NCBI GenBank assembly: GCA_035628995.1
Contig: DASPIR010000023.1
Coordinates: forward strand, 372,001-436,000
DNA: 64,000 nucleotides
Reading direction: 5' to 3'
From: Clostridia bacterium
GTDB taxonomy: Bacteria > Bacillota > Clostridia > Lutisporales > Lutisporaceae
The notes under the pieces were generated by a model. It saw only the letters and a program-made list of their open reading frames with translations. It had not been told where the DNA came from and did not search any database. Below, piece after piece: positions 1 through 64,000 of this stretch (positions are counted from its first letter, which is position 1; each line of letters begins with the position of its first letter). A program made the position numbers and the translations under genes.

Positions 1-747
1 CCTAAACTCCACTTCGTTGACCTTGGCAGCATAGTTCCAATACTTGTCATTTCTTATGAGAGTAATGTTCTTACCCCGTTCCCAGCTTTTAAAAATAAAA
101 GGTCCGGTTCCAACAGGATGCTCGTATGTGTCCACTCCATATTTCATTATGTTTCCAGGGCTTGATATGCCAAATACCGGCATTGCCAACGCGTTTAAAA
201 ACGGAGCATAAGGCTTATTAAGCTTTATTTCTACGGAATAATCCGAAATTGCTGTCACACTTTTTACAAAACCAGGGAAACCGCCGAATATATAATTCCA
301 ATAGCTGAATGAGCCATTGTGATATGTGTTATCAATGTCCATCCATCGCTGGAAATTAAAAACAACAGCTTGCGCGTTGAAAACAGTATCGTCATGAAAT
401 TTTATTCCCTGGCGCAGCTTGAATACCCAGGTGAGTCCATCCTCACTTGATTTCCAGCTTTCAGCCAGGCAGGGAACAATTTGATCTCCCTCTTTTTCAC
501 TCTTTACCAAGGTTTCTAATACGTTAACCGTCACTTTGAAGGAATCCATATCAGTAGTGCTAGCAGGGTCCAAGCTGACCGAATCATTGGCACGGCCTAT
601 AACAAGCGTTTTTCCCGTATCACCATGGCTGATGTAGTTAATATCCCACCCTCCCCGGCTGGTTGTCTCTTTTACGCATCCCGACATGAAAGCGATAATA
701 AATGCAGTCATAGAAAATATTAGAAATAGTTTATTACCTTTTTTCAT
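1..747 (-). CDS. ABC transporter substrate-binding lipoprotein, peptide/nickel family (partial)
   Basis: Translation of the minus strand from ATG 747 gives 249 residues with no stop before the window edge, so the C-terminal half is missing. The N-terminus is a lipoprotein signal with lipobox FMSGC (Cys at about residue 24). The body has the SBP_bac_5 pattern: VIGRANDSVSLDPAS, the LAESWKSSEDGLTWVFKLR block and GTGPFIFKSWERG. The family binds oligopeptides, dipeptides or nickel outside the membrane and delivers them to an ABC permease. The start follows GGGGTGAAGAC. It lies downstream of thrS, past a strong terminator, so it probably has its own promoter. The ligand cannot be told. It is a different gene from the binding protein at 49.7 kb. 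Confidence 0.88.
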   Translation of the reverse strand, partial: MKKGNKLFLIFSMTAFIIAFMSGCVKETTSRGGWDINYISHGDTGKTLVIGRANDSVSLDPASTTDMDSFKVTVNVLETLVKSEKEGDQIVPCLAESWKSSEDGLTWVFKLRQGIKFHDDTVFNAQAVVFNFQRWMDIDNTYHNGSFSYWNYIFGGFPGFVKSVTAISDYSVEIKLNKPYAPFLNALAMPVFGISSPGNIMKYGVDTYEHPVGTGPFIFKSWERGKNITLIRNDKYWNYAAKVNEVEFR

Positions 748-856
748 GTCTTCACCCCATAATGAAATGTGCACAGATATTTGTTGTGCTAAAGCACCTG
801 CATGTCCACTAATATGATTGTAGCTTAAATTAATTAAAAAATCAAAAAATTTGGTG

Positions 857-911
857 AAAGAAAGACAGTAAGAAGCTTGCCAATCGGTTTAGCTTATTAC
901 TGTCTTTCTTT
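857..911 (-). terminator. Terminator after thrS
   Basis: The arms 857-871 and 897-911 form a perfect 15-bp inverted repeat (AAAGAAAGACAGTAA). On the minus strand it is followed by a T-rich tail toward 840. It sits 40 nt past the thrS stop. Confidence 0.8.
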
Positions 912-952
912 AGCAGTAAATGATTCTTACTACTATATATTTATATATTTGT

Positions 953-2863
953 TTATTTGTTTATTTTGTTTTCTATTTCCTTTGTGATTTGAGCGAGAAA
1001 TTCCTCAAACTGCATTACTCCCTTGTCTCCTTCTTTTCTGTCTCTAACTGCAACAGACTCTGTCTCCATTTCCTTATCGCCTACTACAAGCATATAGGGA
1101 ATTTTCTGCATCTGAGCTTCCCTGATCTTATAACCCACCTTCTCATTCCTTGTATCAGCTTCTGCACGCAGTTCGAGCTTTTCAAGCCTTTCCTTAAGCT
1201 TCTCAGCATAATCCTTCTGCTTTTCTGATATAGGAAGTATCATTATTTGTACTGGAGCCAGCCACAGGGGGAATGCACCAGCAAAATGCTCTGTGAGTAT
1301 TGCTATGAACCTTTCTATGCTTCCGAAAATAACTCTGTGTATCATAACGGGTCTGTGCTTCTCTCCGTCTGCTCCTACATAAGTAAGGTCAAAACGTTCA
1401 GGCATCTGCATATCCAATTGAATAGTACCACACTGCCAAGTACGTCCTATGCTGTCCTTCAAATGGAAATCGATTTTGGGTCCGTAGAAGGCTCCATCCC
1501 CTTCGTTTATCTTATAAGGCTTGCCAAGGGAATCCAGAGCATCTCTCAGTGCGTCTGTAGCCATATCCCACGATTCTATTGTCCCAATAAATTTCTCAGG
1601 TCTTGTTGAAAGCTCCATATTATATTCAAAACCAAACAGGCTGTAGAAGGAATCAATCATTTTCGCTACGCCTATTATTTCTTCTTTTATTTGTGAAGGC
1701 ATCATGAATATATGAGCATCATCCTGTGTAAAGCATCTTACTCTCATAAGACCATGCAAAGCTCCAGCGAGCTCGTGTCTGTGGACCAAGCCCAGTTCTG
1801 CCATCCTTATAGGAAGCTCCTTATAGCTGTGCATCTGTCTCGCGTACATCAGCATCCCACCTGGACAGTTCATCGGTTTTATTGCATAGTTGTTCTCATC
1901 AATAGTCGTAAAATACATATTTTCTTTATACTTATCCCAATGTCCTGATCTATGCCACAAATCTTCATTCAGTATAACTGGTGTCTTAACTTCGAGATAC
2001 CCATTTTTTCTATGTTCTTTTCTCCATAGATCCTCCAGAACATTTCTAAGAATCATTCCCTTGGGGTGGAAGAATGGAAAGCCTGGGCCTTCCTCAAGAA
2101 TGCTATAAAGGTCAAGCTCCCTGCCAAGCTTTCTATGGTCTCTCTTCTTTGCTTCCTCAAGCATGTTAAGGTATTCATCCAACTGACTCTTTTTTACAAA
2201 GGCAGTACCATAAATTCTCTGAAGCATTTTGTTCTTCTCACTGCCTCTCCAGTATGCTCCCGCTACACTTAGGAGCTTAAGTGCCTTTGCTTTGCCTGTA
2301 CTCGGGGCATGGGGTCCTGCACATAAGTCAGTAAAGTCACCCTGCTTGTAGAAGGATAGTTTCGCATCTTCAGGAAGATCATTGATCAGCTCCACCTTAT
2401 AGCTCTCACCGAGCTTGCTCATCATATCAATGGCTTCTTTTCTTGGAAGCTCAAATCTCTCAAGCTTCAAGTCCTCTTTAACAATATTCTCCATTTCTTT
2501 TTCTATCGCTGCAAGGTCCTCTTCTGAGAAGGGCTTATCTGAATCAAAATCATAATAGAAGCCGTTGTCGATTGCCGGCCCTATTGCAAGCTTTATACCT
2601 GGATAAAGCCTCTTGACTGCTTGGGCGAGAATATGGGAGGAAGTATGCCTCAATGCATGCTTGCCCTCATCATCGTCAAAGGTTAGAACCTCAAGGCTGC
2701 AATCCTCATTTACCGGCGTGTTCAAGTCAACCACCTTGCCATTTATTTTTGCGGCTATAGCGGCTTTTAACAGCCCGCTTCCTATGGAAGCTACAATTTC
2801 TTCAACAGTAATACCCTTCTGATACTCCTTAACAGAACCGTCCTTTAAAGTTACTTTTATCAT
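953..2863 (-). CDS. thrS: Threonyl-tRNA synthetase
   Basis: This 636-residue class II synthetase charges tRNA-Thr in the cytosol. In order it shows an N-terminal TGS domain (MIKVTLKDGSVKEY), the editing domain with HTSSHILAQAV, then the catalytic core with motif 2 (RVRCFTQDDAHIF), the zinc Cys region (MNCPGGMLMY) and motif 3 near HRVIFGSIERFI, and a C-terminal anticodon-binding domain. Length is normal for the family. The in-frame ORF extends 13 codons further upstream, but ATG 2863 has AGGAGG at good spacing and starts the TGS domain exactly. Expression is controlled by the T-box leader just upstream. Confidence 0.98.
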   Translation of the reverse strand: MIKVTLKDGSVKEYQKGITVEEIVASIGSGLLKAAIAAKINGKVVDLNTPVNEDCSLEVLTFDDDEGKHALRHTSSHILAQAVKRLYPGIKLAIGPAIDNGFYYDFDSDKPFSEEDLAAIEKEMENIVKEDLKLERFELPRKEAIDMMSKLGESYKVELINDLPEDAKLSFYKQGDFTDLCAGPHAPSTGKAKALKLLSVAGAYWRGSEKNKMLQRIYGTAFVKKSQLDEYLNMLEEAKKRDHRKLGRELDLYSILEEGPGFPFFHPKGMILRNVLEDLWRKEHRKNGYLEVKTPVILNEDLWHRSGHWDKYKENMYFTTIDENNYAIKPMNCPGGMLMYARQMHSYKELPIRMAELGLVHRHELAGALHGLMRVRCFTQDDAHIFMMPSQIKEEIIGVAKMIDSFYSLFGFEYNMELSTRPEKFIGTIESWDMATDALRDALDSLGKPYKINEGDGAFYGPKIDFHLKDSIGRTWQCGTIQLDMQMPERFDLTYVGADGEKHRPVMIHRVIFGSIERFIAILTEHFAGAFPLWLAPVQIMILPISEKQKDYAEKLKERLEKLELRAEADTRNEKVGYKIREAQMQKIPYMLVVGDKEMETESVAVRDRKEGDKGVMQFEEFLAQITKEIENKINK

Positions 2864-2934
2864 AAAAATACCTCCTCTTAGGTGAATTTGAAAAAGCTGC
2901 ACTTTTCAAAACACCGTTATTTAATAACGCAAAA

Positions 2935-3165
2935 AATAAAAACTCCCGCCCCGAAAGGGGCGAGAGACATTCTCGCGGTTCCACCCTGATTTGAACTCTG
3001 GATTATAACGTAATCAACGTCAAGGCTTACTAAAGCTGTACGCTTTTTCAACCCGCTGCTACGAGGTGGTCTTCAAACAATTCATCCAAGGAATGCTTTC
3101 AGCCTTTGACATTCCCTCTCTTTTGGAGTACCTTGCTTTACTCGTCCTCATCACTGCATTTAAAT
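2935..3165 (-). promoter_or_regulatory. T-box leader of thrS (tRNA-Thr sensing)
   Basis: On the minus strand the T-box core AGGGTGGAACCGCG is at 2974-2987. It is followed by a GC-rich hairpin (CTCTCGCCCC/GGGGCGGGAG, about 2943-2966) and a T-tract, which is the intrinsic terminator. Upstream lies a Stem I region with GATGAGGACGAGTA and the apical GGCTGAAAG loop. An ACC in the specifier position fits threonine. Uncharged tRNA-Thr would pair with the T-box bulge and favour antitermination. The exact 5' end is inferred. Confidence 0.95.
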
Positions 3166-3211
3166 TGTATTATTTCCTTAAGATTATACATTATTCATAA
3201 TATAATGTCAA

Positions 3212-3808
3212 TTAAAGAATTCTTATGATTATAGCCTGAAATAGACCTATTATTCCACCCAGAAGTCCCCCAAGCAGTTCAATATACTTCAATTCCTTGG
3301 ACGTAAGGCCTAATATTAGCTTTTCCATATTTTCCAGCTCGAGTTCGTCAATTTTTTCTTCTACCATTTCACCAATCTTGATTTTATGTACCGAATTGTT
3401 TATTATACCATCAATAGAGCTGTTTAGAATAGACATGGCATCTTTATTAATCTGCTCCTCGAAATAGTCAATTATTTTGCTTTTAATAGAATATGGAATA
3501 ATGGATGGGATTTTATAATCTATAACTTTAAGCAGCTTTTCCTTTATTATGCATAAAGCTTCCTGTTTGTTCTGCTCCGTCACAAGCTTATCAAAAATCT
3601 CATGTATAGAGATAAGCTCTTGCTCTACAACCTCTCCAATACTTTTTGAAATATCATGTCGCCTTTTGGGTATAAGTCCTTGTATTGTAATATTCAAAAG
3701 TGGCAATTTAAAAGGTTTTATAGGCCTGAAAAGCATTTTTATCGCAAGTACGTTTGTAAGCCAGCCGATTATTGCTCCTACAACTATCAGAAATATTGCT
3801 TCATACAT
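3212..3808 (-). CDS. DUF445 family membrane protein
   Basis: This 198-residue protein has an N-terminal membrane helix (AIFLIVVGAIIGWLTNVLAI) followed by the FRPIKPFKL and QGLIPKRRHDISKSIGE motifs typical of DUF445 (YheB-like), a charged helical middle, and a C-terminal hydrophobic segment (LLGGIIGLFQAIIIRIL). Family members are membrane-anchored proteins of unclear function. ATG 3808 follows GGGGG. It lies 52 nt downstream of ytxC, separated by a strong hairpin, and could be co-transcribed with it. Confidence 0.85.
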   Translation of the reverse strand: MYEAIFLIVVGAIIGWLTNVLAIKMLFRPIKPFKLPLLNITIQGLIPKRRHDISKSIGEVVEQELISIHEIFDKLVTEQNKQEALCIIKEKLLKVIDYKIPSIIPYSIKSKIIDYFEEQINKDAMSILNSSIDGIINNSVHKIKIGEMVEEKIDELELENMEKLILGLTSKELKYIELLGGLLGGIIGLFQAIIIRIL

Positions 3809-3821
3809 TTTACTGTCCCCC

Positions 3822-3862
3822 GATTGTCATTTGTATTATACATTATAGCACAAATGACAATC
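3822..3862 (-). repeat. 13-bp perfect hairpin between ytxC and DUF445 gene
   Basis: GATTGTCATTTGT (3822-3834) pairs perfectly with 3850-3862, which overlaps the ytxC stop. There is no T-tract on the minus strand, so it is not a standard terminator. The loop contains TATAATGTATAAT, and on the minus strand the 3' arm runs directly into the GGGGG SD of the next gene. Confidence 0.6.
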
Positions 3863-4784
3863 AGAGACTATATTTGTTTGTTTCCTTGCCCTCCGCCTGG
3901 CTGCTGCATAAATCGCATTTATTGCATACGGTTATTCTTTCAGCAAATACATTCATGATTGTCTGAAGCAGTTCTTTGTTCTTAAAACTTTCCATATCAT
4001 GTATTATTATTTTGTTAGGTGAAATTGTTATAAGAGTACTAATCAGCAAATCGTCATAGTTAATGCTTTCATCAAGCATTTCCGAGCGCAGCTCGTCAAA
4101 ATATTCACTACTTACGCGGTTTCTGCTTTCATCATACATTATATATCTTCCGTCCTTGGATTGACATAAATGTATGGTGTCTATCTTACACTCTTGAATC
4201 TCCACAAAATATCTCAAAAGCTTAATAAATTCATTGTACTCCCTTTCAGCTACAAAAATCTCCAAAGCCCTTTCTATAGTCTCGTTCAGCTCGTTAATAT
4301 ATGCATTCAGCCTGAAATTAACGAAGCCTTCTATATTAATTTCATTTTCAACATCCAGATATTCAAGTATGCTTCTCATTATCCTGCTTCTTCTAGTTGC
4401 CTTATAAAAGCCACCTGGCTGCATCATTTTCTCCTCTTTTAAGAGTTTCAGGGCATTTCCAATAACACTGGCTCGCTCCCTTTCACTTAAATAAAAGAAG
4501 TTTGCTTTGGCTAATTTCCTTAGCAGCTTCAGTTCATAGTGTGATATTATTACTTCTGTCAAAGCTTTGGAAAGTGTATATTTAAGCTCTTCGTAAGCCT
4601 TCTTTTCAGTCAGTATGTTCAAGAGCTTATCCCTTATGCCGCATCTTACAAAAAGCGCATCGCCTGCATAATAATCATCAATGACAACGTCGATACCATC
4701 CTTCTTTGCCTCATCCAACTGTCTATATATATCTGCTTTTATTATCTCTGCATTATCGCATACACCAATTGCTACAAGAAACAT
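3861..4784 (-). CDS. ytxC: YtxC-like sporulation protein
   Basis: This 307-residue protein matches the YtxC family, which is found in endospore formers and annotated as a putative sporulation protein of unknown mechanism. Visible features are FFYLSERERASVIGNALKLL, NIEGFVNFRL, LRYFVEIQE and the C-terminal TLITISPNKIIIHD block. The extreme C-terminus carries Cys residues in CNKCDLC that could bind metal. AAGGAGGGAG precedes ATG 4784. Confidence 0.82.
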   Translation of the reverse strand: MFLVAIGVCDNAEIIKADIYRQLDEAKKDGIDVVIDDYYAGDALFVRCGIRDKLLNILTEKKAYEELKYTLSKALTEVIISHYELKLLRKLAKANFFYLSERERASVIGNALKLLKEEKMMQPGGFYKATRRSRIMRSILEYLDVENEINIEGFVNFRLNAYINELNETIERALEIFVAEREYNEFIKLLRYFVEIQECKIDTIHLCQSKDGRYIMYDESRNRVSSEYFDELRSEMLDESINYDDLLISTLITISPNKIIIHDMESFKNKELLQTIMNVFAERITVCNKCDLCSSQAEGKETNKYSL

Positions 4785-4803
4785 TTTTCCAACTCCCTCC
4801 TTT

Positions 4804-4848
4804 ATTGAACGTTGTGAGAACTAGAATAAGAAAGAATCCGTTCAATAA
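4804..4848. repeat. Inverted repeat TATTGAACG...CGTTCAATA
   Basis: Nine-base perfect arms are separated by 27 nt in the spacer between ytxC and the DUF6873 gene. The arms resemble hairpin 1 of the dispersed repeats at 21.4 and 30.5 kb, so this may be a diverged partial copy. The rest of 4785-5028 shows nothing I can name. Confidence 0.45.
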
Positions 4849-5028
4849 CTTATAAAGAAATCAAATAAGAATGGTCTTTCATAAATAGTATCTGCGTAAA
4901 TATTTCTTGTATTCAAATCCCAATGACAGGTGAAGCTCCTTAAAATGTGGCTGTGATTGACTTTTCGATGTTTTAGCTGTCATCAATATACTTGACCTGT
5001 AAATGTTTCAATTATGTATAAATATTTT

Positions 5029-5790
5029 CTATATTTTTTGAAAGCATTTCAAAGGTATAATTGATCCATAATCCACTGGCCTTTCATCCCATAGCATTGT
5101 TGCCTCAAATCCTCTATCGCTTAGGAATTCAACTAACTTGCCGCTGTCTTCCAATACTTCAAGATTACCTGTGAAGGCTATATGCTTTTCCGAAATAAGA
5201 CCGCTGGCACCGCCTATAAAACCATAATTCAGATTTTTCAGTTCTATTCCTCCAGGCTTTATTAGCAGACTTTCAATCCCATATTTTTCTACTGTTTCCG
5301 AAAGCTTTAAATCGGAGGTAATGATTGTTCTGCTGTCAAGTATGCAGGTTGAGCACTTTGTATAGCCTTGACTGACATGTATCAGCCTTACATTTTCCTT
5401 TTCCAGTGATTTTACTACCTCTGCATCAGTATATTTCGTATTGTGAAAAGCAAAATTTCCCATTCTCAATATATTATATGCAATATTGCCCGGATAGTTT
5501 CTAACCAGCCAAGTTGCACCCTTTGTCACTGCAAATCCTTTTTTCTCAAGTGTTGGTGCCATACTGTCAAATACATTTGGAGCCAGAATTATACTGTTCT
5601 CTCCCATATGCAGCAGCTGCATGTCCGGATGACCGTCCACCGCTTCGTAAAGGTCTTGACACCTAACAGTTTTAATTAATTCAATACCCAAAGAAGTGAG
5701 ACTTGCTTCTATCTCTCCATTTATTCTATAATCCACAAGAGCAAGACTTACATTACCATCTGGTATAAATGGTGTTTTCAAGAAATCCAA
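5029..5790 (-). CDS. DUF6873 family protein (GME-like fold)
   Basis: This 253-residue cytosolic protein has DYRINGEIEASLTSLGI near the N-terminus, HPDMQLLHMGENSIILAPN, a Cys-containing middle (YTKCSTCILDSRTIITSD), and GFIGGASGLISEKHIAFTGN. These fit the clostridial DUF6873 family, described as having a guanidino-group-modifying-enzyme type fold. The reaction is unknown. The start is TTG 5790 preceded by AAGGGATG. It is apparently a single-gene unit upstream of ytxC. Confidence 0.7.
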   Translation of the reverse strand: MDFLKTPFIPDGNVSLALVDYRINGEIEASLTSLGIELIKTVRCQDLYEAVDGHPDMQLLHMGENSIILAPNVFDSMAPTLEKKGFAVTKGATWLVRNYPGNIAYNILRMGNFAFHNTKYTDAEVVKSLEKENVRLIHVSQGYTKCSTCILDSRTIITSDLKLSETVEKYGIESLLIKPGGIELKNLNYGFIGGASGLISEKHIAFTGNLEVLEDSGKLVEFLSDRGFEATMLWDERPVDYGSIIPLKCFQKI

Positions 5791-5831
5791 AATGATTCAT
5801 CCCTTTCTTTTTGCTCCGAAGCACCGCTAAA

Positions 5832-5862
5832 CCTATTGCCCTTGGCCTCTCGCCTATTGCCC
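5832..5862. repeat. Degenerate heptamer tandem repeat (CCTATTG type)
   Basis: The units are CCTATTG CCCTTGG CCTCTCG CCTATTG CCC. The reverse complement CAATAGG is the unit of the array at 51693-51720. Confidence 0.6.
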
Positions 5863-5883
5863 AAAAAAATATGTACAAAAAAC

Positions 5884-5908
5884 AAAAAAACTTATTGTAT
5901 CCAATAAG
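5884..5908 (-). terminator. Terminator of the tRNA cluster
   Basis: CTTATTG/CAATAAG stem (5891-5897 with 5902-5908) with a TATC-type loop and seven T on the minus strand, 12 nt after tRNA-Cys. Confidence 0.85.
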
Positions 5909-5919
5909 CTGAAATTATT

Positions 5920-5994
5920 TGGAGGCGACACCCGGATTTGAACCGGGGAATAGAGGATTTGCAGTCCTCTGCCTTACCACTTGGCTATGTCGCC
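5920..5994 (-). tRNA. tRNA-Cys (GCA)
   Basis: The acceptor stem GGCGACA/TGTCGCC, the GCA anticodon in the loop, the TTCAAATCC T-loop and an encoded CCA (5920-5922) are visible. Last gene of the five-tRNA unit. Confidence 0.96.
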
Positions 5995-6007
5995 CTTTAT
6001 AAAATTA

Positions 6008-6082
6008 TGGAGCGGGTTACGAGATTCGGACTCGCGACTTTCACCTTGGCAAGGTGACACTCTACCACTGAGTTAAACCCGC
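6008..6082 (-). tRNA. tRNA-Gly (GCC)
   Basis: Acceptor stem GCGGGTT/AACCCGC, anticodon loop TTGCCAA and encoded CCA. It is 13 nt upstream of tRNA-Cys. Confidence 0.96.
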
Positions 6083-6089
6083 ATATTAG

Positions 6090-6165
<76 letters not shown>

Positions 6166-6173
6166 AGGTATGA

Positions 6174-6250
6174 TGGCGACCCAGAACGGGCTCGAACCGT
6201 CGACCTCCAGCGTGACAGGCTGGCATTCTAACCAACTGAACTACTGGGCC
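6174..6250 (-). tRNA. tRNA-Asp (GTC)
   Basis: The 5' end GGCCCAGTAGTTCAGTTGG, anticodon GTC in CTGTCAC, discriminator G and encoded CCA. Confidence 0.96.
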
Positions 6251-6351
6251 ATCATTTAATTTGTTACAAGTATTTAGTTTACTCCGCAAATGCTACGTAT
6301 CACATTAAGGAATGTAAGTCTTTTTACCTCCACGTTGTTACGGTAAAAAGT

Positions 6352-6427
6352 TGGTGGGGACAATAGGGCTCGAACCTATGACCCTCTGCTTGTAAGGCAG
6401 ATGCTCTCCCAGCTGAGCTATGCCCCC
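6352..6427 (-). tRNA. tRNA-Val (TAC)
   Basis: The 5' end GGGGGCATAGCTCAGC, anticodon TAC in CTTACAA, acceptor with one G-U pair, and encoded CCA. First gene of the unit. The 101-nt spacer to tRNA-Asp is longer than the others and has a small hairpin (TTTTTACC/GGTAAAAA). Confidence 0.96.
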
Positions 6428-6449
6428 GCTAAATCTTGCGACATCACCT

Positions 6450-6478
6450 AGTATAACTCACAGATGACTCAAAGTCAA
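6450..6478 (-). promoter_or_regulatory. Sigma-A promoter of the tRNA cluster
   Basis: On the minus strand TTGACT (6473-6478), a 17-bp spacer and TATACT (6450-6455) lie just upstream of tRNA-Val. Confidence 0.8.
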
Positions 6479-6630
6479 AACTAGAATTTTTTTATTTCTT
6501 ACATTTATCAATTTAATGCACAGTATTTCTCTAGAAAGCTTTGGAATACTACATTATCTGTTTATAGATATTTTACATTTGATGTATTATATAATAAGTT
6601 TTTACGATTATTCTAATTTTATACAATTAT

Positions 6631-7515
6631 TTATGTTGTCGCCTTCTCAAGCAGTACGATCAGCTCTTCCTTATCAAAGTGATACTTGCTGTTGCAGAAA
6701 TGACATACCAGTTCTGCGTTTCCCTGCTCATGTATAAGGTCTTCCAGCTCCTGTCTTCCTACACTTATAAGTGCTCTTTCCAGCCTCTCCTTGTTGCAGT
6801 TGCACCGGTAGACTACCTGTTTCTCTTCATACACCTTGTATTCTATGTCTCCCAATATATCCTTTATCATACCTTCAGCATCCAGGCCCGCACTTATCAT
6901 ATCCGTTACAGACTTAACTCTGCCAAGCCGCTCTTCAAGCTTTGATATCATAGTTTCATCCGCCTCTGGCATCAACTGTATTATGAAGCCGCCTGAAGCT
7001 GCCACATGCCCGTCAACCTCAACCAGCACTCCAAGCCCAACTGCAGTAGGTGTCTGTTCCGAGGTCGCAAAGTATGAGGATATGTCATCCCCAATCTCTC
7101 CGCTTATAATAGGTATTTGTCCTACATAGGGCTCTTTCATTCCAAGATCCTTTATAACAGTCAGCAGCCCATCCACTCCGACTGCTCTTCCCACATCCAG
7201 TTTGCCTTCTTCCCGCTGCATCAGTTCTACATTGGGATTAGTTATATACCCTCTTGCATTCCCGGTATAATCAGATATGGCCACTATGCTTCCTGCAGGT
7301 CCCTTTCCATTTATCTGAACTGTCAGCGTATCTTTTTCTGATTTGAGCATAATCCCCATCATGCTTCCTGCAGTCAGCATTCTTCCCAAAGCTGCAATGG
7401 AGACAGGACTGCAGTCATGAATTTTTCTGGCTTCCTCTACCATCGCCGTAGTAATGCAGCTAAAGAATCTGATGCTTTCATCTGTGCTTGTTCCTCTTAT
7501 AATGTAATCCTTCAT
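6631..7515 (-). CDS. hslO: Hsp33 redox-regulated chaperone
   Basis: This 294-residue cytosolic holdase is activated by oxidation and prevents aggregation of unfolded proteins. The N-terminal domain begins MKDYIIRGTSTDESIRFF and contains GRMLTAGSMMGIMLK and GYITNPNVELM. The C-terminal redox switch is complete: CNCN (about residues 237-240) and CHFC (about 269-272), the four zinc/thiol Cys. AGGAGG precedes ATG 7515. It lies 26 nt downstream of a methyltransferase, likely in one unit with it and cobB. Confidence 0.97.
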   Translation of the reverse strand: MKDYIIRGTSTDESIRFFSCITTAMVEEARKIHDCSPVSIAALGRMLTAGSMMGIMLKSEKDTLTVQINGKGPAGSIVAISDYTGNARGYITNPNVELMQREEGKLDVGRAVGVDGLLTVIKDLGMKEPYVGQIPIISGEIGDDISSYFATSEQTPTAVGLGVLVEVDGHVAASGGFIIQLMPEADETMISKLEERLGRVKSVTDMISAGLDAEGMIKDILGDIEYKVYEEKQVVYRCNCNKERLERALISVGRQELEDLIHEQGNAELVCHFCNSKYHFDKEELIVLLEKATT

Positions 7516-7541
7516 GTTATCCTCCTGAAGTTTGTAAAATA

Positions 7542-8303
7542 TTAATCTATGTTTTTTACCGCAGCGAAAAAAATCCTCTCGCTATCATCTGTTGGCTTAT
7601 TAAAACTAAATTCTTCAAAAATTCTTATGTTTTCAAAGCCTGCTTTCTCTAACAAATTTATCAGCTGCTCAGACTTGTGTGCCTTCTGTGAATGGTGCTC
7701 CTCAAACTTTCGATATAAGCTGCCTTGCGGCATGAAAAAAATCAGTTCCATCTCTACTATATCAGAAGACTCATTAAAATTATTATTCCAAATATAATGC
7801 TTATTATCTTTTTCCTCGTGGAAGGTGTTGTTTCCTAATACAAAACGTATTTTATTATAGCTGCTGACATCAAAAACGAAAATTCCATTTTTGTCCAGGA
7901 TTTTATAGACTGCATTAAAATAGTCCGACAATCTTTCTTCATCAAGAATATAATTCACACCATCGCACATGCAAAGTACAGCCTCAAATTTTTCTTTTAA
8001 ATTCATCTGAGTCATATCCTGGTTCAGTAATCTGATTTTTTGTTTTGCTGTCCGTGCCTTACTCTCAGCAATAGAAAGCATGTCCTCCGAAAGGTCAAGC
8101 CCCCACAGCTCATATCCAGACTTTGACAAAGGAATGGTAATATTGCCGGTGCCGCATGCGGTGTCAAGTATTCGCCCAGGCTTTATACCATATAGGCCGA
8201 AGATTTCTTCCACATATCTACTCCAAGCCTTATAGTCCACATCCTCCATAAAGAGGTCGTAAACCTCTGCAAATTCGTTATATCTGCTCATATTTTCTAT
8301 CAT
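7542..8303 (-). CDS. Class I SAM-dependent methyltransferase
   Basis: A small cytosolic methyltransferase of about 250 residues with the SAM motif ILDTACGTGNITIPLS, acidic LWGLDLSEDML after strand 2, and LCMCDGVNYI at motif IV. A C-terminal insertion (GSLYRKFEEHHSQKAHK) resembles Firmicute methyltransferases of the YqeM/BioC-like group. The substrate is unknown. The ORF could start at 8309 or 8291, but ATG 8303 has GGAG with a 7-nt spacer. The start overlaps the end of cobB, suggesting translational coupling. Confidence 0.82.
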   Translation of the reverse strand: MIENMSRYNEFAEVYDLFMEDVDYKAWSRYVEEIFGLYGIKPGRILDTACGTGNITIPLSKSGYELWGLDLSEDMLSIAESKARTAKQKIRLLNQDMTQMNLKEKFEAVLCMCDGVNYILDEERLSDYFNAVYKILDKNGIFVFDVSSYNKIRFVLGNNTFHEEKDNKHYIWNNNFNESSDIVEMELIFFMPQGSLYRKFEEHHSQKAHKSEQLINLLEKAGFENIRIFEEFSFNKPTDDSERIFFAAVKNID

Positions 8304-9027
8304 CAACATACTCCATTATTTTTTCTAACGCCGTAGAAATATTTTCTCTGATAATTATATCACTCTTTTTATCATAGCAGGTTTCTCCAATGTTTATAAT
8401 AATAAGCTTTTTGCATATATCTGCAAGATGATTTACTGGAGACACAGACAGACTAGAGCCCAACACAACAAGAAGCTCTGCCTCCTCGACCCGCTTAATG
8501 CTTTCATAAAAGCAGTTTGGAAGCATATCCCCGAAAAGTACCACATCAGGCCTTATTATCCCTCCGCACCTGCATTTTGGAGGAATCTCCCCCTCCATGA
8601 CTTTCTTCTCTATAAGCGCCGTATCATATTCTGCACTGCAGTTGTCGCAGCTGCAGGTTCTTGTAGTACCATGAACCTCAAATACATTCCTGCTTCCCGC
8701 CTTATGATGAAGACCATCTATGTTTTGAGTCACAACAAGATCAATGAGTTGAAGCTCCTCCAGCTTCATTATCAGATAATGCACTTTATTGGGTAAAGCA
8801 TCCGTCATCGAGGTTATAATTTTAAAACCCAAGCTGTAGAACTTCTTCGGAGCATTGTATAATACTCTGGAGGATAAGGCTTCCATTGGATCTACCTTCT
8901 CCCAAAGACCACTGCCGGGACTCCTGAAATCAGGAATTCCACTTTCTGTTGAAACGCCTGCCCCGGTTAGCACTATGGTAGACCTGCTCTTTTTAATCAT
9001 TTGTGCAGCCTTTTCATAAATGTTCAT
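8278..9027 (-). CDS. cobB: NAD-dependent protein deacylase (sirtuin)
   Basis: A sirtuin of about 249 residues. It removes acyl groups from lysines using NAD+. Motifs in order are GAGVSTESGIPDFR, TQNIDGLHHKAGS (the catalytic His follows in EVHG), a zinc ribbon CSCDNC...CRCGG, VLFGDMLP and VLGSSLSVSP. ATG 9027 (MNIYEKA) has a GGGGGG SD; the longer in-frame extension to 9087 is unlikely. It heads a cobB-methyltransferase-hslO unit. Confidence 0.93.
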   Translation of the reverse strand: MNIYEKAAQMIKKSRSTIVLTGAGVSTESGIPDFRSPGSGLWEKVDPMEALSSRVLYNAPKKFYSLGFKIITSMTDALPNKVHYLIMKLEELQLIDLVVTQNIDGLHHKAGSRNVFEVHGTTRTCSCDNCSAEYDTALIEKKVMEGEIPPKCRCGGIIRPDVVLFGDMLPNCFYESIKRVEEAELLVVLGSSLSVSPVNHLADICKKLIIINIGETCYDKKSDIIIRENISTALEKIMEYVDDRKYEQI

Positions 9028-9102
9028 AGACGCCCCCCTATTCTCCCTCTTAACAATAACAGCCGCATAAGGCGGCTGCGAATACACTTATATAATAAAT
9101 TT

Positions 9103-9309
9103 TCACTGGCTCATACTACTCTTTGGTGTCAAGCTTCTCTTCTTTCTGGTGACAAGTCCTCCTATTCGTCCGGTTTCTTCTGCTGTCAGACCGCCCCAGC
9201 CCACTTGTGAAAGCTTTTCACCCAGACCCAGTTCATTAGCGATTTCATACTTCATAGCATCTTCAGGGGTCAAAATCAATTCCTTTTTCTTTGTATTTTT
9301 TGACTTCAT
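9103..9309 (-). CDS. Small acid-soluble spore protein, alpha/beta type (divergent)
   Basis: This 68-residue basic protein has the SASP signature KYEIANELGLGEKL followed by GLTAEETGRIGG, as in spore DNA-binding alpha/beta SASPs. These coat DNA in the forespore and protect it from UV and heat. The N-terminus is Lys-rich (KSKNTKKKEL) and the C-terminus (TRKKRSLTPKS) differs from classical SspA/B. AAGGAGTG precedes ATG 9309. A forespore-type promoter is visible 130 nt upstream. Confidence 0.85.
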   Translation of the reverse strand: MKSKNTKKKELILTPEDAMKYEIANELGLGEKLSQVGWGGLTAEETGRIGGLVTRKKRSLTPKSSMSQ

Positions 9310-9437
9310 AATATCACTCCTTATGACTTGTTTTGTAGTTAGAGATTCTCTTTTGCGGGTCCCTTTGCGGAAGCAACGGGATAGAGCAAAAGTTCATAGA
9401 ATTCTTACGAAAAACATTTCTACAACATATATAGTAA

Positions 9438-9467
9438 TATTATGTAGTATTTCACTAATATTATACA
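9438..9467 (-). promoter_or_regulatory. Candidate sigma-G promoter of the SASP gene
   Basis: On the minus strand the -35 GTATA within TGTATA (9462-9467), a 17-bp spacer and the -10 CATAATA (9438-9444) agree with the forespore sigma-G pattern GHATR and CATNHTA. Confidence 0.6.
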
Positions 9468-9482
9468 ATGAGTGTACTTGCT

Positions 9483-10790
9483 CTAATTTCTGAAAAGGTA
9501 TGTTGAGCTTCTCTTCCTGCCTCTTTTAGTCAGTCTGCCAATAATAAACCCAACTACCAGTCCCAATATAGTAAATGTCCATCGGCTTTCCTTTAAAATT
9601 GTAATAACTTTAATAGCAGTCCCCAGAATATCAATTCCTTTATCTGAAGCGGGTTTGGCGGCAATCTCTGCATTAGCGGCTGCCTCAGCTTCCTTCCGTC
9701 CGCTTTCTGAAAGTTTGTAGCCGTTCTGATTCAGCCAGTAATTAAGATAAGGATAGTTTTGCAGTTCCGGCGTAAGCTCCACAAGTATCTTATCTATTGC
9801 ATCATCATTGTTCATAGCGTCATATACGCTCATCCTGTCAAGCAGTACCTTATATTTTATTCTTTCAGGGTACAGCTTGGTTATGTCCAGCTGCTCCATA
9901 GCACTTATATACTCTTGATTCTTGTTAAGAAGTCTGTTGCACTCTGCTTTTACGTATTTCACCTGTTCCAAGCTTAAACGATTATCTGAAGGAGCGCTTA
10001 TGTATTCATCGCTCAACTTCAATGCTTCTTTATAATTTTTCGCATTGAAAGCTTTCACTATTGCTTTTGGCTTTTTGTATTCACTGGCGCTTAACCTGTC
10101 TATTGCCATCTTATCAACAGGCTGATATTTTAGAGAGGCACCGGTCCCGTAGCTTCCACTGTAAGAAAGCGCTGCTTCACCTTGCTTTGATATATCCTCT
10201 GGTTTTATACCTTCAAGCTCAAATATACTGTAGGGCTTGAAATTAGCAAACTTTAAAGTGAGCTTTGTTTTTTCGCTTGCTATTGCATAGGAGTAAGTCC
10301 TGTCCTTAAAAAAACTTAAACCATATATATCATTTTCAGCTTTTTTCATTTCTGCTTCAATGCTAACCTTTATTACACGGGTTTGGCCTGGTTCAAAAGC
10401 CATATTGAACAGATACCATCTTCCATCAGGTGTCTGAAGTCCTTCAACCTTGTAGTTATTCTTAAGGTATGTATTATCTCTTGTCTTATAGCTTAAGAAC
10501 TTGCTCCCGTCATGTATACTGAACTTATATATTCCGTTATCGGGATAACCGAAATTTACTGTAATATCATTTGCAGAATTGTTTTTTATTGTATATTCAT
10601 ATACCGCAGCTGCATTTCCCCCATTTATTGTTACAGTATCCTCTTCATCTAGAATACTGACTTCCGATTTATTAAGATTGTACAGGCCATAGCCCTTCCA
10701 GCCAGTATCAACCCTATCCGCATAGATTAATGATGCAGACATAACTACAATCAAGACAGTGAAAATCAACTTTTTAATTAAATTATACAT
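9483..10790 (-). CDS. Exported protein of unknown function with C-terminal membrane anchor
   Basis: I do not recognise this 435-residue protein. It starts with a signal peptide (KKLIFTVLIVVMSASLIYA). About 200 residues of beta-rich sequence follow (YEYTIKNNSANDITVNFGYP, GRWYLFNMAFEPGQTRVIKV). Residues 240-350 are helical and repeat-like, with ALKLSDEYISAP, QVKYVKAECNRLL and KYKVLLDRMSVYD spaced as in TPR-type arrays. An Ala-rich linker precedes a C-terminal transmembrane helix (FTILGLVVGFIIGRL) and a basic tail. It is predicted to be anchored with its bulk outside. GGGTGG precedes ATG 10790. Confidence 0.7.
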   Translation of the reverse strand: MYNLIKKLIFTVLIVVMSASLIYADRVDTGWKGYGLYNLNKSEVSILDEEDTVTINGGNAAAVYEYTIKNNSANDITVNFGYPDNGIYKFSIHDGSKFLSYKTRDNTYLKNNYKVEGLQTPDGRWYLFNMAFEPGQTRVIKVSIEAEMKKAENDIYGLSFFKDRTYSYAIASEKTKLTLKFANFKPYSIFELEGIKPEDISKQGEAALSYSGSYGTGASLKYQPVDKMAIDRLSASEYKKPKAIVKAFNAKNYKEALKLSDEYISAPSDNRLSLEQVKYVKAECNRLLNKNQEYISAMEQLDITKLYPERIKYKVLLDRMSVYDAMNNDDAIDKILVELTPELQNYPYLNYWLNQNGYKLSESGRKEAEAAANAEIAAKPASDKGIDILGTAIKVITILKESRWTFTILGLVVGFIIGRLTKRGRKRSSTYLFRN

Positions 10791-10883
10791 ATTTCCACCC
10801 CTGTTCTTTTTTTATCCTGCGTTCATAGCTGTTTTTGCAAAACCGAAAGTCATATTATTGTTAGATTTTATGCAATAATGCAA

Positions 10884-12041
10884 TTATTCGCATCTACTAA
10901 ATAGATTATAAAACATTTGTATCCCCAAAATCAATATTTCTTCATTAAAATTGAACCTATTGCTATGAAGAGGATATGTAAAGCCCATTTCATCGTTTTT
11001 AGATCCCAGCATCAGAAATAACCCAGGTATCCTCTTTTGGTAGTATGAGAAATCCTCTGCAAGTGTAAGGGGATTCAAGTTTATAAAATCCTCTTTAGCC
11101 AAATCCTCCATAAGCTTTTCGAAAAGCTCTGGATCATTATGTACTGCCGGGTACATGTCTCTTATTTCATAGCTGCTTTCACAATCGTATGCATCGCTTA
11201 TAGACGCGGCAATCTTTATTACTCTGCTTCTCAATATATTATAGGTATTGTCGCTGAATGCCCTCATAGTACCTTCCAGTACAGCTTCCCCTGCTATTAT
11301 GTTGCGTCTTTCGCCGCATATCATTCTGCCTACGGTAACGACTGCAGGCTCTATGGGATCCACAAACCTGCTGACAATAGTATTCAAAGCCAATACCACA
11401 TCTGAAGCAGCAACAATAGCATCACGTCCTTTGTGGGGCATTGCTCCGTGACAGCTCTTGCCTTTTATCCACAAATCGAATTCCCCTGTCTGTGCCATCA
11501 TAGCGCCAGGCCTGCAGCCGATTTTGCCTTCTTCAATGTCCGGGAAAATATGGAGTCCGAATATACAGCTGGCTTTGTACTTGTCGAGTATCCCAGCGTT
11601 TACTATGGTCTCAGCTCCGCCCGGGCCTTCCTCTGCCGGTTGGAATATCAGGAGCGCATTGCTTTGACGTTCATTACCGAGCTGTTTTAGGAACTTTGCA
11701 AATCCAAGAAGTATGGCTGTATGCCCATCGTGTCCGCAGGCATGCATGAAGCCTTTATTCAAAGAGCAGAATTCCGCCCCTGTCTGTTCTTCCACTGATA
11801 GTGCATCTATGTCAGCCCTAAAAGCTATGGTCTTTGCACCTGGCTTTCCTTCAAGGTAAGCTATGACTCCTGTGCCAGCCGGGCCTATTTCCGCATGTAT
11901 ATCAAGATTATTCAAATATTCGATTATATATTTAGTAGTTCCAAATTCTTTAAGTCCCGGTTCAGGAATACTATGCAAATGCCTTCTTATAGCAATTACT
12001 TCATCTTTCAACGCTTTTATTTTCTCATCTACAGTTAACAA
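10884..12041 (-). CDS. M20 family amidohydrolase (N-acyl-amino acid or N-acetyl-DAP deacetylase)
   Basis: This protein of about 385 residues is a zinc-dependent M20D deacylase. Visible are HACGHDGHTA (metal and catalytic region), FQPAEEGPGGAE (general base Glu pair), a dimerisation domain with GKSCHGAMPHKGRDAI, and the late metal ligand region LAEDFSYYQ. The family includes hippurate hydrolases and the N-acetyldiaminopimelate deacetylase of the acetyl lysine pathway. It is divergent from the asd-dapA-dapB-dapD-lysC operon, which makes the second role plausible but unproven. Start: TTG 12041 after GGGGTG fits best; TTG 12056 is the longest option. Confidence 0.85.
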   Translation of the reverse strand: MLTVDEKIKALKDEVIAIRRHLHSIPEPGLKEFGTTKYIIEYLNNLDIHAEIGPAGTGVIAYLEGKPGAKTIAFRADIDALSVEEQTGAEFCSLNKGFMHACGHDGHTAILLGFAKFLKQLGNERQSNALLIFQPAEEGPGGAETIVNAGILDKYKASCIFGLHIFPDIEEGKIGCRPGAMMAQTGEFDLWIKGKSCHGAMPHKGRDAIVAASDVVLALNTIVSRFVDPIEPAVVTVGRMICGERRNIIAGEAVLEGTMRAFSDNTYNILRSRVIKIAASISDAYDCESSYEIRDMYPAVHNDPELFEKLMEDLAKEDFINLNPLTLAEDFSYYQKRIPGLFLMLGSKNDEMGFTYPLHSNRFNFNEEILILGIQMFYNLFSRCE

Positions 12042-12193
12042 AATATCACCCCGCAATGCACAAATTTTCTATACATATAATATTGTATATTATATAGTCT
12101 CAATATTCAAACAGTTATTAAGCAAGCCCCACCAATATGTCTTCTATAGAAGTGCAAATCTAAATATTTTTATTGCAAAACAAATATTGCTTG

Positions 12194-12222
12194 TTGACAC
12201 GTTTTTTACCCTATGATAATAT
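12194..12222 (+). promoter_or_regulatory. Sigma-A promoter of the lysine operon
   Basis: TTGACA (12194-12199), a 17-bp spacer and TAATAT (12217-12222). It is followed within about 30 nt by the L-box aptamer. The stretch 12057-12193 holds nothing else I can name. Confidence 0.88.
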
Positions 12223-12249
12223 TATTCTAATTTATTCAAAGGTTTCTAT

Positions 12250-12516
12250 TCTTGGATAGAGGTGCGCTTTTAAATAGTAAGGATATTGTTTTATTAGGGT
12301 GTGGTTTCCCGAATATCCATAAAGGTAAAAGCGCCGAAGGCAGAAATACACCACTATTTTCTGACCTGGTCCTTTCGCTAACAGCGTCTGGACTGTCACT
12401 GGAGTGTTAATGCACAACCCCCAGTGGAGAGCTATACATGAATAAGTGTGTTTATTCAGCTTTATTCTGAATAGATATATTTATCATGTCAGCTTTTAAA
12501 AAAAAGCTGACTTTTT
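12250..12516 (+). promoter_or_regulatory. Lysine riboswitch (L-box) with terminator
   Basis: The conserved L-box blocks are present in order: AGAGGTGCGC (about 12258), AGTAAGGATA, AAAGCGCCGAAGGCAG (about 12328) and GTCTGGACTGTCACTGGAG (about 12385). The expression platform ends in the hairpin GTCAGCTTTT/AAAAGCTGAC (12488-12511) plus TTTTT. Lysine binding should terminate transcription before asd. The 5' boundary is approximate. Confidence 0.96.
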
Positions 12517-12538
12517 ATATTTTAAAGGAGGTATTTCG

Positions 12539-13534
12539 ATGAACAAGTATGATGTAGCAGTAGTTGGTGCAACAGGTATGGTTGGAAGAATGTTTCTCAA
12601 GGTGCTTGAGGAAAAGCAGTTCCCAATTAATAATTTTTATGCTTTTGCGAGCAAAAAATCAGCTGGCAGCAAAATTACCTTCAATGGTAAAGAGTACGAT
12701 GTGGAAGAGCTTACAGAAAAATCCTTTGATAGGCACATTGACATTGCCCTTTTCTCTGCTGGAGGTGAAACCAGCAAAAAGTATTCTCCAATAGCAGCTT
12801 CCAAGGGTGTCATAGTAATAGATAACAGCAGTGCATTCCGCATGGATAAAGATGTACCTCTTGTTGTTCCCGAGGTAAACCCCGGTGCAGCAAAAGATCA
12901 CAGAGGAATAATAGCGAATCCCAACTGCTCAACTATACAGGCGGTTGTTGCTCTTAAGCCTCTTCATGACAAATACGGCATAAAAAGAATTGTATACTCT
13001 ACTTATCAATCAGTTTCCGGTACGGGAGTAAAAGGCGTTATTGACCTTGAGGAAGGAATTAAAGGCAACGGACCAAAGACCTATCCTCACCCCATAGCAT
13101 TCAACTGCCTGCCCCATATTGATGTATTCCTTGAGAATGGATACACAAAAGAAGAAATGAAAATGATTGAAGAAACAAGAAAAATTTTAGATGATCAGAA
13201 CCTGAAAATAACGGCTACTACAGTTCGTGTTCCCGCTTACTATGCTCACTCCGAATCAATCAATGTGGAATTTGAGAAGGATTTTGATATTGATGAGCTT
13301 AGGGAGCTGCTTAGCAGCAGCCCGGGAATAGTTGTGCAGGACGATCCGGCTAACAACATATACCCCCTGGCAGTGTACGCAGCCGGCAAAAACGAAGTTT
13401 TTGTAGGAAGAATAAGAAGGGATTACTCGGTAGAATATGGAATAAATCTATGGGTAGTTGCAGATAATGTAAGAAAAGGCGCAGCCACAAATGCTGTGCA
13501 GATTGCTGAACTTCTTGTTAGCAGCAACTTATAA
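12539..13534 (+). CDS. asd: Aspartate-semialdehyde dehydrogenase
   Basis: A 331-residue NADPH-dependent enzyme that reduces aspartyl phosphate to aspartate semialdehyde, the branch point to lysine, DAP, threonine and methionine. The Rossmann motif VGATGMVGRMFL is at residues 10-21. The catalytic Cys is in ANPNCSTIQ, and the substrate-binding HSE motif is in YYAHSESINVEF. Length is normal. AAAGGAGG precedes ATG 12539. First gene of the L-box-controlled operon. Confidence 0.97.
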   Translation: MNKYDVAVVGATGMVGRMFLKVLEEKQFPINNFYAFASKKSAGSKITFNGKEYDVEELTEKSFDRHIDIALFSAGGETSKKYSPIAASKGVIVIDNSSAFRMDKDVPLVVPEVNPGAAKDHRGIIANPNCSTIQAVVALKPLHDKYGIKRIVYSTYQSVSGTGVKGVIDLEEGIKGNGPKTYPHPIAFNCLPHIDVFLENGYTKEEMKMIEETRKILDDQNLKITATTVRVPAYYAHSESINVEFEKDFDIDELRELLSSSPGIVVQDDPANNIYPLAVYAAGKNEVFVGRIRRDYSVEYGINLWVVADNVRKGAATNAVQIAELLVSSNL

Positions 13535-13561
13535 CCAATTTAAATTTTAGGAGGTCTTTCC

Positions 13562-14449
13562 ATGGCAATATTTAAAGGTTCCGGTGTTGCAATCATAACC
13601 CCCTTCAACGAGGAAGGAATTGACTTTGAAAAACTTGGAGAACTCTTGGATTGGCATTTAGCCAATTTTACAGATGCAATAATCATATGCGGCACAACAG
13701 GTGAGGCTCCCACTATGTCGGATGATGAAAAAAAGGCTGCATATAAATACACCGCAGCAAGAATTGCCGGAAGAATACCCGTTATTGCAGGTACAGGCAG
13801 CAATGATACCCATCACTCCATTGAGCTTTCAAAATATGCTGAATCAGTGGGTTGCGACGGTGTATTATGTGTAACACCCTACTACAACAAAACTACTCAA
13901 AAGGGACTTATTGCTCATTATACCGCAATAGCAGATTCCATCAATATTCCTGTGATAATTTACAATGTTCCAGGCAGGACTGGACTTAACATCAATGCTG
14001 ATACTTTAAAAACTCTTTCCAAGCACAAGAACATTGCAGGGGTAAAAGAAGCTAGCGGAAATATCAGTCAGGTCGTTGAGATCGGCATGTTCTGTGATGA
14101 AAGCTTCTGCATGTACTCAGGCAATGATGATCAAGTGGTTCCCCTCCTTTCTGTAGGAGGAATTGGAGTAATCTCAGTTGTAGCAAACATTGCACCTAAA
14201 GTAATGCACGACATGGTAATCAACTTCCTTGAAGGCGGTACAAAACGTGCGATGGAGCTTCAGCTTAGCATAAAGCCGCTTAATGATGCACTTTTCTGCG
14301 AGGTCAATCCCATCCCTATAAAGACAGCCATGAATCTTCTGGGCTATAATGCAGGGATTCTTAGACTCCCTCTTGTAGATATGGCTGAGAAGAATCTGGA
14401 GCATCTGAAAAAAGAGCTTTTAAATTACGGTTTCGAGATTAGGGGGTAA
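13562..14449 (+). CDS. dapA: 4-hydroxy-tetrahydrodipicolinate synthase
   Basis: A 295-residue TIM-barrel lyase condensing pyruvate with aspartate semialdehyde. CGTTGEAPT is the conserved Thr pair, YNVPGRTG holds the catalytic Tyr, and GVKEASG holds the Schiff-base Lys (about residue 164). AGGAGG lies 8 nt before ATG 13562. It is 27 nt after asd. Product flows to DapB encoded next. Confidence 0.97.
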
Positions 14450-14453
14450 AGAC

Positions 14454-15224
14454 TTGATAAATATACTTATGAATGGCTGCAATGGTAAAATGGGTCAGGT
14501 AATCACCAGGCTTAGCAAGGAATATGAAAACATTAATATAATCGCCGGAGTGACAAGAAATCCTGCAAAGCTGCAGAATCCTTACCCCGCATATCAAAGC
14601 TTCAAAGATGCCGCTTCTATTCACGATGTTGATGTGGTATTGGATTTTTCTAACCCAGAAATGCTTCCAGAAGCTATCGAATACTGTGTTGAGCACCGGA
14701 TAGCCCTTGTAGTCGGAACTACAGGGCTATCCGAAAAAGATTATGAAACACTGAGACAAGCATCAGCTTCAATTCCTGTATTCGTATCAGCAAACATGAC
14801 TTTTGGAATCAGTGTTCTTATAGATTTGGCTTTAAAAGCCGCTTCACACCTGGGAGAAGAATTCGATATAGAAATACTGGAAAAGCATCATAATGAAAAA
14901 AAGGATGCTCCAAGCGGCACTGCCATTATGATAGCAAATGAACTTAAGAATCACTTGGATGCTCCTATGGAGCTTATATATGACAGATCAAAGGCAACTG
15001 AAAAGCGAAAGCCCAATGAGATTGGAATATCAGCTATTAGAGGTGGTACTATTCCCGGAGAGCATACAGTGTTTTTCGCTGGCAAGGATGAAATAATCGA
15101 GATAAAGCATACCGCTCTTTCCCGTGACATATTGGGCCGCGGTGCAATCAGGGCAGCCTGTTATACTGCCTCAAAGACAAAAGGGTTTTTTAGCATGAAA
15201 ACTATGCTTGAGGAGATGATTTAA
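14454..15224 (+). CDS. dapB: 4-hydroxy-tetrahydrodipicolinate reductase
   Basis: A 256-residue NAD(P)H enzyme making tetrahydrodipicolinate. Motifs are [11 protein letters not shown] (dinucleotide binding), [23 protein letters not shown] (substrate His/Lys) and [12 protein letters not shown]. The start is TTG 14454 after GGGGGTAAAG. Its stop TAA shares one base with the dapD start, so the two are coupled. Confidence 0.96.
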
Positions 15225-15940
15225 TGAGTCAGAAATTTGAAATCACAGATCCCTATAAAATTGCTGCATATATAAAAGAAGCAAAAAAAGTAACCCCAGT
15301 GAAAACTTATATAAATGGTGACTTAAACGGAATCGATATGGGCAGCATCAGGTCTTATGGCGCTGAAAGCTTCTGGGTGCTTTTCGGGGAACATTCAGAA
15401 ATAGAAAAGTTCCTTTTGGACAATAAAGATAGAATAATAAACTTCGAATTGGAATGTGATAGAAGAAATTCAGCCATACCCCTTCTGGATACAAGATATG
15501 TAGATGCCAGGATTGAGCCGGGTGCAGTGATTAGAGACAAAGTGCTTATACATAGGAATGCGGTAATAATGATGGGTGCTGTAATAAATATTGGCAGTGA
15601 AATTGGTGAGAACACAATGATTGATATGAACGCTGTGCTTGGAGCCAGGGCTATAGTAGGCAGCAACTGCCATATAGGCGCAGGTGCCGTGCTTGCCGGT
15701 GTTTTGGAACCTCCAAGCGCAGATCCTGTTGTTATTGAGGATAATGTGCTTGTAGGCGCAAACGCTGTTATTCTAGAAGGTGTTCACATAGGAAAAGGCG
15801 CAGTTGTAGCTGCAGGCTCGGTAGTTACCAAGGATGTAGAAGCAGATACTGTTGTAGCCGGGATTCCTGCAAGGATGATAAAAACTGTAAAAGATTTAGC
15901 TGGAGACAAAAAAAAGATATTAGATGATCTAAGAGGTTAG
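15224..15940 (+). CDS. dapD: Tetrahydrodipicolinate N-acetyltransferase
   Basis: A 238-residue acyltransferase (also called DapH). The N-terminal domain ([20 protein letters not shown]) is typical of the acetyl, not succinyl, type. The C-terminal half is a left-handed beta-helix with hexapeptide repeats ([47 protein letters not shown]). It commits the cell to the acetylated DAP branch, which needs an acetyl-DAP aminotransferase and deacetylase; neither is in the operon, though the M20 gene divergent to it is a candidate deacetylase. Confidence 0.96.
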
Positions 15941-15953
15941 GATGTGATATAAA

Positions 15954-17159
15954 ATGGCTGTTATTGTACAGAAGTACGGAGGCACCTCCGTAGAAACAAT
16001 AGAAAAGATACAAGGTATTGCTAAACGTATAGTAAAAAGAAAATCTGAAGGACATGATATGGTCATCGTAGTGTCGGCAATGGGCAAATCCACTGATACA
16101 CTTATCCGCATGGCCTATGATATAACACCCGACCCTCACAGACGTGAGCTTGATGTGTTAATGGCGACAGGAGAGCAGGTTTCCATGTCCCTGCTATCAA
16201 TTGCGCTCAATCATATCGGTGCCGATGCTGTGTCCTTTACAGGGCAACAGCTTGGAATAAAAACCGAGGGTTCCCATACCAAATCCAGAATAGCTGAAAT
16301 AAGCGAAGAAAAAATCCTGGAAGAGCTTAGTAAAGGTAAGATAGTAATAGCCGCAGGCTTCCAGGGTGTAAATGAGGATAACGAGATAACTACCCTGGGC
16401 AGAGGCGGCTCAGATACAACTGCAGTGGCACTTGCCGCAAAGCTCCAGGCTCAATGCGAAATATATACGGACGTTGATGGCATATATACTATTGATCCAA
16501 GACTTTATCCGAGCGCAAGAAAGCTTGAGTATATAAGCTATGAAGAAATGCTGGAAATGGCAAGCTCAGGAGCCAGCGTTATGCATTCCAGATCCATAGA
16601 GCTTGCAGAGAAATACAAGGTCCCTGTACTCGTAGCCCTCAATACGGGGGATATACCAGGTACCATCATAAAGGAGATGGATAATACTATGGAGAATACC
16701 GCTATAACAGGCATTGCGGTGAACAACGATGAGGCGATAATAACCCTGAACGGAGTACCTCATGATATCAGGGTTGTTGCAGAAATATTCCAAAGCATTG
16801 CAAATAAAGAAATAAACATAGATATGATAAGTCAGACCTTCCCTGTAAACAAGCTTGTGAATATATCATTCACACTTCCCAAGACTGACCTATATCAGGC
16901 TTCAATGATACTGGATACCTTCAAGGATAAAATATTCACCTTCAGCTATGAAGCGTACGAAAACATTTCAAAGCTGTCCGTAGTAGGACTGGGCATGAAC
17001 AGCCAATCGGGAGTCGCAGCCAAGGTCTTCAACCTCCTTGCTGAGAACAATATTCCTGTAAGCATCGTAACTACTTCGGAAATAAAGATATCCTACGTAA
17101 TAAGTCCCGATGACCAGAAAAAGGCCATCGAAGCAATCGCTAGAGAATTTGATTTATAA
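15954..17159 (+). CDS. lysC: Aspartate kinase
   Basis: A 401-residue monofunctional kinase phosphorylating aspartate, the first step of the pathway. VQKYGGTSV is the N-terminal kinase motif. LGRGGSDTTAVALAA and YTDVDGIYTIDPR follow. Two ACT domains lie in the last 140 residues (ITLNGVPHDIRVVAEIFQ, LSVVGLGMNSQSGVAAKVF) and would give allosteric feedback by an end-product amino acid. The SD (AGGATGTG) is weak. Last gene of the operon, with a terminator directly after the stop. Confidence 0.97.
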   Translation: MAVIVQKYGGTSVETIEKIQGIAKRIVKRKSEGHDMVIVVSAMGKSTDTLIRMAYDITPDPHRRELDVLMATGEQVSMSLLSIALNHIGADAVSFTGQQLGIKTEGSHTKSRIAEISEEKILEELSKGKIVIAAGFQGVNEDNEITTLGRGGSDTTAVALAAKLQAQCEIYTDVDGIYTIDPRLYPSARKLEYISYEEMLEMASSGASVMHSRSIELAEKYKVPVLVALNTGDIPGTIIKEMDNTMENTAITGIAVNNDEAIITLNGVPHDIRVVAEIFQSIANKEINIDMISQTFPVNKLVNISFTLPKTDLYQASMILDTFKDKIFTFSYEAYENISKLSVVGLGMNSQSGVAAKVFNLLAENNIPVSIVTTSEIKISYVISPDDQKKAIEAIAREFDL

Positions 17160-17192
17160 AAAAAGTCCAGCCAAATATGGCTGGACTTTTTT
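17160..17192 (+). terminator. Terminator of the lysine operon
   Basis: AGTCCAGCC/GGCTGGACT stem with a short loop and T7, beginning at the lysC stop. Flanking A and T runs make it possibly bidirectional for the convergent YitT gene. Confidence 0.92.
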
Positions 17193-17207
17193 AGCAAATA
17201 GGCAATA

Positions 17208-17234
17208 GTAGGGACGACCACTGGTCGTCCCTAC
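17208..17234. repeat. Palindrome GTAGGGACGACCA, perfect 13-bp arms
   Basis: GTAGGGACGACCA and its exact reverse complement are separated by one base. It resembles the palindromes at 32065-32104 and 35654-35681 (GTAGGGGC type). Confidence 0.7.
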
Positions 17235-17236
17235 TC

Positions 17237-17264
17237 CTCGAACCCCGTACCTCGTACCTCGAAC
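17237..17264. repeat. Heptamer tandem repeat (CTCGAAC type)
   Basis: The units are CTCGAAC CCCGTAC CTCGTAC CTCGAAC. They sit between the palindrome and the stop codon of the YitT gene. Confidence 0.7.
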
Positions 17265-17269
17265 CAGTC

Positions 17270-18142
17270 CTATATTCCCCTGTTTGCAAAGCCTTGACCT
17301 AAAACCTCTGAGGTGTCGCTTACTGCCATAAAGGCATTGCTGTCAACTTCATGTACTATCTGCTTTAGCTTAGCCAGCTGGTTCAGAGTCACTATACAAT
17401 ATATTACCTTCTTCTTATTGCCGGTATAAGCCCCTTCACCATCCAGATATGTAACCCCTCTGCCCAATGTTTTCAGTATCGTTTCAGCAACCTGCTGCTC
17501 ATCTTCTGTGATTATCATCACTGATTTGCTGTTTCCGAAGCCCTTCTGTACCTTATCAAGCACTGCTGATGCAACATACATCGATACCAGTGTGTACATA
17601 GCAAGATTAAGGCCGTAAAACAACGATGCAATTGCAACTATGACGAAATTTATCATTAAGGATGTGCTTCCGAGATTCATTGAAAAATATTTCTTTACTA
17701 TCACAGCTATTATGTCAACTCCACCCTGGGAAGCCCTGTTTCTGAATACTATCCCCATGCCTATGCCATTCAGTACTCCCCCGTAAAGACAGGATAAAAG
17801 AGTGTCTTTGATATAAATAACATCCTTTAAGAAAGCGAAAGCATCAATGGATACTGAAAATGCCGTCATACCGACAAGACTCAGAAGAATGAACTCCTTA
17901 TCTACAAATTTATATCCCGCAATAAATATTGGTATATTGAAAACAAATATCAGCACTCCTGGGTTTAACCCGAAAAGATACTTCAATATAAGCGCTATAC
18001 CGCTGACACCACCGCTAAGCAGCTTATGCGGTATCAGGAATACATTGAAGGAAATACCCCCAATGGCACCCCCCAATATTATCATGAAAAACATAAGAAT
18101 GTATCTGTACTTACTGTCATATATTCTTTCAAACAGTTTCAT
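17270..18142 (-). CDS. YitT family membrane protein
   Basis: A protein of about 290 residues with five or six N-terminal membrane helices (FFMIILGGAIGGISFNVFLI, LIFVFNIPIFIAGYKFV and others) and the motif NRASQGGVDIIAVIV. A C-terminal cytosolic DUF2179 domain follows (SVMIITEDEQQVAETIL, GRGVTYLDGEGAYTG). Family function is not settled. ATG 18142 (MKLFERIYD) with GGGG 8 nt upstream is preferred over the longer form, which would overlap cobO. Confidence 0.9.
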   Translation of the reverse strand: MKLFERIYDSKYRYILMFFMIILGGAIGGISFNVFLIPHKLLSGGVSGIALILKYLFGLNPGVLIFVFNIPIFIAGYKFVDKEFILLSLVGMTAFSVSIDAFAFLKDVIYIKDTLLSCLYGGVLNGIGMGIVFRNRASQGGVDIIAVIVKKYFSMNLGSTSLMINFVIVAIASLFYGLNLAMYTLVSMYVASAVLDKVQKGFGNSKSVMIITEDEQQVAETILKTLGRGVTYLDGEGAYTGNKKKVIYCIVTLNQLAKLKQIVHEVDSNAFMAVSDTSEVLGQGFANRGI

Positions 18143-18164
18143 GCTATTACCCCTTTTCCTCGAA

Positions 18165-18701
18165 CTATGACTCAATGCCTTCTCTGGCCGACACACCATT
18201 TTTGAAATAGTGCTTAATCTCCTTCATTTCAGTTACCAGATCTGCAGCATCAATAATTTCTTTTGAAGCGTTTCTACCCGTGATTATTATCTCCATGGTG
18301 TCGGGTTTAGACTTCAGAAGCTCTACTACCTCCTTGACTTCCAGGAGCTTATTCCCGAGCACTCCCAACAGTTCATCAATTATTAGAACATCACATTCCT
18401 CTTTGCTGACCACTGCTTTTATGAACTCAAACCCTTTTTCTATATCTTCCTTTAGTTCATACTTTTCCTTATGGTCAAGCGTCCAGAAAAAGCCTCTTTT
18501 CTTTTCAAATCTGAATATCTCAAACAAAGGGTGCAGCTTTTCCACACTATGAAGCTCTCCTGTATCTCCACCCTTTAAGAATTGTACCATGCAAACCTTC
18601 AGTCCTCTTCCGCAGGACCTGAGCCCCTGTCCTAATGCAGCTGTTGTCTTGCCCTTTCCATCTCCTGTGTAAACCTGTATAAGCCCCTTTTCAAGCTTCA
18701 T
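18165..18701 (-). CDS. cobO: Cob(I)yrinic acid a,c-diamide adenosyltransferase
   Basis: An enzyme of about 178 residues of the CobA/BtuR type, which transfers 5'-deoxyadenosyl from ATP to cob(I)alamin precursors. The P-loop is VYTGDGKGKTTAALG and the DEL/GLL region is DVLIIDELLGVLG. TGRNAS and the C-terminal DLVTEMKEIKHYF are typical. ATG 18701 follows AAGGGATG. No other cobalamin genes are nearby, which suggests corrinoid salvage. Gap to the YitT gene is 22 nt. Confidence 0.93.
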   Translation of the reverse strand: MKLEKGLIQVYTGDGKGKTTAALGQGLRSCGRGLKVCMVQFLKGGDTGELHSVEKLHPLFEIFRFEKKRGFFWTLDHKEKYELKEDIEKGFEFIKAVVSKEECDVLIIDELLGVLGNKLLEVKEVVELLKSKPDTMEIIITGRNASKEIIDAADLVTEMKEIKHYFKNGVSAREGIES

Positions 18702-18789
18702 ATAATCATCCCTTCCCGCTTTTGTTAGAATCATCAGCTCATATACAATTATTATATCTTCATTTCATTGTATTTCAAAGTAAAATATG

Positions 18790-18824
18790 CAAAAAAGCGC
18801 AATGCCTCAGCACCTGCGCTTTTT
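18790..18824. terminator. Terminator after the double-OB gene
   Basis: AAAAAGCGCA/TGCGCTTTTT arms with a 13-nt loop. Runs of A and T on either side would allow use on both strands; the minus-strand gene at 18828 ends 3 nt away. Confidence 0.82.
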
Positions 18825-18827
18825 ATT

Positions 18828-19496
18828 CTATTCTTCCTGCTCTTCCTCTTCGAAGCTTTCAGCTTCGCCTGTTTCGGCATCACACACTTCCATTTTCGAA
18901 ATAGATACTTCGTATGCTGTTCTTGTGATGACCTCCTCCTCTGACACTTTCTTCTGGTAGTTGCGGCTTTGTATTCTGCCCCATATCCTTATCCTGTCTC
19001 CTACCTTCAGATTCTCAGAGTATCTTGCATTCCTGCCCCACGCTATGCATGGTATGTAATCAGATTTGTTATAAGGCCTGTTAACTGCCAGAAGCATATC
19101 CGTTATTTCACGGCCGAAGGGCGTAGTCCTATATATTGGCCTTTTGCATATGAAACCGTCCAGATATATCTGGTTTGGATTTTTCACTTCCTGCTCTATT
19201 GGTTTTAGATTTCTTGCAAATACCGTAAGTATAAGCTTATTATTTCCTTCCTGATATTTGTTGTAAGACCTCAGCTGTCCTTCAACGAGGAGAGTTGAGC
19301 CTACATCAATATTGAGCCCTAGGACGAGCCTCTCTGATATCGTAATAGGCAGTGTATCGGAGATGTCACTCAGCCTTGGAACCTCCAGGTATACCGTATA
19401 AAAACCCTCGCCATACATTTCATGGCTAAACTCCGGTTTGGAAGTTACCGTCCCGTATACGGTAACATTGTTGCTCTCTATGACCTTGTCAGTCAT
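18828..19496 (-). CDS. Single-stranded-DNA-binding-like protein with two OB folds
   Basis: A protein of about 222 residues built of two OB-fold halves: VTVYGTVTSKPEFSHEMYGE...LLVEGQLRSYN and IYLDGFICKRPIYRTTPFGR...DRIRIWGRIQSRNYQ. The second half has the SSB-like CIAWGRNARYSENLKVGD. The tail is very acidic (ESFEEEEQEE), as in SSB proteins where it recruits partners. It is not the canonical ssb, which has one OB fold and is linked to rpsF-rpsR. ATG 19496 has AAGGAG 8 nt upstream. Exact role unknown. Confidence 0.78.
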   Translation of the reverse strand: MTDKVIESNNVTVYGTVTSKPEFSHEMYGEGFYTVYLEVPRLSDISDTLPITISERLVLGLNIDVGSTLLVEGQLRSYNKYQEGNNKLILTVFARNLKPIEQEVKNPNQIYLDGFICKRPIYRTTPFGREITDMLLAVNRPYNKSDYIPCIAWGRNARYSENLKVGDRIRIWGRIQSRNYQKKVSEEEVITRTAYEVSISKMEVCDAETGEAESFEEEEQEE

Positions 19497-19596
19497 AAGC
19501 CCCACTCCTTTCCTTGTTCTTGCGTATTTCAGGCTTAACCTACAGTATACATATTCAGCAGCAGCAAAGAATATGAATTATTTTTGCTTTGGATAA

Positions 19597-19640
19597 AAAA
19601 ACTCCCGCCATTACAACTTATTAAGTCATAACAGCGGGAA
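19597..19640 (-). terminator. Terminator after the Mur-ligase-like gene
   Basis: TCCCGC/GCGGGA base, extended by an A-T/G-U stem (TGTTATGACTTA with ATAAGTTGTAATG), and seven T on the minus strand. Confidence 0.85.
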
Positions 19641-19649
19641 TACTTAATT

Positions 19650-20960
19650 TTAATGTTTTTCATTATTTATTGGCTTCAGGTGTCTGCATAAGAGTCTATG
19701 TGCCATATTCATTTCGTCGCTTCCCAACATTACCAGCATATCCCGTTTCTTAAGCTCTGATATACTCCTCTCAATAGAATGCTGTAGTAAATGATAATAT
19801 CTGAAGGGTATATCATTTTCCTTGAAAACCTTCTTATAAATACGCATGCTTTTTAGAGGAAGCTCCCCAATCCTGGCATCACCGTCCATGCAGCTGGTCA
19901 AAATTACTTCCTTGCACTTCAGCATTTTGACCCACTCTGCTATAAGACACGCTTTCTCTACATGGAAACTCAAGCTTGAACTATTTGATAAAGATATGAT
20001 AAGCATAAGATTCTCACAGCTTAATATTTGCAATGACTCAAATGCCGCAGTATAATCCTGCAATGAATTGCAGTAGTTGTCTATTATAGTAAATTCACCA
20101 TCATATATTCTTTGAAAATGCCTGGCAGGAGGTTTATAACTCTCTACAGAGTCCTTAATATTTGTTATTTCCGCATCATAATACAGTCCGCAGGTAATTG
20201 CAGCCAGTGCATTGTATATATTGTGGCTTCCCATAGCATTAAAATGTACTGGGATCTCGAAGGGTTCAACCCTTTTTCCGCTCTTTGTCAGAAAGCTTCT
20301 TTGCACGCAATAATTGAAGCAGGTAGTCTCGCCTGCATCAATGCTTGACGCTGTAACAGCAGCTTTCTTATTCAGACCGTAAGTAATCTGCATGATTTCC
20401 TTGCAATCCTCTACAGCTTTCATCGCATAAGGCTCATCATTATTTACTATAATAGTCTTTTTCTTCAATAAGCTTAGAAAGAAGTCAGCTTCGGGCTTGC
20501 TTCCGCAATTGCCTTCCAAGTAACCCCTGTCAGTTAGAATTGCACTATCAAGACTCATATCCATATAGAAAAGATTGTATGAGTTTGTATCAATTGTGAC
20601 TGGCATTGCATTCATACCATCAGAAGTATTTACTTCGCGTAATATGTTCTGTATTAAATCCACCAGCACACTCTTATCACTGTCACCAAGAATCCCGATC
20701 AACCTCGCCTGCTGCTGCTGCTTTCCGAACAATCCATTGAACAGCATATAAAGTGTATCCTGGGGGTTCTTTACCTTTATTACCGGAAGATCAGGATTGG
20801 ATATATTATGGGGTGTAAAAATCAAGGATGCTCCATTTAAGTAAGCTTCATATATTTGTCTCCTGTTCCTTCTGCTGGACAAATCGACATATATCATTCC
20901 GGGTCTTACCTTTTGCGGATCCGCTGTTACTCCAATGTTTCCCGTACTGTCCACGTACAT
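19650..20960 (-). CDS. Mur ligase family protein with degenerate P-loop
   Basis: A protein of about 436 residues that follows the MurE layout: an N-terminal substrate domain (KVRPGMIYVDLSSRRNRRQIYEAYLNGA), a central ATPase region and a C-terminal domain (HFQRIYDGEFTIIDNYCNSLQDY, matching the MurE PPGR...DYAHNP block). The nucleotide loop normally GTNGKTT reads GILGDSDKSVL: the Lys remains but two Gly and the Thr pair are changed. The middle keeps GSHNIYNALAAI. It may be a paralogue with altered or lost ATP use. ATG 20960 follows AGGAGTTGG. True murE is not in the window. Confidence 0.75.
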   Translation of the reverse strand: MYVDSTGNIGVTADPQKVRPGMIYVDLSSRRNRRQIYEAYLNGASLIFTPHNISNPDLPVIKVKNPQDTLYMLFNGLFGKQQQQARLIGILGDSDKSVLVDLIQNILREVNTSDGMNAMPVTIDTNSYNLFYMDMSLDSAILTDRGYLEGNCGSKPEADFFLSLLKKKTIIVNNDEPYAMKAVEDCKEIMQITYGLNKKAAVTASSIDAGETTCFNYCVQRSFLTKSGKRVEPFEIPVHFNAMGSHNIYNALAAITCGLYYDAEITNIKDSVESYKPPARHFQRIYDGEFTIIDNYCNSLQDYTAAFESLQILSCENLMLIISLSNSSSLSFHVEKACLIAEWVKMLKCKEVILTSCMDGDARIGELPLKSMRIYKKVFKENDIPFRYYHLLQHSIERSISELKKRDMLVMLGSDEMNMAHRLLCRHLKPINNEKH

Positions 20961-21126
20961 TTTACCAACTCCTAGTTTGTAATATAGTGTGATAAAATAC
21001 AGGTTAAACCTACACATATTTTTACGGCTATCTTTTTTTATCATTGGCTTATAGCCGTAATTTTATGTATGTTCAACCGAAAATCACTACATCTATAAAA
21101 CAATTATTAGTTAGCATTTTTTCTTA

Positions 21127-21315
21127 CTACTTAATATTCTTAAAAAGCTTACTATCAAAGATCCTTTGAGACTTTACTGTTTTATCAATGGATTTCATCA
21201 TATCCTCAAGCTCATCCTCAGTCTCATTAAATACCTTTGACAATGATGATGCACCTGAAAACAGCGATTCAAAAATAAGTGCCTTGCGAACCTGCTTAAT
21301 AATTTTCCTATCCAA
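21127..21315 (-). CDS. Small protein of unknown function (62 residues)
   Basis: I do not recognise this protein. It is helical and charged (KIIKQVRKALIFESLFSG, NETEDELEDMMKSIDKTVKSQR) with no membrane segment. The start is TTG 21315 with a strong GGGGGTG SD that lies inside a perfect hairpin, so translation is likely controlled or weak. It is flanked upstream by a dispersed repeat. Confidence 0.55.
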   Translation of the reverse strand: MDRKIIKQVRKALIFESLFSGASSLSKVFNETEDELEDMMKSIDKTVKSQRIFDSKLFKNIK

Positions 21316-21322
21316 GATAACA

Positions 21323-21349
21323 CCCCCTTAATACATTATATTAAGGGGG
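21323..21349 (-). promoter_or_regulatory. Hairpin sequestering the SD of the 62-residue ORF
   Basis: CCCCCTTAAT (21323-21332) pairs perfectly with 21340-21349 across a 7-nt loop. On the minus-strand transcript the 3' arm ATTAAGGGGG is the SD of the TTG start 8 nt further on. There is no T-tract in either direction. Confidence 0.65.
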
Positions 21350-21350
21350 C

Positions 21351-21463
21351 AAGCGTTTCGCGAAAAACATTTTAAAATTTCTATCAGATTTCGCGTAAAC
21401 GGTTTCATTAATGTTATTGAATTCGCACTTTACCCTATAGAAATACTTAAATGCGTTCAATAT
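21351..21463. repeat. Dispersed two-hairpin repeat, copy A
   Basis: About 113 nt, homologous to 30479-30590. Hairpin 1: TATTGAATTCGCAC (21415-21428) with TGCGTTCAATA (21452-21462). Hairpin 2: TTTCGCG/CGCGAAA-type arms near 21355 and 21390. It lies just beyond the stop of the THUMP methyltransferase gene. Confidence 0.7.
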
Positions 21464-21474
21464 GTTTCGTTAGC

Positions 21475-22653
21475 TTATTTATCAATTTCTTCCTGTGTTA
21501 TATTTTCGATGATGTTATGCCTCGGGGGCTTAGGTCCGAAATACTGATAAAGATCCGTTTTCATCATGCCGTTATACAGCTTCCTCTTCTTATCCGCCCT
21601 TCTTCCAAAGAACTTCTCGAACTCCTCATGGGAGGTTATTATGTAAAAGGACCATGTATCAAGCTTTGAGAATACCTTGCCCATTTCTTTATATAACCCC
21701 TCAACACTCTTATGGTCTGAAAGTCTTTCTCCATATGGCGGATTTGTTACTATAAAACCGTAGTGATCCTTACTGCTCAATTCTTTCATGTCCCTTTTCT
21801 GGAAATGCAGCTTATCCTCCAAGCCTGCCAGCCTTGCATTATTTCTTGCCACTTTGATAGAAGCCTCATCAATGTCATATCCCTGTATATTTAACTCAAC
21901 ATCATTTTTTATCAGCGACCTGGCTTCCTCTTTTGTCTTTTCCCATGCGTTCTTGTCAATCCAGCGCCAGTTGTCTGATATGAAGCTTCTGTTGAGTCCA
22001 GGTGCCATATTCAGTCCTATCATAGCAGCTTCAATGGTTATTGTACCTGAGCCGCAAAAGGGATCTATAAAGGCCCTGTCTGCTTTCCAAGGTGTCAGAA
22101 GTACCATGAGCGCGGCAAGAGTCTCTTTTATAGGAGCAGCATTGGATATCTCTCTGTAGCCCCTTTTATGAAGGGATAAACCGCTGGTATCCAAATATAA
22201 AACTACTCTATCCTTATTAATGAACACATGTATAGGATATTTCTCCCCCGTCTCTTCGAACCACTCCACCTTATATTTGGTTTTCAAGCTTTCAACCACA
22301 GCCTTCTTGACTATTGCTTGTATGTCAGAAGTGCTGAAAAGCGTTGACTTTATTGAAGAAGCTTTTGCGACAGGGAACTCTGCATCTTTGGGTATCCACT
22401 TATACCACTCCAGTCCCTTGGTCTTTTCAAACAACTCTTCAAAAGAAAAGGCTTCAAATTCCCCAACTTTGACAAGTATTCTTTCAGCAGTACGCAGCCA
22501 CAGGTTTGACCTGCATATTCCTTCAGCGTCAGCCATAAAGCCGACTCTTCCATCCTCTACCCTTGTTGTTTCATAGCCCAGATTCCTTATTTCCCTGGAT
22601 AGTGATGCTTCCACCCCAAAATTGCATGGTGCCACAAGTTCTATATCAGACAT
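21475..22653 (-). CDS. THUMP-domain class I RNA methyltransferase
   Basis: A protein of about 392 residues of the RlmL/YpsC group, which makes N2-methylguanosine in rRNA. The N-terminal THUMP region spans about residues 1-160 (VAPCNFGVEASLSREIRNLGY). FIDPFCGSGTITIEAAMIG is the SAM motif and VTNPPYGERL the catalytic NPPY. It lacks the second methyltransferase domain of enterobacterial RlmL, as usual in Firmicutes. ATG 22653 with GGAGG at 6 nt is clear; the longer ORF to 22725 is not used. Confidence 0.92.
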   Translation of the reverse strand: MSDIELVAPCNFGVEASLSREIRNLGYETTRVEDGRVGFMADAEGICRSNLWLRTAERILVKVGEFEAFSFEELFEKTKGLEWYKWIPKDAEFPVAKASSIKSTLFSTSDIQAIVKKAVVESLKTKYKVEWFEETGEKYPIHVFINKDRVVLYLDTSGLSLHKRGYREISNAAPIKETLAALMVLLTPWKADRAFIDPFCGSGTITIEAAMIGLNMAPGLNRSFISDNWRWIDKNAWEKTKEEARSLIKNDVELNIQGYDIDEASIKVARNNARLAGLEDKLHFQKRDMKELSSKDHYGFIVTNPPYGERLSDHKSVEGLYKEMGKVFSKLDTWSFYIITSHEEFEKFFGRRADKKRKLYNGMMKTDLYQYFGPKPPRHNIIENITQEEIDK

Positions 22654-22825
22654 AGTCATCCTCCGTTTTCGATATACTTTCCTTTTATATTTTTCAGCAT
22701 ATACACTTAATCGTACTTTATTCATAAATATAGGTCTATTACTAAAATATCATAACTTGACGAAAAATGGTATTCTAAATAACATCCTTCAAAACCCTGT
22801 TTTATGTATTAATTAATTAAATAAG

Positions 22826-22860
22826 TAAAAAATACCTCCTATTTTAGGAGGTATTTTTTA
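22826..22860. terminator. Terminator after the PdaB-like gene
   Basis: AAAAAATACCTCCT/AGGAGGTATTTTTT perfect 14-bp arms overlapping the last codon of the deacetylase. Symmetric, so possibly bidirectional. Confidence 0.9.
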
Positions 22861-23628
22861 TCTCAATAACTTCTGCATTCCGGTATGGTCTATATAGTAA
22901 TTTTCCTTATAAATCAGCTCTGATATCGGCACTACCTTATACCCTTCCTTCTGAAGGTTCTCCAGCACTATCGGAAGTGCATCCTTTGTATAGGTTGCAT
23001 TGTTGTGGAAAAGTACAATTGAGCCGTTCTTCACCTTTGAAAGTACGCGCTTGACTATTGCATCAGCTCCATAGTCTTTGTAGTCAAGAGAGTCAACATC
23101 CCATTGAATGATCTGTATGCCCATTTCTCTGGAGGTTTCTATAAGCCTGTTGTTATAGTCTCCAAATGGAGGACGGAACAGAGTAACCTTTTTATTTGTA
23201 ATTGCTTCTATCTTTTTTGAAGTCTTTCCCAGCTCCTCAATAATCTGCTCCTTTGACAGCTGCGACATATGCGGGTGCTTTGCGGAATGATTGCCTACCT
23301 CGTGGCCTTCCTCATCAATTCTCTTTACCATTTCCGGATATTTATCAATCCAAAAACCGACTAGGAAGAAGGTAGTCTTTACCTCATACTTTTTGAGTAT
23401 TGCAAGCAGGTCTTCTGTGTAATTGGCCCCCCATGCTGCATCAAAAGAAATTGCGACCTTCTTTTCCGATGTATCCACACAGTATATCGGAAGCTGCCTG
23501 CTGTTATCCTTGAAAGCATCCAGCAGGTGATTGTAGCTTGCATAATTGTATATTAGTGAAATGCTGACTATCACCATCACCAGCATAATATTTATGGCTT
23601 TGTAGCTTCCTTTAAATCTTAGCTTCAC
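22858..23628 (-). CDS. pdaB: Polysaccharide deacetylase, sporulation PdaB-like
   Basis: A 256-residue protein with an N-terminal membrane/signal helix (AINIMLVMVIVSISLIYNYA) and a NodB domain. Motif 1 is AISFDAAWGA, where the second metal Asp of TFDD is replaced, as is usual in the PdaB group. Motif 2 is GNHSAKHPHM and motif 3 RPPFGDYN. PdaB is needed for stable spore cortex late in sporulation. The start is GTG 23628 with GGAGG. Single-gene unit. Confidence 0.85.
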   Translation of the reverse strand: MKLRFKGSYKAINIMLVMVIVSISLIYNYASYNHLLDAFKDNSRQLPIYCVDTSEKKVAISFDAAWGANYTEDLLAILKKYEVKTTFFLVGFWIDKYPEMVKRIDEEGHEVGNHSAKHPHMSQLSKEQIIEELGKTSKKIEAITNKKVTLFRPPFGDYNNRLIETSREMGIQIIQWDVDSLDYKDYGADAIVKRVLSKVKNGSIVLFHNNATYTKDALPIVLENLQKEGYKVVPISELIYKENYYIDHTGMQKLLR

Positions 23629-23817
23629 GTTGCACCTCCAAAAATCTTTCTTTCATAAATAATTTATTCAGAGGATTTGGAAGTAGAATATAAATGAAGT
23701 GCGTTATTAACATTTTGATTGACTGGTAAGCTGTTATGTTAATAAGCACTAGACCAACAGCCAAAAATTAAATATAATAGTAGTTAGTATTCAAATTTAC
23801 TTGGGGGTGTGGTATAA

Positions 23818-24357
23818 ATGGCCGAAGTGCACGAAAAGACCTTTGATATTAAGGTCAGGCTTACGATGCTGGATTATTTCCGTTATTACTTTTCACTTTT
23901 CAATCTAAAAAAATCAGGTTTAGTCGTCAATATAATGTGCGCAATTATTGTTATAATCTATACCTTAAGTTTAGTTTCATTGCTATACATTACATCCTCT
24001 ACCCAAGTTTTTGACTGGGGAACAGTTAAGGGTATAACTCTTGACCTGGTAATAATGATTTTGTTCTCAGCTCCCTTTATAAGAACATATCTTATTGCGT
24101 TCAAGGATGCAAAAACACATAAGGTCCTTGATAAGGACATCTATATAACTATTACTGCGGACAAGTTCATCGTATCTACAAATGACACAAAGCTGGAGTA
24201 TTCGTGGAAAAAGATGTATAAGGTATTTGATTTCTCCCATGGTTTTGCACTCTTCATTGATAAGAAGGATTTGGCTTTCGTCCTGCCAAAGAGATACTTC
24301 AAGAACAAGGAACAGATAAAATTCGTAAAAGAAATTATAGCAAAATATAAGAAGTAG
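23818..24357 (+). CDS. YcxB-like membrane protein
   Basis: A 179-residue protein with two membrane helices (LVVNIMCAIIVIIYTLSLVSLL and TLDLVIMILFSAPFI) and a C-terminal YcxB-like domain (ITADKFIVSTNDTKLEYSWKKMYKVFDFSHGFALFI, FVLPKRYF). The family is common in Firmicutes and its function is unknown. The SD GGGGGTG precedes ATG 23818. Alone on the plus strand, with a terminator directly after the stop. Confidence 0.8.
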   Translation: MAEVHEKTFDIKVRLTMLDYFRYYFSLFNLKKSGLVVNIMCAIIVIIYTLSLVSLLYITSSTQVFDWGTVKGITLDLVIMILFSAPFIRTYLIAFKDAKTHKVLDKDIYITITADKFIVSTNDTKLEYSWKKMYKVFDFSHGFALFIDKKDLAFVLPKRYFKNKEQIKFVKEIIAKYKK

Positions 24358-24388
24358 AAAAAAATCGGAGCATCAGCTCCGATTTTTT
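24357..24388. terminator. Bidirectional terminator between YcxB-like gene and minus-strand RNA
   Basis: AAAATCGGAGC/GCTCCGATTTTTT with a 4-nt loop. It can end both the plus-strand gene and the minus-strand microprotein/RNA transcript. Confidence 0.9.
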
Positions 24389-24403
24389 ATGCTTCTAATA
24401 GTA

Positions 24404-24506
24404 GGACACTCATATCATCGCACCACTATCTTGGGATAGCGGGACCGGCCTTGCAGTATTAGCGGTCGTCGCCTGACAACCGCACCATGCTCCTCCATGA
24501 GTGTCC
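24404..24506 (-). ncRNA. Structured RNA element of unknown class
   Basis: On the minus strand GGACACTCAT pairs perfectly with ATGAGTGTCC and encloses 83 nt. Inside are a 9-bp stem GCGGTTGTC/GACGACCGC and an 8-bp stem CCGCTATC/GATAGTGG. Both inner stems contain a pair that is G-U on the minus strand but A-C on the plus strand, so the minus strand is the likely RNA. It is GC-rich against AT-rich flanks. It follows the stop of a 57-residue ORF by 23 nt and precedes a terminator. I do not recognise the class. Confidence 0.6.
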
Positions 24507-24529
24507 GGGCATTATGTCCCAAGCATCAA

Positions 24530-24703
24530 TCATGATATGATTGTATGTACCAGCTCTATGACTTCCTTTGGAGTAAATTTCGCGTAATTAACCAGTAAAA
24601 GCGCTGTTAATGCTAAAGCAACCAACCTGATCAATGTTGAGAACGTAAGGGTGTTTATCACTTCAAACACATTCTGCGATGTTTTCTTACAACTGCGTTT
24701 CAT
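24530..24703 (-). CDS. 57-residue membrane microprotein
   Basis: The ORF begins MKRSCKKTSQNVFEVINTL, continues with one hydrophobic helix (LIRLVALALTALLLVNYA) and ends KFTPKEVIELVHTIIS. The basic N-terminus suggests an N-in membrane topology. AAGGAGGG lies 13 nt before the ATG, a little far. I do not know the family. It is followed directly by the structured RNA and a shared terminator, so the two are probably one transcript. Confidence 0.6.
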   Translation of the reverse strand: MKRSCKKTSQNVFEVINTLTFSTLIRLVALALTALLLVNYAKFTPKEVIELVHTIIS

Positions 24704-24747
24704 AGTGACTTTTTTTCCCTCCTTTCACACCAGGCCGGGAGGTGCTT

Positions 24748-24766
24748 AAACAAGAATATCTTGTTT
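24748..24766. promoter_or_regulatory. Operator-like dyad AAACAAGA-N3-TCTTGTTT
   Basis: Perfect 8-bp arms with a 3-bp centre, 45 bp upstream of the microprotein start. The spacing suits a dimeric repressor site, but no matching regulator is nearby. Confidence 0.4.
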
Positions 24767-24854
24767 ACTATATTATACCTCCTATTTTATTCCAGTCAAA
24801 GGAGGAAGAGTACTATTTTTACTGCGACTTTATTACCATTTTTATACATTTATA

Positions 24855-25241
24855 CTATCTAAATATAACTCCCAATATTATGGCTGCAATAACAGGAATA
24901 AAAAGATACATTAATATAATCCATACAATACCTCTTCTTTTTGATTCGTACTTCTCTGCTGACTTCATTTCATCTTCTTTCCCGATTTCCTCAGGCATAT
25001 CTATCACTTCAGAGTCAAGAATGGCCTTTGCCAATTCAGCAGCATCCTCAGGTACAAACAAATCAATTCCGTAGCGGGACATTCCCATGTATACCTCCAA
25101 ATAGCTTCCATTCTCTTTATGTCTCCTTTGAATTAGTATACCTTCAGTCCCAAGAACCGACTCCACCATGACTGCCTCCTGTTCATCAGCTACATTCTTC
25201 ACGAAAGCCCAGCCCTTGATTCTCTTATTTACCTCTGGCAT
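24855..25241 (-). CDS. DUF2007-like protein with C-terminal membrane helix
   Basis: A protein of about 128 residues. The N-terminal 70 residues look like the DUF2007 signal-transduction-like fold (WAFVKNVADEQEAVMVESVLGTEGI...IDLFVPEDAAELAKAIL). A charged linker leads to one membrane helix (IVWIILMYLFIPVIAAIILGVIF). ATG 25241 after GAGGTG is the start; a GTG four codons earlier lies in the SD. Function unknown. Confidence 0.72.
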   Translation of the reverse strand: MPEVNKRIKGWAFVKNVADEQEAVMVESVLGTEGILIQRRHKENGSYLEVYMGMSRYGIDLFVPEDAAELAKAILDSEVIDMPEEIGKEDEMKSAEKYESKRRGIVWIILMYLFIPVIAAIILGVIFR

Positions 25242-25275
25242 ATTATATAACACCTCATTTCATGAATTCTCTATC

Positions 25276-25842
25276 CTACTCTGTAACCTTCTCTATGCAC
25301 ACAGCAATTGGAGGGCAATTGATTTGATTTACAAAGTCACTTACAAGCACTATATGTTTCCTGCAATCAATGGTCTTCACATATTCAAGCACCGCTTCCT
25401 TCTCTTCAAAACCGCTGTCTCCGCCGTAGTATATTACCATCATTATTAATCCGCCAACCATAAGCAGTTCCATGGATTTCTTCAAGGCTTCTATGGTGGT
25501 ATCAGCTTTTGTACCAATATTATGATCTCCCTTGGGAAGATAGCCCAGGTTGAACATTACTGCCCTGACGCCCTTCGCTACATAGCGATCAATATTCTGG
25601 TGTCCATCCATTATTAACTCAACATAGCTGCTAATCCCGGCATCATCAAGTTTTTTTCTTGTATTTGCAAGGGCATATTCCTGTATGTCAAAGGAATAAA
25701 CCTTGCCCTTATCTCCTACAAGCCCAGCAAGGAAAAGAGTATCATTACCGTTCCCCATTGTGGCATCTACAACAGTATCTCCTTGCTGCACCACCTTTTT
25801 AATAAACTCATGTGAAATATTTAAAGAATTGCTGAGTATCAT
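25276..25842 (-). CDS. mnmM: tRNA 5-aminomethyl-2-thiouridine methyltransferase (YtqB/MnmM)
   Basis: A 188-residue class I methyltransferase with VVDATMGNGNDTLFLAGL (SAM loop), FDIQEYAL, and the family hallmark FNLGYLPKGDH. YtqB-type proteins methylate nm5s2U in tRNA wobble positions to mnm5s2U. AAGGAAG precedes ATG 25842. It lies 20 nt downstream of yraN. Confidence 0.87.
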   Translation of the reverse strand: MILSNSLNISHEFIKKVVQQGDTVVDATMGNGNDTLFLAGLVGDKGKVYSFDIQEYALANTRKKLDDAGISSYVELIMDGHQNIDRYVAKGVRAVMFNLGYLPKGDHNIGTKADTTIEALKKSMELLMVGGLIMMVIYYGGDSGFEEKEAVLEYVKTIDCRKHIVLVSDFVNQINCPPIAVCIEKVTE

Positions 25843-25862
25843 GTCTAAATATCTTCCTTCCT

Positions 25863-26243
25863 TTAATAGCCGTACCTTCCTGAATACTGGAAGGCATCCT
25901 TTATCAGGTTTATCTGGTATTTATTCTCTGCATCAACCAATATTTCTATTACATCAAACCTGCACATATAATCAAGAAGCTTATTAGTTTGGAGGTAGTA
26001 CAAAGCTGTCTTGACTATTTTTTTCTGTTTTGCAGCACTTACTGCCTCGGAGGGTAAGCCATATTTCTCACTGCTTCTTGTCTTCACCTCTACAAAAACA
26101 ACTGTGTCATTTTGCAATGCTATTATATCGATTTCCCCCACCTTGCAGCTAAAGTTTCTTTCGAGCACTCTATAATCACTTTCCGCAAGGTATTCACACG
26201 CCAAGCCTTCCCCAAAAGCCCCCAGAATTTTATTATTACCCAT
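25863..26243 (-). CDS. yraN: YraN family (UPF0102) endonuclease-like protein
   Basis: A protein of about 126 residues with the restriction-endonuclease-like core GEIDIIALQNDTVVFVEVKTR (catalytic D, E-x-K) and GAFGEGLACEYL. Family role is unclear. Start ATG 26243 with AAGGG; it overlaps the preceding flhB-like gene by 8 nt, indicating coupling. Confidence 0.9.
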   Translation of the reverse strand: MGNNKILGAFGEGLACEYLAESDYRVLERNFSCKVGEIDIIALQNDTVVFVEVKTRSSEKYGLPSEAVSAAKQKKIVKTALYYLQTNKLLDYMCRFDVIEILVDAENKYQINLIKDAFQYSGRYGY

Positions 26244-26511
26244 TCTTGCTGCCCTTCTCTCTGTCAATACTTGCGATGAATACCAAAACTTCTGCGACAA
26301 CGCTATACAGTTCTGGGGGAATCTGATCACCAATATCCAGCTGTATCAGAGTATCGATAATTCCGCTATCCTCAAAGACAGGCACATTGTTTTCCTTTGC
26401 GGTCTTTATTATCCTTTCTGCCACCTCGCCTTTACCCAAGGCTGTAATTTTAGGCGCTGCCTCTCCCTGCTCATAGGACAAAGCCGCTGCTTTCTTAAGC
26501 TTATTATTCAT
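26236..26511 (-). CDS. FlhB C-terminal-like protein (YlqH)
   Basis: A 91-residue protein matching only the cytosolic C-terminal part of FlhB/YscU export-gate proteins: KKAAALSYEQGEAAPKITALGKGEVAERIIKTAKENNVPVFED. It has no membrane helices and lacks the NPTH self-cleavage site. In Firmicutes this stand-alone form follows the ylqG gene, as here. Function is unproven. Confidence 0.88.
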   Translation of the reverse strand: MNNKLKKAAALSYEQGEAAPKITALGKGEVAERIIKTAKENNVPVFEDSGIIDTLIQLDIGDQIPPELYSVVAEVLVFIASIDREKGSKNG

Positions 26512-26512
26512 A

Positions 26513-28165
26513 TTATATCCTCATATCAAAATGGATTTTCCCTGAACCGCTCTCGTTTATCATGGCTTCAAGTGAAAGCAGGCTGAAAGGCTGTTCCAGG
26601 CTAATAATTCTAACCGGACTCAGGCTGTAGCCTTTTCCCTCCAAAGAATTCTTAAGTAAAAGACTTTGCTTTTCTATTATGTCTCCTACGCTTTTATTTT
26701 CAACTCTGAAAGTAACGTTTACAGCCTTGCCCTTCACCCCTATCATACTTTCCAAGTGACCAAGGCTTTTCAAATCCAGTGCAATAAGAATAGTGGCATT
26801 ATCCGGGTTTATTTTTTTGCAGTTCTTGCCCTCATTAAATATATAAAGCTTAGCAGTGGAAGTATCACTGTTTATCATTAATGGTATCTGTATAAAATTG
26901 TTATTTTCATTTATACTTCTGATAAAATCAATATTATCCCTAAGATTGGACAGTGCATCCCTAATCTCCGGGTCTTTATTCCCTCTGCTGTCCAGATAGT
27001 TCTCCAGTTTTTCTCCCAGTTTTACTATATCCTTCAGTTGCTCTGCAACCTCTTTGCTGTTCTCCACCTGTCTGGGTTCCAGGAAAACCTTCTTTATGGA
27101 CTCCTTTATTTCCCTTAACTCTGGATTATCCTCAACAATTATTCTTTGTTGAAGCTTATCAATGAACTGCGATATTCCATCGCTGTTCTCAATATTTTTC
27201 ATAAGCATACCCAAATTCTTAGGGGTTATCTCTATCTCTTTTGAAACAAGGTAAGTTAGAGCTTCCATATCGCTATTTTTTATTGAAGCGAGAATATCCG
27301 ATACTTGTCCTGCGAACCTTTTTACTTCGCCTCCTGCTTCTATTCCCAGCTTCTCTAATACTTCGAGAAGCTCTGTTCCCCTATTATCTTCAATGGGAGC
27401 ACCAACCTCCTGCACTGGCTTCCTTACGTTCAAATCACCAGCAGGCTCCTTTTTTATTGGCTCCTTTACACTCACTGGGCTCTCACTATTAATTTCCTCC
27501 TCAGCTAATGCCTGGCTAACCTTAATATTGACAGGCTGCTCAGTCTCCTTGCTGATTTCTTTTACTTCAATATTCCCTGCAGGAGCATTCGATAATTTTA
27601 TTTCATCTCCCACTACAGCCTCCTGCTTTATCAAATCAGGGGACCATTTGAGAACAACCTTATTCAGCACATCAACCGTCGTGTTTTTTATATCCAGTCC
27701 GGAAAGCAGCAATCCCACTCGTCCTTCGCTGCTTTGGTTCAAATTATCGATACTTTTCTGCAGTCCTGTAATATTCACAATTGCTTCCTTGTTCAAAGGA
27801 AGCTTGTATTTTATCAGAAGCTTTGCAGCCTCAATATTCTTCTCATCAACAGGCAGGTTGATTTGCTTCAAAAGCTCGGACACCTTTGCATCCAAATCGG
27901 TGGCTTTACTTTCAGTCTTAAATTCAGCATATATTTTTCCGCCAGTTATGCTGCTGACTATCAATTCTACAAAAGCACCCTTAGGAATATTTGCACCCTC
28001 TTGAAGTAAAGCGGTAAATATCTGGCCGCTTGCTGTCCTTATAGCAATGCTGTTGCCCAAGGCTTCCAGCACCATTCCTTTTAAGGCATCACCGACATCC
28101 AGGTTCTTCAGCTGTTCTGTCAATTCCGCTTTTATGGATAACAAGCTTGAAGCATCAATTCTCAT
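26513..28165 (-). CDS. YlqG-like protein, possible FliK-type
   Basis: A 550-residue soluble protein. The N-terminal 100 residues contain GNSIAIRTASGQIFTALLQEGANIPKG. A Pro/Glu-rich low-complexity linker runs from about 195 to 265. The C-terminal 130 residues (FIQIPLMINSDTSTAKLYIF...LDLKSLGHLESMIGVKGKAVNVTFRVE) look like the C-terminal domain of flagellar hook-length protein FliK. Position between rnhB and the flhB-like gene matches Bacillus ylqG. Whether it acts in export is unknown. Confidence 0.75.
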   Translation of the reverse strand: MRIDASSLLSIKAELTEQLKNLDVGDALKGMVLEALGNSIAIRTASGQIFTALLQEGANIPKGAFVELIVSSITGGKIYAEFKTESKATDLDAKVSELLKQINLPVDEKNIEAAKLLIKYKLPLNKEAIVNITGLQKSIDNLNQSSEGRVGLLLSGLDIKNTTVDVLNKVVLKWSPDLIKQEAVVGDEIKLSNAPAGNIEVKEISKETEQPVNIKVSQALAEEEINSESPVSVKEPIKKEPAGDLNVRKPVQEVGAPIEDNRGTELLEVLEKLGIEAGGEVKRFAGQVSDILASIKNSDMEALTYLVSKEIEITPKNLGMLMKNIENSDGISQFIDKLQQRIIVEDNPELREIKESIKKVFLEPRQVENSKEVAEQLKDIVKLGEKLENYLDSRGNKDPEIRDALSNLRDNIDFIRSINENNNFIQIPLMINSDTSTAKLYIFNEGKNCKKINPDNATILIALDLKSLGHLESMIGVKGKAVNVTFRVENKSVGDIIEKQSLLLKNSLEGKGYSLSPVRIISLEQPFSLLSLEAMINESGSGKIHFDMRI

Positions 28166-28170
28166 TTAAA

Positions 28171-28815
28171 TCACCCCTGAAAATTCTTTGTAAAAGATCT
28201 CCTATGTATGGGTAAAAGACCGTATTTTTTAATGCATTCAATATGTTCGCTGGTTCCATACCCCTTATGCTTGCTAAAAGAAAAGTGAGGATATATCTCA
28301 TCATAGCTGGATATTATCCTATCCCTTTCAACTTTTGCTATTATTGATGCGGCAGCTATTGATAAGCTTAGGCTGTCGCCCTTTATTATCCCTTTCTGAG
28401 GAATATTTATATCCTTTAAGGTCACAGCATCAAGCAGAATATATTCAGGTTTTGCGGACAAATCTTGTAAAGCCTTCTTCATTGCAAGGTATGTAGCGTT
28501 AAGTATGTTTATCTCATCTATAATCTTTTCATCAACTATTCCAATGCTGCAGCACAAGGCTTTTGACTTTATCTCGTCATATAAGTATTCCCTTTTCTCA
28601 GCTGAAAGCTTCTTAGAGTCATTAACCCCTGGTATGAGTATACCTTCCCCAAGTATAACCGCTGCAGCGACAACAGGCCCTGCCAGCGGACCCCGTCCTA
28701 CCTCGTCCACACCTGCAATCAGTTTAAAGCCCTTCTCATAGCAAATCCGCTCGTACTCTGTCATTTTGAAGAGTCGTTCCTTTTCCTTATCATCATCTTT
28801 AATTCTGATAGCCAT
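28171..28815 (-). CDS. rnhB: Ribonuclease HII
   Basis: A 214-residue enzyme cleaving RNA in RNA-DNA hybrids and at single ribonucleotides. AGVDEVGRGPLAGPVVAAAV holds the first two acidic residues, ILLDAV the third, and SIAAASIIAKVERD the fourth. The first 24 residues before the core are Lys/Glu-rich. GAGGTG precedes ATG 28815. Separated from rbgA by a terminator and a repeat. Confidence 0.96.
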   Translation of the reverse strand: MAIRIKDDDKEKERLFKMTEYERICYEKGFKLIAGVDEVGRGPLAGPVVAAAVILGEGILIPGVNDSKKLSAEKREYLYDEIKSKALCCSIGIVDEKIIDEINILNATYLAMKKALQDLSAKPEYILLDAVTLKDINIPQKGIIKGDSLSLSIAAASIIAKVERDRIISSYDEIYPHFSFSKHKGYGTSEHIECIKKYGLLPIHRRSFTKNFQG

Positions 28816-28858
28816 TACTACACCTCATTCGTCCCTATAATAATTTATCGGAATCTTT

Positions 28859-28893
28859 CACAAAAAAACAAGCATGTAAATTCTACATGCTCA
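28859..28893 (-). terminator. Terminator between rbgA and rnhB
   Basis: GCATGTA/TACATGC stem with T7 on the minus strand. Confidence 0.82.
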
Positions 28894-28958
28894 TTATATC
28901 ATACAATATCTTATTTCCTATTAGTTCAAATATCATTTTACGTCAATAGCAAATCCTT

Positions 28959-29080
28959 AAAAATGGCCAGAAGCAAGCAAGACAAGGCGTGCAAGGCGGA
29001 ATGCCCGGAGCGTACACGATGTACGTGAGGACTTTCCGACCGCAGCACAACGCAGTATTGCGCCGCTTATCGCCGTTTTT
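28959..29080. repeat. Long imperfect inverted repeat after rbgA, GC-rich
   Basis: The ends AAAAATGGCCAGAAGC and GCTTATCGCCGTTTTT are imperfect inverted repeats. The interior continues as a long imperfect hairpin with GTACACGATGTAC at its apex. GC content is clearly above the flanks. A and T runs at the ends would let it act as a terminator on either strand. It abuts the rbgA stop. Confidence 0.7.
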
Positions 29081-29081
29081 G

Positions 29082-29939
29082 TTAGAAATCTTCCGGTGTC
29101 TCCAGCGTAATATTCCCAATCTTCCCTCCGCGGAACTCATCCAGAAGCATTACCGAAGCCCTCAGCATATCTACTTCGCCGCCGGCTATTATGCAGCCTC
29201 TTTTCCGACCTATTTTCTCCAAGAGTGTCTGGGGGGTTATATCTGCAGTTATCTCATCCAGCTTATACCTGGCCTTAAGCATATTCGGAAATTTACTTAT
29301 AAGTACCTCCAGAAGCTTTTCTGCCAGCTCATTGATATCCAGTATCTCATCCTTTATCGCACCAGTATAGGCAAGGCTCATACCCACTCTTTCATCCTCA
29401 AACTTAGGCCAGAGAATTCCCGGTGTATCTAATAGCTCCAGCTCAGGACTCACTTTTATCCACTGCTTCGATTTTGTGACTCCCGGCCTGTCACCAGTCT
29501 GTGCAACGCTTTTTCCCGCAAGCTTGTTTATGAAAGTGGACTTACCCACATTGGGAATCCCTATTATCAGTGCCCTTACAGTCTTAACCAGCAAGCCCTT
29601 GCTCTTAAGCCTATCGAGTTTTTCCTTCATAAGCTCCTTTGAAGCCGCCAATACATCCTTTAAACCTGTGCCGCTTACTGAATTGGCCAATATAACCTTT
29701 GTATTTTCCTGGTTGAAATAGTTAATCCACTTGCGGTTTACCACAGGATCAGCAAGGTCGCTTTTATTCAGTACGATTATTCGTTTTTTGCTTCCTACAA
29801 TTTGGTCAACTTCCGGATTCCTGCTGCTCATCGGTATTCTAGCATCCAGCAGCTCAATAACAACATCAACTAGCTTTAAATCCTCTGCTATCTTGCGCTT
29901 AGCTTTGACCATATGTCCCGGATACCATTGTATGTTCAT
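29082..29939 (-). CDS. rbgA: Ribosome biogenesis GTPase RbgA (YlqF)
   Basis: A GTPase of about 285 residues for late assembly of the 50S subunit. It has circularly permuted G motifs: G4 NKSDLAD comes first, then G1 GIPNVGKSTFINKL and G3 DTPGIL. NIQWYPGHMVKAKR is the N-terminal signature. The C-terminal RNA-binding domain ends ITLETPED. ATG 29939 with GGAG is preferred to the GTG 9 nt upstream. Confidence 0.96.
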   Translation of the reverse strand: MNIQWYPGHMVKAKRKIAEDLKLVDVVIELLDARIPMSSRNPEVDQIVGSKKRIIVLNKSDLADPVVNRKWINYFNQENTKVILANSVSGTGLKDVLAASKELMKEKLDRLKSKGLLVKTVRALIIGIPNVGKSTFINKLAGKSVAQTGDRPGVTKSKQWIKVSPELELLDTPGILWPKFEDERVGMSLAYTGAIKDEILDINELAEKLLEVLISKFPNMLKARYKLDEITADITPQTLLEKIGRKRGCIIAGGEVDMLRASVMLLDEFRGGKIGNITLETPEDF

Positions 29940-29967
29940 ATGTACCACGCTCCAATGCTTGGTTATA

Positions 29968-29997
29968 CAAAAATAAAAAGGGCTATTAAGCCCCCTT
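29968..29997 (-). terminator. Terminator after rplS
   Basis: AAAAGGGGGCTTAATAGCCCTTTTT on the minus strand (split at the loop TTAATA), directly after the stop. Confidence 0.85.
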
Positions 29998-30339
29998 TTA
30001 TCTTATTTCTTTAATCTTTGCTCTCTTACCTACTCTATCTCTTAAGTAGTTAATCTTTGCTCTTCTTACCTTACCTCTTCTAGCAACCTCGATTTTGTCC
30101 AATCTAGGTGAATGTAACGGGAAGGTTCTTTCCACACCTATACCGTAAGAAATTCTTCTTACTGTAAAAGTCTCTGACAGTCCACCACCCTGCCTTTTCA
30201 TAACTACGCCTTCGTATACCTGAACTCTTTCTCTTGTTCCTTCTATAACCTTAACGTGTACTTTAACAGTGTCTCCCACATTAAAAGCAGGTATATCACC
30301 TCTAAGCTGTTCGCTTTCAATAACTTTAACTAAATCCAT
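29998..30339 (-). CDS. rplS: 50S ribosomal protein L19
   Basis: A 113-residue protein located at the 30S-50S interface. [34 protein letters not shown] and [22 protein letters not shown] are typical. ATG 30339 has GGAGGG; the ORF extension to 30378 is not coding. It has its own upstream promoter. Confidence 0.98.
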
Positions 30340-30448
30340 CGCAATGTCCCTCCTTCCATCATAGACGTTCATGTTCATTATAAATCACAATTAACTGTGA
30401 TATTCTGATTAAGTGCTCTGACAGCGGAACGCCCGTATTAACGTTAAA

Positions 30449-30477
30449 ATTATACCATATGCCAAGCCTCTGCGCAA
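30449..30477 (-). promoter_or_regulatory. Sigma-A promoter of rplS
   Basis: TTGCGC (30472-30477), a 17-bp spacer and TATAAT (30449-30454) on the minus strand. The roughly 105-nt leader contains ATCACA/TGTGAT and could hold an L19 autoregulatory site, which I cannot confirm. Confidence 0.7.
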
Positions 30478-30478
30478 C

Positions 30479-30590
30479 AAGTATTTCACGAAATATACAT
30501 AATCTTTAATATTCAAATTTCGCGAAGATACTTCCTTGACTTATCGAATTCGCACAATGCTCAAGAGGAATGCTTAAGTGCGTTCGATAT
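30479..30590. repeat. Dispersed two-hairpin repeat, copy B
   Basis: About 112 nt, homologous along its length to 21351-21463. Hairpin 1: TATCGAATTCGCAC (30542-30555) with GTGCGTTCGATA (30578-30589). Hairpin 2: TTTCACG and TTTCGCG-type arms. It sits 9 nt beyond the trmD stop. Confidence 0.7.
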
Positions 30591-30599
30591 ATATAAGAA

Positions 30600-31337
30600 T
30601 TATTTGCATTCTTTTTTTATCTTATCCAGAAGCTTCATATCTTCTTTAGACAAAGCCGCTTTAGCCAGCAGTTCCGGCCTTTTTTCATAGGTCCTTTTCA
30701 GGGATTGATATCTTTTCCATTGTTCAATATTCTCATGATGTCCTGAAAGCAGAACCTCCGGCACTTCCATACCCATGAACTCAGGAGGCCTTGTGTACTG
30801 TGGGAACTCCAGCAAACCATCGCCGAAGGACTCAACCATATGTGAAGCATCCTCCTTCAGCACCCCGGGAACCAGCCTGCAGGTGGCATCCACTACTGCC
30901 ATAGCCGCTATTTCCCCTCCGGTCAGTATAAAGTCCCCTATGGATATCTCTTCATCCACAAGAGCTTCAGTTACTCTCTCGTCTATTCCCTCATAATGCC
31001 CGCAAATAATCATAAGGTTTTCATAAGTACTAAGCTCTAAAGCTTTTGCTTGATCGAAGGTTCTGCCCTGAGGACTCATAAGGATGGTGTAGGGCTTTTT
31101 ACCAAGCATTGCTTTGATATCCTCCACTGCAGAGAATATAGGCTGGCATTGCATCAGCATCCCAAGCCCTCCTCCGTACGGATAGTCATCCACCTTCCTA
31201 TGCTTGTTCTCTGAATAATCCCTTATGTTATGAAATTGCATCTTAATAAGTTCCTTTTCCGCAGCCCGTCCAATAATGCTTTCATTAAGCACTGCTTCGA
31301 ACATCTCCGGGAAAAGTGTCAATATATCTATCCTCAT
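30600..31337 (-). CDS. trmD: tRNA (guanine37-N1)-methyltransferase
   Basis: A 245-residue SPOUT enzyme making m1G37. [27 protein letters not shown] and [15 protein letters not shown] form the trefoil-knot SAM site. The start ATG follows the rimM stop without a gap, so translation is coupled. Confidence 0.98.
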
Positions 31338-31841
31338 TTAAATCAAACCCTCTGGCAGTTCTACCACAATTTTTTTATTCTTTATATCTATTTCTTTTAC
31401 AACGTCCTTCAAGGCAGGAATAAGTATGTCATCTCCGCCGGTCCGAACCACATATACATCATTGCTGCCTGTCTGAAGCACATCTTTTATTGTGCCTAGA
31501 AGCAAGCCTTTTTCATCATATACTTCTAAATCTATCAAATCGCATATGAAATATGAGTCCTTGGGAAGCTTGACTGCTGATTTCCTGTCTACTTTTATGT
31601 AAAAATTCCTCAGCTTATTGGCCGCTTCTTCGGTATCGATTCCTTTTAGCTTCATTGCAATTGTGGTGCTTAAAAACTTAAGAGCCTCAATTTCATATTT
31701 CACTAGCTCATTATTTTCTTCTACATAAACCTCTTTGAGCTTTTTAAACCTGTTCATGTCATTAGTAAGGGGATAAACCTTTACCTCCCCCTTAAAGCCA
31801 TGTACATTTACAATTTGTCCTATACTAAGGTATTGCAGCAT
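31338..31841 (-). CDS. rimM: Ribosome maturation factor RimM
   Basis: A protein of about 167 residues aiding 30S assembly. The N-terminal domain has LSIGQIVNVHGFKGEVKVYPLT. The PRC-barrel C-terminus has GTIKDVLQTGSNDVYVV and DILIPALKDVVKEID. ATG 31841 (MLQYLS) has AGGAG; the longer form is rejected. Confidence 0.96.
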   Translation of the reverse strand: MLQYLSIGQIVNVHGFKGEVKVYPLTNDMNRFKKLKEVYVEENNELVKYEIEALKFLSTTIAMKLKGIDTEEAANKLRNFYIKVDRKSAVKLPKDSYFICDLIDLEVYDEKGLLLGTIKDVLQTGSNDVYVVRTGGDDILIPALKDVVKEIDIKNKKIVVELPEGLI

Positions 31842-31942
31842 ACTATCTCTCCTATTATACAAAATGCAAAGACTTTTGCACTTTTGTTTCCTTAATATAT
31901 CTCGCAGATATATAGTTCAATACAAAATACCAAAAAATTTGT

Positions 31943-31981
31943 TAAAAGGTCGTTTTATCAATATATGTAAAACGACCCTTT
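31943..31981 (-). terminator. Terminator-like hairpin between khpA and rimM
   Basis: AAAGGGTCGTTTTA/TAAAACGACCTTTT on the minus strand, followed by a T-rich tail (TTTTTTGG after 8 nt). It would reduce read-through from khpA into rimM-trmD. Confidence 0.65.
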
Positions 31982-32008
31982 AAATAAGTATACTCAGTAC
32001 GTAATTAT

Positions 32009-32054
32009 ATGAGAAGCTTTTATTTTAAATATTATCAAAAAGGAAGCTTCTCAT
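32009..32054. repeat. 11-bp inverted repeat ATGAGAAGCTT
   Basis: Perfect arms 32009-32019 and 32044-32054 around an AT-rich 24-nt loop. No T-tract on the minus strand. Confidence 0.5.
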
Positions 32055-32064
32055 GAAACTCGCT

Positions 32065-32104
32065 TACGGGGCATTACAAATTAATGTAGAACAGATGCCC
32101 CTAC
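32065..32104. repeat. Palindromic element GGGGCAT...ATGCCCC
   Basis: TACGGGGCAT and ATGCCCCTAC flank an inner TTACA/TGTA hairpin, ending 3 nt from the khpA stop. Related to 17208-17234 and 35654-35681 by the CCCTAC end. Confidence 0.55.
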
Positions 32105-32107
32105 TCG

Positions 32108-32335
32108 TTATAGTATCTCTACAATTACCTTCTTATCCAGCTTTGCTGCACTGGATTTTACAACGGTTCTTATTGCTCTCGCAATTCTTCCGTTCTTTCC
32201 TATGACTTTCCCCATGTCTTCGGGAGCAACTGAAAGCTCAAGAATTAATGACCTGTCGCTTTCAGTTTCCTTTACCTTGACCATATCGGGATTGTCTACA
32301 AGGGCTTTTGCAATTACTTCTACTAGCTCTTTCAA
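32108..32335 (-). CDS. khpA: KH-domain RNA-binding protein KhpA (YlqC)
   Basis: A protein of about 75 residues with the KH motif MGKVIGKNGRIARAIRTV. With KhpB it binds many RNAs and affects cell division in Firmicutes. The start is probably TTG 32335 with AGGAG 8 nt upstream (MKELVEVIAKALVDNP); an in-frame GTG at 32344 lies in the SD. It follows rpsP, the usual neighbour. Confidence 0.95.
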   Translation of the reverse strand: MKELVEVIAKALVDNPDMVKVKETESDRSLILELSVAPEDMGKVIGKNGRIARAIRTVVKSSAAKLDKKVIVEIL

Positions 32336-32371
32336 TTGCAACACTCCTAATGGATATTTTAATCCAAAATA

Positions 32372-32620
32372 TTAAGCCTCAATTATTCCGTTTTTCTTTA
32401 AAAGCTTTCTAACTGTATCTGATGGTTGTGCTCCGTTATCGAGCCACTTTTTTGCTTTTTCAGCATCTATCTTGATTTCTGCCGGCTCTGTGATAGGATT
32501 GTAATATCCTATTTCCTCGATGAACTTGCCATCTCTTGGGGATCTTGAATCAGCAACTACCAATCTATAGAAAGGTGACTTTTTAGCTCCCATTCTTTTC
32601 AATCTGATTTTAACTGACAT
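32372..32620 (-). CDS. rpsP: 30S ribosomal protein S16
   Basis: An 82-residue protein: [46 protein letters not shown] precedes ATG 32620. It sits 40 nt after ffh. Confidence 0.98.
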
Positions 32621-32660
32621 TGAATTCACCTCCTTACAAAATTTCTTAAATTAGCCTTTT

Positions 32661-34001
32661 TTATCTAAAGAAAGGCATTTTCATTTTGCCCTTCTTCATA
32701 TCTTTTTCCATGCCTGCAAACTGCTTCATCATCTTCTTTGACTGCTCAAAGTTCTTCATCACCCTGTTTACATCCTGTATGCTGGTGCCGCTGCCTGCTG
32801 CAATCCTCTTTCTCCTGCTGCCGTTTATTATATCAGGGTTCTGTCTCTCTTTTTTCGTCATTGATCTTATTATGGCTTCAACCTTTACCAGTTCCTTGTC
32901 GTCAACCTCCATGCCCTTCATCTTGTTGGGATTCATTCCCGGTATCATTTCAAGTATTGAGCTTAAAGGTCCCATCTTCTTCATTTGCTGAAGCTGTTCA
33001 AGAAAATCATCAAAGTCAAACTGCTGAGTTCTGAGCTTCTTCTGCATCTCCATGGCAGACTTTTCATCAAAGGCTGACTGGGCTCTCTCAATGAGGCTCA
33101 GTACATCTCCCATTCCAAGTATCCTGGAAGCCATCCTATCCGGATGAAAAGGCTCCAGCTCATCCATCTTCTCTCCCATACCGGCAAATTTGATGGGTTT
33201 GCCTGTAATCGCCTTTACTGATAAGGCTGCTCCACCTCTTGTATCGCCATCCAGCTTGGTAAGTATGACACCGTCAATCCCAAGCTTTTCGTTGAAGCTT
33301 TCAGCTACATTTACTGCATCCTGCCCTGTCATTGAGTCAACAACAAGAAGTATCTCTGTGGGTCTTACATTACTTTTTATATCAACGAGATCATCCATAA
33401 GTTCTTCATTTATGTGGAGTCTGCCGGCGGTATCTATAATAACTACATCATTGCCATTCTTCAATGCGTGTGCTGCTGCTGCCTTTGAAATATCCAAAGG
33501 GTTCACTTTGTCACCCATTTCAAATACCTCAATGCCTACCTGCCCGCCTACCACTTGAAGCTGCTTTATTGCGGCAGGTCTGTATACGTCGCAGGCAACC
33601 AGCAGCGGGTTCTTGCCCTGTTTCTTAAGTATCAAGCCCAGCTTTCCGCAGGTCGTTGTCTTACCTGCTCCCTGCAAGCCGACCATCATAAGAATTGTTG
33701 GCGGTTTGGAGGAAAACATTATCTTACTGTTGGTGTTTCCCATGAGCTCTGTCATCTGTTCGTTGACTATCTTAATTACCTGCTGACCCGGTGTCAGGCT
33801 TTCCAATACATCATGCCCTACCGCTCTTTCAGTAACCTTGTTTATAAAATCTTTAACCACTTTGAAGCTTACATCAGCTTCCAGGAGGGCCATTTTAACC
33901 TCTCTCATGGCATCCTTAACATCTTTTTCATTTAACTTCCCAGCGCCTCTAAGCTTTTTCAGAGTCTGCTGAAGCTTATCAGCTAAACCTTCAAATGCCA
34001 T
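32661..34001 (-). CDS. ffh: Signal recognition particle GTPase Ffh
   Basis: A 446-residue protein that binds signal peptides with 4.5S/scRNA and docks on FtsY. The N domain is followed by G motifs GLQGAGKTTTCGKLG, DTAGRLHINEELM and TKLDGDTRGGA. The Met-rich M domain begins near residue 300 (MEMQKKLRTQQFDFDDFLEQLQQM) and ends MKMPFFR. GGAGTG precedes ATG 34001. Second gene after ylxM. Confidence 0.98.
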   Translation of the reverse strand: MAFEGLADKLQQTLKKLRGAGKLNEKDVKDAMREVKMALLEADVSFKVVKDFINKVTERAVGHDVLESLTPGQQVIKIVNEQMTELMGNTNSKIMFSSKPPTILMMVGLQGAGKTTTCGKLGLILKKQGKNPLLVACDVYRPAAIKQLQVVGGQVGIEVFEMGDKVNPLDISKAAAAHALKNGNDVVIIDTAGRLHINEELMDDLVDIKSNVRPTEILLVVDSMTGQDAVNVAESFNEKLGIDGVILTKLDGDTRGGAALSVKAITGKPIKFAGMGEKMDELEPFHPDRMASRILGMGDVLSLIERAQSAFDEKSAMEMQKKLRTQQFDFDDFLEQLQQMKKMGPLSSILEMIPGMNPNKMKGMEVDDKELVKVEAIIRSMTKKERQNPDIINGSRRKRIAAGSGTSIQDVNRVMKNFEQSKKMMKQFAGMEKDMKKGKMKMPFFR

Positions 34002-34023
34002 ACTATCACTCCACTTCTAAGCC

Positions 34024-34386
34024 CTATTCTTTAACCGATAGTTTTATATATTCTATTATGCTGCTTATTTTTTCATTAAAATATTTCTTATCATATTCGT
34101 TTTTATCCAATAATTCATTTAGCATTTCATTTATTTTCTGCATGCTTTCCTTTTGCTCTAAGAATCGGTCTACCAATCCAAGTTTTTCCTCGTATTCATA
34201 TAGGGTCTTCTCAGCCCTTTTCAGCGTGTCATAAACTCCCTGCCTGCTTATTCCCTGCTGTTCTGATATTTCACCCAGGGACAGGTCATTGCCGTAATAC
34301 ATATCAACAATCTCAATCTGCTTCTTTGTAAGCAGCTGACCGTAGAAGTCAAACAATAAAGCTATTTGCACAATCTTGTCATACAT
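34024..34386 (-). CDS. ylxM: YlxM (UPF0122) SRP-associated HTH protein
   Basis: A 120-residue protein with a sigma-70 region-4-like HTH (LSLGEISEQQGISRQGVYDTLKRAEKTL) typical of YlxM, encoded beside ffh in most Firmicutes. In streptococci it modulates SRP assembly. AGAGG precedes ATG 34386. It is the first gene after a promoter with a striking dyad. Confidence 0.95.
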   Translation of the reverse strand: MYDKIVQIALLFDFYGQLLTKKQIEIVDMYYGNDLSLGEISEQQGISRQGVYDTLKRAEKTLYEYEEKLGLVDRFLEQKESMQKINEMLNELLDKNEYDKKYFNEKISSIIEYIKLSVKE

Positions 34387-34406
34387 ATTAATACCTCTGA
34401 AAGCAA

Positions 34407-34465
34407 CAATGTAAAGGTCTTGACCTTTACATTGTTATTTTATATTAATGTTATGCATTTGTCAA
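34407..34465 (-). promoter_or_regulatory. Sigma-A promoter of ylxM-ffh with a perfect 13-bp dyad at +1
   Basis: On the minus strand TTGACA (34460-34465), 17 bp, TAAAAT (34437-34442). Two bases downstream begins CAATGTAAAGGTC-TT-GACCTTTACATTG (34407-34434), perfect in both arms. The transcription start should fall inside the first arm, so a DNA operator is more likely than an mRNA hairpin. No T-tract follows on the minus strand. Confidence 0.65.
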
Positions 34466-34470
34466 TATTA

Positions 34471-35607
34471 TTATTCCTCAAACAGTGCATCTACAAAGTC
34501 AGAAGCAACAAATTCCTGAAGATCGTTTACCTTTTCACCCACACCAATAAGCTTGACCGGTATATCAAGTTCAGACTTAATAGCTATAATTATTCCACCT
34601 TTTGCTGTGCCATCAAGCTTTGTAAGTATCAAGCCGTTTATATCTGCAACCTCTTTAAACAGCTTTGCCTGCGAAATGGCATTTTGTCCGGTAGTGGCAT
34701 CAAGTACAAGCAGTGTCTCCTTATAAGCCTCAGGATATTCCCTTTCAATTACTCTTGAGATCTTTTTCAGCTCTTCCATGAGGTTTTTCTTGTTGTGCAG
34801 TCTTCCAGCCGTATCACATATCAGCACATCAGCTTTTTTTGATTTTGCTGAGTTGACTGCATCAAATATAACAGCTGCCGGATCAGAGCCTTCCTGATGC
34901 TTTATAACCTCAACACCTATCCTGCTGCCCCATATCTCAAGCTGATCTATGGCTGCAGCCCTGAAGGTGTCTGCTGCTGCTATAACAACCTTCTTACCTG
35001 ATTTCTTCATTTTTGAGGCTATTTTCCCTATGGAAGTGGTCTTGCCTACTCCATTGACACCGATCACAAGTATTACTTCCGGAGTATTTAACCCAAGTTT
35101 TTCGCCACTTTCTCCCATAATATTAAGTATTTCCTGCTTTAGCAGACCCTTCACATCAGCGGGGTCTTTTATGTTCTTTTCTTTTACGCTTTTCCTCAGG
35201 TTTTCCAGAATCTTTAAGGTTGTAGAAACCCCAACATCTGAGGTTATAAGTATTTCCTCCAGCTCTTCGAAAAGCTCTTCATCAACGCTCTTGAAATTGG
35301 ACAGCACATCATTAATCTTATCTGTGATGTTCTTCCTGGTCTTGAATAGTCCATCCTTCAGTCTAGTAAAAAATGAACCCTTGCCTTCCTCAGCTTCTTC
35401 TTCTATTTCCTCTTCCATCTCTTCTTGAATAACCTGTTCCGGTTCTTCTATATCCTCAAGCTCAGTCTCCTGAAGCTCTTCTTCTTCTTCCAGAAGCATC
35501 GCCTCTATTTCTTCATCAGAAAGCTGCTCCTCTGATTCTTCAACAAATTCCTCCTGCTGCTCATCCTCTTGTCCCTTCTTGAATAACTTAGAAAAAAATC
35601 CTGCCAT
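34471..35607 (-). CDS. ftsY: Signal recognition particle receptor FtsY
   Basis: A protein of about 378 residues. The N-terminal 90 residues are very acidic (EEEEELQETELEDIEEPE) after a short basic start (MAGFFSKLFKKG). The NG domain has VNGVGKTTSIGKIASKM, DTAGRLHNKKNLMEEL and TKLDGTAKGGI. It docks the SRP-ribosome complex at the membrane. ATG 35607 has AAGGAG. Confidence 0.97.
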   Translation of the reverse strand: MAGFFSKLFKKGQEDEQQEEFVEESEEQLSDEEIEAMLLEEEEELQETELEDIEEPEQVIQEEMEEEIEEEAEEGKGSFFTRLKDGLFKTRKNITDKINDVLSNFKSVDEELFEELEEILITSDVGVSTTLKILENLRKSVKEKNIKDPADVKGLLKQEILNIMGESGEKLGLNTPEVILVIGVNGVGKTTSIGKIASKMKKSGKKVVIAAADTFRAAAIDQLEIWGSRIGVEVIKHQEGSDPAAVIFDAVNSAKSKKADVLICDTAGRLHNKKNLMEELKKISRVIEREYPEAYKETLLVLDATTGQNAISQAKLFKEVADINGLILTKLDGTAKGGIIIAIKSELDIPVKLIGVGEKVNDLQEFVASDFVDALFEE

Positions 35608-35653
35608 CGCTAATACACTCCTTTTATGAAATATAATCAATGTATATAATAAT

Positions 35654-35681
35654 GTACGGGCGATTCATGAATCGCCCCTAC
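35654..35681. repeat. Palindrome GTAGGGGCGATTCA type
   Basis: GTACGGGCGATTCA and TGAATCGCCCCTAC are inverted with one mismatch. It ends at the smc stop codon. Confidence 0.7.
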
Positions 35682-38600
35682 TAGCTTACTTTATCTTCAA
35701 GCTTTACTGACACCAGCTTCGATATTCCGTTCTCCTCCATGCTTACGCCATACAGACAGTCGGCTGACTCCATTGTACCCTTCCTGTGAGTTACTATTAT
35801 GAACTGAGTAGTCGCCGAGAAGTTTACAAGGAACTCTGCATATCTGTCAACGTTTGCATCATCCAGCGCTGCGTCTATTTCATCCAGCACGCAAAAAGGT
35901 GCCGGCTTCATTTTCAGTATGCCAAACAGCAATGCTATCGCTGTAAGCGCTCTTTCTCCACCAGAGAGCAGCATCAGATTCTGAAGCTTCTTTCCCGGAG
36001 GTTTGGCTATTATCTCAATTCCTGACTCCAGTACATTCTCCTCATCCGAAAGGACAAGCTCTGCGTGTCCACCACCAAAAAGCTGTTTGAAAACCTCATT
36101 GAAGTTCTCGTTAATCTTATTAAACTCGGTGATGAACTGAAGCTTCATACTTTCTGCTATCTCAGCAATAACAGCAATCAGGTTATCCCTTGCTCTTGTG
36201 AGGTCCTCAACCTGTGTGCTGAGGAACAAATGACGCTCACTAAGCTTGTCATATTCTTCAATTGCATTTACATTTACTGTGCCCATGGACCGTATATCAT
36301 TCTTCAGCTCTTCACAGCGTTTTGATGCCCATGTGAGACTCAGGCTTGAATCTCTGTAATCCTGAGCTCTGTTGTAACTCATGTCATAAGTCTCCAAGAG
36401 CTTCATTTCTGTGTTTTCCAATTCGATTTCAAGTCTGGCATACTGCATCTCAACTTTATGCAGGTCTGTTTGTAAAGTAGCAATGTCCTTGTTATATTCT
36501 TTAATATCTGTTTCTATCTTCTGCAGGTCTTCATATATCGTTGTTTTATCTCTCTCATTATCAGAAAGAAGCTTATGCTTTTCACCTGCTTCCAATACAG
36601 CTCTTTCAATTTCTGCTTTCTTGCTTTCGAAATCCGTCGTAAGTGCTGTGATTTCTGTTTCTTCCCTATCAATCTCAGCTTGATTGTTCCTTATTTCTTC
36701 TTCAATCTCACTGATTCTTTGCTCCATGTCTCTTATGGAGCCTTCTGTGGTCTTTTTATTATGCTCAACCGATGCTAATTTTATTTTGAGTTCAGTAATC
36801 TCTTCATTGTAGGCATCCCTTACTTCCTTGAACTGCTTCATCTGCTCCTGAAGCTCAGCTATCTGAGCCTCCACAGTCAGCTTATCCTTTTCTACGGCTT
36901 CTGCTTTCTCTGAATTCTCTGCCATTATCCTATTGGTTTCATTATATTCTTTTTCCAAATCCCCCAAATCCTTGAGGTTTATTGAAATTCTGTCCCTTAT
37001 GACCTGCATATCATTCTTGATGTTTTCACATTTGTTCTTGTAATTATTGATATCTATCTGAAGAGAGTGGAATATCTCTGTTTTGAAATCAATATCACTG
37101 CTAATATCCGCTGATTGCATTTTCAGTTCTTCAAGCTTCGAATTCTGTTCCTCAAGCTCTCTCTGCTTAGCATCATGCTGCACTTTAAGAGTTTCAATTT
37201 CGCTTTTTCTGGACAGAACCGAGCTGGATGACGACTGCAAACTGCCTCCTGTCATTGATCCCCCTGCATTCACTATTTCACCTGCCAGGGTTACTATCTT
37301 GTATTCATAGCCGGCCTTTCTGGCAAGTCTTATAGCGGCATCAATGTCCTTAACAACCGCAGTCCTTCCCAACATGCTCTGCATTACATTTTTCATTTTG
37401 GGATCATATCCGATAAGGTCTGAAGCAACTCCAACAAAACCTTCCATATCAAAAAGCTGCTTTTCTCTGTCATTGAAAAATCTTGGTTTTATTGAGCTTA
37501 TTGGAAGGAAGGTAGACCTGCCTACCTTGTGCTCCTTAAGGTATTCTATCAAAAGCTTAGCATCATTTTCCGTATCTGTTACTATGCTCTGCACCGAGCC
37601 TCCTAGAGCAATTTCTACAGCTGTAACATACTGAGAGGGTACTTTTATCATTTCCCCTACAACGCCACAAAAGCCTTTTGTTATATTGTGATGCTCTGTT
37701 ATCAGAACCTTTACAGCCCTGCTGTAGCCTCCATGATCCCTTTCCATATCCTCAAGCACCTTGAGTCTGGAAAGCAGCGCTTCTTTCTCGGTCTTTACCT
37801 TGGCAATTTTTTCTTCTAATAGCTGGATGTCGCTTTCACACTCTTGCTTACTGCCTTTGAGCTCCTCTATCTGTACCCCGCAGTCCTCTGTCTTTCTTGT
37901 GAAATCCTCCAGCTCCGCAGTAGACCTCTTATATTGCTTCTCTTTGTCCTCCTGCTGCAGCTCAAGTACGTTCACATCACCTTCTACCTGACTTTTCCTT
38001 TTATTTATATTGTCGACAAATACGTTGGTGCTGTTAATTTTGCTCTTAAGCTCCGACAGGCTGTTTATTAGGTTTATAAACTTCTGCTGCTTATCACCAA
38101 GCTCTGATTCCATATCGTTTATGGATTGATAATTGGATTCAAAATCAGCCGTCTTTTCATCAATTTTCTCGCTTGCCTCAGAAAATGCTGAATTAAGCTG
38201 AATTAGCTTCTGATTGTTTTGCTCTATATTCAGATTCGACTTTTCAACCTCATCCTTAAGTTCACAATCTCTCTTATTGAGCCTTGCTGTATTCAGGTTA
38301 AGATTCTTGATTCTTTCCTGAAGTACGTTGCATTCTCCCTCGAGCTTCTCCTTATTATTCTCAAGATGATGGATCTCTTCGCTGAGCCCATTAATGCTGA
38401 TTTCCAACTCACCAAGCAATGTTTTAAGCTCATTTTGCTTTAGCTCAAACTGAGCTGCAAGAGAGGTCTTCTCATGCATCAGGCCCTGTATATCCTCCGC
38501 TTCCTGCTTCGTACTCAGAAGCTTGCTGCGGTACTTATCTATATTATTGAGCATAAGGTTTATTTCTATTGCCTTAAGCTCCTCTACAATCCCTCTATAG

Positions 38601-39241
38601 CGTTTCGCCACTTCTGCCTGCTCTTTAAGCGGTCCTAACTGCGTCTGTATCTCTTCAATGATATCTGTTATCCTTATTATGTTCTGCTTAGTCTGCTCAA
38701 GCTTCTTCTCCGCTTCCTGCTTTCTGGACTTGTATTTTACAATGCCGGCTGCTTCTTCAAATACACTTCGTCTTTCATCTGATTTGTTGCTCAATATCTC
38801 ATCGATTCTACCCTGTCCTATAATTGAATAACCGTCTCTGCCTATCCCTGTATCCATGAAAAGCTCATAAATATCCTTAAGCCTGCAGGAGGTTTTGTTT
38901 ATAAAGTATTCACTTTCACCCGAACGGTACATTCTTCTCATTATATTAATTTCTGTATAATCTACGGGTATTTGCTTGTCGCTGTTATCAATGCACAGGG
39001 ATACTTCTGCAAAGCCCAGGGCTTTCTTGGTGTCACTTCCTGCAAAAATGACATCCTCCATCTTGCTTCCCCTCAAGGCTCTTACACTTTGCTCTCCCAA
39101 TACCCATCTGATTGCATCGGAGATATTGCTCTTGCCGCTGCCGTTTGGGCCGACTATGGCATTTATGGTATTGCCGAAGTTAAGCTCTATTTTTTCTGCG
39201 AAAGACTTAAAGCCATGTATCTCAATTTGTTTCAAATACAA
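35681..39241 (-). CDS. smc: Chromosome segregation protein SMC
   Basis: An 1186-residue condensin ATPase. The Walker A head is VGPNGSGKSNISDAIRWVLG, coiled coil runs from about 165 to 505, the hinge is near 515-640 (GFCGVVGEMIKVPSQYVTAVEIALGG), a second coiled coil follows, then the signature LSGGERALTAIALLF and Walker B CVLDEIDAALDDANV. It loads with ScpAB and organises the chromosome. The start is TTG 39241 with GGGAG 9 nt upstream (MYLKQIEIHGFKSFAEK). 73 nt upstream of ftsY. Confidence 0.97.
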   Translation of the reverse strand: MYLKQIEIHGFKSFAEKIELNFGNTINAIVGPNGSGKSNISDAIRWVLGEQSVRALRGSKMEDVIFAGSDTKKALGFAEVSLCIDNSDKQIPVDYTEINIMRRMYRSGESEYFINKTSCRLKDIYELFMDTGIGRDGYSIIGQGRIDEILSNKSDERRSVFEEAAGIVKYKSRKQEAEKKLEQTKQNIIRITDIIEEIQTQLGPLKEQAEVAKRYRGIVEELKAIEINLMLNNIDKYRSKLLSTKQEAEDIQGLMHEKTSLAAQFELKQNELKTLLGELEISINGLSEEIHHLENNKEKLEGECNVLQERIKNLNLNTARLNKRDCELKDEVEKSNLNIEQNNQKLIQLNSAFSEASEKIDEKTADFESNYQSINDMESELGDKQQKFINLINSLSELKSKINSTNVFVDNINKRKSQVEGDVNVLELQQEDKEKQYKRSTAELEDFTRKTEDCGVQIEELKGSKQECESDIQLLEEKIAKVKTEKEALLSRLKVLEDMERDHGGYSRAVKVLITEHHNITKGFCGVVGEMIKVPSQYVTAVEIALGGSVQSIVTDTENDAKLLIEYLKEHKVGRSTFLPISSIKPRFFNDREKQLFDMEGFVGVASDLIGYDPKMKNVMQSMLGRTAVVKDIDAAIRLARKAGYEYKIVTLAGEIVNAGGSMTGGSLQSSSSSVLSRKSEIETLKVQHDAKQRELEEQNSKLEELKMQSADISSDIDFKTEIFHSLQIDINNYKNKCENIKNDMQVIRDRISINLKDLGDLEKEYNETNRIMAENSEKAEAVEKDKLTVEAQIAELQEQMKQFKEVRDAYNEEITELKIKLASVEHNKKTTEGSIRDMEQRISEIEEEIRNNQAEIDREETEITALTTDFESKKAEIERAVLEAGEKHKLLSDNERDKTTIYEDLQKIETDIKEYNKDIATLQTDLHKVEMQYARLEIELENTEMKLLETYDMSYNRAQDYRDSSLSLTWASKRCEELKNDIRSMGTVNVNAIEEYDKLSERHLFLSTQVEDLTRARDNLIAVIAEIAESMKLQFITEFNKINENFNEVFKQLFGGGHAELVLSDEENVLESGIEIIAKPPGKKLQNLMLLSGGERALTAIALLFGILKMKPAPFCVLDEIDAALDDANVDRYAEFLVNFSATTQFIIVTHRKGTMESADCLYGVSMEENGISKLVSVKLEDKVS

Positions 39242-39366
39242 ATTTAGTCACTCCCGAATAACAGATTTTTATTAGTATATTTTAACACACCTTGTCCTCA
39301 TATGCTATAGGCTGCTGGAAGGAGTCTAGGGCTGCTTATCCAGGTATTCTTTTTGGTTTGGTTGCG

Positions 39367-39390
39367 CGTTTCGTGTTTCGCGTTTCGCGG
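39367..39390. repeat. Heptamer repeat (CGTTTCG type)
   Basis: CGTTTCG TGTTTCG CGTTTCG CGG. The reverse complement CGAAACG fits the consensus shared with 17237 and 39427. Confidence 0.65.
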
Positions 39391-39426
39391 TAAGGGCAAT
39401 GACTTTGAAGAACTATCCCAGTTTCT

Positions 39427-39464
39427 ACTCGTAACTCGTAACTCGTAACCTGTAACTCGTAACG
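39427..39464. repeat. Heptamer repeat (ACTCGTA type)
   Basis: ACTCGTA three times, then ACCTGTA, then ACTCGTA, 37 nt from the previous array. The rest of the 39242-39538 gap holds only the terminator listed next. Confidence 0.75.
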
Positions 39465-39471
39465 ATAAAAT

Positions 39472-39505
39472 ATAAAGCCCATTACCAAATGTAGTAATAG
39501 GCTTT
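39472..39505 (-). terminator. Terminator after spoVS
   Basis: AAAGCCTATTAC/GTAATGGGCTTT stem (with G-U) then a T-rich tail on the minus strand. Confidence 0.65.
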
Positions 39506-39538
39506 CATAAAATTAATCTATGTATAATGCTTGTCATT

Positions 39539-39799
39539 TTATCTTGGCTCCACGATGAACTTTATTGCAGTTCTATCCTCCCCGTCAATTTGTATCTCCG
39601 CAAAGGCTGGGACCACTACCAGGTCTATACCATTAGGTGCTACAAAACCTCTTGTGATTGCTATCGCTTTAACTGCTTGATTTACAGCACCTGCACCAAC
39701 TGCCTGTAATTCTGCTGTTGCTCTTTCTCTTAATACAGCAGCAAGCGCTCCGGCAACTGATTTTGGTTGTGATGTAGCTGATACTTTTAGTACTTCCAT
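39539..39799 (-). CDS. spoVS: Stage V sporulation protein S
   Basis: An 86-residue Alba-like protein that is highly conserved: MEVLKVSATSQPKSVAGALA, GAVNQAVKAIAITRGFVAPN and a C-terminal FIVEPR. It affects late sporulation and septation. AGGAGG precedes ATG 39799. Apparently its own unit. Confidence 0.97.
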   Translation of the reverse strand: MEVLKVSATSQPKSVAGALAAVLRERATAELQAVGAGAVNQAVKAIAITRGFVAPNGIDLVVVPAFAEIQIDGEDRTAIKFIVEPR

Positions 39800-39866
39800 T
39801 TTAGAATACCTCCTATATTTATCAGTATAGTTTATTATAGTATTCTATAAATATTTTCCAATTCCT

Positions 39867-40940
39867 TCATTTGGCCAATATGGAATAATAGTCTTTTTCT
39901 GACATTTTAATACTTTTTTCCCCGTCAGTAAGCACTATTGTATCTGTTTCAACACAATCATCTTGAATTATATCCAATTTGTCGATAAAAAAATTTGCCC
40001 TAAGAAATTCAATATTACATTTTTTGTGCCCCATCAATTCTGAAATATTCCTCGGGTTAACTTTAATTATGATATTATGATGGTTTTGCGGCATCTTGCC
40101 TAATAGGTGTGTAATCATATCTCTGTAGACAAGAGATTCAACCAAGTGCCGCATAGAAGGATGGAAGGGGCCTGCAACCACGTCCTTGCCCAGGAGTATA
40201 TTTTCGGTAGGCTGAAGTCCTATCCTGATCACATTTACTCCATTTCCCTCAAAAAGTATTAACAGCTTTTTAGACTCCTCAACAGCCGCTTCCAAGGTCA
40301 GAGGATGGTATTCATCTTTTAGGTACATTTCCTCTATATAGGTATTTTTTATTACTAAAGCTGGGTATATTCTTGCAATATCCGGCTTTAGCCCAATAAG
40401 CTCCTCAGCTGTTCTCAAAGCTTTCTCCTCGGTGTCTCCCGGCAGTCCGACCATCATCTGTACACCAATAATAAAGTCATATTTCTTTAAAATACGAACA
40501 GCGTCAACCACATCCTCTGAGGTATGACCTCTATTGCAGAGTTTCAGTACCTCTTCATCCATTGATTGAACGCCCAACTCCACTACACCTACGCCATATC
40601 TTTTCAGATTATCCGAAATCTCAGCATCAATACAGTCCGGTCTCGTTGATACTCTTATGTTCTTTATTCTGCCATTTTCAATATAACTGAAGGCCGCTTC
40701 CAAGAGCTCTTTCTGATAGTCCAAAGAAATAGCAGTAAAGCTTCCTCCATAAAATGCAACCTCTATATGGCTTCCTTCCTCAGGTATTGTCTCAAGGTAT
40801 TCCTCGATCTTTTCCCTTACCTCCTGAGCTGTTACTTCACCAAGCTGTCCCGTTATCTTTTTCTGGTTGCAGAATATGCAGTCATGGGGGCAACCTTTAT
40901 GCGGCACAAATATTGGAATTATATAATGCTTCTTACTCAT
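39867..40940 (-). CDS. Radical SAM protein, Elp3-related
   Basis: A 357-residue protein with the 4Fe-4S motif CPHDCIFCNQ (Cys spaced CxxxCxxC, residues 17-24) and the COG1243-like blocks AFYGGSFTAI, STRPDCID, VELGVQSMDEEVL and GLPGDTEE. It lacks the acetyltransferase domain of true Elp3. The target is unknown; tRNA or a protein is possible. It overlaps rnc by 8 nt and is thus coupled to it, a common clostridial arrangement. Confidence 0.9.
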   Translation of the reverse strand: MSKKHYIIPIFVPHKGCPHDCIFCNQKKITGQLGEVTAQEVREKIEEYLETIPEEGSHIEVAFYGGSFTAISLDYQKELLEAAFSYIENGRIKNIRVSTRPDCIDAEISDNLKRYGVGVVELGVQSMDEEVLKLCNRGHTSEDVVDAVRILKKYDFIIGVQMMVGLPGDTEEKALRTAEELIGLKPDIARIYPALVIKNTYIEEMYLKDEYHPLTLEAAVEESKKLLILFEGNGVNVIRIGLQPTENILLGKDVVAGPFHPSMRHLVESLVYRDMITHLLGKMPQNHHNIIIKVNPRNISELMGHKKCNIEFLRANFFIDKLDIIQDDCVETDTIVLTDGEKSIKMSEKDYYSILAK

Positions 40941-41652
40941 TTTTCACACCAAGACTAATTATTGCGTCTTTTGCGGCAGCCTGCTGCGCATCCTTCTTGC
41001 TATGCCCCGTCCCACTGCCAATCATTGCACTATTTAGAAACAAGGCTATTTCAAAAGTCTTATCGTGATCCGGCCCTTCCTCTTTGAGCATCTTGTAGCT
41101 CAGCTTGCCAGAATTGTTTTTCTGGATATGCTCCTGCAGGAAGGATTTATAATCGCTGAAAATCCTGTTTTCTATAGCGTCATTTATTATTTCCTTCAGG
41201 TTGTTTATAATAAAAGTCTTTGCTTTCTTTATTCCCCCGTCAAGATAAATTGCAGCAATCACAGCTTCAAAGGCATCAGCCAGAATGGAAACCCTGTTTC
41301 TTCCACCCGTATTCTCCTCGCCTTTGCTCAGAAGCAAATACTGTCCAATCTTCAATCTATTTGAGGCATTGTAAAGGGACTGCTCACATACTATACCCGC
41401 CCTGTACCTTGTCAGGCTTCCTTCCGGAGAGTTCTTGCAATTGCTGTACAAGTGCAGACTTATTACCATATTGAGAATGGAATCGCCAATAAACTCAAGC
41501 CTTTCATTGTGCTCCAGGAAATCCGGCTTTGAGGCCACAAAGGAGCTGTGGGTAAGCGCATTATTCAATATATTGATATTCTTAAATGAATACTCAATTA
41601 TGCCCTCAAAATCATTTAGACATTTCAATCTTTTAGAATCAATACCTGACAA
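40933..41652 (-). CDS. rnc: Ribonuclease III
   Basis: A protein of about 239 residues that cuts double-stranded RNA. The catalytic signature is HNERLEFIGDSIL, with LADAFEAVIAAIYLDGG as the second acidic block. The C-terminal dsRBD spans SYKMLKEEGPDHDKTFEIALF to SKKDAQQAAAKDAI. GTG 41661 lies in the SD, so TTG 41652 (MSGIDSKRL) with GGGAG 8 nt away is preferred. Confidence 0.97.
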   Translation of the reverse strand: MSGIDSKRLKCLNDFEGIIEYSFKNINILNNALTHSSFVASKPDFLEHNERLEFIGDSILNMVISLHLYSNCKNSPEGSLTRYRAGIVCEQSLYNASNRLKIGQYLLLSKGEENTGGRNRVSILADAFEAVIAAIYLDGGIKKAKTFIINNLKEIINDAIENRIFSDYKSFLQEHIQKNNSGKLSYKMLKEEGPDHDKTFEIALFLNSAMIGSGTGHSKKDAQQAAAKDAIISLGVKNE

Positions 41653-41683
41653 TTCAATCACTCCCTATAAAAGTAATGCTGCA

Positions 41684-41740
41684 AAAAAAATTAGAGATTG
41701 AGACATATCCCTAATGGAATATTATTCCCAATCTCTACTA
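41684..41740 (-). terminator. Terminator after fabF
   Basis: AGAGATTG/CAATCTCT arms enclose an inner GGAATA/TATTCC hairpin on the minus strand and are followed by AATTTTTTTT. Confidence 0.75.
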
Positions 41741-41746
41741 TATCAT

Positions 41747-42988
41747 TTATTCGAATTTTTTCAACATGATAGTGGCGTTATGTCCTCCAAAGCCTAAGGA
41801 ATTTGACATAGCGTATTTTACTTCCTTATTTCTTGCTTTGTTTGGAACATAGTCCAAGTCACACTCTTCATCAGGTGTCGTATAGTTTATAGTCGGAGGT
41901 ATTATTCCCTCATTTATAGCCAATAGGCAAGCAACAGCTTCAATTGCTCCAGCTGCTCCCAAAAGATGACCAGTCATGGATTTGGTTGAGCTTATTGCGA
42001 CCTTGCCGGCATCATCCCCAAGAAGCTTCTTTATCGCAAGGGTCTCCAGCCTGTCATTCATGCCTGTGGAGGTTCCATGAGCGTTGATGTAATCAATTTC
42101 CGTTGCCTCTATACCTGCATCCTTAACCGCCATTAACATTGCTCTGTATGCACCCTGTGCATCTGGTGATGGCGCTGTTATATGATAAGCATCTCCGGAA
42201 GCGCCATATCCTACAACCTCTCCGTATATTCTAGCGCCTCTTTTTTGTGCATGCTCAAGCTCTTCAACAATCAGCATCCCTGCACCTTCCCCCATTACGA
42301 AGCCATCTCTGTCCTTATCGAATGGTCTTGATGCTGTCTTTGGATCATCATTTCTGGTTGACAACGCTTTCATTGAACAAAATCCAGCAAAAGATAAAGG
42401 TGTGATGGAGGCTTCCGTTCCTCCTGTAACCATAATATCGGCAGCACCTCTCTGAATTGTTTTGAAGGCTTCCCCTATTGCATTTGTACCTGATGCGCAA
42501 GCTGTCACTACTGTGGTATTTGGGCCTTTTGCATTCAAAGCTATAGATACATTGCCTGACGCTATATTGGATATCATCATCGGTACCATAAAGGGGCTTA
42601 CCCTGCCTGGGCCCTTTTCTCTTAGAATGTCATGCTGTGCTTCAAGGGTTTCCATACCCCCAATACCAGAACCTATACACACTCCGAACATATCGTTGTC
42701 TATCGCGTTTATGTCCAGTGCTGAATCTGTAACAGCCATTTTGGATGCTGCAACTGCATACTGTGTAAATCTATCCATCCTTCTGCACTCTTTTTTGTCA
42801 ATGTATTCAGTTGGATCAAAATCCTTTACTTCAGCCGCAATCTTTGTATCATAATCCGTTGTATCAAACCTGGTTATATAGTCAACTCCACATTTGCCTT
42901 CCTTTAAGCTTTTAAAGAATTCATCTTTACCAATACCAATAGGGGAAATTATCCCTACTCCTGTTATAACTACTCTTCTCTTGTTCAA
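41747..42988 (-). CDS. fabF: Beta-ketoacyl-ACP synthase II
   Basis: A 413-residue condensing enzyme elongating acyl-ACP. The catalytic triad is Cys in [12 protein letters not shown], His in [11 protein letters not shown] and His in [13 protein letters not shown]. Start TTG 42988 with AGGAGAGG. Last gene of the FASII set, separated from acpP by a terminator and a 197-nt gap. Confidence 0.98.
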
Positions 42989-43153
42989 GCGCTTCCTCTC
43001 CTTAAATAAAATTATATATAATCATTGATATAAATTGTGATAATTCTATACATTCTATCATCGCAGCCATCCTCGGGTCGGACCAATTATGCAGGGCTGT
43101 CTGCTTGATATAATGTAAGAATTTTAGCTCAATTTATTTAATTACTGATTTTT

Positions 43154-43184
43154 AAAAAAAAATGCCCCGCTTTACGGGACATCT
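43154..43184 (-). terminator. Terminator after acpP
   Basis: ATGTCCCG/CGGGGCAT stem, T9 on the minus strand, beginning 2 nt after the acpP stop. Partial termination would raise acpP mRNA over fabF. Confidence 0.85.
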
Positions 43185-43185
43185 T

Positions 43186-43413
43186 TTATTTATTGTTTTT
43201 TATGTAATCAACTACATCGCCAACACTTGCGAGCTTTTCTGCTTCCTCATCAGGTATTTCTATATCAAACTCCTCTTCGAGCGCCATTAAAAGCTCCACT
43301 ATATCAAGTGAATCGGCACCCAAATCATCAATGAAGGAAGACTCCAATAAAACCTCTTCCGCGTCTACTCCAAGCTGCTCCGCTACTTTCTCCTGAACCT
43401 TCTCAAAAATCAT
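43186..43413 (-). CDS. acpP: Acyl carrier protein
   Basis: A 75-residue acidic carrier. The phosphopantetheine Ser is in [17 protein letters not shown] 43413 with GGGAGG is the start; the GTG three codons earlier is in the SD. 39 nt after fabG. Confidence 0.98.
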
Positions 43414-43452
43414 TAAGTTCACCTCCCTTCAGGATTTTATATTATGATAATA

Positions 43453-44196
43453 TTACATAACCATACCACCGTCAATATTAATTATTTGGCCTGTGATATA
43501 GTCAGAATATTCCGACGCTAAAAACAGTACTGCTTTAGCTACATCTTCCGGCTTTCCTGTACGCATTAATGGAATATTATTAGCGAACTCCTCTTTTACC
43601 TTTTCAGGCAGCTTTGAGGTCATATCAGTCTCTATAAAGCCGGGGGCAACTGCATTTACATTTATGCCCCTCTTGGCCAATTCCTTAGCCATAGATTTAG
43701 TAAAACCAATGATTCCTGCTTTAGCTGCTGCATAGTTGGATTGACCCGCGTTTCCAGTTATGCCAACCACAGAGGAAACATTTATTATTTTACCCGACTT
43801 TTGCTTAATCATTACCTTAGCTATCGATTTTGTGCATATAAATGCACCTTTGAGATTTGTATTAATCACATCATCGAAATCTTGCTCTGTCATGCGGATT
43901 ATCAGGTTATCCCTTGTAATCCCGGCATTATTTACTAATATATCTATGCTGCCGTATGCGTTTAATACTTCATTCACTAAATTTTCTACCTCAGCGCCTT
44001 TGGAAACATCAGCCTTTACAGCCATCCCCGACACACCCATTGCCTCTATTTCCTTGACAACTGATTCTGCGGACTCCCGGCTGGAGGTGTAGTTGACCAC
44101 TACATTTGCTCCCTTTGAGGCAAGCATAAGAGAAATTGACTTGCCTATACCTCTTGATCCCCCTGTCACTACAGCGGTTTTTCCCTTTAATTGCAT
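43453..44196 (-). CDS. fabG: 3-oxoacyl-ACP reductase
   Basis: A 247-residue SDR enzyme using NADPH. TGGSRGIGKSI is the cofactor loop; catalytic Ser-Tyr-Lys lie in INVSSVVG and SNYAAAKAG; INIDGGMVM ends the protein. The start shares one base with the fabD stop. Confidence 0.98.
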   Translation of the reverse strand: MQLKGKTAVVTGGSRGIGKSISLMLASKGANVVVNYTSSRESAESVVKEIEAMGVSGMAVKADVSKGAEVENLVNEVLNAYGSIDILVNNAGITRDNLIIRMTEQDFDDVINTNLKGAFICTKSIAKVMIKQKSGKIINVSSVVGITGNAGQSNYAAAKAGIIGFTKSMAKELAKRGINVNAVAPGFIETDMTSKLPEKVKEEFANNIPLMRTGKPEDVAKAVLFLASEYSDYITGQIINIDGGMVM

Positions 44197-45137
44197 TATA
44201 ATCTCTCCCTTATGCTAACTATAGTATTTTCCAAGGACTCCATATCCTCGACATTATAAACATAAAGGCTCTTATCAATTTTCTTTACAAAACCTGAAAG
44301 CGTCTTCCCTGGTCCCACTTCGATAAAGGTATCCACTCCCATGTCCATCATGTGTTTTATGCTATCTTCCCAAAGAACCGAATTGCTGACTTGTTCAACG
44401 AGGCATTTTTTTATTTCATATTTGTTCATTATTACCTGAGCATTTACATTTGAAACAACAGGCAATTCATTATCAGATATATCAACCTTTTCAAGCTCCA
44501 AGGCCAACCGATCCCCGGCAGGCTTCAAGAGGCTTGAATGGAAGGGTGCGCTAACAGGAAGCATTATCGCTCTTTTTGCGCCTTTTTCCTTTAATATTGT
44601 GCAGGCATGTTCTACAGCTTTTGTATGTCCGGCTATGACAATCTGTCCGGGGCAATTGAAATTAGCTGCTTCCACAACACCAAATCCACTTGCCATCTTC
44701 AAGCATTCCATTACAGATTCCCTCTCCATGCCCATAATAGCCGCCATTGTGCCTTCTCCGGCAGGAACTGCCTCCTGCATGTATTTGCCTCTCTTTTTTA
44801 CTAATGCAACTGCATCTACAAAGCTTATTGCTTTAGATGCTACCAGTGCTGAGTATTCACCGAGGCTCAAACCGGCTGTTACTTCAGGCTCTATACCTTT
44901 CAGTTTCAGTACCTCCAGCAGGGCTATACTGGCAGTAAGTATAGATGGCTGTGTGTTTTCCGTCTTTTTTAGTTCTTCTTCATCTCCCTCGAAGCAGAGC
45001 TTTTTCATGTCTATGCCCAGCCTATCACTAGCGAGATTAAATATCTTCATTGCTTCACTATAATTTTCAGCAATTTCCTTTCCCATACCCGGGTATTGAG
45101 CTCCCTGTCCGGGGAAAATGCAAGCTATTTTTGACAT
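44196..45137 (-). CDS. fabD: Malonyl-CoA:ACP transacylase
   Basis: A 313-residue acyltransferase. FPGQGAQYPGMG, the nucleophile Ser in AGLSLGEYSAL, and SAPFHSSLLKPA with the catalytic His are visible. It supplies malonyl-ACP. One base separates it from fabK. Confidence 0.98.
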   Translation of the reverse strand: MSKIACIFPGQGAQYPGMGKEIAENYSEAMKIFNLASDRLGIDMKKLCFEGDEEELKKTENTQPSILTASIALLEVLKLKGIEPEVTAGLSLGEYSALVASKAISFVDAVALVKKRGKYMQEAVPAGEGTMAAIMGMERESVMECLKMASGFGVVEAANFNCPGQIVIAGHTKAVEHACTILKEKGAKRAIMLPVSAPFHSSLLKPAGDRLALELEKVDISDNELPVVSNVNAQVIMNKYEIKKCLVEQVSNSVLWEDSIKHMMDMGVDTFIEVGPGKTLSGFVKKIDKSLYVYNVEDMESLENTIVSIRERL

Positions 45138-45138
45138 T

Positions 45139-46089
45139 CTACTCCTCCTTTGCCAGTGTTCCTACTGTGTCTAAAACTTTGAGAGCTTCCTTCACAATAT
45201 CTTCTATGATATCTTTTGCTGGCTTGATTTGCGTTACCAGACCGCTTATCTGACCAGCCATCACAGAGCCATAGTTAGCATCTCCATCCACAACTGCAGC
45301 CTTTAGACGCCCTACCCCAAGCTTTTCATATTCATCAGCACTTCCATTTGCCTTTTCAAGCTTTTCAAATTCTCTTGCCAGCTTATTCTTCAAAATCCTT
45401 ACCGGATGACCTGTTACGCGCCCTGTTACTATGGTTCCTCTGTCACCAGCCTTAATTATCGCCAGTTTATAGTTCTCATGAGCTGTACACTCTGCTGCAC
45501 ACACAAAGATAGTACCCATCTGCACGCCTTGAGCACCAAGAGCAAGTGCAGATATCAATCCTCTTCCGTCAGCTATTCCTCCTGCCGCAATAACAGGTAT
45601 ATTTACTGCATCCACCACCTGTGGCACCAATGCCATAGTGGTAAGCTCTCCTACATGGCCTCCGGACTCCGTTCCCTCAGCAATTACTGCATCAACGCCC
45701 TCCTGCTCCATTTTCTTGGCAAGAGATACCGCCGGAACAACCGGAATTATCTTTGTACCAATTTCCTTAAACCGAGCTATATATTTCCCCGGATTTCCTG
45801 CACCTGTTGTTATGACTGGTACTCTCTCCTCGTAAACTGCATCTATAACTTCCTCTACGAAAGGTGACAAGAGCATTATATTCACACCAAAGGGCTTATC
45901 AGTCAGTTTCTTTGCCTTTTTTATCTCGCTTCTCACATATTCTCCAGGTGCGTTCCCAGCACCTATTATTCCCAGTCCTCCTGCATTAGATACTGCCGCA
46001 GCAAGCTCTGCCGTGGCAACCCAAGCCATTCCGCCCTGCAGTATCGGATACTTTATTCCAAGTACATCACATATTGAAGTCTTAAACAT
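45139..46089 (-). CDS. fabK: FMN-dependent enoyl-ACP reductase II
   Basis: A 316-residue TIM-barrel flavoenzyme of the nitronate monooxygenase-like family. GGMAWVATAELAAAVSNAGG, GAGNAPGEYVRSEI, EGTESGGHVGE and AAGGIADGRG match FabK. It performs the last elongation step in place of FabI, so triclosan resistance is expected. Start ATG 46089, 4 nt after fabH. Confidence 0.95.
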   Translation of the reverse strand: MFKTSICDVLGIKYPILQGGMAWVATAELAAAVSNAGGLGIIGAGNAPGEYVRSEIKKAKKLTDKPFGVNIMLLSPFVEEVIDAVYEERVPVITTGAGNPGKYIARFKEIGTKIIPVVPAVSLAKKMEQEGVDAVIAEGTESGGHVGELTTMALVPQVVDAVNIPVIAAGGIADGRGLISALALGAQGVQMGTIFVCAAECTAHENYKLAIIKAGDRGTIVTGRVTGHPVRILKNKLAREFEKLEKANGSADEYEKLGVGRLKAAVVDGDANYGSVMAGQISGLVTQIKPAKDIIEDIVKEALKVLDTVGTLAKEE

Positions 46090-46093
46090 TTGT

Positions 46094-47098
46094 CTACCTC
46101 CCGATACCTTTCCATTTTAATACAGCAGCTCCCCAGGTCAAGCCTCCTCCGAAGGCTACAAGAACGGTAATATCACCATCCTTTAAGCATCCGTTCCTGT
46201 TTGCTTCATCCAAGGCTATTGCCACTGAAGCAGAGGACATGTTTCCGTATTTGTCTATATTAATATGTACCTTTTCAGTTGATATTTTCAATCTTCTGAC
46301 TGCTGCATCTATTATTCTGATATTCGCTTGATGAGGAATCAGATAATCAATATCTTCCTTGTTCAAACCGCATTTAGCTAAAGCTTTCTCAGCGGCTTCG
46401 CCCATTATTTTTACAGCGAACTTAAATACTTCGCTGCCGTCCATTTTTATATAATGAAGTCCGCTTTGGACACTCTCTACTGTAGCCGGAATCCTTGATC
46501 CTCCTGCCGGTTGGTGAAGGAGGTGTCCTCCTCTTCCATCTGCTCCTATATAAGTAGATAAAATGCCATAATCATCCTCTACCTCTGATATCACTGCTGC
46601 ACCTGCACCATCTCCAAAAATAACACAGGTGTTTCTATCGGTAAAATCAGCTATTTTTGTAAGAGTCTCTGCCCCTATAACCAATACGTGCTTGTAATAT
46701 CCTGTCTTAATAAAGTTTTCTGCAACTGAAAGTCCATACAAAAAGCCGCTGCATGCTGCCTCCAAGTCAAAAGCCGCTGCATTCACCGCTCCTATATTCT
46801 TCTGCACTATGCAGGCAGTTGAAGGAAATGCCATATCCGGAGTAACTGTAGCTACAATAATAAGGTCAATGTCCTCAGGCTTCAGGTTCGCGTTTTCCAA
46901 AGCCCTTAATGCAGCAGTTGTAGAAAGATCAGAAGTAGCTGTATTCTCGTCAGATACTCTTCGTTCACATATTCCTGTTCGTGACCTTATCCATTCATCG
47001 TTTGTATCAACGATTTGTTCCATCTCTTGGTTTGTCATTACCCTATCCGGCAGACAGCTTCCTGTACCGATTATACCTGCCATTTTAAGCTTGTTCAT
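46094..47098 (-). CDS. fabH: Beta-ketoacyl-ACP synthase III
   Basis: A protein of about 334 residues that starts fatty acid synthesis from acyl-CoA and malonyl-ACP. Catalytic Cys in EAACSGFLYG, His in PHQANIRIID and Asn in GNMSSASVA. Start choice: ATG 47098 (MNKLKMAG) lies 12 nt after AGGAG; ATG 47083 is the alternative. The coding region overlaps plsX by 14 nt. Confidence 0.96.
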   Translation of the reverse strand: MNKLKMAGIIGTGSCLPDRVMTNQEMEQIVDTNDEWIRSRTGICERRVSDENTATSDLSTTAALRALENANLKPEDIDLIIVATVTPDMAFPSTACIVQKNIGAVNAAAFDLEAACSGFLYGLSVAENFIKTGYYKHVLVIGAETLTKIADFTDRNTCVIFGDGAGAAVISEVEDDYGILSTYIGADGRGGHLLHQPAGGSRIPATVESVQSGLHYIKMDGSEVFKFAVKIMGEAAEKALAKCGLNKEDIDYLIPHQANIRIIDAAVRRLKISTEKVHINIDKYGNMSSASVAIALDEANRNGCLKDGDITVLVAFGGGLTWGAAVLKWKGIGR

Positions 47099-48101
47099 CA
47101 GTGTTCTCAACTCCTAATTCACTAATTTCGCTCATGATTGTATCAACACACTTGTTATCATAGAGCATCTTTGCCTGTCTTATTGCGTTCTTTACTGCAT
47201 TGGCATCTGAACTTCCATGTGCTTTGATCATAATTCCGTTAATACCCAAAAACGGAGCCCCACCAACTTCGGTATAATCAAACTGCTTCTTGAAATTTCT
47301 TAAGCTGCTCTTTAACAGCATCGCTCCCAATTGTGTCTTGAAGCTTTTTGTGAACTCATTCTTTAACTGCTTGAATATTGTCATGGCAACACCTTCAGTG
47401 GTCTTTAAAAGTACATTCCCTGCAAAGCCGTCACAAACGCATACATCACATACTCCGGTTATTATATCCCTGGCTTCAACATTTCCTACAAAATTGACTG
47501 AAGTATTTTTTATAAGTTCAAAGCTTGCCTTTGTAAGTTCATTCCCTTTGGAGGATTCGGTCCCAACATTTAGTAGTCCTACTCTTGGATTTTTTATTCC
47601 CATTACCTTTTCCATATATATTGAGCCCATTATAGCGAATTGCTGCAAGTTTCTGGGCTTGCAATCCATATTTCCACCCACATCTATGACCATGCAGCTG
47701 CCTTTAACAGTTGGTATGAGAGGTGAAAGTGCAGGCCTGTCTATACCTTTTATTCTTCCTACCTTAAGAAGCGCCCCTGCCAAAAATGCTCCTGTGCTTC
47801 CTGCAGACACAAAGGCATCGCAATGGCCATCCTTTACCAGCTTAAGCCCCACTACCAGTGAGGAATTCTTTTTATGTTTAATTGCATTGACCGGAGCTTC
47901 ATCAAAATTGATTATTTCTGAAGCTTCAATAATATTAATCTTAGGATTATGTTTATCTTCTTCACTAATATATTTTAGTATCTCATCCTTCAAACCCACA
48001 AGATACAACTCTGCACCATATTCCCTCAGCGCAAGAATAGAGCCTTCCACTATCGCCCTTGGTGCATTATCTCCACCCATAACATCAATAGCAACCCTCA
48101 T
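47085..48101 (-). CDS. plsX: Phosphate acyltransferase PlsX
   Basis: A protein of about 338 residues making acyl-phosphate from acyl-ACP for phospholipid synthesis. RVAIDVMGGDNAPRAIVEG, SAGSTGAFLAGALL and VCDGFAGNVLLKTTEG are typical. ATG 48101 with GGAGG is clear. It follows fapR by 56 nt. Confidence 0.97.
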   Translation of the reverse strand: MRVAIDVMGGDNAPRAIVEGSILALREYGAELYLVGLKDEILKYISEEDKHNPKINIIEASEIINFDEAPVNAIKHKKNSSLVVGLKLVKDGHCDAFVSAGSTGAFLAGALLKVGRIKGIDRPALSPLIPTVKGSCMVIDVGGNMDCKPRNLQQFAIMGSIYMEKVMGIKNPRVGLLNVGTESSKGNELTKASFELIKNTSVNFVGNVEARDIITGVCDVCVCDGFAGNVLLKTTEGVAMTIFKQLKNEFTKSFKTQLGAMLLKSSLRNFKKQFDYTEVGGAPFLGINGIMIKAHGSSDANAVKNAIRQAKMLYDNKCVDTIMSEISELGVENTDEQA

Positions 48102-48157
48102 ATTCAAACCTCCAATGCATAATACATAAAAGATACTTTTGTGTGATTATGTTACCT

Positions 48158-48721
48158 CTATTTACTGAAGGATACAAGGATAAACTTCCCTCTGAACACT
48201 TCAGCCTGTTTTACCTTTATGAACACCCAGACGAAATATTTATTGCCCCGGGTTCTTACGACTTCAGCTTTTGCAATTAGCTTATCGCCAGCAAATACTG
48301 GGCTTTTGTATTTAATATTTGCTACCCCTATAAGAGCAACACTGGAATCAATAACAGCGATAGCCAGTGACTCAGCCTGGGCAAATATGTACTGTCCCTT
48401 AACTACATTTGTCCTTTCGAAAGCGAATACATTATCAGTTTCCAGAATGGAAATCCCGCTGACACCAAGGTTCAAATCCACCAGTTCTCCCATAATCTCT
48501 TTTCCTTGAAGAGACTTGACCTTGGAATAGTTATCCTCCGCAACGCTTTTTATTCTCTCCCTAAGCTCCGGTATTCCCAACTCAAGCCTGTCGAGCCTTA
48601 TAGTTTGTATGCTTACGTTGAAGCTTTCTGCGAGCTCTTCATCAGTAAGAAATGGGTCTATCTTTATTCTATCCAATAGACTCGCCAGTCTTTCCTTTTT
48701 GCTTACGCTTTTCTGCTTCAT
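48158..48721 (-). CDS. fapR: Fatty acid and phospholipid biosynthesis regulator FapR
   Basis: A protein of about 187 residues. The N-terminal HTH ([30 protein letters not shown]) binds DNA and the C-terminal hot-dog domain ([24 protein letters not shown]) binds malonyl-CoA, which releases it. ATG 48721 has GGAGG. It heads the fapR-plsX-fabHKDG-acpP unit and has its own operator upstream, so it is autoregulated. Confidence 0.96.
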
Positions 48722-48749
48722 TTTCAAGCCTCCAAAACCAAAATAGTCC

Positions 48750-48800
48750 TTAGTATCTGGTACTAATATTAATATATAATACTTAGCACCAATTATGCAA
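48750..48800 (-). promoter_or_regulatory. FapR operator and fapR promoter
   Basis: The 17-bp site TTAGTACCAGATACTAA (minus strand, 48750-48766) matches the FapR consensus. It lies just downstream of -35 TTGCAT (48795-48800) and -10 TATATT (48771-48776), covering the expected start site. Confidence 0.9.
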
Positions 48801-48877
48801 GTGTTTTGCAAAAAAAATAAATAGTTCCCCCATTACAAAACTTTGCACTGAGGAAACCATCAATCAAATCTTCTTAA

Positions 48878-49057
48878 TTATTCTTTAACTTTTATAACTA
48901 CTCTATTCTTGTAGTAGCCGCAGGATTTGCACACCCTGTGAGGAAGCTTCGGTTCATGACACTGTGGACATGCAACCAGTCCCGGTAAAGCCAACTTCCA
49001 GTTAGCTCTTCTCTTATCTCTTCTTGCTTGTGAGTGTCTTCTCTTCGGTAAACCCAA
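48878..49057 (-). CDS. rpmF: 50S ribosomal protein L32
   Basis: A 59-residue protein: GLPKRRHSQARRDKRRANW, then a zinc site CPQC...CKSC. The start is TTG 49057 after AGGAGG; an in-frame GTG sits inside the SD. 13 nt after yceD. Confidence 0.95.
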   Translation of the reverse strand: MGLPKRRHSQARRDKRRANWKLALPGLVACPQCHEPKLPHRVCKSCGYYKNRVVIKVKE

Positions 49058-49070
49058 TATAAACACCTCC

Positions 49071-49577
49071 TTACTTTCTGTCGAGCAGCTTGCTTAAAGC
49101 TTGCATTCTTGGATCAATTTTTTCGTTTTTGCATTGGCAGTCGCTATTGTTCTTATTTTCTCCGCATATCGGACACAGTCCTTTGCAGTCTTTGTTACAA
49201 AGTGGTTTCATGGCAAGCTCGGATGCTATATCACCCATAACAAGATCTGTGATGTCCACCTTGTCACCCTTGAAGGTATAATAGTCTTCCTCATTGTCCT
49301 TGGCTTCTTTGACAAAAACATAGCTGGAATCTACTTGAACCTCTTCCTTGAAGCTTTCAAGGCATCTGGAACATGTCCTCTCCACTTGAGTTGTAATTCT
49401 GAGATCCACATTTATCTTGCCTTCATAATTAACTGCACTGCCTTTTACTGCAACCGGCGAAACGATATTTAATCTCTCACCGCAGAATTCAATAGTGCTA
49501 TCATCAAGATGGTCAGTTATGTCAAATTCCTCTGTGACGCCTTCGGATCTAGAAATCTTGGTAAAATTAAGTTCCAT
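49071..49577 (-). CDS. yceD: YceD/DUF177 family protein
   Basis: A 168-residue protein usually encoded before rpmF and linked to 23S rRNA or L32 accumulation. TCSRCLESF and CNKDCKGLCPICGENKN are the conserved Cys blocks, the second probably a zinc site. ATG 49577 with AGAGGTG; the ORF extension upstream is promoter sequence. Confidence 0.92.
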   Translation of the reverse strand: MELNFTKISRSEGVTEEFDITDHLDDSTIEFCGERLNIVSPVAVKGSAVNYEGKINVDLRITTQVERTCSRCLESFKEEVQVDSSYVFVKEAKDNEEDYYTFKGDKVDITDLVMGDIASELAMKPLCNKDCKGLCPICGENKNNSDCQCKNEKIDPRMQALSKLLDRK

Positions 49578-49608
49578 TAAGCACACCTCTATGTAATTAA
49601 CAAATTTT

Positions 49609-49637
49609 ATTATACAAATCAATATATGTTTTGTCAA
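49609..49637 (-). promoter_or_regulatory. Sigma-A promoter of yceD-rpmF
   Basis: TTGACA (49632-49637), 17 bp, TATAAT (49609-49614): a perfect consensus on the minus strand, about 25 nt before the SD. Confidence 0.92.
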
Positions 49638-49695
49638 GCAAAAACACTTCATACCTGCGTATATTTAGTATTAACACCGAGTTGTTTATTTAAAC

Positions 49696-49732
49696 AAAAA
49701 AGGTGCGGTCCCAGCTAGGACAGCACCTTTTC
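49696..49732 (-). terminator. Terminator after the binding-protein gene
   Basis: AAAAGGTGC/GCACCTTTTTT arms with an inner GTCC/GGAC pairing, 12 nt after the stop at 49745. Confidence 0.9.
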
Positions 49733-49744
49733 CTAATACTGCTA

Positions 49745-51397
49745 TTATTTTACATCTACGAAAGTGAGGTCTGGGTCTGCACCAACCATGGAACGTTTAA
49801 AGTTGACCATCCTGTCTGACTCCAAACCTGCATTAGCTGCCCAGTGAAGCGGAACAACTATCATGTCTTCAAGAACAATTTTTTCTGCCTCAAACATCTT
49901 TTGCTGTCTTACTTTTTCATCAGTAGCTGATTTTGCTTCCTTAATCAAAGCGTCATATTTCGGATTTGTATAGTCTGAACGGTTGAAGCCGCCGCCTGTG
50001 ATCCATATATCAAGATAAGTCATTGGATCATCAAAATCAGGGAACCAGTTGGCGTAAACCATTTCATAATCCCTATCCTTGACAGCCTGCAGCCTCTGCT
50101 TTGAAGGAACGTTTATAAGTTCTATCTTTATACCGAGATTTTTAAGAATCATATCCTGTAAAGCTTCACAATACTTCCTGGCATCAGCTGTATCTGCTCC
50201 TAAAAGCTTTATTGTTGGAAATTTGTCTGCTGTCAAATTAAGCTCTTTAAGAGCCAAATCAAAGTATTTCTTTGCTTCTGCAGAATCAAACTTTGCCGGC
50301 AGTGCATTCAATGAATTCTCCTCATCAAACTTGTCATTCAAGCCCATTATGTTATTAGGTACATATCGAGATGCTGCTGTACCCCTCTTAAACACAGCTT
50401 TCATCAAACTATCCCTGTCGATAGCATAAGATATGGCTTTTCTGAAGTTAGTATTTCCTAATATTTGGCCATTAGTCTTGCTGCTATAGTTGAACTGCAC
50501 AAAATACAAGCCGCCGTTAGGATTCATTTTAGCTTTTCCATTCTGGATATAAGTATCTAACAAATCAGCAGGTATGGAGCTGAAATCCAAATCTCCTGCT
50601 TCAAACATATTAACGGCTGTCTTGAGATCTGAAACTATTGGACACTCAATGGTATCCATTTTAATATTATCTTTATCCCAGAAATTAGGATTCTTTGCAA
50701 GTGTTACACTTTCCTCATGCTTCCATTCCTTAACAATGTATGGTCCGTTATAAACCATCTTGTCCGGTTCAGATGAATATGCCTGACCAAATTTTGCTAC
50801 CATATCCTCCCTTGTAGGAAGGTAGCTTACAAAGCCAAGCAATCTCAGGAAATATCCGGTTGGGCTTTCAAGAGTTATTACCAAAGTCTTATCATCAACC
50901 GCTTTTACACCGACCTGGGATTTGTCTGTAATCTCTCCACTGTAGAATTTTGCGGCGTTTTTAATATAGAAGCCCATAACTTCAGCATAATCTGCAGCTG
51001 TTTTGGGATCTAAAAGCCTCAATATTGAGTATTCAAAATCCTTAGCTTTAACAGGTACTCCATCGCTCCATTTTGAATCTCTCAGGTGGAAGGTATATGT
51101 AAGTCCATCAGGTGATATTTCCCACTTTTCAGCTGCACCAGGTATTACTTTGCCGTCATAAACTCTTACAAGTCCTTCAAGCACATGTCCTGCTACGAAG
51201 AAAGAATATAAGTCTGTGGCAATCTGTGGGTCAATGTTCGGTGGTTCTGACTCCATAAGAATGTTGATAGACTTTTCAGCTGCTGCCGGAGCTGCTGCAC
51301 CATCTCCCTGAACAGGCGCTTTAGGAGCACATGCGGACAGCAGTGTGCTTAATGTTAGCAATAACGCAAGGCAAATCATTAATGACTTCTTTTTCAT
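49745..51397 (-). CDS. Oligopeptide ABC transporter substrate-binding lipoprotein
   Basis: A 550-residue SBP_bac_5 protein with lipobox LLSACAP (Cys at about 22). ESEPPNIDPQIATDLYSFFV, LRDSKWSDGVPVKAKDFEYSI, DFRKAISYAIDR-like NFRKAISYAIDRDSL and ANWFPDFDDPMTYLD are OppA/DppA signatures. It lies at the 3' end of the recycling cluster, and no other binding protein accompanies the dppBCD genes at 58.7-61.6 kb, so it is the likely receptor for them, with wall peptides as possible ligand. GGGGGAAG precedes ATG 51397. Confidence 0.93.
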   Translation of the reverse strand: MKKKSLMICLALLLTLSTLLSACAPKAPVQGDGAAAPAAAEKSINILMESEPPNIDPQIATDLYSFFVAGHVLEGLVRVYDGKVIPGAAEKWEISPDGLTYTFHLRDSKWSDGVPVKAKDFEYSILRLLDPKTAADYAEVMGFYIKNAAKFYSGEITDKSQVGVKAVDDKTLVITLESPTGYFLRLLGFVSYLPTREDMVAKFGQAYSSEPDKMVYNGPYIVKEWKHEESVTLAKNPNFWDKDNIKMDTIECPIVSDLKTAVNMFEAGDLDFSSIPADLLDTYIQNGKAKMNPNGGLYFVQFNYSSKTNGQILGNTNFRKAISYAIDRDSLMKAVFKRGTAASRYVPNNIMGLNDKFDEENSLNALPAKFDSAEAKKYFDLALKELNLTADKFPTIKLLGADTADARKYCEALQDMILKNLGIKIELINVPSKQRLQAVKDRDYEMVYANWFPDFDDPMTYLDIWITGGGFNRSDYTNPKYDALIKEAKSATDEKVRQQKMFEAEKIVLEDMIVVPLHWAANAGLESDRMVNFKRSMVGADPDLTFVDVK

Positions 51398-51460
51398 AAA
51401 TCTGCTTCCCCCTTATTTTATATATTAGGCTTTATTAAGCCTTTAAGAACATTATAAATT

Positions 51461-51509
51461 TAATAAAAATAAAATCCAATAGAAAATAGAACTATTTTCG
51501 ACTGGATTT
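51461..51509 (-). terminator. Strong hairpin with T-tract before the binding-protein gene
   Basis: AAATCCAGTCGAAAATAG and CTATTTTCTATTGGATTT form a long stem with a two-base loop, followed on the minus strand by TTATTTTTATT. It either ends the upstream ykf/dppA transcript or attenuates the binding-protein gene. Confidence 0.8.
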
Positions 51510-51692
51510 CGAATACGTAATTAAGTAAACAAAGCAGTAGCCATTAAAGCTTATATACTTTTATATTACTAATAGTATTCGTTGCTAAAGAAAATATCCC
51601 TGCTGGTATTATCAAAATTTACAAACTTTTTTTATTAAGTCAAAGCACCAAAGGAAGTATTGCTTTATATCCAGTAGATATTTAATTTTTGG

Positions 51693-51720
51693 CAATAGGC
51701 TATAGGCAATGGGCAATAGG
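51693..51720. repeat. Heptamer repeat (CAATAGG type)
   Basis: CAATAGG CTATAGG CAATGGG CAATAGG, four exact 7-bp steps. Same unit as 5832-5862 in reverse complement. Confidence 0.75.
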
Positions 51721-51761
51721 TTCAAGCATTTCTTCGATGTAATTTTCTCCTCGAACCTAAA

Positions 51762-52604
51762 TTATAGATAATTTCTATCCGCTACCGAGGTTGCGAGCCT
51801 TCTGAATACAGTGAACAGCTTAAAGGCTTCAATGTAATCGCTGCACTCATACGCAGTCGTCCTTTCATCCACTCTGACAACCCCGGGCACATAAGTACAC
51901 AGTTCTGCCATTACAGCTGTATTCCACGCAAATTCCATGCGTATAGGAGGTTTTGACTTGTAGAGATACCCATACTTTTCAATGTTCTCAGTGACCATCC
52001 TTGCAGCCTCAGAAAGCTTCTTTCTAACTTTGTCAACCGGCTCGCAGAGTGCTGAATATCTGCCAATACTCTTCTTTACTGCTACCGTCTCAATAGTAGG
52101 AAAGGATTTCCTTACCTGTGCCATTGTGACATCATCACCGCTTACCATTAGTACAGGCACATTAAAGTACCCTGCTACCTCAGCGTTTATTTCAGACTCT
52201 CCCACTGGAACGCCATTGATTTTCAATTCCCGAAGAGTTGTAGGGCTGTAAGTATGGTCCATAATTGCCATAGGAGTGCCGAATCGCGAGTGATAGCCAA
52301 GCAATATGACACCGCTGTATGTATCATCCATACCACCCATCATTGAAAGCATCTTATCCTGGCCGCAGCATAGCAGAAAATCTCCTTTTAAAAGCTCAAT
52401 TGGTATATTCAGCTCATTGCCGTGAGAGTCGCCTATAACGGCTAATCCACCTGCTTGGTTGATGCCTTCTATTACAGCATTGGCTTCCCCTGCCATAAGC
52501 CTCCTTGCTTCGCTGTAGAAAGCATTTTCAACAGCTCCTACCTGAATGGTACTAACAATACCGCCTATACCTTCCAAATCTACTGAAACGTAAATTTTCT
52601 TCAT
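51762..52604 (-). CDS. dppA: M55 D-aminopeptidase (DppA-like)
   Basis: A protein of about 280 residues of the DppA family, zinc-dependent peptidases that release N-terminal D-amino acids such as D-Ala. KKIYVSVDLEGIGGIVS holds the metal-binding Asp and Glu, VIGDSHGNELNI and LLGYHSRFG the His ligands. Bacillus dppA is part of the dpp-ykf murein-peptide operon. ATG 52604 with AGGAGG; 16 nt after ykfC. Confidence 0.94.
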   Translation of the reverse strand: MKKIYVSVDLEGIGGIVSTIQVGAVENAFYSEARRLMAGEANAVIEGINQAGGLAVIGDSHGNELNIPIELLKGDFLLCCGQDKMLSMMGGMDDTYSGVILLGYHSRFGTPMAIMDHTYSPTTLRELKINGVPVGESEINAEVAGYFNVPVLMVSGDDVTMAQVRKSFPTIETVAVKKSIGRYSALCEPVDKVRKKLSEAARMVTENIEKYGYLYKSKPPIRMEFAWNTAVMAELCTYVPGVVRVDERTTAYECSDYIEAFKLFTVFRRLATSVADRNYL

Positions 52605-52620
52605 CCCTATGCCTCCTTGT

Positions 52621-53442
52621 TTATTTATTAAACATTCCAAATATTGTACATGTACCGGTCTGACCTTTATCAAGATCCTCCCTGTACAATTTACTGTCTT
52701 TATTAAAGCTGTTTATGAGCGTATACCCTTCTCTGCCAGTTGCATGTATATAATTGTCGTCTCCAATATAAACCGCTACATGACCAGGGAAAAAAACCAG
52801 GTCTCCCGGTTTTGCTTCCTCTCTCTTTATAGCCTTCAAATATTCCTGCTGTGGACCCCCATCTCTCGGAAGCAGGTAGCCATTCATCATATAAGCCATG
52901 GCAGCCAATCCGGAGCAATCAATCCCAAAATGGCTTTTCCCACCCCACCTGTATTGGGTGTCAAGGTAATCCATAGCTATGCTTACAATTCTGCTGCGCA
53001 GCTTCTCTTCATCATCTACTGTAGACAGCTTCTCTATATAATTGGCAAAACCGGTTCTTATCCAACCCCAGCTTCCGTCTGCAAGGCCTATCTTTTCCCA
53101 CTTATTCTCATAAACTCCGGTATACCTTATCAGGCAGCCCCTTACCAGAGTAGCTGCAATTCTACTGCCGTATTTGGGTTCAGTCATGACATCCGCTGTC
53201 AGTCTCCAAATTGCATAATTCTCGTTCTGCCATTTAGAAGCTGCGGCGTCATCAATAATCAAATCATTTTTATTCACATACCCATAATAATCATATAATG
53301 TCTTAACTTTATACCATGGGTCATACTTCCTTTCAACTATCTCCAGCACCATTCCATGAAGTACTTCATCCGCCAGTTCGCTGTTCAAATCCGGCAGCAG
53401 ATTAAGTGATGCTACATTTTTCAATACTACAGCTCTTTCCAT
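52621..53442 (-). CDS. ykfC: Gamma-D-glutamyl-L-diamino acid endopeptidase (NlpC/P60, YkfC-like)
   Basis: A 273-residue protein with two N-terminal SH3-like domains (about 1-60 and 70-140) and a C-terminal NlpC/P60 domain. The catalytic Cys is in HFGIDCSGLAAMAYM, the His in FPGHVAVYIGDDNYIHATG. There is no signal peptide, as expected for a cytosolic recycling enzyme acting on imported L-Ala-gamma-D-Glu-DAP. 14 nt after ykfB. Confidence 0.93.
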   Translation of the reverse strand: MERAVVLKNVASLNLLPDLNSELADEVLHGMVLEIVERKYDPWYKVKTLYDYYGYVNKNDLIIDDAAASKWQNENYAIWRLTADVMTEPKYGSRIAATLVRGCLIRYTGVYENKWEKIGLADGSWGWIRTGFANYIEKLSTVDDEEKLRSRIVSIAMDYLDTQYRWGGKSHFGIDCSGLAAMAYMMNGYLLPRDGGPQQEYLKAIKREEAKPGDLVFFPGHVAVYIGDDNYIHATGREGYTLINSFNKDSKLYREDLDKGQTGTCTIFGMFNK

Positions 53443-53456
53443 ACTGAGTCCTCCTC

Positions 53457-54530
53457 TTACTTTAATCCATTGATGCCCAGTCCATAGCTTTCAGGTATCA
53501 CATGCCTGCTCCCTGTTACCTTAACACCACCGTCGATAGGATCCTCAGCCATCAAATCTACTGCATCAAGATCCGCTCTTGTTATATTAAGCTTGCCGCA
53601 GGCCAGATGCGCTGCTGCTGTAATTCCTATCTTGCTCTCAATCATGCTTCCAAGCATACATTCCACACCACAGCTTTCAGCCATAGCATTTATCTTAAGT
53701 GCATTATGCAGCCCTCCGCATTTCATGAGCTTAATATTCAAAATATCAGCTGCTCTAAGCTTAAGTATGCTGAACCCGTCCTCAGGTGAGAACAGTGACT
53801 CATCTGCCATAATAGGAGTATCCACATTATCTGTCACATACTTCAAACCTTCAAAATCATGGGCTTTAACAGGCTGCTCCACAAGCTCAATATTCATTCC
53901 CATATCTTCGAGCTTCCTGATTGTCCTTACGGCTTCCTTTGCAAACCAGCCCTGGTTCGCATCAAGACGAAGCTTTACATTATTACCTATCGCCTCTCTG
54001 ATTCTTTTTATCCTGATAATGTCAAGCTCGCTGTCTACGCCTACCTTTGTTTTCAAAGTTGTATATCCTCTTTTTATATAGTCTACAGCATCTTGAGCCA
54101 TTTCTTCAGGTGAGTTTACACTAACTGTAATATCCGATTCAATTTCCTTCCTTGCTCCTCCGAAGAGCTTATACAGCGGTATTTTGAAATGCTTTCCGTA
54201 TAAATCATATAAGGCCATATCAATGGCGGCTTTTGCGCTGGTGTTTCTAAAAATAGAGCTATGAAGCTTCTTCATCAATGTATCAAACTCTTCTATATCT
54301 ATCCCTATTATTGCCGGGCCAATAAAATTTTCAATTGCACCTCTTATCGAATCCAAAGTATCCCCTGTTATAACTGCCGTTGGAGCCGCACCCCCAAAAC
54401 CTACCTGTCCGTCATCGCTGTGTATCTTGACAATTATACTCTCTGATATACTTGTTTGTCTCAGTGCAGTTTTAAAGGGCTTCTTCAATGGAGTAGTAAT
54501 CATCATTGTCTCAATATGTTTTATTTTCAT
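53457..54530 (-). CDS. ykfB: L-Ala-D/L-Glu epimerase (YkfB-like dipeptide epimerase)
   Basis: A 357-residue enolase-superfamily enzyme. TLKTKVG (Lys base), LRLDANQGW, ELVEQPV and MADESLF (three metal ligands), and NIKLMKCGG (second Lys base) are all present. It converts L-Ala-D-Glu to L-Ala-L-Glu so ordinary peptidases can use it. Start overlaps the upstream stop (ATGA), so translation is coupled. Confidence 0.94.
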   Translation of the reverse strand: MKIKHIETMMITTPLKKPFKTALRQTSISESIIVKIHSDDGQVGFGGAAPTAVITGDTLDSIRGAIENFIGPAIIGIDIEEFDTLMKKLHSSIFRNTSAKAAIDMALYDLYGKHFKIPLYKLFGGARKEIESDITVSVNSPEEMAQDAVDYIKRGYTTLKTKVGVDSELDIIRIKRIREAIGNNVKLRLDANQGWFAKEAVRTIRKLEDMGMNIELVEQPVKAHDFEGLKYVTDNVDTPIMADESLFSPEDGFSILKLRAADILNIKLMKCGGLHNALKINAMAESCGVECMLGSMIESKIGITAAAHLACGKLNITRADLDAVDLMAEDPIDGGVKVTGSRHVIPESYGLGINGLK

Positions 54531-55312
54531 TCTATTCCTCCTAACTTATATATATGGTCAAATACTACTTTAGATATCTGTGCTATATATTTTCTCCCGG
54601 TGATATTGTCCTTAAGGCCTGTTGCGAATATTCCCAAGACGTAATCGCAGTTGGTTGTGTAGATTATTCCTACATCGTGGTTGATTCCATCCAGTTCACC
54701 GGTCTTATGTGCAACTCTTATATCAACAGGCAGGTCTCTTATCATATAATCCCTGCCAATCACAGTGCTCATAATCTTCAGCATCTGGCTGCAAGCTTCT
54801 GGTGTCAGGATCTCATTTTTGTAAAGCTTCTCAACAAGCTTCACCAGATCCCTTGGTATTGTTAGGTTTTGCCTGCCTTTCCCAGCAGCTTCAAAATCCA
54901 TCATCTTTCTTTGAAGTACTGTGCCTTCAAGTCCTATTTCCACCCCTGTGTTATTGATGTTCTCCATCCCAAGCAATTCAATAAGCACATTGGTCGCTGT
55001 ATTGTCACTGATAGTCATCATCAGGACTATCATATCCTTCAATGTAAATTGAACAGTACTCATTTCGGTAATTAAGCTGAATTCTACCTTCTCATTATCA
55101 CTAACATTTATTTTTCTGTCCAAATCCAGCCCGCCTAGCATAATCCTTTTGAAAGCTTCAACCATTATCAGTATTTTTATTGTACTTGCTGATGGAACTT
55201 GCCTGTCGGCAGCCTTCTCAAAGTAAACTCTTCCGTTTCTCAGATCTTTTAGAATTACGGAGAATTCTCCTTCCATGGAGCTTAATAAATCCGTTATAAC
55301 TTTTTCAATCAT
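54527..55312 (-). CDS. Class A beta-lactamase-fold serine hydrolase, no signal peptide
   Basis: A 261-residue protein with the three penicillin-recognising motifs: SASTIK (SxxK, about 42-45), ISDN (SDN) and HKTGEL (KTG). The omega-loop Glu of true class A enzymes (ExxLN) is not evident; the region reads KMMDFEAAGKGRQN. No export signal is seen. As first gene of the ykfB-ykfC-dppA unit it may cut a D-Ala or similar bond in imported muropeptides; a resistance role is unlikely. AGGAGGGAG precedes ATG 55312. Confidence 0.85.
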   Translation of the reverse strand: MIEKVITDLLSSMEGEFSVILKDLRNGRVYFEKAADRQVPSASTIKILIMVEAFKRIMLGGLDLDRKINVSDNEKVEFSLITEMSTVQFTLKDMIVLMMTISDNTATNVLIELLGMENINNTGVEIGLEGTVLQRKMMDFEAAGKGRQNLTIPRDLVKLVEKLYKNEILTPEACSQMLKIMSTVIGRDYMIRDLPVDIRVAHKTGELDGINHDVGIIYTTNCDYVLGIFATGLKDNITGRKYIAQISKVVFDHIYKLGGIE

Positions 55313-55341
55313 TCAGAATCTCTCCCTCCTGTTCCGTTATC

Positions 55342-55510
55342 AAAAATAAAAAGGCAGAAAGGTATACCCTTTCTGCCGAATTTCATTTACGTATCAGGGA
55401 GAATTATTTGGATAACCTCTATCTCCGCTAATAAATGACGCAGCATACAAAAGCTTTTGAACTACGGCAGAACATAATCTCTGCCATGAGTGTCAGTTTT
55501 TGTAATTGTA
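55342..55510 (-). promoter_or_regulatory. Candidate attenuator/riboswitch leader, copy E
   Basis: Minus-strand order: hairpin GGCAGA/TCTGCC (55466-55485), box GTATGCTGCGTCATTTATT (about 55430-55448), box TAAATGAAATTCGGCAG (55373-55389), then terminator GGCAGAAAGG/CCTTTCTGCC with T5AT5 (55342-55377). The two boxes can pair (TCATTTA/TAAATGA and GCTG/CGGC), and the CGGCAG end is also needed by the terminator. Both boxes recur almost exactly in copy F at 61.7 kb. It would control the beta-lactamase-fold-ykfB-ykfC-dppA unit. Confidence 0.7.
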
Positions 55511-55518
55511 ATTATATA

Positions 55519-55549
55519 TATATACGCTCTATTCTATAAAAATCCTCCA
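55519..55549 (-). promoter_or_regulatory. Shared promoter-like element, copy E
   Basis: GGAGGATTT, 11 nt, AGCGTATAT on the minus strand. The same pattern with the same spacing is at 61894-61922. It resembles a sigma-H promoter (RNAGGAWWW and RNNGAATWW, one mismatch) or an ECF-type CGTATA -10 at a 16-bp spacing. Confidence 0.5.
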
Positions 55550-55639
55550 TTGGCGGCAAAATATTTTTGTTTGTACACATAGCTGTTTTATGTTATTTTA
55601 ATGATGATAAAACAATTTTGTTTATAGCGGAGGATTAGT

Positions 55640-55978
55640 ATGATCTACCCTGAAGATACATTATATATAATCGGTAATTCCAAATCCCAGATGAACAACC
55701 CAATTACACAAATGTACGGTCAATTTTTCATCGGTTTCATTGTAGAAAACGAAAGCGGCAATATTATAGACGTTGAATGCAACGCCATAATCACCCTTAC
55801 AAACAATATATTGAAAGACATCTTAATTAAGGAAAACATGGCCACTGATTATGCCACAGTCAAAGCCCGGGTTACCAGGCGTTATCTTGGCTCCTCACAA
55901 AAAGCCATTTTAGTGGCCTTTAAGGATGCGCAGAAGAAATACCTGGACTTTAAAAGAGGTAAGCCTGTCGAGCTATAA
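55640..55978 (+). CDS. DUF3870 domain protein
   Basis: A 112-residue cytosolic protein matching DUF3870: LYIIGNSKSQMNNPITQMYGQ, FFIGFIVENESGNIIDVEC, RRYLGSSQKAILVAFKDAQKKY. The function is unknown; the family is often found beside amino acid or amidohydrolase genes. It is the only plus-strand gene inside the recycling cluster, ends 3 nt from the convergent D-aminoacylase gene, and has SD GCGGAGGA. Confidence 0.85.
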   Translation: MIYPEDTLYIIGNSKSQMNNPITQMYGQFFIGFIVENESGNIIDVECNAIITLTNNILKDILIKENMATDYATVKARVTRRYLGSSQKAILVAFKDAQKKYLDFKRGKPVEL

Positions 55979-55981
55979 ATG

Positions 55982-57334
55982 TCACTTTCTTATTGACCTG
56001 CCCAAATGATGATTCATTATTTCTCCATCTTTTAAGGCAACTCTGCCACCCAGAACGACATATTCTATCCCAGCTGGAGGAATTGCCGGATTTTCAAAGG
56101 TAGCTTTGTCTTCAATTTCTTCCGGCCTGAATACTACAATATCTGCAGCACTTCCAACACTCAGCTCTCCTCCTGGTATGCCAAAGCGTTCAGCTGTCAT
56201 CCAGGTCATCTTGCTTATGGCTTCTTGAAGGCTCATAAGTCTCCCTTTTCTGACATATTCAGAAAGAACTCTTGGAAAAGTACCTGCAGCGCGGGGATGT
56301 CCTTCTCCGCAGTGCATGAAACCGTCACTGCCGATAAGTACCCCCGGATGAGCGAGAGCTTTTAAAATCTCCGACTCTTTCATAACATGTCCTATTGTTA
56401 AGGTATCCGGGGCTTCAGCTCTTAGTTTTTCAAACAATCCCTTTGTACATCTGCTGCCCCTATACGGGCCCTCTGCTATCTCAATACTCTCATAGGAAGT
56501 GCCATAACGCTCCAGAAATCCATCATCATATGTTGTTTCGCCTATGCAGGTGCTGAAAGCAGAGTATGGATAACAGTCGGCATAAACATCAAGTCCTCGT
56601 GACCTGTGGTAATCAATGAATGCTAATACTTCGTCCATTTGCCCATAACCTCCCATGCTTCCAATATGGGAAATCTGCACTGGTATTCCGAACCTGTCAG
56701 CTATATCCATAATTTCGGCTATAGATGGTATAACCACTGAAGCATCATCTCTGATATGTGCGGCTATTACCTTCCTGCTTTCCACTGCAGCTTCTGATAT
56801 AATATGGAGTTCGCGCCTGTCTATGCCCGGAATGTAGCGTATCCCGAAGGATATGCCAATGCAGCCGCAGTTAAGCCAATTCTCCGCCAACTCCTTCATG
56901 GCATATGCATCCTCAATACCGACAGCCCGATATTTATCAGCTGCTTTTACCCTTTGCCTGAGTGTATTGTGAGGAACCAGTAAAGCCAGATTGATTGGCA
57001 GCCCCAATCGGTCTGCGGCATCCAAGTATTCACCGGGATCTTCCGGACCTGAACCGCAATTTCCGCCAATTGCTGTTGTCACTCCCATTCTCAACATACA
57101 TTCAAATATCCCAGTATCAAAGCTGTCTCTTACATTATCATAGTCTCCTTCATGCATGTGAGCATCTATAAAGCCTGGAGCCGTCACCATACCATCCGCA
57201 TCAATAGTGACATCGGCAGAAAGTCTTTTTTGCGTGATTTCTGCTACTTTTCCGTTATTAACTGCAATATTCAGCTTTGAATAAACTTTGTTTTTAGGGT
57301 CAATCACCAAGCTATTATTTATAGCAAGCTCCAT
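55982..57334 (-). CDS. N-acyl-D-amino acid deacylase (D-aminoacylase family)
   Basis: A 450-residue amidohydrolase. GFIDAHMHEGD (metal HxH), GGNCGSGP (metal Cys), IAAHIRDDA, VQISHIGSMGGYG and LIGSDGFM are the expected active-site blocks. The family releases D-amino acids from N-acyl forms; D-Glu or D-Ala peptide derivatives are plausible here. GGGAGG precedes ATG 57334. 49 nt after lysA. Confidence 0.9.
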   Translation of the reverse strand: MELAINNSLVIDPKNKVYSKLNIAVNNGKVAEITQKRLSADVTIDADGMVTAPGFIDAHMHEGDYDNVRDSFDTGIFECMLRMGVTTAIGGNCGSGPEDPGEYLDAADRLGLPINLALLVPHNTLRQRVKAADKYRAVGIEDAYAMKELAENWLNCGCIGISFGIRYIPGIDRRELHIISEAAVESRKVIAAHIRDDASVVIPSIAEIMDIADRFGIPVQISHIGSMGGYGQMDEVLAFIDYHRSRGLDVYADCYPYSAFSTCIGETTYDDGFLERYGTSYESIEIAEGPYRGSRCTKGLFEKLRAEAPDTLTIGHVMKESEILKALAHPGVLIGSDGFMHCGEGHPRAAGTFPRVLSEYVRKGRLMSLQEAISKMTWMTAERFGIPGGELSVGSAADIVVFRPEEIEDKATFENPAIPPAGIEYVVLGGRVALKDGEIMNHHLGRSIRK

Positions 57335-57383
57335 TTTGACAACCTCCCTTTACAAAAGAATCAGTTCTCATAAAGGCGTTTAA

Positions 57384-58682
57384 TTAAAGCATTTCGTACT
57401 TTATCAGATCCTCATATGTTTCTCTTCTTACAATAACTTTTGACTTTCCTTTGTTGACCATGACCAATGCCGGTCTCCTCAGCCTGTTATAATTGCTGGA
57501 CATGGAATAGTTATAGGCCCCAGTGCCGTATACAGCCAGAATATCACCGGCTTCCAGTATCGGAGTCTTAAGATTCCTGATAAGAATATCCCCTGACTCG
57601 CAGCATTTCCCAGCTATAGTCACTGTATCAGTGCAGGATTCATTTACCTTGTTGGCCACTGATGCCTTGTATACAGCCTTATAGAGAGCATGTCTCGGGT
57701 TATCCGCCATTCCGCCATCTACACTTACGTATTTTCTTATTCCTTTTATATCTTTTATTGCGCCTATGGTATACAGTGTTATACCTGATTCGCCAACGAT
57801 CCACCGTCCCGGTTCTATGATAATCCTTGGTCTCTTTAAGTTCTTAATAGAGCATTGCTCTTCTATAGTCTTCATCGTCACTTCAATGAAATCTACTATA
57901 TCAACAGGTTTGTCCTGATCATGATCATAAACTCCAAAGCCGCCTCCCATATTCAGCTCTTCAATCTCCACACCAAGCTCCTGCTTGATTTGCAGTGCGA
58001 GAGTTGTCATAACCTTAACCGCTTCTCTGTATGCATCAACGCGGTAAATATTAGAGCCGATATGGCAGTGGATACCTGCAAAATGAATATTGGGGCACTT
58101 AAGTACCTCTTTTACTGCATTCAAAGCTACGTCATCATTAATTGAAAAGCCGAATTTAGAATCTATCTGACCTGTAGAAATATATTCGTGGGTATGTCCA
58201 GATACTCCCGGCGTAATGCGAAGCAGCGCCTTAATCTTCTTGCCGCTCTCATGAGCTAGCTCTTGAATAATGGCAATCTCATGATCATTGTCTATAACAA
58301 AACAGCCAATATTATTGTCAATAGCCAGCTTAATCTCATCAGGAGTTTTGTTGTTACCGTGAAAATAAATTTTTTCTGCAGGAAAACCGGCTTTTATAGC
58401 AGTGTACAATTCTCCACCAGACACCACATCAATACCCATTCCTTCTTCGCCTATAATCTTGTAAATGGCCAGATTGCTCATGGCTTTACTTGCGTACAAT
58501 GCTTGCGTATCAGTATATTTATCCGTAAAATGCTCTTTTATCCTTTTGCACCTTTTTCGTATTTCGCTTTCACTTATAACATAAAGGGGCGTGCCATATT
58601 CCTTAGCCAGCTCAACAGCATCGCAGCCGTCAAAAACCAGATGCCCTTTTTCATTTTTTTCAATACATCCTTTTGAATCCAT
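57384..58682 (-). CDS. lysA: Diaminopimelate decarboxylase
   Basis: A PLP enzyme of about 432 residues converting meso-DAP to L-lysine. The PLP Lys is in ALYASKAMSNLAI, HIGS-type IHCHIGSN and NMGGGFGVY bind the cofactor, IIIEPGRWIVG follows, and the substrate Cys is in GKCCESGDI. It lies between dppD and the D-aminoacylase gene, not in the L-box operon, which points to use of recycled DAP. ATG 58682 has AGAGGG at 6 nt; ATG 58700 is possible. Confidence 0.95.
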   Translation of the reverse strand: MDSKGCIEKNEKGHLVFDGCDAVELAKEYGTPLYVISESEIRKRCKRIKEHFTDKYTDTQALYASKAMSNLAIYKIIGEEGMGIDVVSGGELYTAIKAGFPAEKIYFHGNNKTPDEIKLAIDNNIGCFVIDNDHEIAIIQELAHESGKKIKALLRITPGVSGHTHEYISTGQIDSKFGFSINDDVALNAVKEVLKCPNIHFAGIHCHIGSNIYRVDAYREAVKVMTTLALQIKQELGVEIEELNMGGGFGVYDHDQDKPVDIVDFIEVTMKTIEEQCSIKNLKRPRIIIEPGRWIVGESGITLYTIGAIKDIKGIRKYVSVDGGMADNPRHALYKAVYKASVANKVNESCTDTVTIAGKCCESGDILIRNLKTPILEAGDILAVYGTGAYNYSMSSNYNRLRRPALVMVNKGKSKVIVRRETYEDLIKYEML

Positions 58683-58750
58683 AGGAATCCCTCTTCTCAT
58701 AGTACTGCACCCGTTTCAACATATTGGGTAGCGTATTTATTATAATTACA

Positions 58751-59770
58751 TTAGCTCCTGCCTATACCTTCTGGTCTCTCTATTTTGGGTGAATCAGGGT
58801 GCTGCAGCCAGCAAGCTGCATTGTGTCCCATTCCGCATTCAGTCATTTCAGGCTGCATCATATAGCATACTTTCATTGCATACTTGCACCTGGCTGCAAA
58901 ACCGCAGCCTTTTGGCGGCGAAAACAAATCAGGAGGTGTGCCTGTTATAGGTATAAGCTCCTCTTTGCTGCCCGAATCAAGCCTCGGTACTGACTTTAAA
59001 AGTCCCCAGGTATACGGGTGCTTGGGGTTATAGAATATGTCATCTATATTTCCTGCTTCCACAACCTTTCCTGCATACATGACTATTACCCTCTCGGCAA
59101 TGTCGGCAACAACGCCTAAGTCATGTGTTATCAAGATTATGGAGGTATCTATCTTTTTCTTAAGCTCTTTCATCAAATCCAGTATCTGCGCTTGGATGGT
59201 AACATCAAGTGCAGTAGTAGGCTCGTCAGCTATCAATAGCTTTGGATTGCATGCTAGAGCTATTGCAATCATCGCTCTCTGCCGCATACCTCCGCTGAAC
59301 TCATGGGGGTATTGATTTATCCTGCTCTCTGGGTTTGGTATGCCAACCAGCTTAAGCATTTCAACAGCTTTTTCCAATGCCTGTTTCTTCGATACTTTCT
59401 GATGCTGCATAACACCCTCAGCAATTTGTCTTCCCACCAGCATAGTCGGCGATAAAGAAGTCATAGGATCCTGGAATATCATCCCTATTTCCGAGCCCCT
59501 TATTGCTTCCATCTGCCTTCTAGTATAATTAGTTATGTCCTTCCCATTAAATATAATATTCCCTTTTTTGAACCTTCCTGGCGGCATAGGTATAAGCTTC
59601 ATTACCGATTTTGCAGTTACGCTTTTGCCGCAGCCGGATTCTCCTACTATTGCAATTGCCTCAGCCTTGTACAAATCAAAGGTAACACCGCGTACCGCTT
59701 GGACTTCTCCTGCATATGTGTCAAAGGATACGTGCAAATCCTTGACTTCCAAAATCTTATTATTTTCCAT
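58751..59770 (-). CDS. dppD: Peptide ABC transporter ATP-binding protein (DppD/OppD type)
   Basis: A protein of about 339 residues with Walker A VGESGCGKSVTAKS, signature FSGGMRQRAMIAIAL, Walker B LLIADEPTTALD and the OppD/DppD C-terminal extension with Cys cluster CGFAARC...C...C...C. GGGGGG precedes ATG 59770. Only this one ATPase is in the cluster; a DppF-type partner is not seen. Confidence 0.95.
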   Translation of the reverse strand: MENNKILEVKDLHVSFDTYAGEVQAVRGVTFDLYKAEAIAIVGESGCGKSVTAKSVMKLIPMPPGRFKKGNIIFNGKDITNYTRRQMEAIRGSEIGMIFQDPMTSLSPTMLVGRQIAEGVMQHQKVSKKQALEKAVEMLKLVGIPNPESRINQYPHEFSGGMRQRAMIAIALACNPKLLIADEPTTALDVTIQAQILDLMKELKKKIDTSIILITHDLGVVADIAERVIVMYAGKVVEAGNIDDIFYNPKHPYTWGLLKSVPRLDSGSKEELIPITGTPPDLFSPPKGCGFAARCKYAMKVCYMMQPEMTECGMGHNAACWLQHPDSPKIERPEGIGRS

Positions 59771-59783
59771 TCTCTGCACCCCC

Positions 59784-60701
59784 CTACTTTCTAAGCCTTG
59801 GATCCAAAGCGTCTCTCAAACCATCCCCAAGAAGGTTAAGAGAAAGCATGGTCAAACTGATAAAAACAGCAGGTATAAAAAGTTCAAAGGGATATATTTC
59901 AAATACCTGAGCTCCTGTATTTGCCAGCTGCCCCCAGCTTGCAAGCGGCGGCCTTACACCTATGCCTATAAAGCTTAAAAATGCTTCATAAAATATCGCA
60001 TTAGGTACTGCCATAGTCAAGGTAACTATTATAACTCCAAGTGTGTTTGGAATAAGATGTCTAAAAACCAATCTTTTAGAGCTTGCACCCAAGGTCTTGG
60101 CAGCAAGCACAAATTCCTGCTCTTTAAGTTGAAGCACCTGCCCTCTCACCAGTCTTGCCATTCTCAGCCAGCCGGTGATTGCAAAAGCTATGATTATGGG
60201 CATAATACCTGAGCCAACGACTACCATGATAAGTATTATGAATATTAGTTCTGGAATTGAAATCATTATGTCTACAAATCTCATGATAATCATATCAGCT
60301 TTGCCGCCCAAATAACCGGATACCCCGCCTACAATTATACCGACTAAGGATTCTATACCCGCTGCCGCAAGGCCTATGAACAGGGATACCCTTGCGCCCA
60401 TCCAGACTCTTGCCCATAAGTCTCTTCCCAAGGAATCAGTGCCAAACCAGTGTACTTTGTCAGGTGACTGGTTCAAAAGCTCCAGGTTGGTTGAATTATA
60501 TGTGAACTTCACCATATATGGTCCGATTACTGCCATTAAAGTGAAAACTGTCAATATTACAATCCCTGCCATTGCTATTTTGTTTTTCTTAAGTCTTCTC
60601 CATGCATCCTGCCAGTAAGTCATGCTTGGTCTGTTAATTGTCTCACTGTATTCCTCGTTGATACCCATATGGGTGAATAATTCCTTATTTATCTCAATCA
60701 C
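59784..60701 (-). CDS. dppC: Peptide ABC transporter permease (DppC type)
   Basis: A protein of about 305 residues with a cytosolic N-terminus and six membrane helices, first near IAMAGIVILTVFTLMAVIGPY. The permease loop motif is ARLVRGQVLQLKEQEFVLAAKTLGAS. HWFGTDSLGRDLWARV is typical of DppC/OppC. The start is either ATG 60707, too close to GGGAGGG, or GTG 60701 with a 7-nt spacer, which I prefer. Confidence 0.95.
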   Translation of the reverse strand: MIEINKELFTHMGINEEYSETINRPSMTYWQDAWRRLKKNKIAMAGIVILTVFTLMAVIGPYMVKFTYNSTNLELLNQSPDKVHWFGTDSLGRDLWARVWMGARVSLFIGLAAAGIESLVGIIVGGVSGYLGGKADMIIMRFVDIMISIPELIFIILIMVVVGSGIMPIIIAFAITGWLRMARLVRGQVLQLKEQEFVLAAKTLGASSKRLVFRHLIPNTLGVIIVTLTMAVPNAIFYEAFLSFIGIGVRPPLASWGQLANTGAQVFEIYPFELFIPAVFISLTMLSLNLLGDGLRDALDPRLRK

Positions 60702-60714
60702 TGCCATCCCTCCC

Positions 60715-61632
60715 CTATCTTGTAGCCCTTATTCTAGGGTCAACAAACCCATATATTATATCAACAATAAAGTTTAGTATTATGACAAAAGCTCCATAGA
60801 AAATCGTCAGCCCCAATACAAGCGTATAGTCCAGGCTCTGAATGCCGTTTACGTAGTGCTTCCCCAGACCCGGTATTGCAAAGATTTGTTCAATAACAAA
60901 GGTACCAGTGATTAGAGCTGCAGCAATAGGTCCCAGTACAGTAATAACCGGCAGTATTGCATTTCTTATCTGATGCTTCCAAACAATCTTATATACCGGA
61001 AGCCCCTTTGCTTCTGCAGTTAATATATAATCCTGTCCTGTAACCTCCAGCATGCTTGCCCTCATCAGCCGTGCAATCAACGCCAGCGTACTAAGTGCCA
61101 ATGCAAAGGAAGGAAGTATTGTGTATTCGAATCCCTTCCATTGAGCAACAGGAAGCCAATTGAGCTTTATTGCAAAAACATACTGCAGCAATCCTCCAAT
61201 AATAAAGCTTGGTACCGATACACCAATAACCGCAACAATCATACTCCCGTAATCCCAAGCCTTGTTATGGTTTAGCGCAGAAATAATACCAAGTAGAATA
61301 CCTATTGGAATAGCAATCATTAATGCTCTTATACCCAGCTCTGCAGAATTTGGAAATGCATTAATTATAACCTGATTAACAGTCCTGTTCTTGAACTTCA
61401 GGGAGTAGCCCATATCGCCCTGCAGCAGATTCTTTATGTACTTGGCATATTGCACATATATTGGTTTATCCAGCCCATAGTATTTCATCATACTTTCCTT
61501 GATCTGTGGGGTGGTCTTTTCTGATGTGAAGGGATCGCCAGGTAAAACTCTGATTAGGAAGAATACAATTGTCGTCAATACCCAAATAGTAATAAGTGAA
61601 ATAATGAACCTCTTTAAAATATACCTCAGCAA
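60715..61632 (-). CDS. dppB: Peptide ABC transporter permease (DppB type)
   Basis: A protein of about 305 residues with six membrane helices. IRVLPGDPFTSE is the N-terminal family motif and ARLMRASMLEVTGQDYILTAEAKG the ATPase-contact loop. GGAGG and an 8-nt spacer point to TTG 61632 (MLRYILKRFI). First gene of dppB-dppC-dppD-lysA-D-aminoacylase, downstream of leader F. Confidence 0.95.
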   Translation of the reverse strand: MLRYILKRFIISLITIWVLTTIVFFLIRVLPGDPFTSEKTTPQIKESMMKYYGLDKPIYVQYAKYIKNLLQGDMGYSLKFKNRTVNQVIINAFPNSAELGIRALMIAIPIGILLGIISALNHNKAWDYGSMIVAVIGVSVPSFIIGGLLQYVFAIKLNWLPVAQWKGFEYTILPSFALALSTLALIARLMRASMLEVTGQDYILTAEAKGLPVYKIVWKHQIRNAILPVITVLGPIAAALITGTFVIEQIFAIPGLGKHYVNGIQSLDYTLVLGLTIFYGAFVIILNFIVDIIYGFVDPRIRATR

Positions 61633-61723
61633 AAACAACACCTCCCGAAATAATAAATGTCCATCCCTTGTAATTTAGCATTACTTCCCAGGAAGCACCG
61701 AAGCTGAGGTCTTACCGGGCAGT

Positions 61724-61885
61724 ATAATAAAAAAAGCAAAAAGGACAAGCCTTTCTGCCGAATTTCATTTACGAAAAATAAATGACGCAGCATACTGACA
61801 ATTTCAAATCATCATAACAGAAATATCCCTGTCATGTGTGTTCCAAATTTCAGTACATTGATAGTTATAATGGTATTGAAAACTT
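61724..61885 (-). promoter_or_regulatory. Candidate attenuator/riboswitch leader, copy F
   Basis: Same order as copy E on the minus strand: hairpin with ACAG/CTGT (61820-61838), box GTATGCTGCGTCATTTATT (61777-61795), box TAAATGAAATTCGGCAG (61755-61771), terminator GCAGAAAGG/CCTTTTTGC with T7 (61724-61758). The first hairpin differs from E by paired changes, and the loop between the boxes is 8 nt here against about 41 nt in E. Confidence 0.7.
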
Positions 61886-61893
61886 ATATATAA

Positions 61894-61922
61894 ATATACG
61901 CCAACTTTTTAAGAAATCCTTC
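61894..61922 (-). promoter_or_regulatory. Shared promoter-like element, copy F
   Basis: GAAGGATTT, 11 nt, GGCGTATAT on the minus strand, the same as copy E with two neutral differences. Confidence 0.5.
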
Positions 61923-62018
61923 AAGAGCAGCAAATTTTTTTCTGATCAATTCAAAAAATATATTCTTCGAAAATATAGGCTTATTATATTTATATACGAA
62001 TTTCTTTAGTTTAGAAAA

Positions 62019-62046
62019 GCAAAAAGCAGGTTTCCCTGCTTTTTGC
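62019..62046. terminator. Terminator downstream of ackA
   Basis: GCAAAAAGCAGG/CCTGCTTTTTGC perfect 12-bp stem with a 4-nt loop. Confidence 0.85.
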
Positions 62047-62116
62047 TTTATTTTCCTTTATAACGAGTAGGAAAGTATAAATTTCATTAGTGTTCCACTT
62101 TCCGTAAACGAGTTTC

Positions 62117-62164
62117 AAGAAAGGCTTCCTTAACCGTTAAAATGCTTCAATATAAGCCTTTCTT
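62117..62164. repeat. 11-bp inverted repeat overlapping the ackA stop
   Basis: AAGAAAGGCTT and AAGCCTTTCTT enclose 26 nt. The outer arm includes part of the ackA stop codon. No T-tract on the minus strand. Confidence 0.55.
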
Positions 62165-63359
62165 ATTTGTTTATAATCTTTTTTGTATCTCTTGCAATCA
62201 TAAGCTCCTCATTTGTCGGTACAAGAAGTACTTTTACCTTTGAACCGGCTTTTGACAAGTCTACTTCCTTGCCTCTTACTTTATTCTTCGCTTCATCAAG
62301 TTCTATTCCAAGAAAACTCATATCCTTGCATACTGCACTTCTTATAAAGTCTGAATTTTCACCCAGGCCAGCTGTAAATATGATTGCATCTGCACCATTC
62401 ATTATTGCAGCATATGCACCTATATACTTCTTGACCTTATGAACGTATACATCAAGAGCCAGCTTCGCCTTTTCGTTGCCATTATCCGCAGCTTCTTCCA
62501 CATCTCTGAAATCGCTGCTTACACCGGATATGCCCAATACACCGGACTTCTTATTTAGCATATCATCAACCTTTGCAACGCTCATGTTTTCTTTTTCTGA
62601 CAGATATTTTATTATTGCAGGGTCAATATCTCCTGACCTTGTTCCCATTGCAAGACCTTCAAGAGGTGTAAAACCCATGCTGGTCTCTACAGATTTGCCA
62701 TACTTTACTGCTGCAATGCTAGCACCATTGCCCAGATGGCAGGTTATAAGCTTCAGCTGCTCTAGAGGTTTGCCAAGCATTTCTGCTGCTTTTTCCGAAA
62801 CATATTTGTGGGATGTTCCGTGGAAGCCATATCTTCTAATTTTATACTTTTCATAGAATTCATAAGGTATAGCATATATGTATGCTTCCTTTGGCATAGT
62901 CTGATGGAAGGCTGTATCAAATACTCCCACCATAGGAACATTAGGCATTATATGCCTGCATGCTTCGATACCTATGATATTCGGTGGATTGTGCAATGGA
63001 GCTATTTCTATACACTCTTTCAGTGCACCCATTACATCTTCATCCAACATTACTGAATAAGCGAACTTCTCTCCTGCATGAACTACTCTATGTCCTACTG
63101 CAGCTACCTCTCCCATATCCTTTATAACACCATAGTTCTTATCTGTTAAAGCATCTACAAGTGTCTGCAGAGCCTCTTTGTGTGTTGGCATAGGTCTTTC
63201 TATTGTTATTTTGTCAGAATCCTTAGGTTGGTGCTTTAGAACCGAACCCTCAATTCCTATCCTTTCTGCCAGACCCTTTGCAATAACTTCTTCGTTTTTC
63301 ATATCAATCAATTGATACTTCAACGATGAGCTGCCGCAATTAATAACCAGAATTTTCAT
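62163..63359 (-). CDS. ackA: Acetate kinase
   Basis: A 398-residue kinase interconverting acetyl phosphate and acetate with ATP, the energy-yielding step of acetate fermentation. [37 protein letters not shown] and FTAGLGENS are the family signatures. GGGAGG precedes ATG 63359. No pta is adjacent. Divergent from tmcAL. Confidence 0.98.
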
Positions 63360-63523
63360 TTAATATGTACCTCCCCGAAAAATAATATGTCCAGTAACCT
63401 TTTCTATATAAATAACATTTTTCCTGCTTTTTTTTGCAAAATAATTAACAAAGTATAGTATTCCCTCGAATGAAATCTTAATTATACATATGACTGTGCA
63501 AAATATGGTAAAATAGGATGTGA

Positions 63524-63567
63524 GGTTTCGGGGTTCCGAGGTTTCGGGATTCCGAGGTTGCGAGGTG
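63524..63567. repeat. Octamer tandem repeat (GGTTTCGG type) ending in the tmcAL SD
   Basis: GGTTTCGG GGTTCCGA GGTTTCGG GATTCCGA GGTTGCGA GGTG: five exact 8-bp steps. The last units contain GAGGTG, the SD of tmcAL. The rest of 63360-63523 is AT-rich without a clear promoter. Confidence 0.75.
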
Positions 63568-63573
63568 TTAATG

Positions 63574-64000
63574 ATGAAAACTGTAGGAATAATCTCTGAA
63601 TACAATCCCTTCCATAATGGTCACAAATACCACCTTCAGGCTGCAAAGGAAGCCTGCGGTGCAGACTATGCCGTCTGCATCATGAGCGGCAGCTTTGTAC
63701 AAAGGGGAGAGCCTGCCATATTTGACAAATGGTCAAGAGCGCGGATGGCTGTTATGAATGGAGCAGACCTTGTTATTGAGCTGCCCGTGGTGTATGCCTG
63801 TCAGCCTGCAGAAATATTTGCTTTAGGCGCAGTAAAGATATTGAACTCCATGGGAGTTATTGATTATATCTGCTTTGGCAGTGAGCTGGGGGATACTGAT
63901 GCACTCCATGAGTTGGCAAAGCTGCTCCACAATGAACCGGACGCTTTTAAAAAGCTTCTCAAAGCTCAGCTGGATCAAGGTCTCTCATATCCTAAAGCAA
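63574..64000 (+). CDS. tmcAL: tRNA(Met) cytidine acetate ligase (partial)
   Basis: 142 residues are visible; the C-terminal part lies beyond the window. TVGIISEYNPFHNGHKYHL is the nucleotidyltransferase motif (HNGH), and SGSFVQRGEPAIFDKWSRA and ELPVVYACQPAEIFA follow. TmcAL activates acetate with ATP to make N4-acetylcytidine at the elongator tRNA-Met wobble base. Two ATGs (63571, 63574) are possible; the second has the better distance to GAGGTG. Confidence 0.95.
   Translation, partial: MKTVGIISEYNPFHNGHKYHLQAAKEACGADYAVCIMSGSFVQRGEPAIFDKWSRARMAVMNGADLVIELPVVYACQPAEIFALGAVKILNSMGVIDYICFGSELGDTDALHELAKLLHNEPDAFKKLLKAQLDQGLSYPKA

Follow-up and report, generated by a model that had tools for sequence, protein, structure and literature searches.

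On the basis of its sequence and that of its relatives, a single small transcription unit on the minus strand of the window (the whole 64,000-nt stretch of DNA that was analyzed) encodes a short peptide between two selected RNA parts. The unit comprises a promoter, a 62-nt leader, a 57-codon open reading frame (ORF), and a 103-nt RNA that forms a three-way junction, and it is a real, new, and narrowly distributed orphan without a known family. The best reading, which stands about an even chance of being correct, is that leader, ORF, and 3′ element would be transcribed from their own minus-strand promoter as one mRNA of ~0.4 kb. In this view the message would be translation-gated, its product a membrane microprotein, and its 3′ fold protective or regulatory, a design that resembles that of a type I toxin mRNA. 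The function of the peptide itself is a guess. The features are as follows, the names of the mnmM-like, DUF2007-like, and YcxB genes being taken from family searches.

25842-25276: mnmM-like methyltransferase gene
25253-24855: DUF2007-like gene
24810..24848, minus strand: 39-nt conserved upstream box TGTATAAAAATGGTAATAAAGTCNNNGTAAAAATAGTAC, with an imperfect 14-nt direct repeat inside
24772..24799, minus strand: promoter TTGACT-16-TATAAT
24704..24765, minus strand: 62-nt 5′ leader, opening with a 5′-terminal hairpin, AACAAG/CUUGUU
24717..24745, minus strand: 29-nt invariant block GCACCTCCCGGCCTGGTGTGAAAGGAGGG, identical in three species
24742-24737, minus strand: anti-SD CCTCCC, inside the invariant block and upstream of the SD
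24725-24717, minus strand: SD AAAGGAGGG, inside the invariant block
24530..24703, minus strand: 57-codon ORF, with a basic N-terminus, one membrane helix, and an amphipathic C-terminal helix
23 nt, minus strand: spacer between the ORF and the 103-nt element
24404..24506, minus strand: 103-nt structured 3′ element, a three-way junction with conserved GGAGGAG and AGGCCGGU segments
24359..24388, minus strand: intrinsic terminator, bidirectional by sequence and common to the convergent YcxB gene
23818-24357, plus strand: YcxB gene, convergent to the unit
22858-23628: pdaB-like sporulation deacetylase gene

The unit was found by DNA search in four of the six genomes of the genus (G000, G001, G002, and G003), with the relatives 75–79% identical to it. 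A covariance model of the 3′ element recovers the same four genomes only among the 22 genomes of the order that were searched. Nothing further was found in 391 genomes of the class or 398 of the phylum, two samples (some 780 further Bacillota genomes) that overlap partly and in which stricter filters lose weak matches. The class-level DNA match L005 falls within a long, unrelated ORF and is attributed to chance. The peptide is absent from viral contigs and was recovered from the GTDB collection in relatives of the genus only, while the DNA of the unit is absent from the plasmids and phages searched. Since four of the six genomes in the genus carry it, at one site, with no copies on plasmids or phages or outside the genus, the unit is, as judged from these searches, a genus-limited gene at a fixed site and not a repeat or a mobile copy.

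Three further species of the genus carry orthologues, all at the one syntenic locus. In the window, the unit is flanked by the mnmM-like and DUF2007-like genes on one side and by the convergent YcxB gene on the other. In G001–G003 it immediately precedes the pdaB-like gene; in G004 and G005 this neighborhood, pdaB-like gene included, is found without the unit. A PdaB tree does not resolve the clade order within the genus and hence the gain or loss of the unit. The earlier note had tied its proposal to conservation of both parts in close relatives, and both were found in the three additional species. Its treatment of peptide and RNA as one unit likewise held, as four species retain the two jointly at one syntenic site, with coding substitutions in one and stem covariation in the other.

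Several features of this neighborhood are of separate interest. The YcxB-like membrane protein gene adjoins the unit, on the opposite strand, in the source genome only, and no relative of it was found in seven genomes of the family. A DUF2007-like gene between the mnmM-like and pdaB-like genes is present in the window, where it has an added C-terminal membrane helix, and in G005 (L054 1032-1310); it is missing at that place in G002–G004, and the G001 contig ends before the site. The pdaB-like gene is divided in two relatives of different genera, at identical codons in both (..SFDAAWG; L038 and L054 in G005, L044 and L055 in G009); a large serine recombinase gene directly precedes its 3′ half, and its 5′ half lies on a separate contig. 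By sequence, these splits resemble those made by skin-type intervening elements, in this case within pdaB. In several relatives, whether or not they have the RNA unit, the DNA upstream of the pdaB-like gene contains a palindrome with an A+T core, GCGAAATT..AATTTCGC, whose outer arms show compensatory changes (L022 about 3382-3415, L032 about 1354-1386, and L003 about 1435-1465); the window has no copy of it.

The ORF was noted earlier as a short frame with one membrane helix, and the 57 codons at 24703-24530 indeed encode one strongly hydrophobic segment (residues ~20–38). The best 19-residue Kyte–Doolittle mean is 2.1 for the window peptide and 2.4 for that of G003. Structure prediction from the single sequence yields two helices (pLDDT 77), a long one at residues 5–40 that holds the hydrophobic stretch and a short C-terminal one after it, and the peptide would presumably insert into the membrane. 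Between the window and G003, the ORF differs by 10, 3, and 14 changes at codon positions 1, 2, and 3, respectively. The substitutions are conservative (K/R, I/V/L, S/T) and create no stop. Their score exceeds that of randomly placed changes both for this pair (P = 0.0014) and for the window and G002 over the 3′ part (P = 0.0006). The substitution pattern therefore indicates that the ORF is truly coding and under protein-level selection. In G002, a 1-nt frameshift interrupts the ORF after about codon 17 and may stem from decay or from an assembly error; past this point, the frame still shows protein-level constraint (P = 0.016).

The 103-nt element is present at 24506-24404 on the minus strand, as described earlier, with a perfect 10-bp closing helix and inner stems of 9 bp (GCGGUUGUC/GACGACCGC) and 8 bp (CCGCUAUC/GAUAGUGG). 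The closing helix alone proves nothing because the window contains 12 perfect 10-bp inverted repeats spanning 60–200 nt, against 10.5 expected; among those 12, the repeat of the element is the only one with a GC content of at least 50%. The element was correctly described as richer in GC than its surroundings (57% versus 40% for the window, a value equaled by 0.3% of 103-nt windows). Folding also bears out the proposed preference for the minus strand, with an MFE of −47.3 kcal/mol (z = −4.3, 0 of 200 shuffles as low) compared to −37.3 for the plus strand (z = −2.9).

Across four sequences, two of which are close relatives (98% in PdaB), 97% of the stem cells are paired, a figure that falls to 48.5% or less on sliding the partners. 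Changes on both sides occur in 4 of 25 pairs (6 cells), and the covariation score is 0.347, versus 0.240 ± 0.032 for shuffled and at most 0.12 for slid partners. The compensatory changes fall in both inner stems, while the closing helix hardly varies. RNAalifold, unaided, returns the same three helices and a short GCCU/AGGC extension of the second stem. The G002 element has one mismatch in each of two stems. Support from these comparisons for structural selection on the RNA is good, not overwhelming. The invariant G-rich segments of the element are unpaired or weakly paired, and a coding reading of the element is disfavored by 1-nt indels at three places.

The description of the locus as an orphan stands, with no match in Rfam, Pfam, NCBIfam, or PHROGs. 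No Rfam covariance model scores above its gathering threshold over the unit; the best match at E ≤ 5, Leu_leader (score 30.6, threshold 50), is due to the terminator hairpin. Elsewhere in the window, a T-box leader (2953-3163, minus strand) and a lysine riboswitch (12249-12442, plus strand) are above the Rfam threshold. The 57-aa peptide has no profile match in Pfam, NCBIfam, or PHROGs and no credible match in the PDB, and its sole match in PADLOC is DrmC (E 0.014), over a helix. The weak peptide matches L010–L021 (E 0.02–0.7) lie for the most part in frames that are long or broken and were set aside.

The best-conserved part of the unit is the leader, which the earlier reading missed. Across three full-length copies, identical columns make up 90% of the leader, 76% of the ORF, and 48% of the spacer; the corresponding 60% for the 3′ element is a low estimate, as the alignment is not structure-aware. 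Between G003 and G002, leader identity is 97%. Even with up to 3 mismatches allowed, the core of the invariant block GCACCTCCCGGCCTGGTGTGAAAGGAGGG turns up nowhere else in the 391 genomes sampled from the class. The block harbors both the SD, which is a long match to the expected 3′ end of the 16S rRNA, and the upstream CCTCCC, which mimics the anti-SD. The SD had been called good, and it is strong; however, it lies 13–14 nt from the start codon, 14 nt from the ATG in the window, a longer spacing than usual, and is predicted to be sequestered by the leader. Folding pairs it with CCTCCC in all three species. This helix never varies, so that it lacks covariation support and offers nothing on which to base a covariation test, and its invariance could reflect something other than SD pairing. 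The simplest reading of the arrangement is a translation gate, with the leader predicted to be closed.

A contact between the two ends of the message is not supported. A 7-bp pairing of the leader CCGGCCU with AGGCCGG in the 3′ element is invariant on both sides, but 158 of 1000 shuffles match it, and leader–element duplex energies are not significant versus shuffles in two of three species.

Upstream of the leader, the TATAAT of the promoter is conserved in the relatives but the −35 sequence (TTGACT) is not, and the position of the −10 box would place the transcript start near 24765. The 39-nt box at 24810..24848, a possible activator site, is retained in three species, unlike the DNA that separates it from the −10. 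No regulon of the box was found in six genomes; with up to 3 mismatches allowed, the box is unique in each genome. At the other end, the terminator said to end both ORF and RNA is present at 24388-24359, but it adjoins the YcxB gene, and the elements of the relatives have nothing equivalent beside them. The terminator is outside the conserved unit and specific to the arrangement in this genome.

It is hypothesized that a short, stable mRNA is made from the upstream promoter, to which an activator may be recruited by the conserved box. The CCUCCC of the leader would pair with the SD and keep translation low until the SD is freed by some event, such as processing, a trans factor, or refolding involving the 3′ element. 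The peptide would then be made in bursts only and go to the membrane. The three-way junction would serve as a structured 3′ UTR that most likely protects the 3′ end, and it may help set whether the leader is open or closed. The earlier note had offered two readings, a riboregulated mRNA and a toxin-like peptide with a regulatory RNA. More of the evidence favors the former, but its most probable switch lies in the SD/anti-SD leader rather than in the 3′ element.

The toxin-like reading can be extended to a type I toxin–antitoxin locus in which a membrane toxin is encoded by an mRNA kept inert through leader occlusion and folding, the antisense RNA being unrecognizable by consensus scans. This is unlikely. 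The peptide is of suitable size (57 residues) with one membrane helix and charged flanks, the SD is predicted to be occluded, the ends are stable, and the SD is a long match to the expected 16S 3′ end. The hok mRNA is likewise activated by 3′-end processing and refolding (PMC8309996). However, the antisense partner was not found: no plus-strand promoter-like site occurs within the unit in the window by consensus scan, which may miss such a site, none was seen in G003, and the single candidate of G002 is not shared. In addition, the unit is single-copy at a fixed locus, matches no known protein family, and was found on no plasmid or phage. The unit would function like the mRNA half of a type I toxin–antitoxin system, but because the antisense partner was sought and not found, and any toxicity is putative, it is not filed as a member.

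Equally doubtful is a dual-function arrangement in which the RNA is the main product, acting in trans through pairing of the leader and the GGAGGAG and AGGCCGGU segments with target mRNAs, and the ORF is secondary. Conservation of the leader above that of the ORF and the weakly paired invariant G-rich segments are in its favor, but the ORF shows clear protein-level selection, and the best-conserved part, the SD with its complement, agrees with control of this ORF in cis, with no need for a target. It is quite improbable that the unit is a recently acquired, decaying selfish or phage-derived fragment without present function. Its confinement to one genus, its absence from the syntenic site in G004 and G005, and the frameshift in G002 would suit such an origin, but selection is visible on both peptide and RNA, and there is one copy per genome at one site, with no phage or plasmid relative. 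Slightly less probable still is a self-contained, riboswitch-like microprotein gene in which the three-way junction acts as a sensor within the 3′ UTR, opening or closing the SD/anti-SD leader 200 nt upstream, so that a toxin-like membrane peptide would be under cis control alone, without an antisense antitoxin. Least probable of all is a cis-regulatory leader of the pdaB-like gene. In its favor, the element of G001, G002, and G003 precedes that gene by ~200 nt and is co-oriented with it, and no good U-tract terminator was found in the intervening DNA, but the window departs from this arrangement with a terminator and the opposite-strand YcxB gene in between, and G004 and G005 carry the gene without the element.

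The unit clearly exemplifies a taxonomically restricted gene with one coding part and two RNA parts that selection has held together. Such genes escape both gene finders and Rfam. If the peptide is indeed a toxin under cis control alone, the type I toxin design would extend to loci without an antisense RNA. The narrow range of the unit limits the wider reach of the finding.

Among known systems, dual-function sRNAs (SR1/SR1P, SgrS/SgrT, and RNAIII) also combine a structured small RNA with a short conserved ORF, but here control of the unit's own ORF accounts for the conserved leader, and no target is known. The Bacillota type I toxins (TxpA/BsrG, YonT, Fst, and the C. difficile CD2517.1 type) share the size class, the one membrane helix, and the long SD match. 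In contrast to these, the unit has no family match and no convergent antisense gene, and the basic residues of its peptide are mainly N-terminal, unlike the K-rich tail that is a feature of the family. Compared to hok/Sok-type systems (Hok, AapA, Ldr, and TisB), the unit lacks a recognized antisense RNA, sequence relation, an upstream overlapping mok-like ORF, and demonstrated 5′–3′ pairing, and it is a chromosomal single copy in one clostridial genus. With these systems it nevertheless shares a short mRNA for a one-helix membrane peptide, in which an occluded SD (here predicted) and structured ends favor a stable, translationally inert message.
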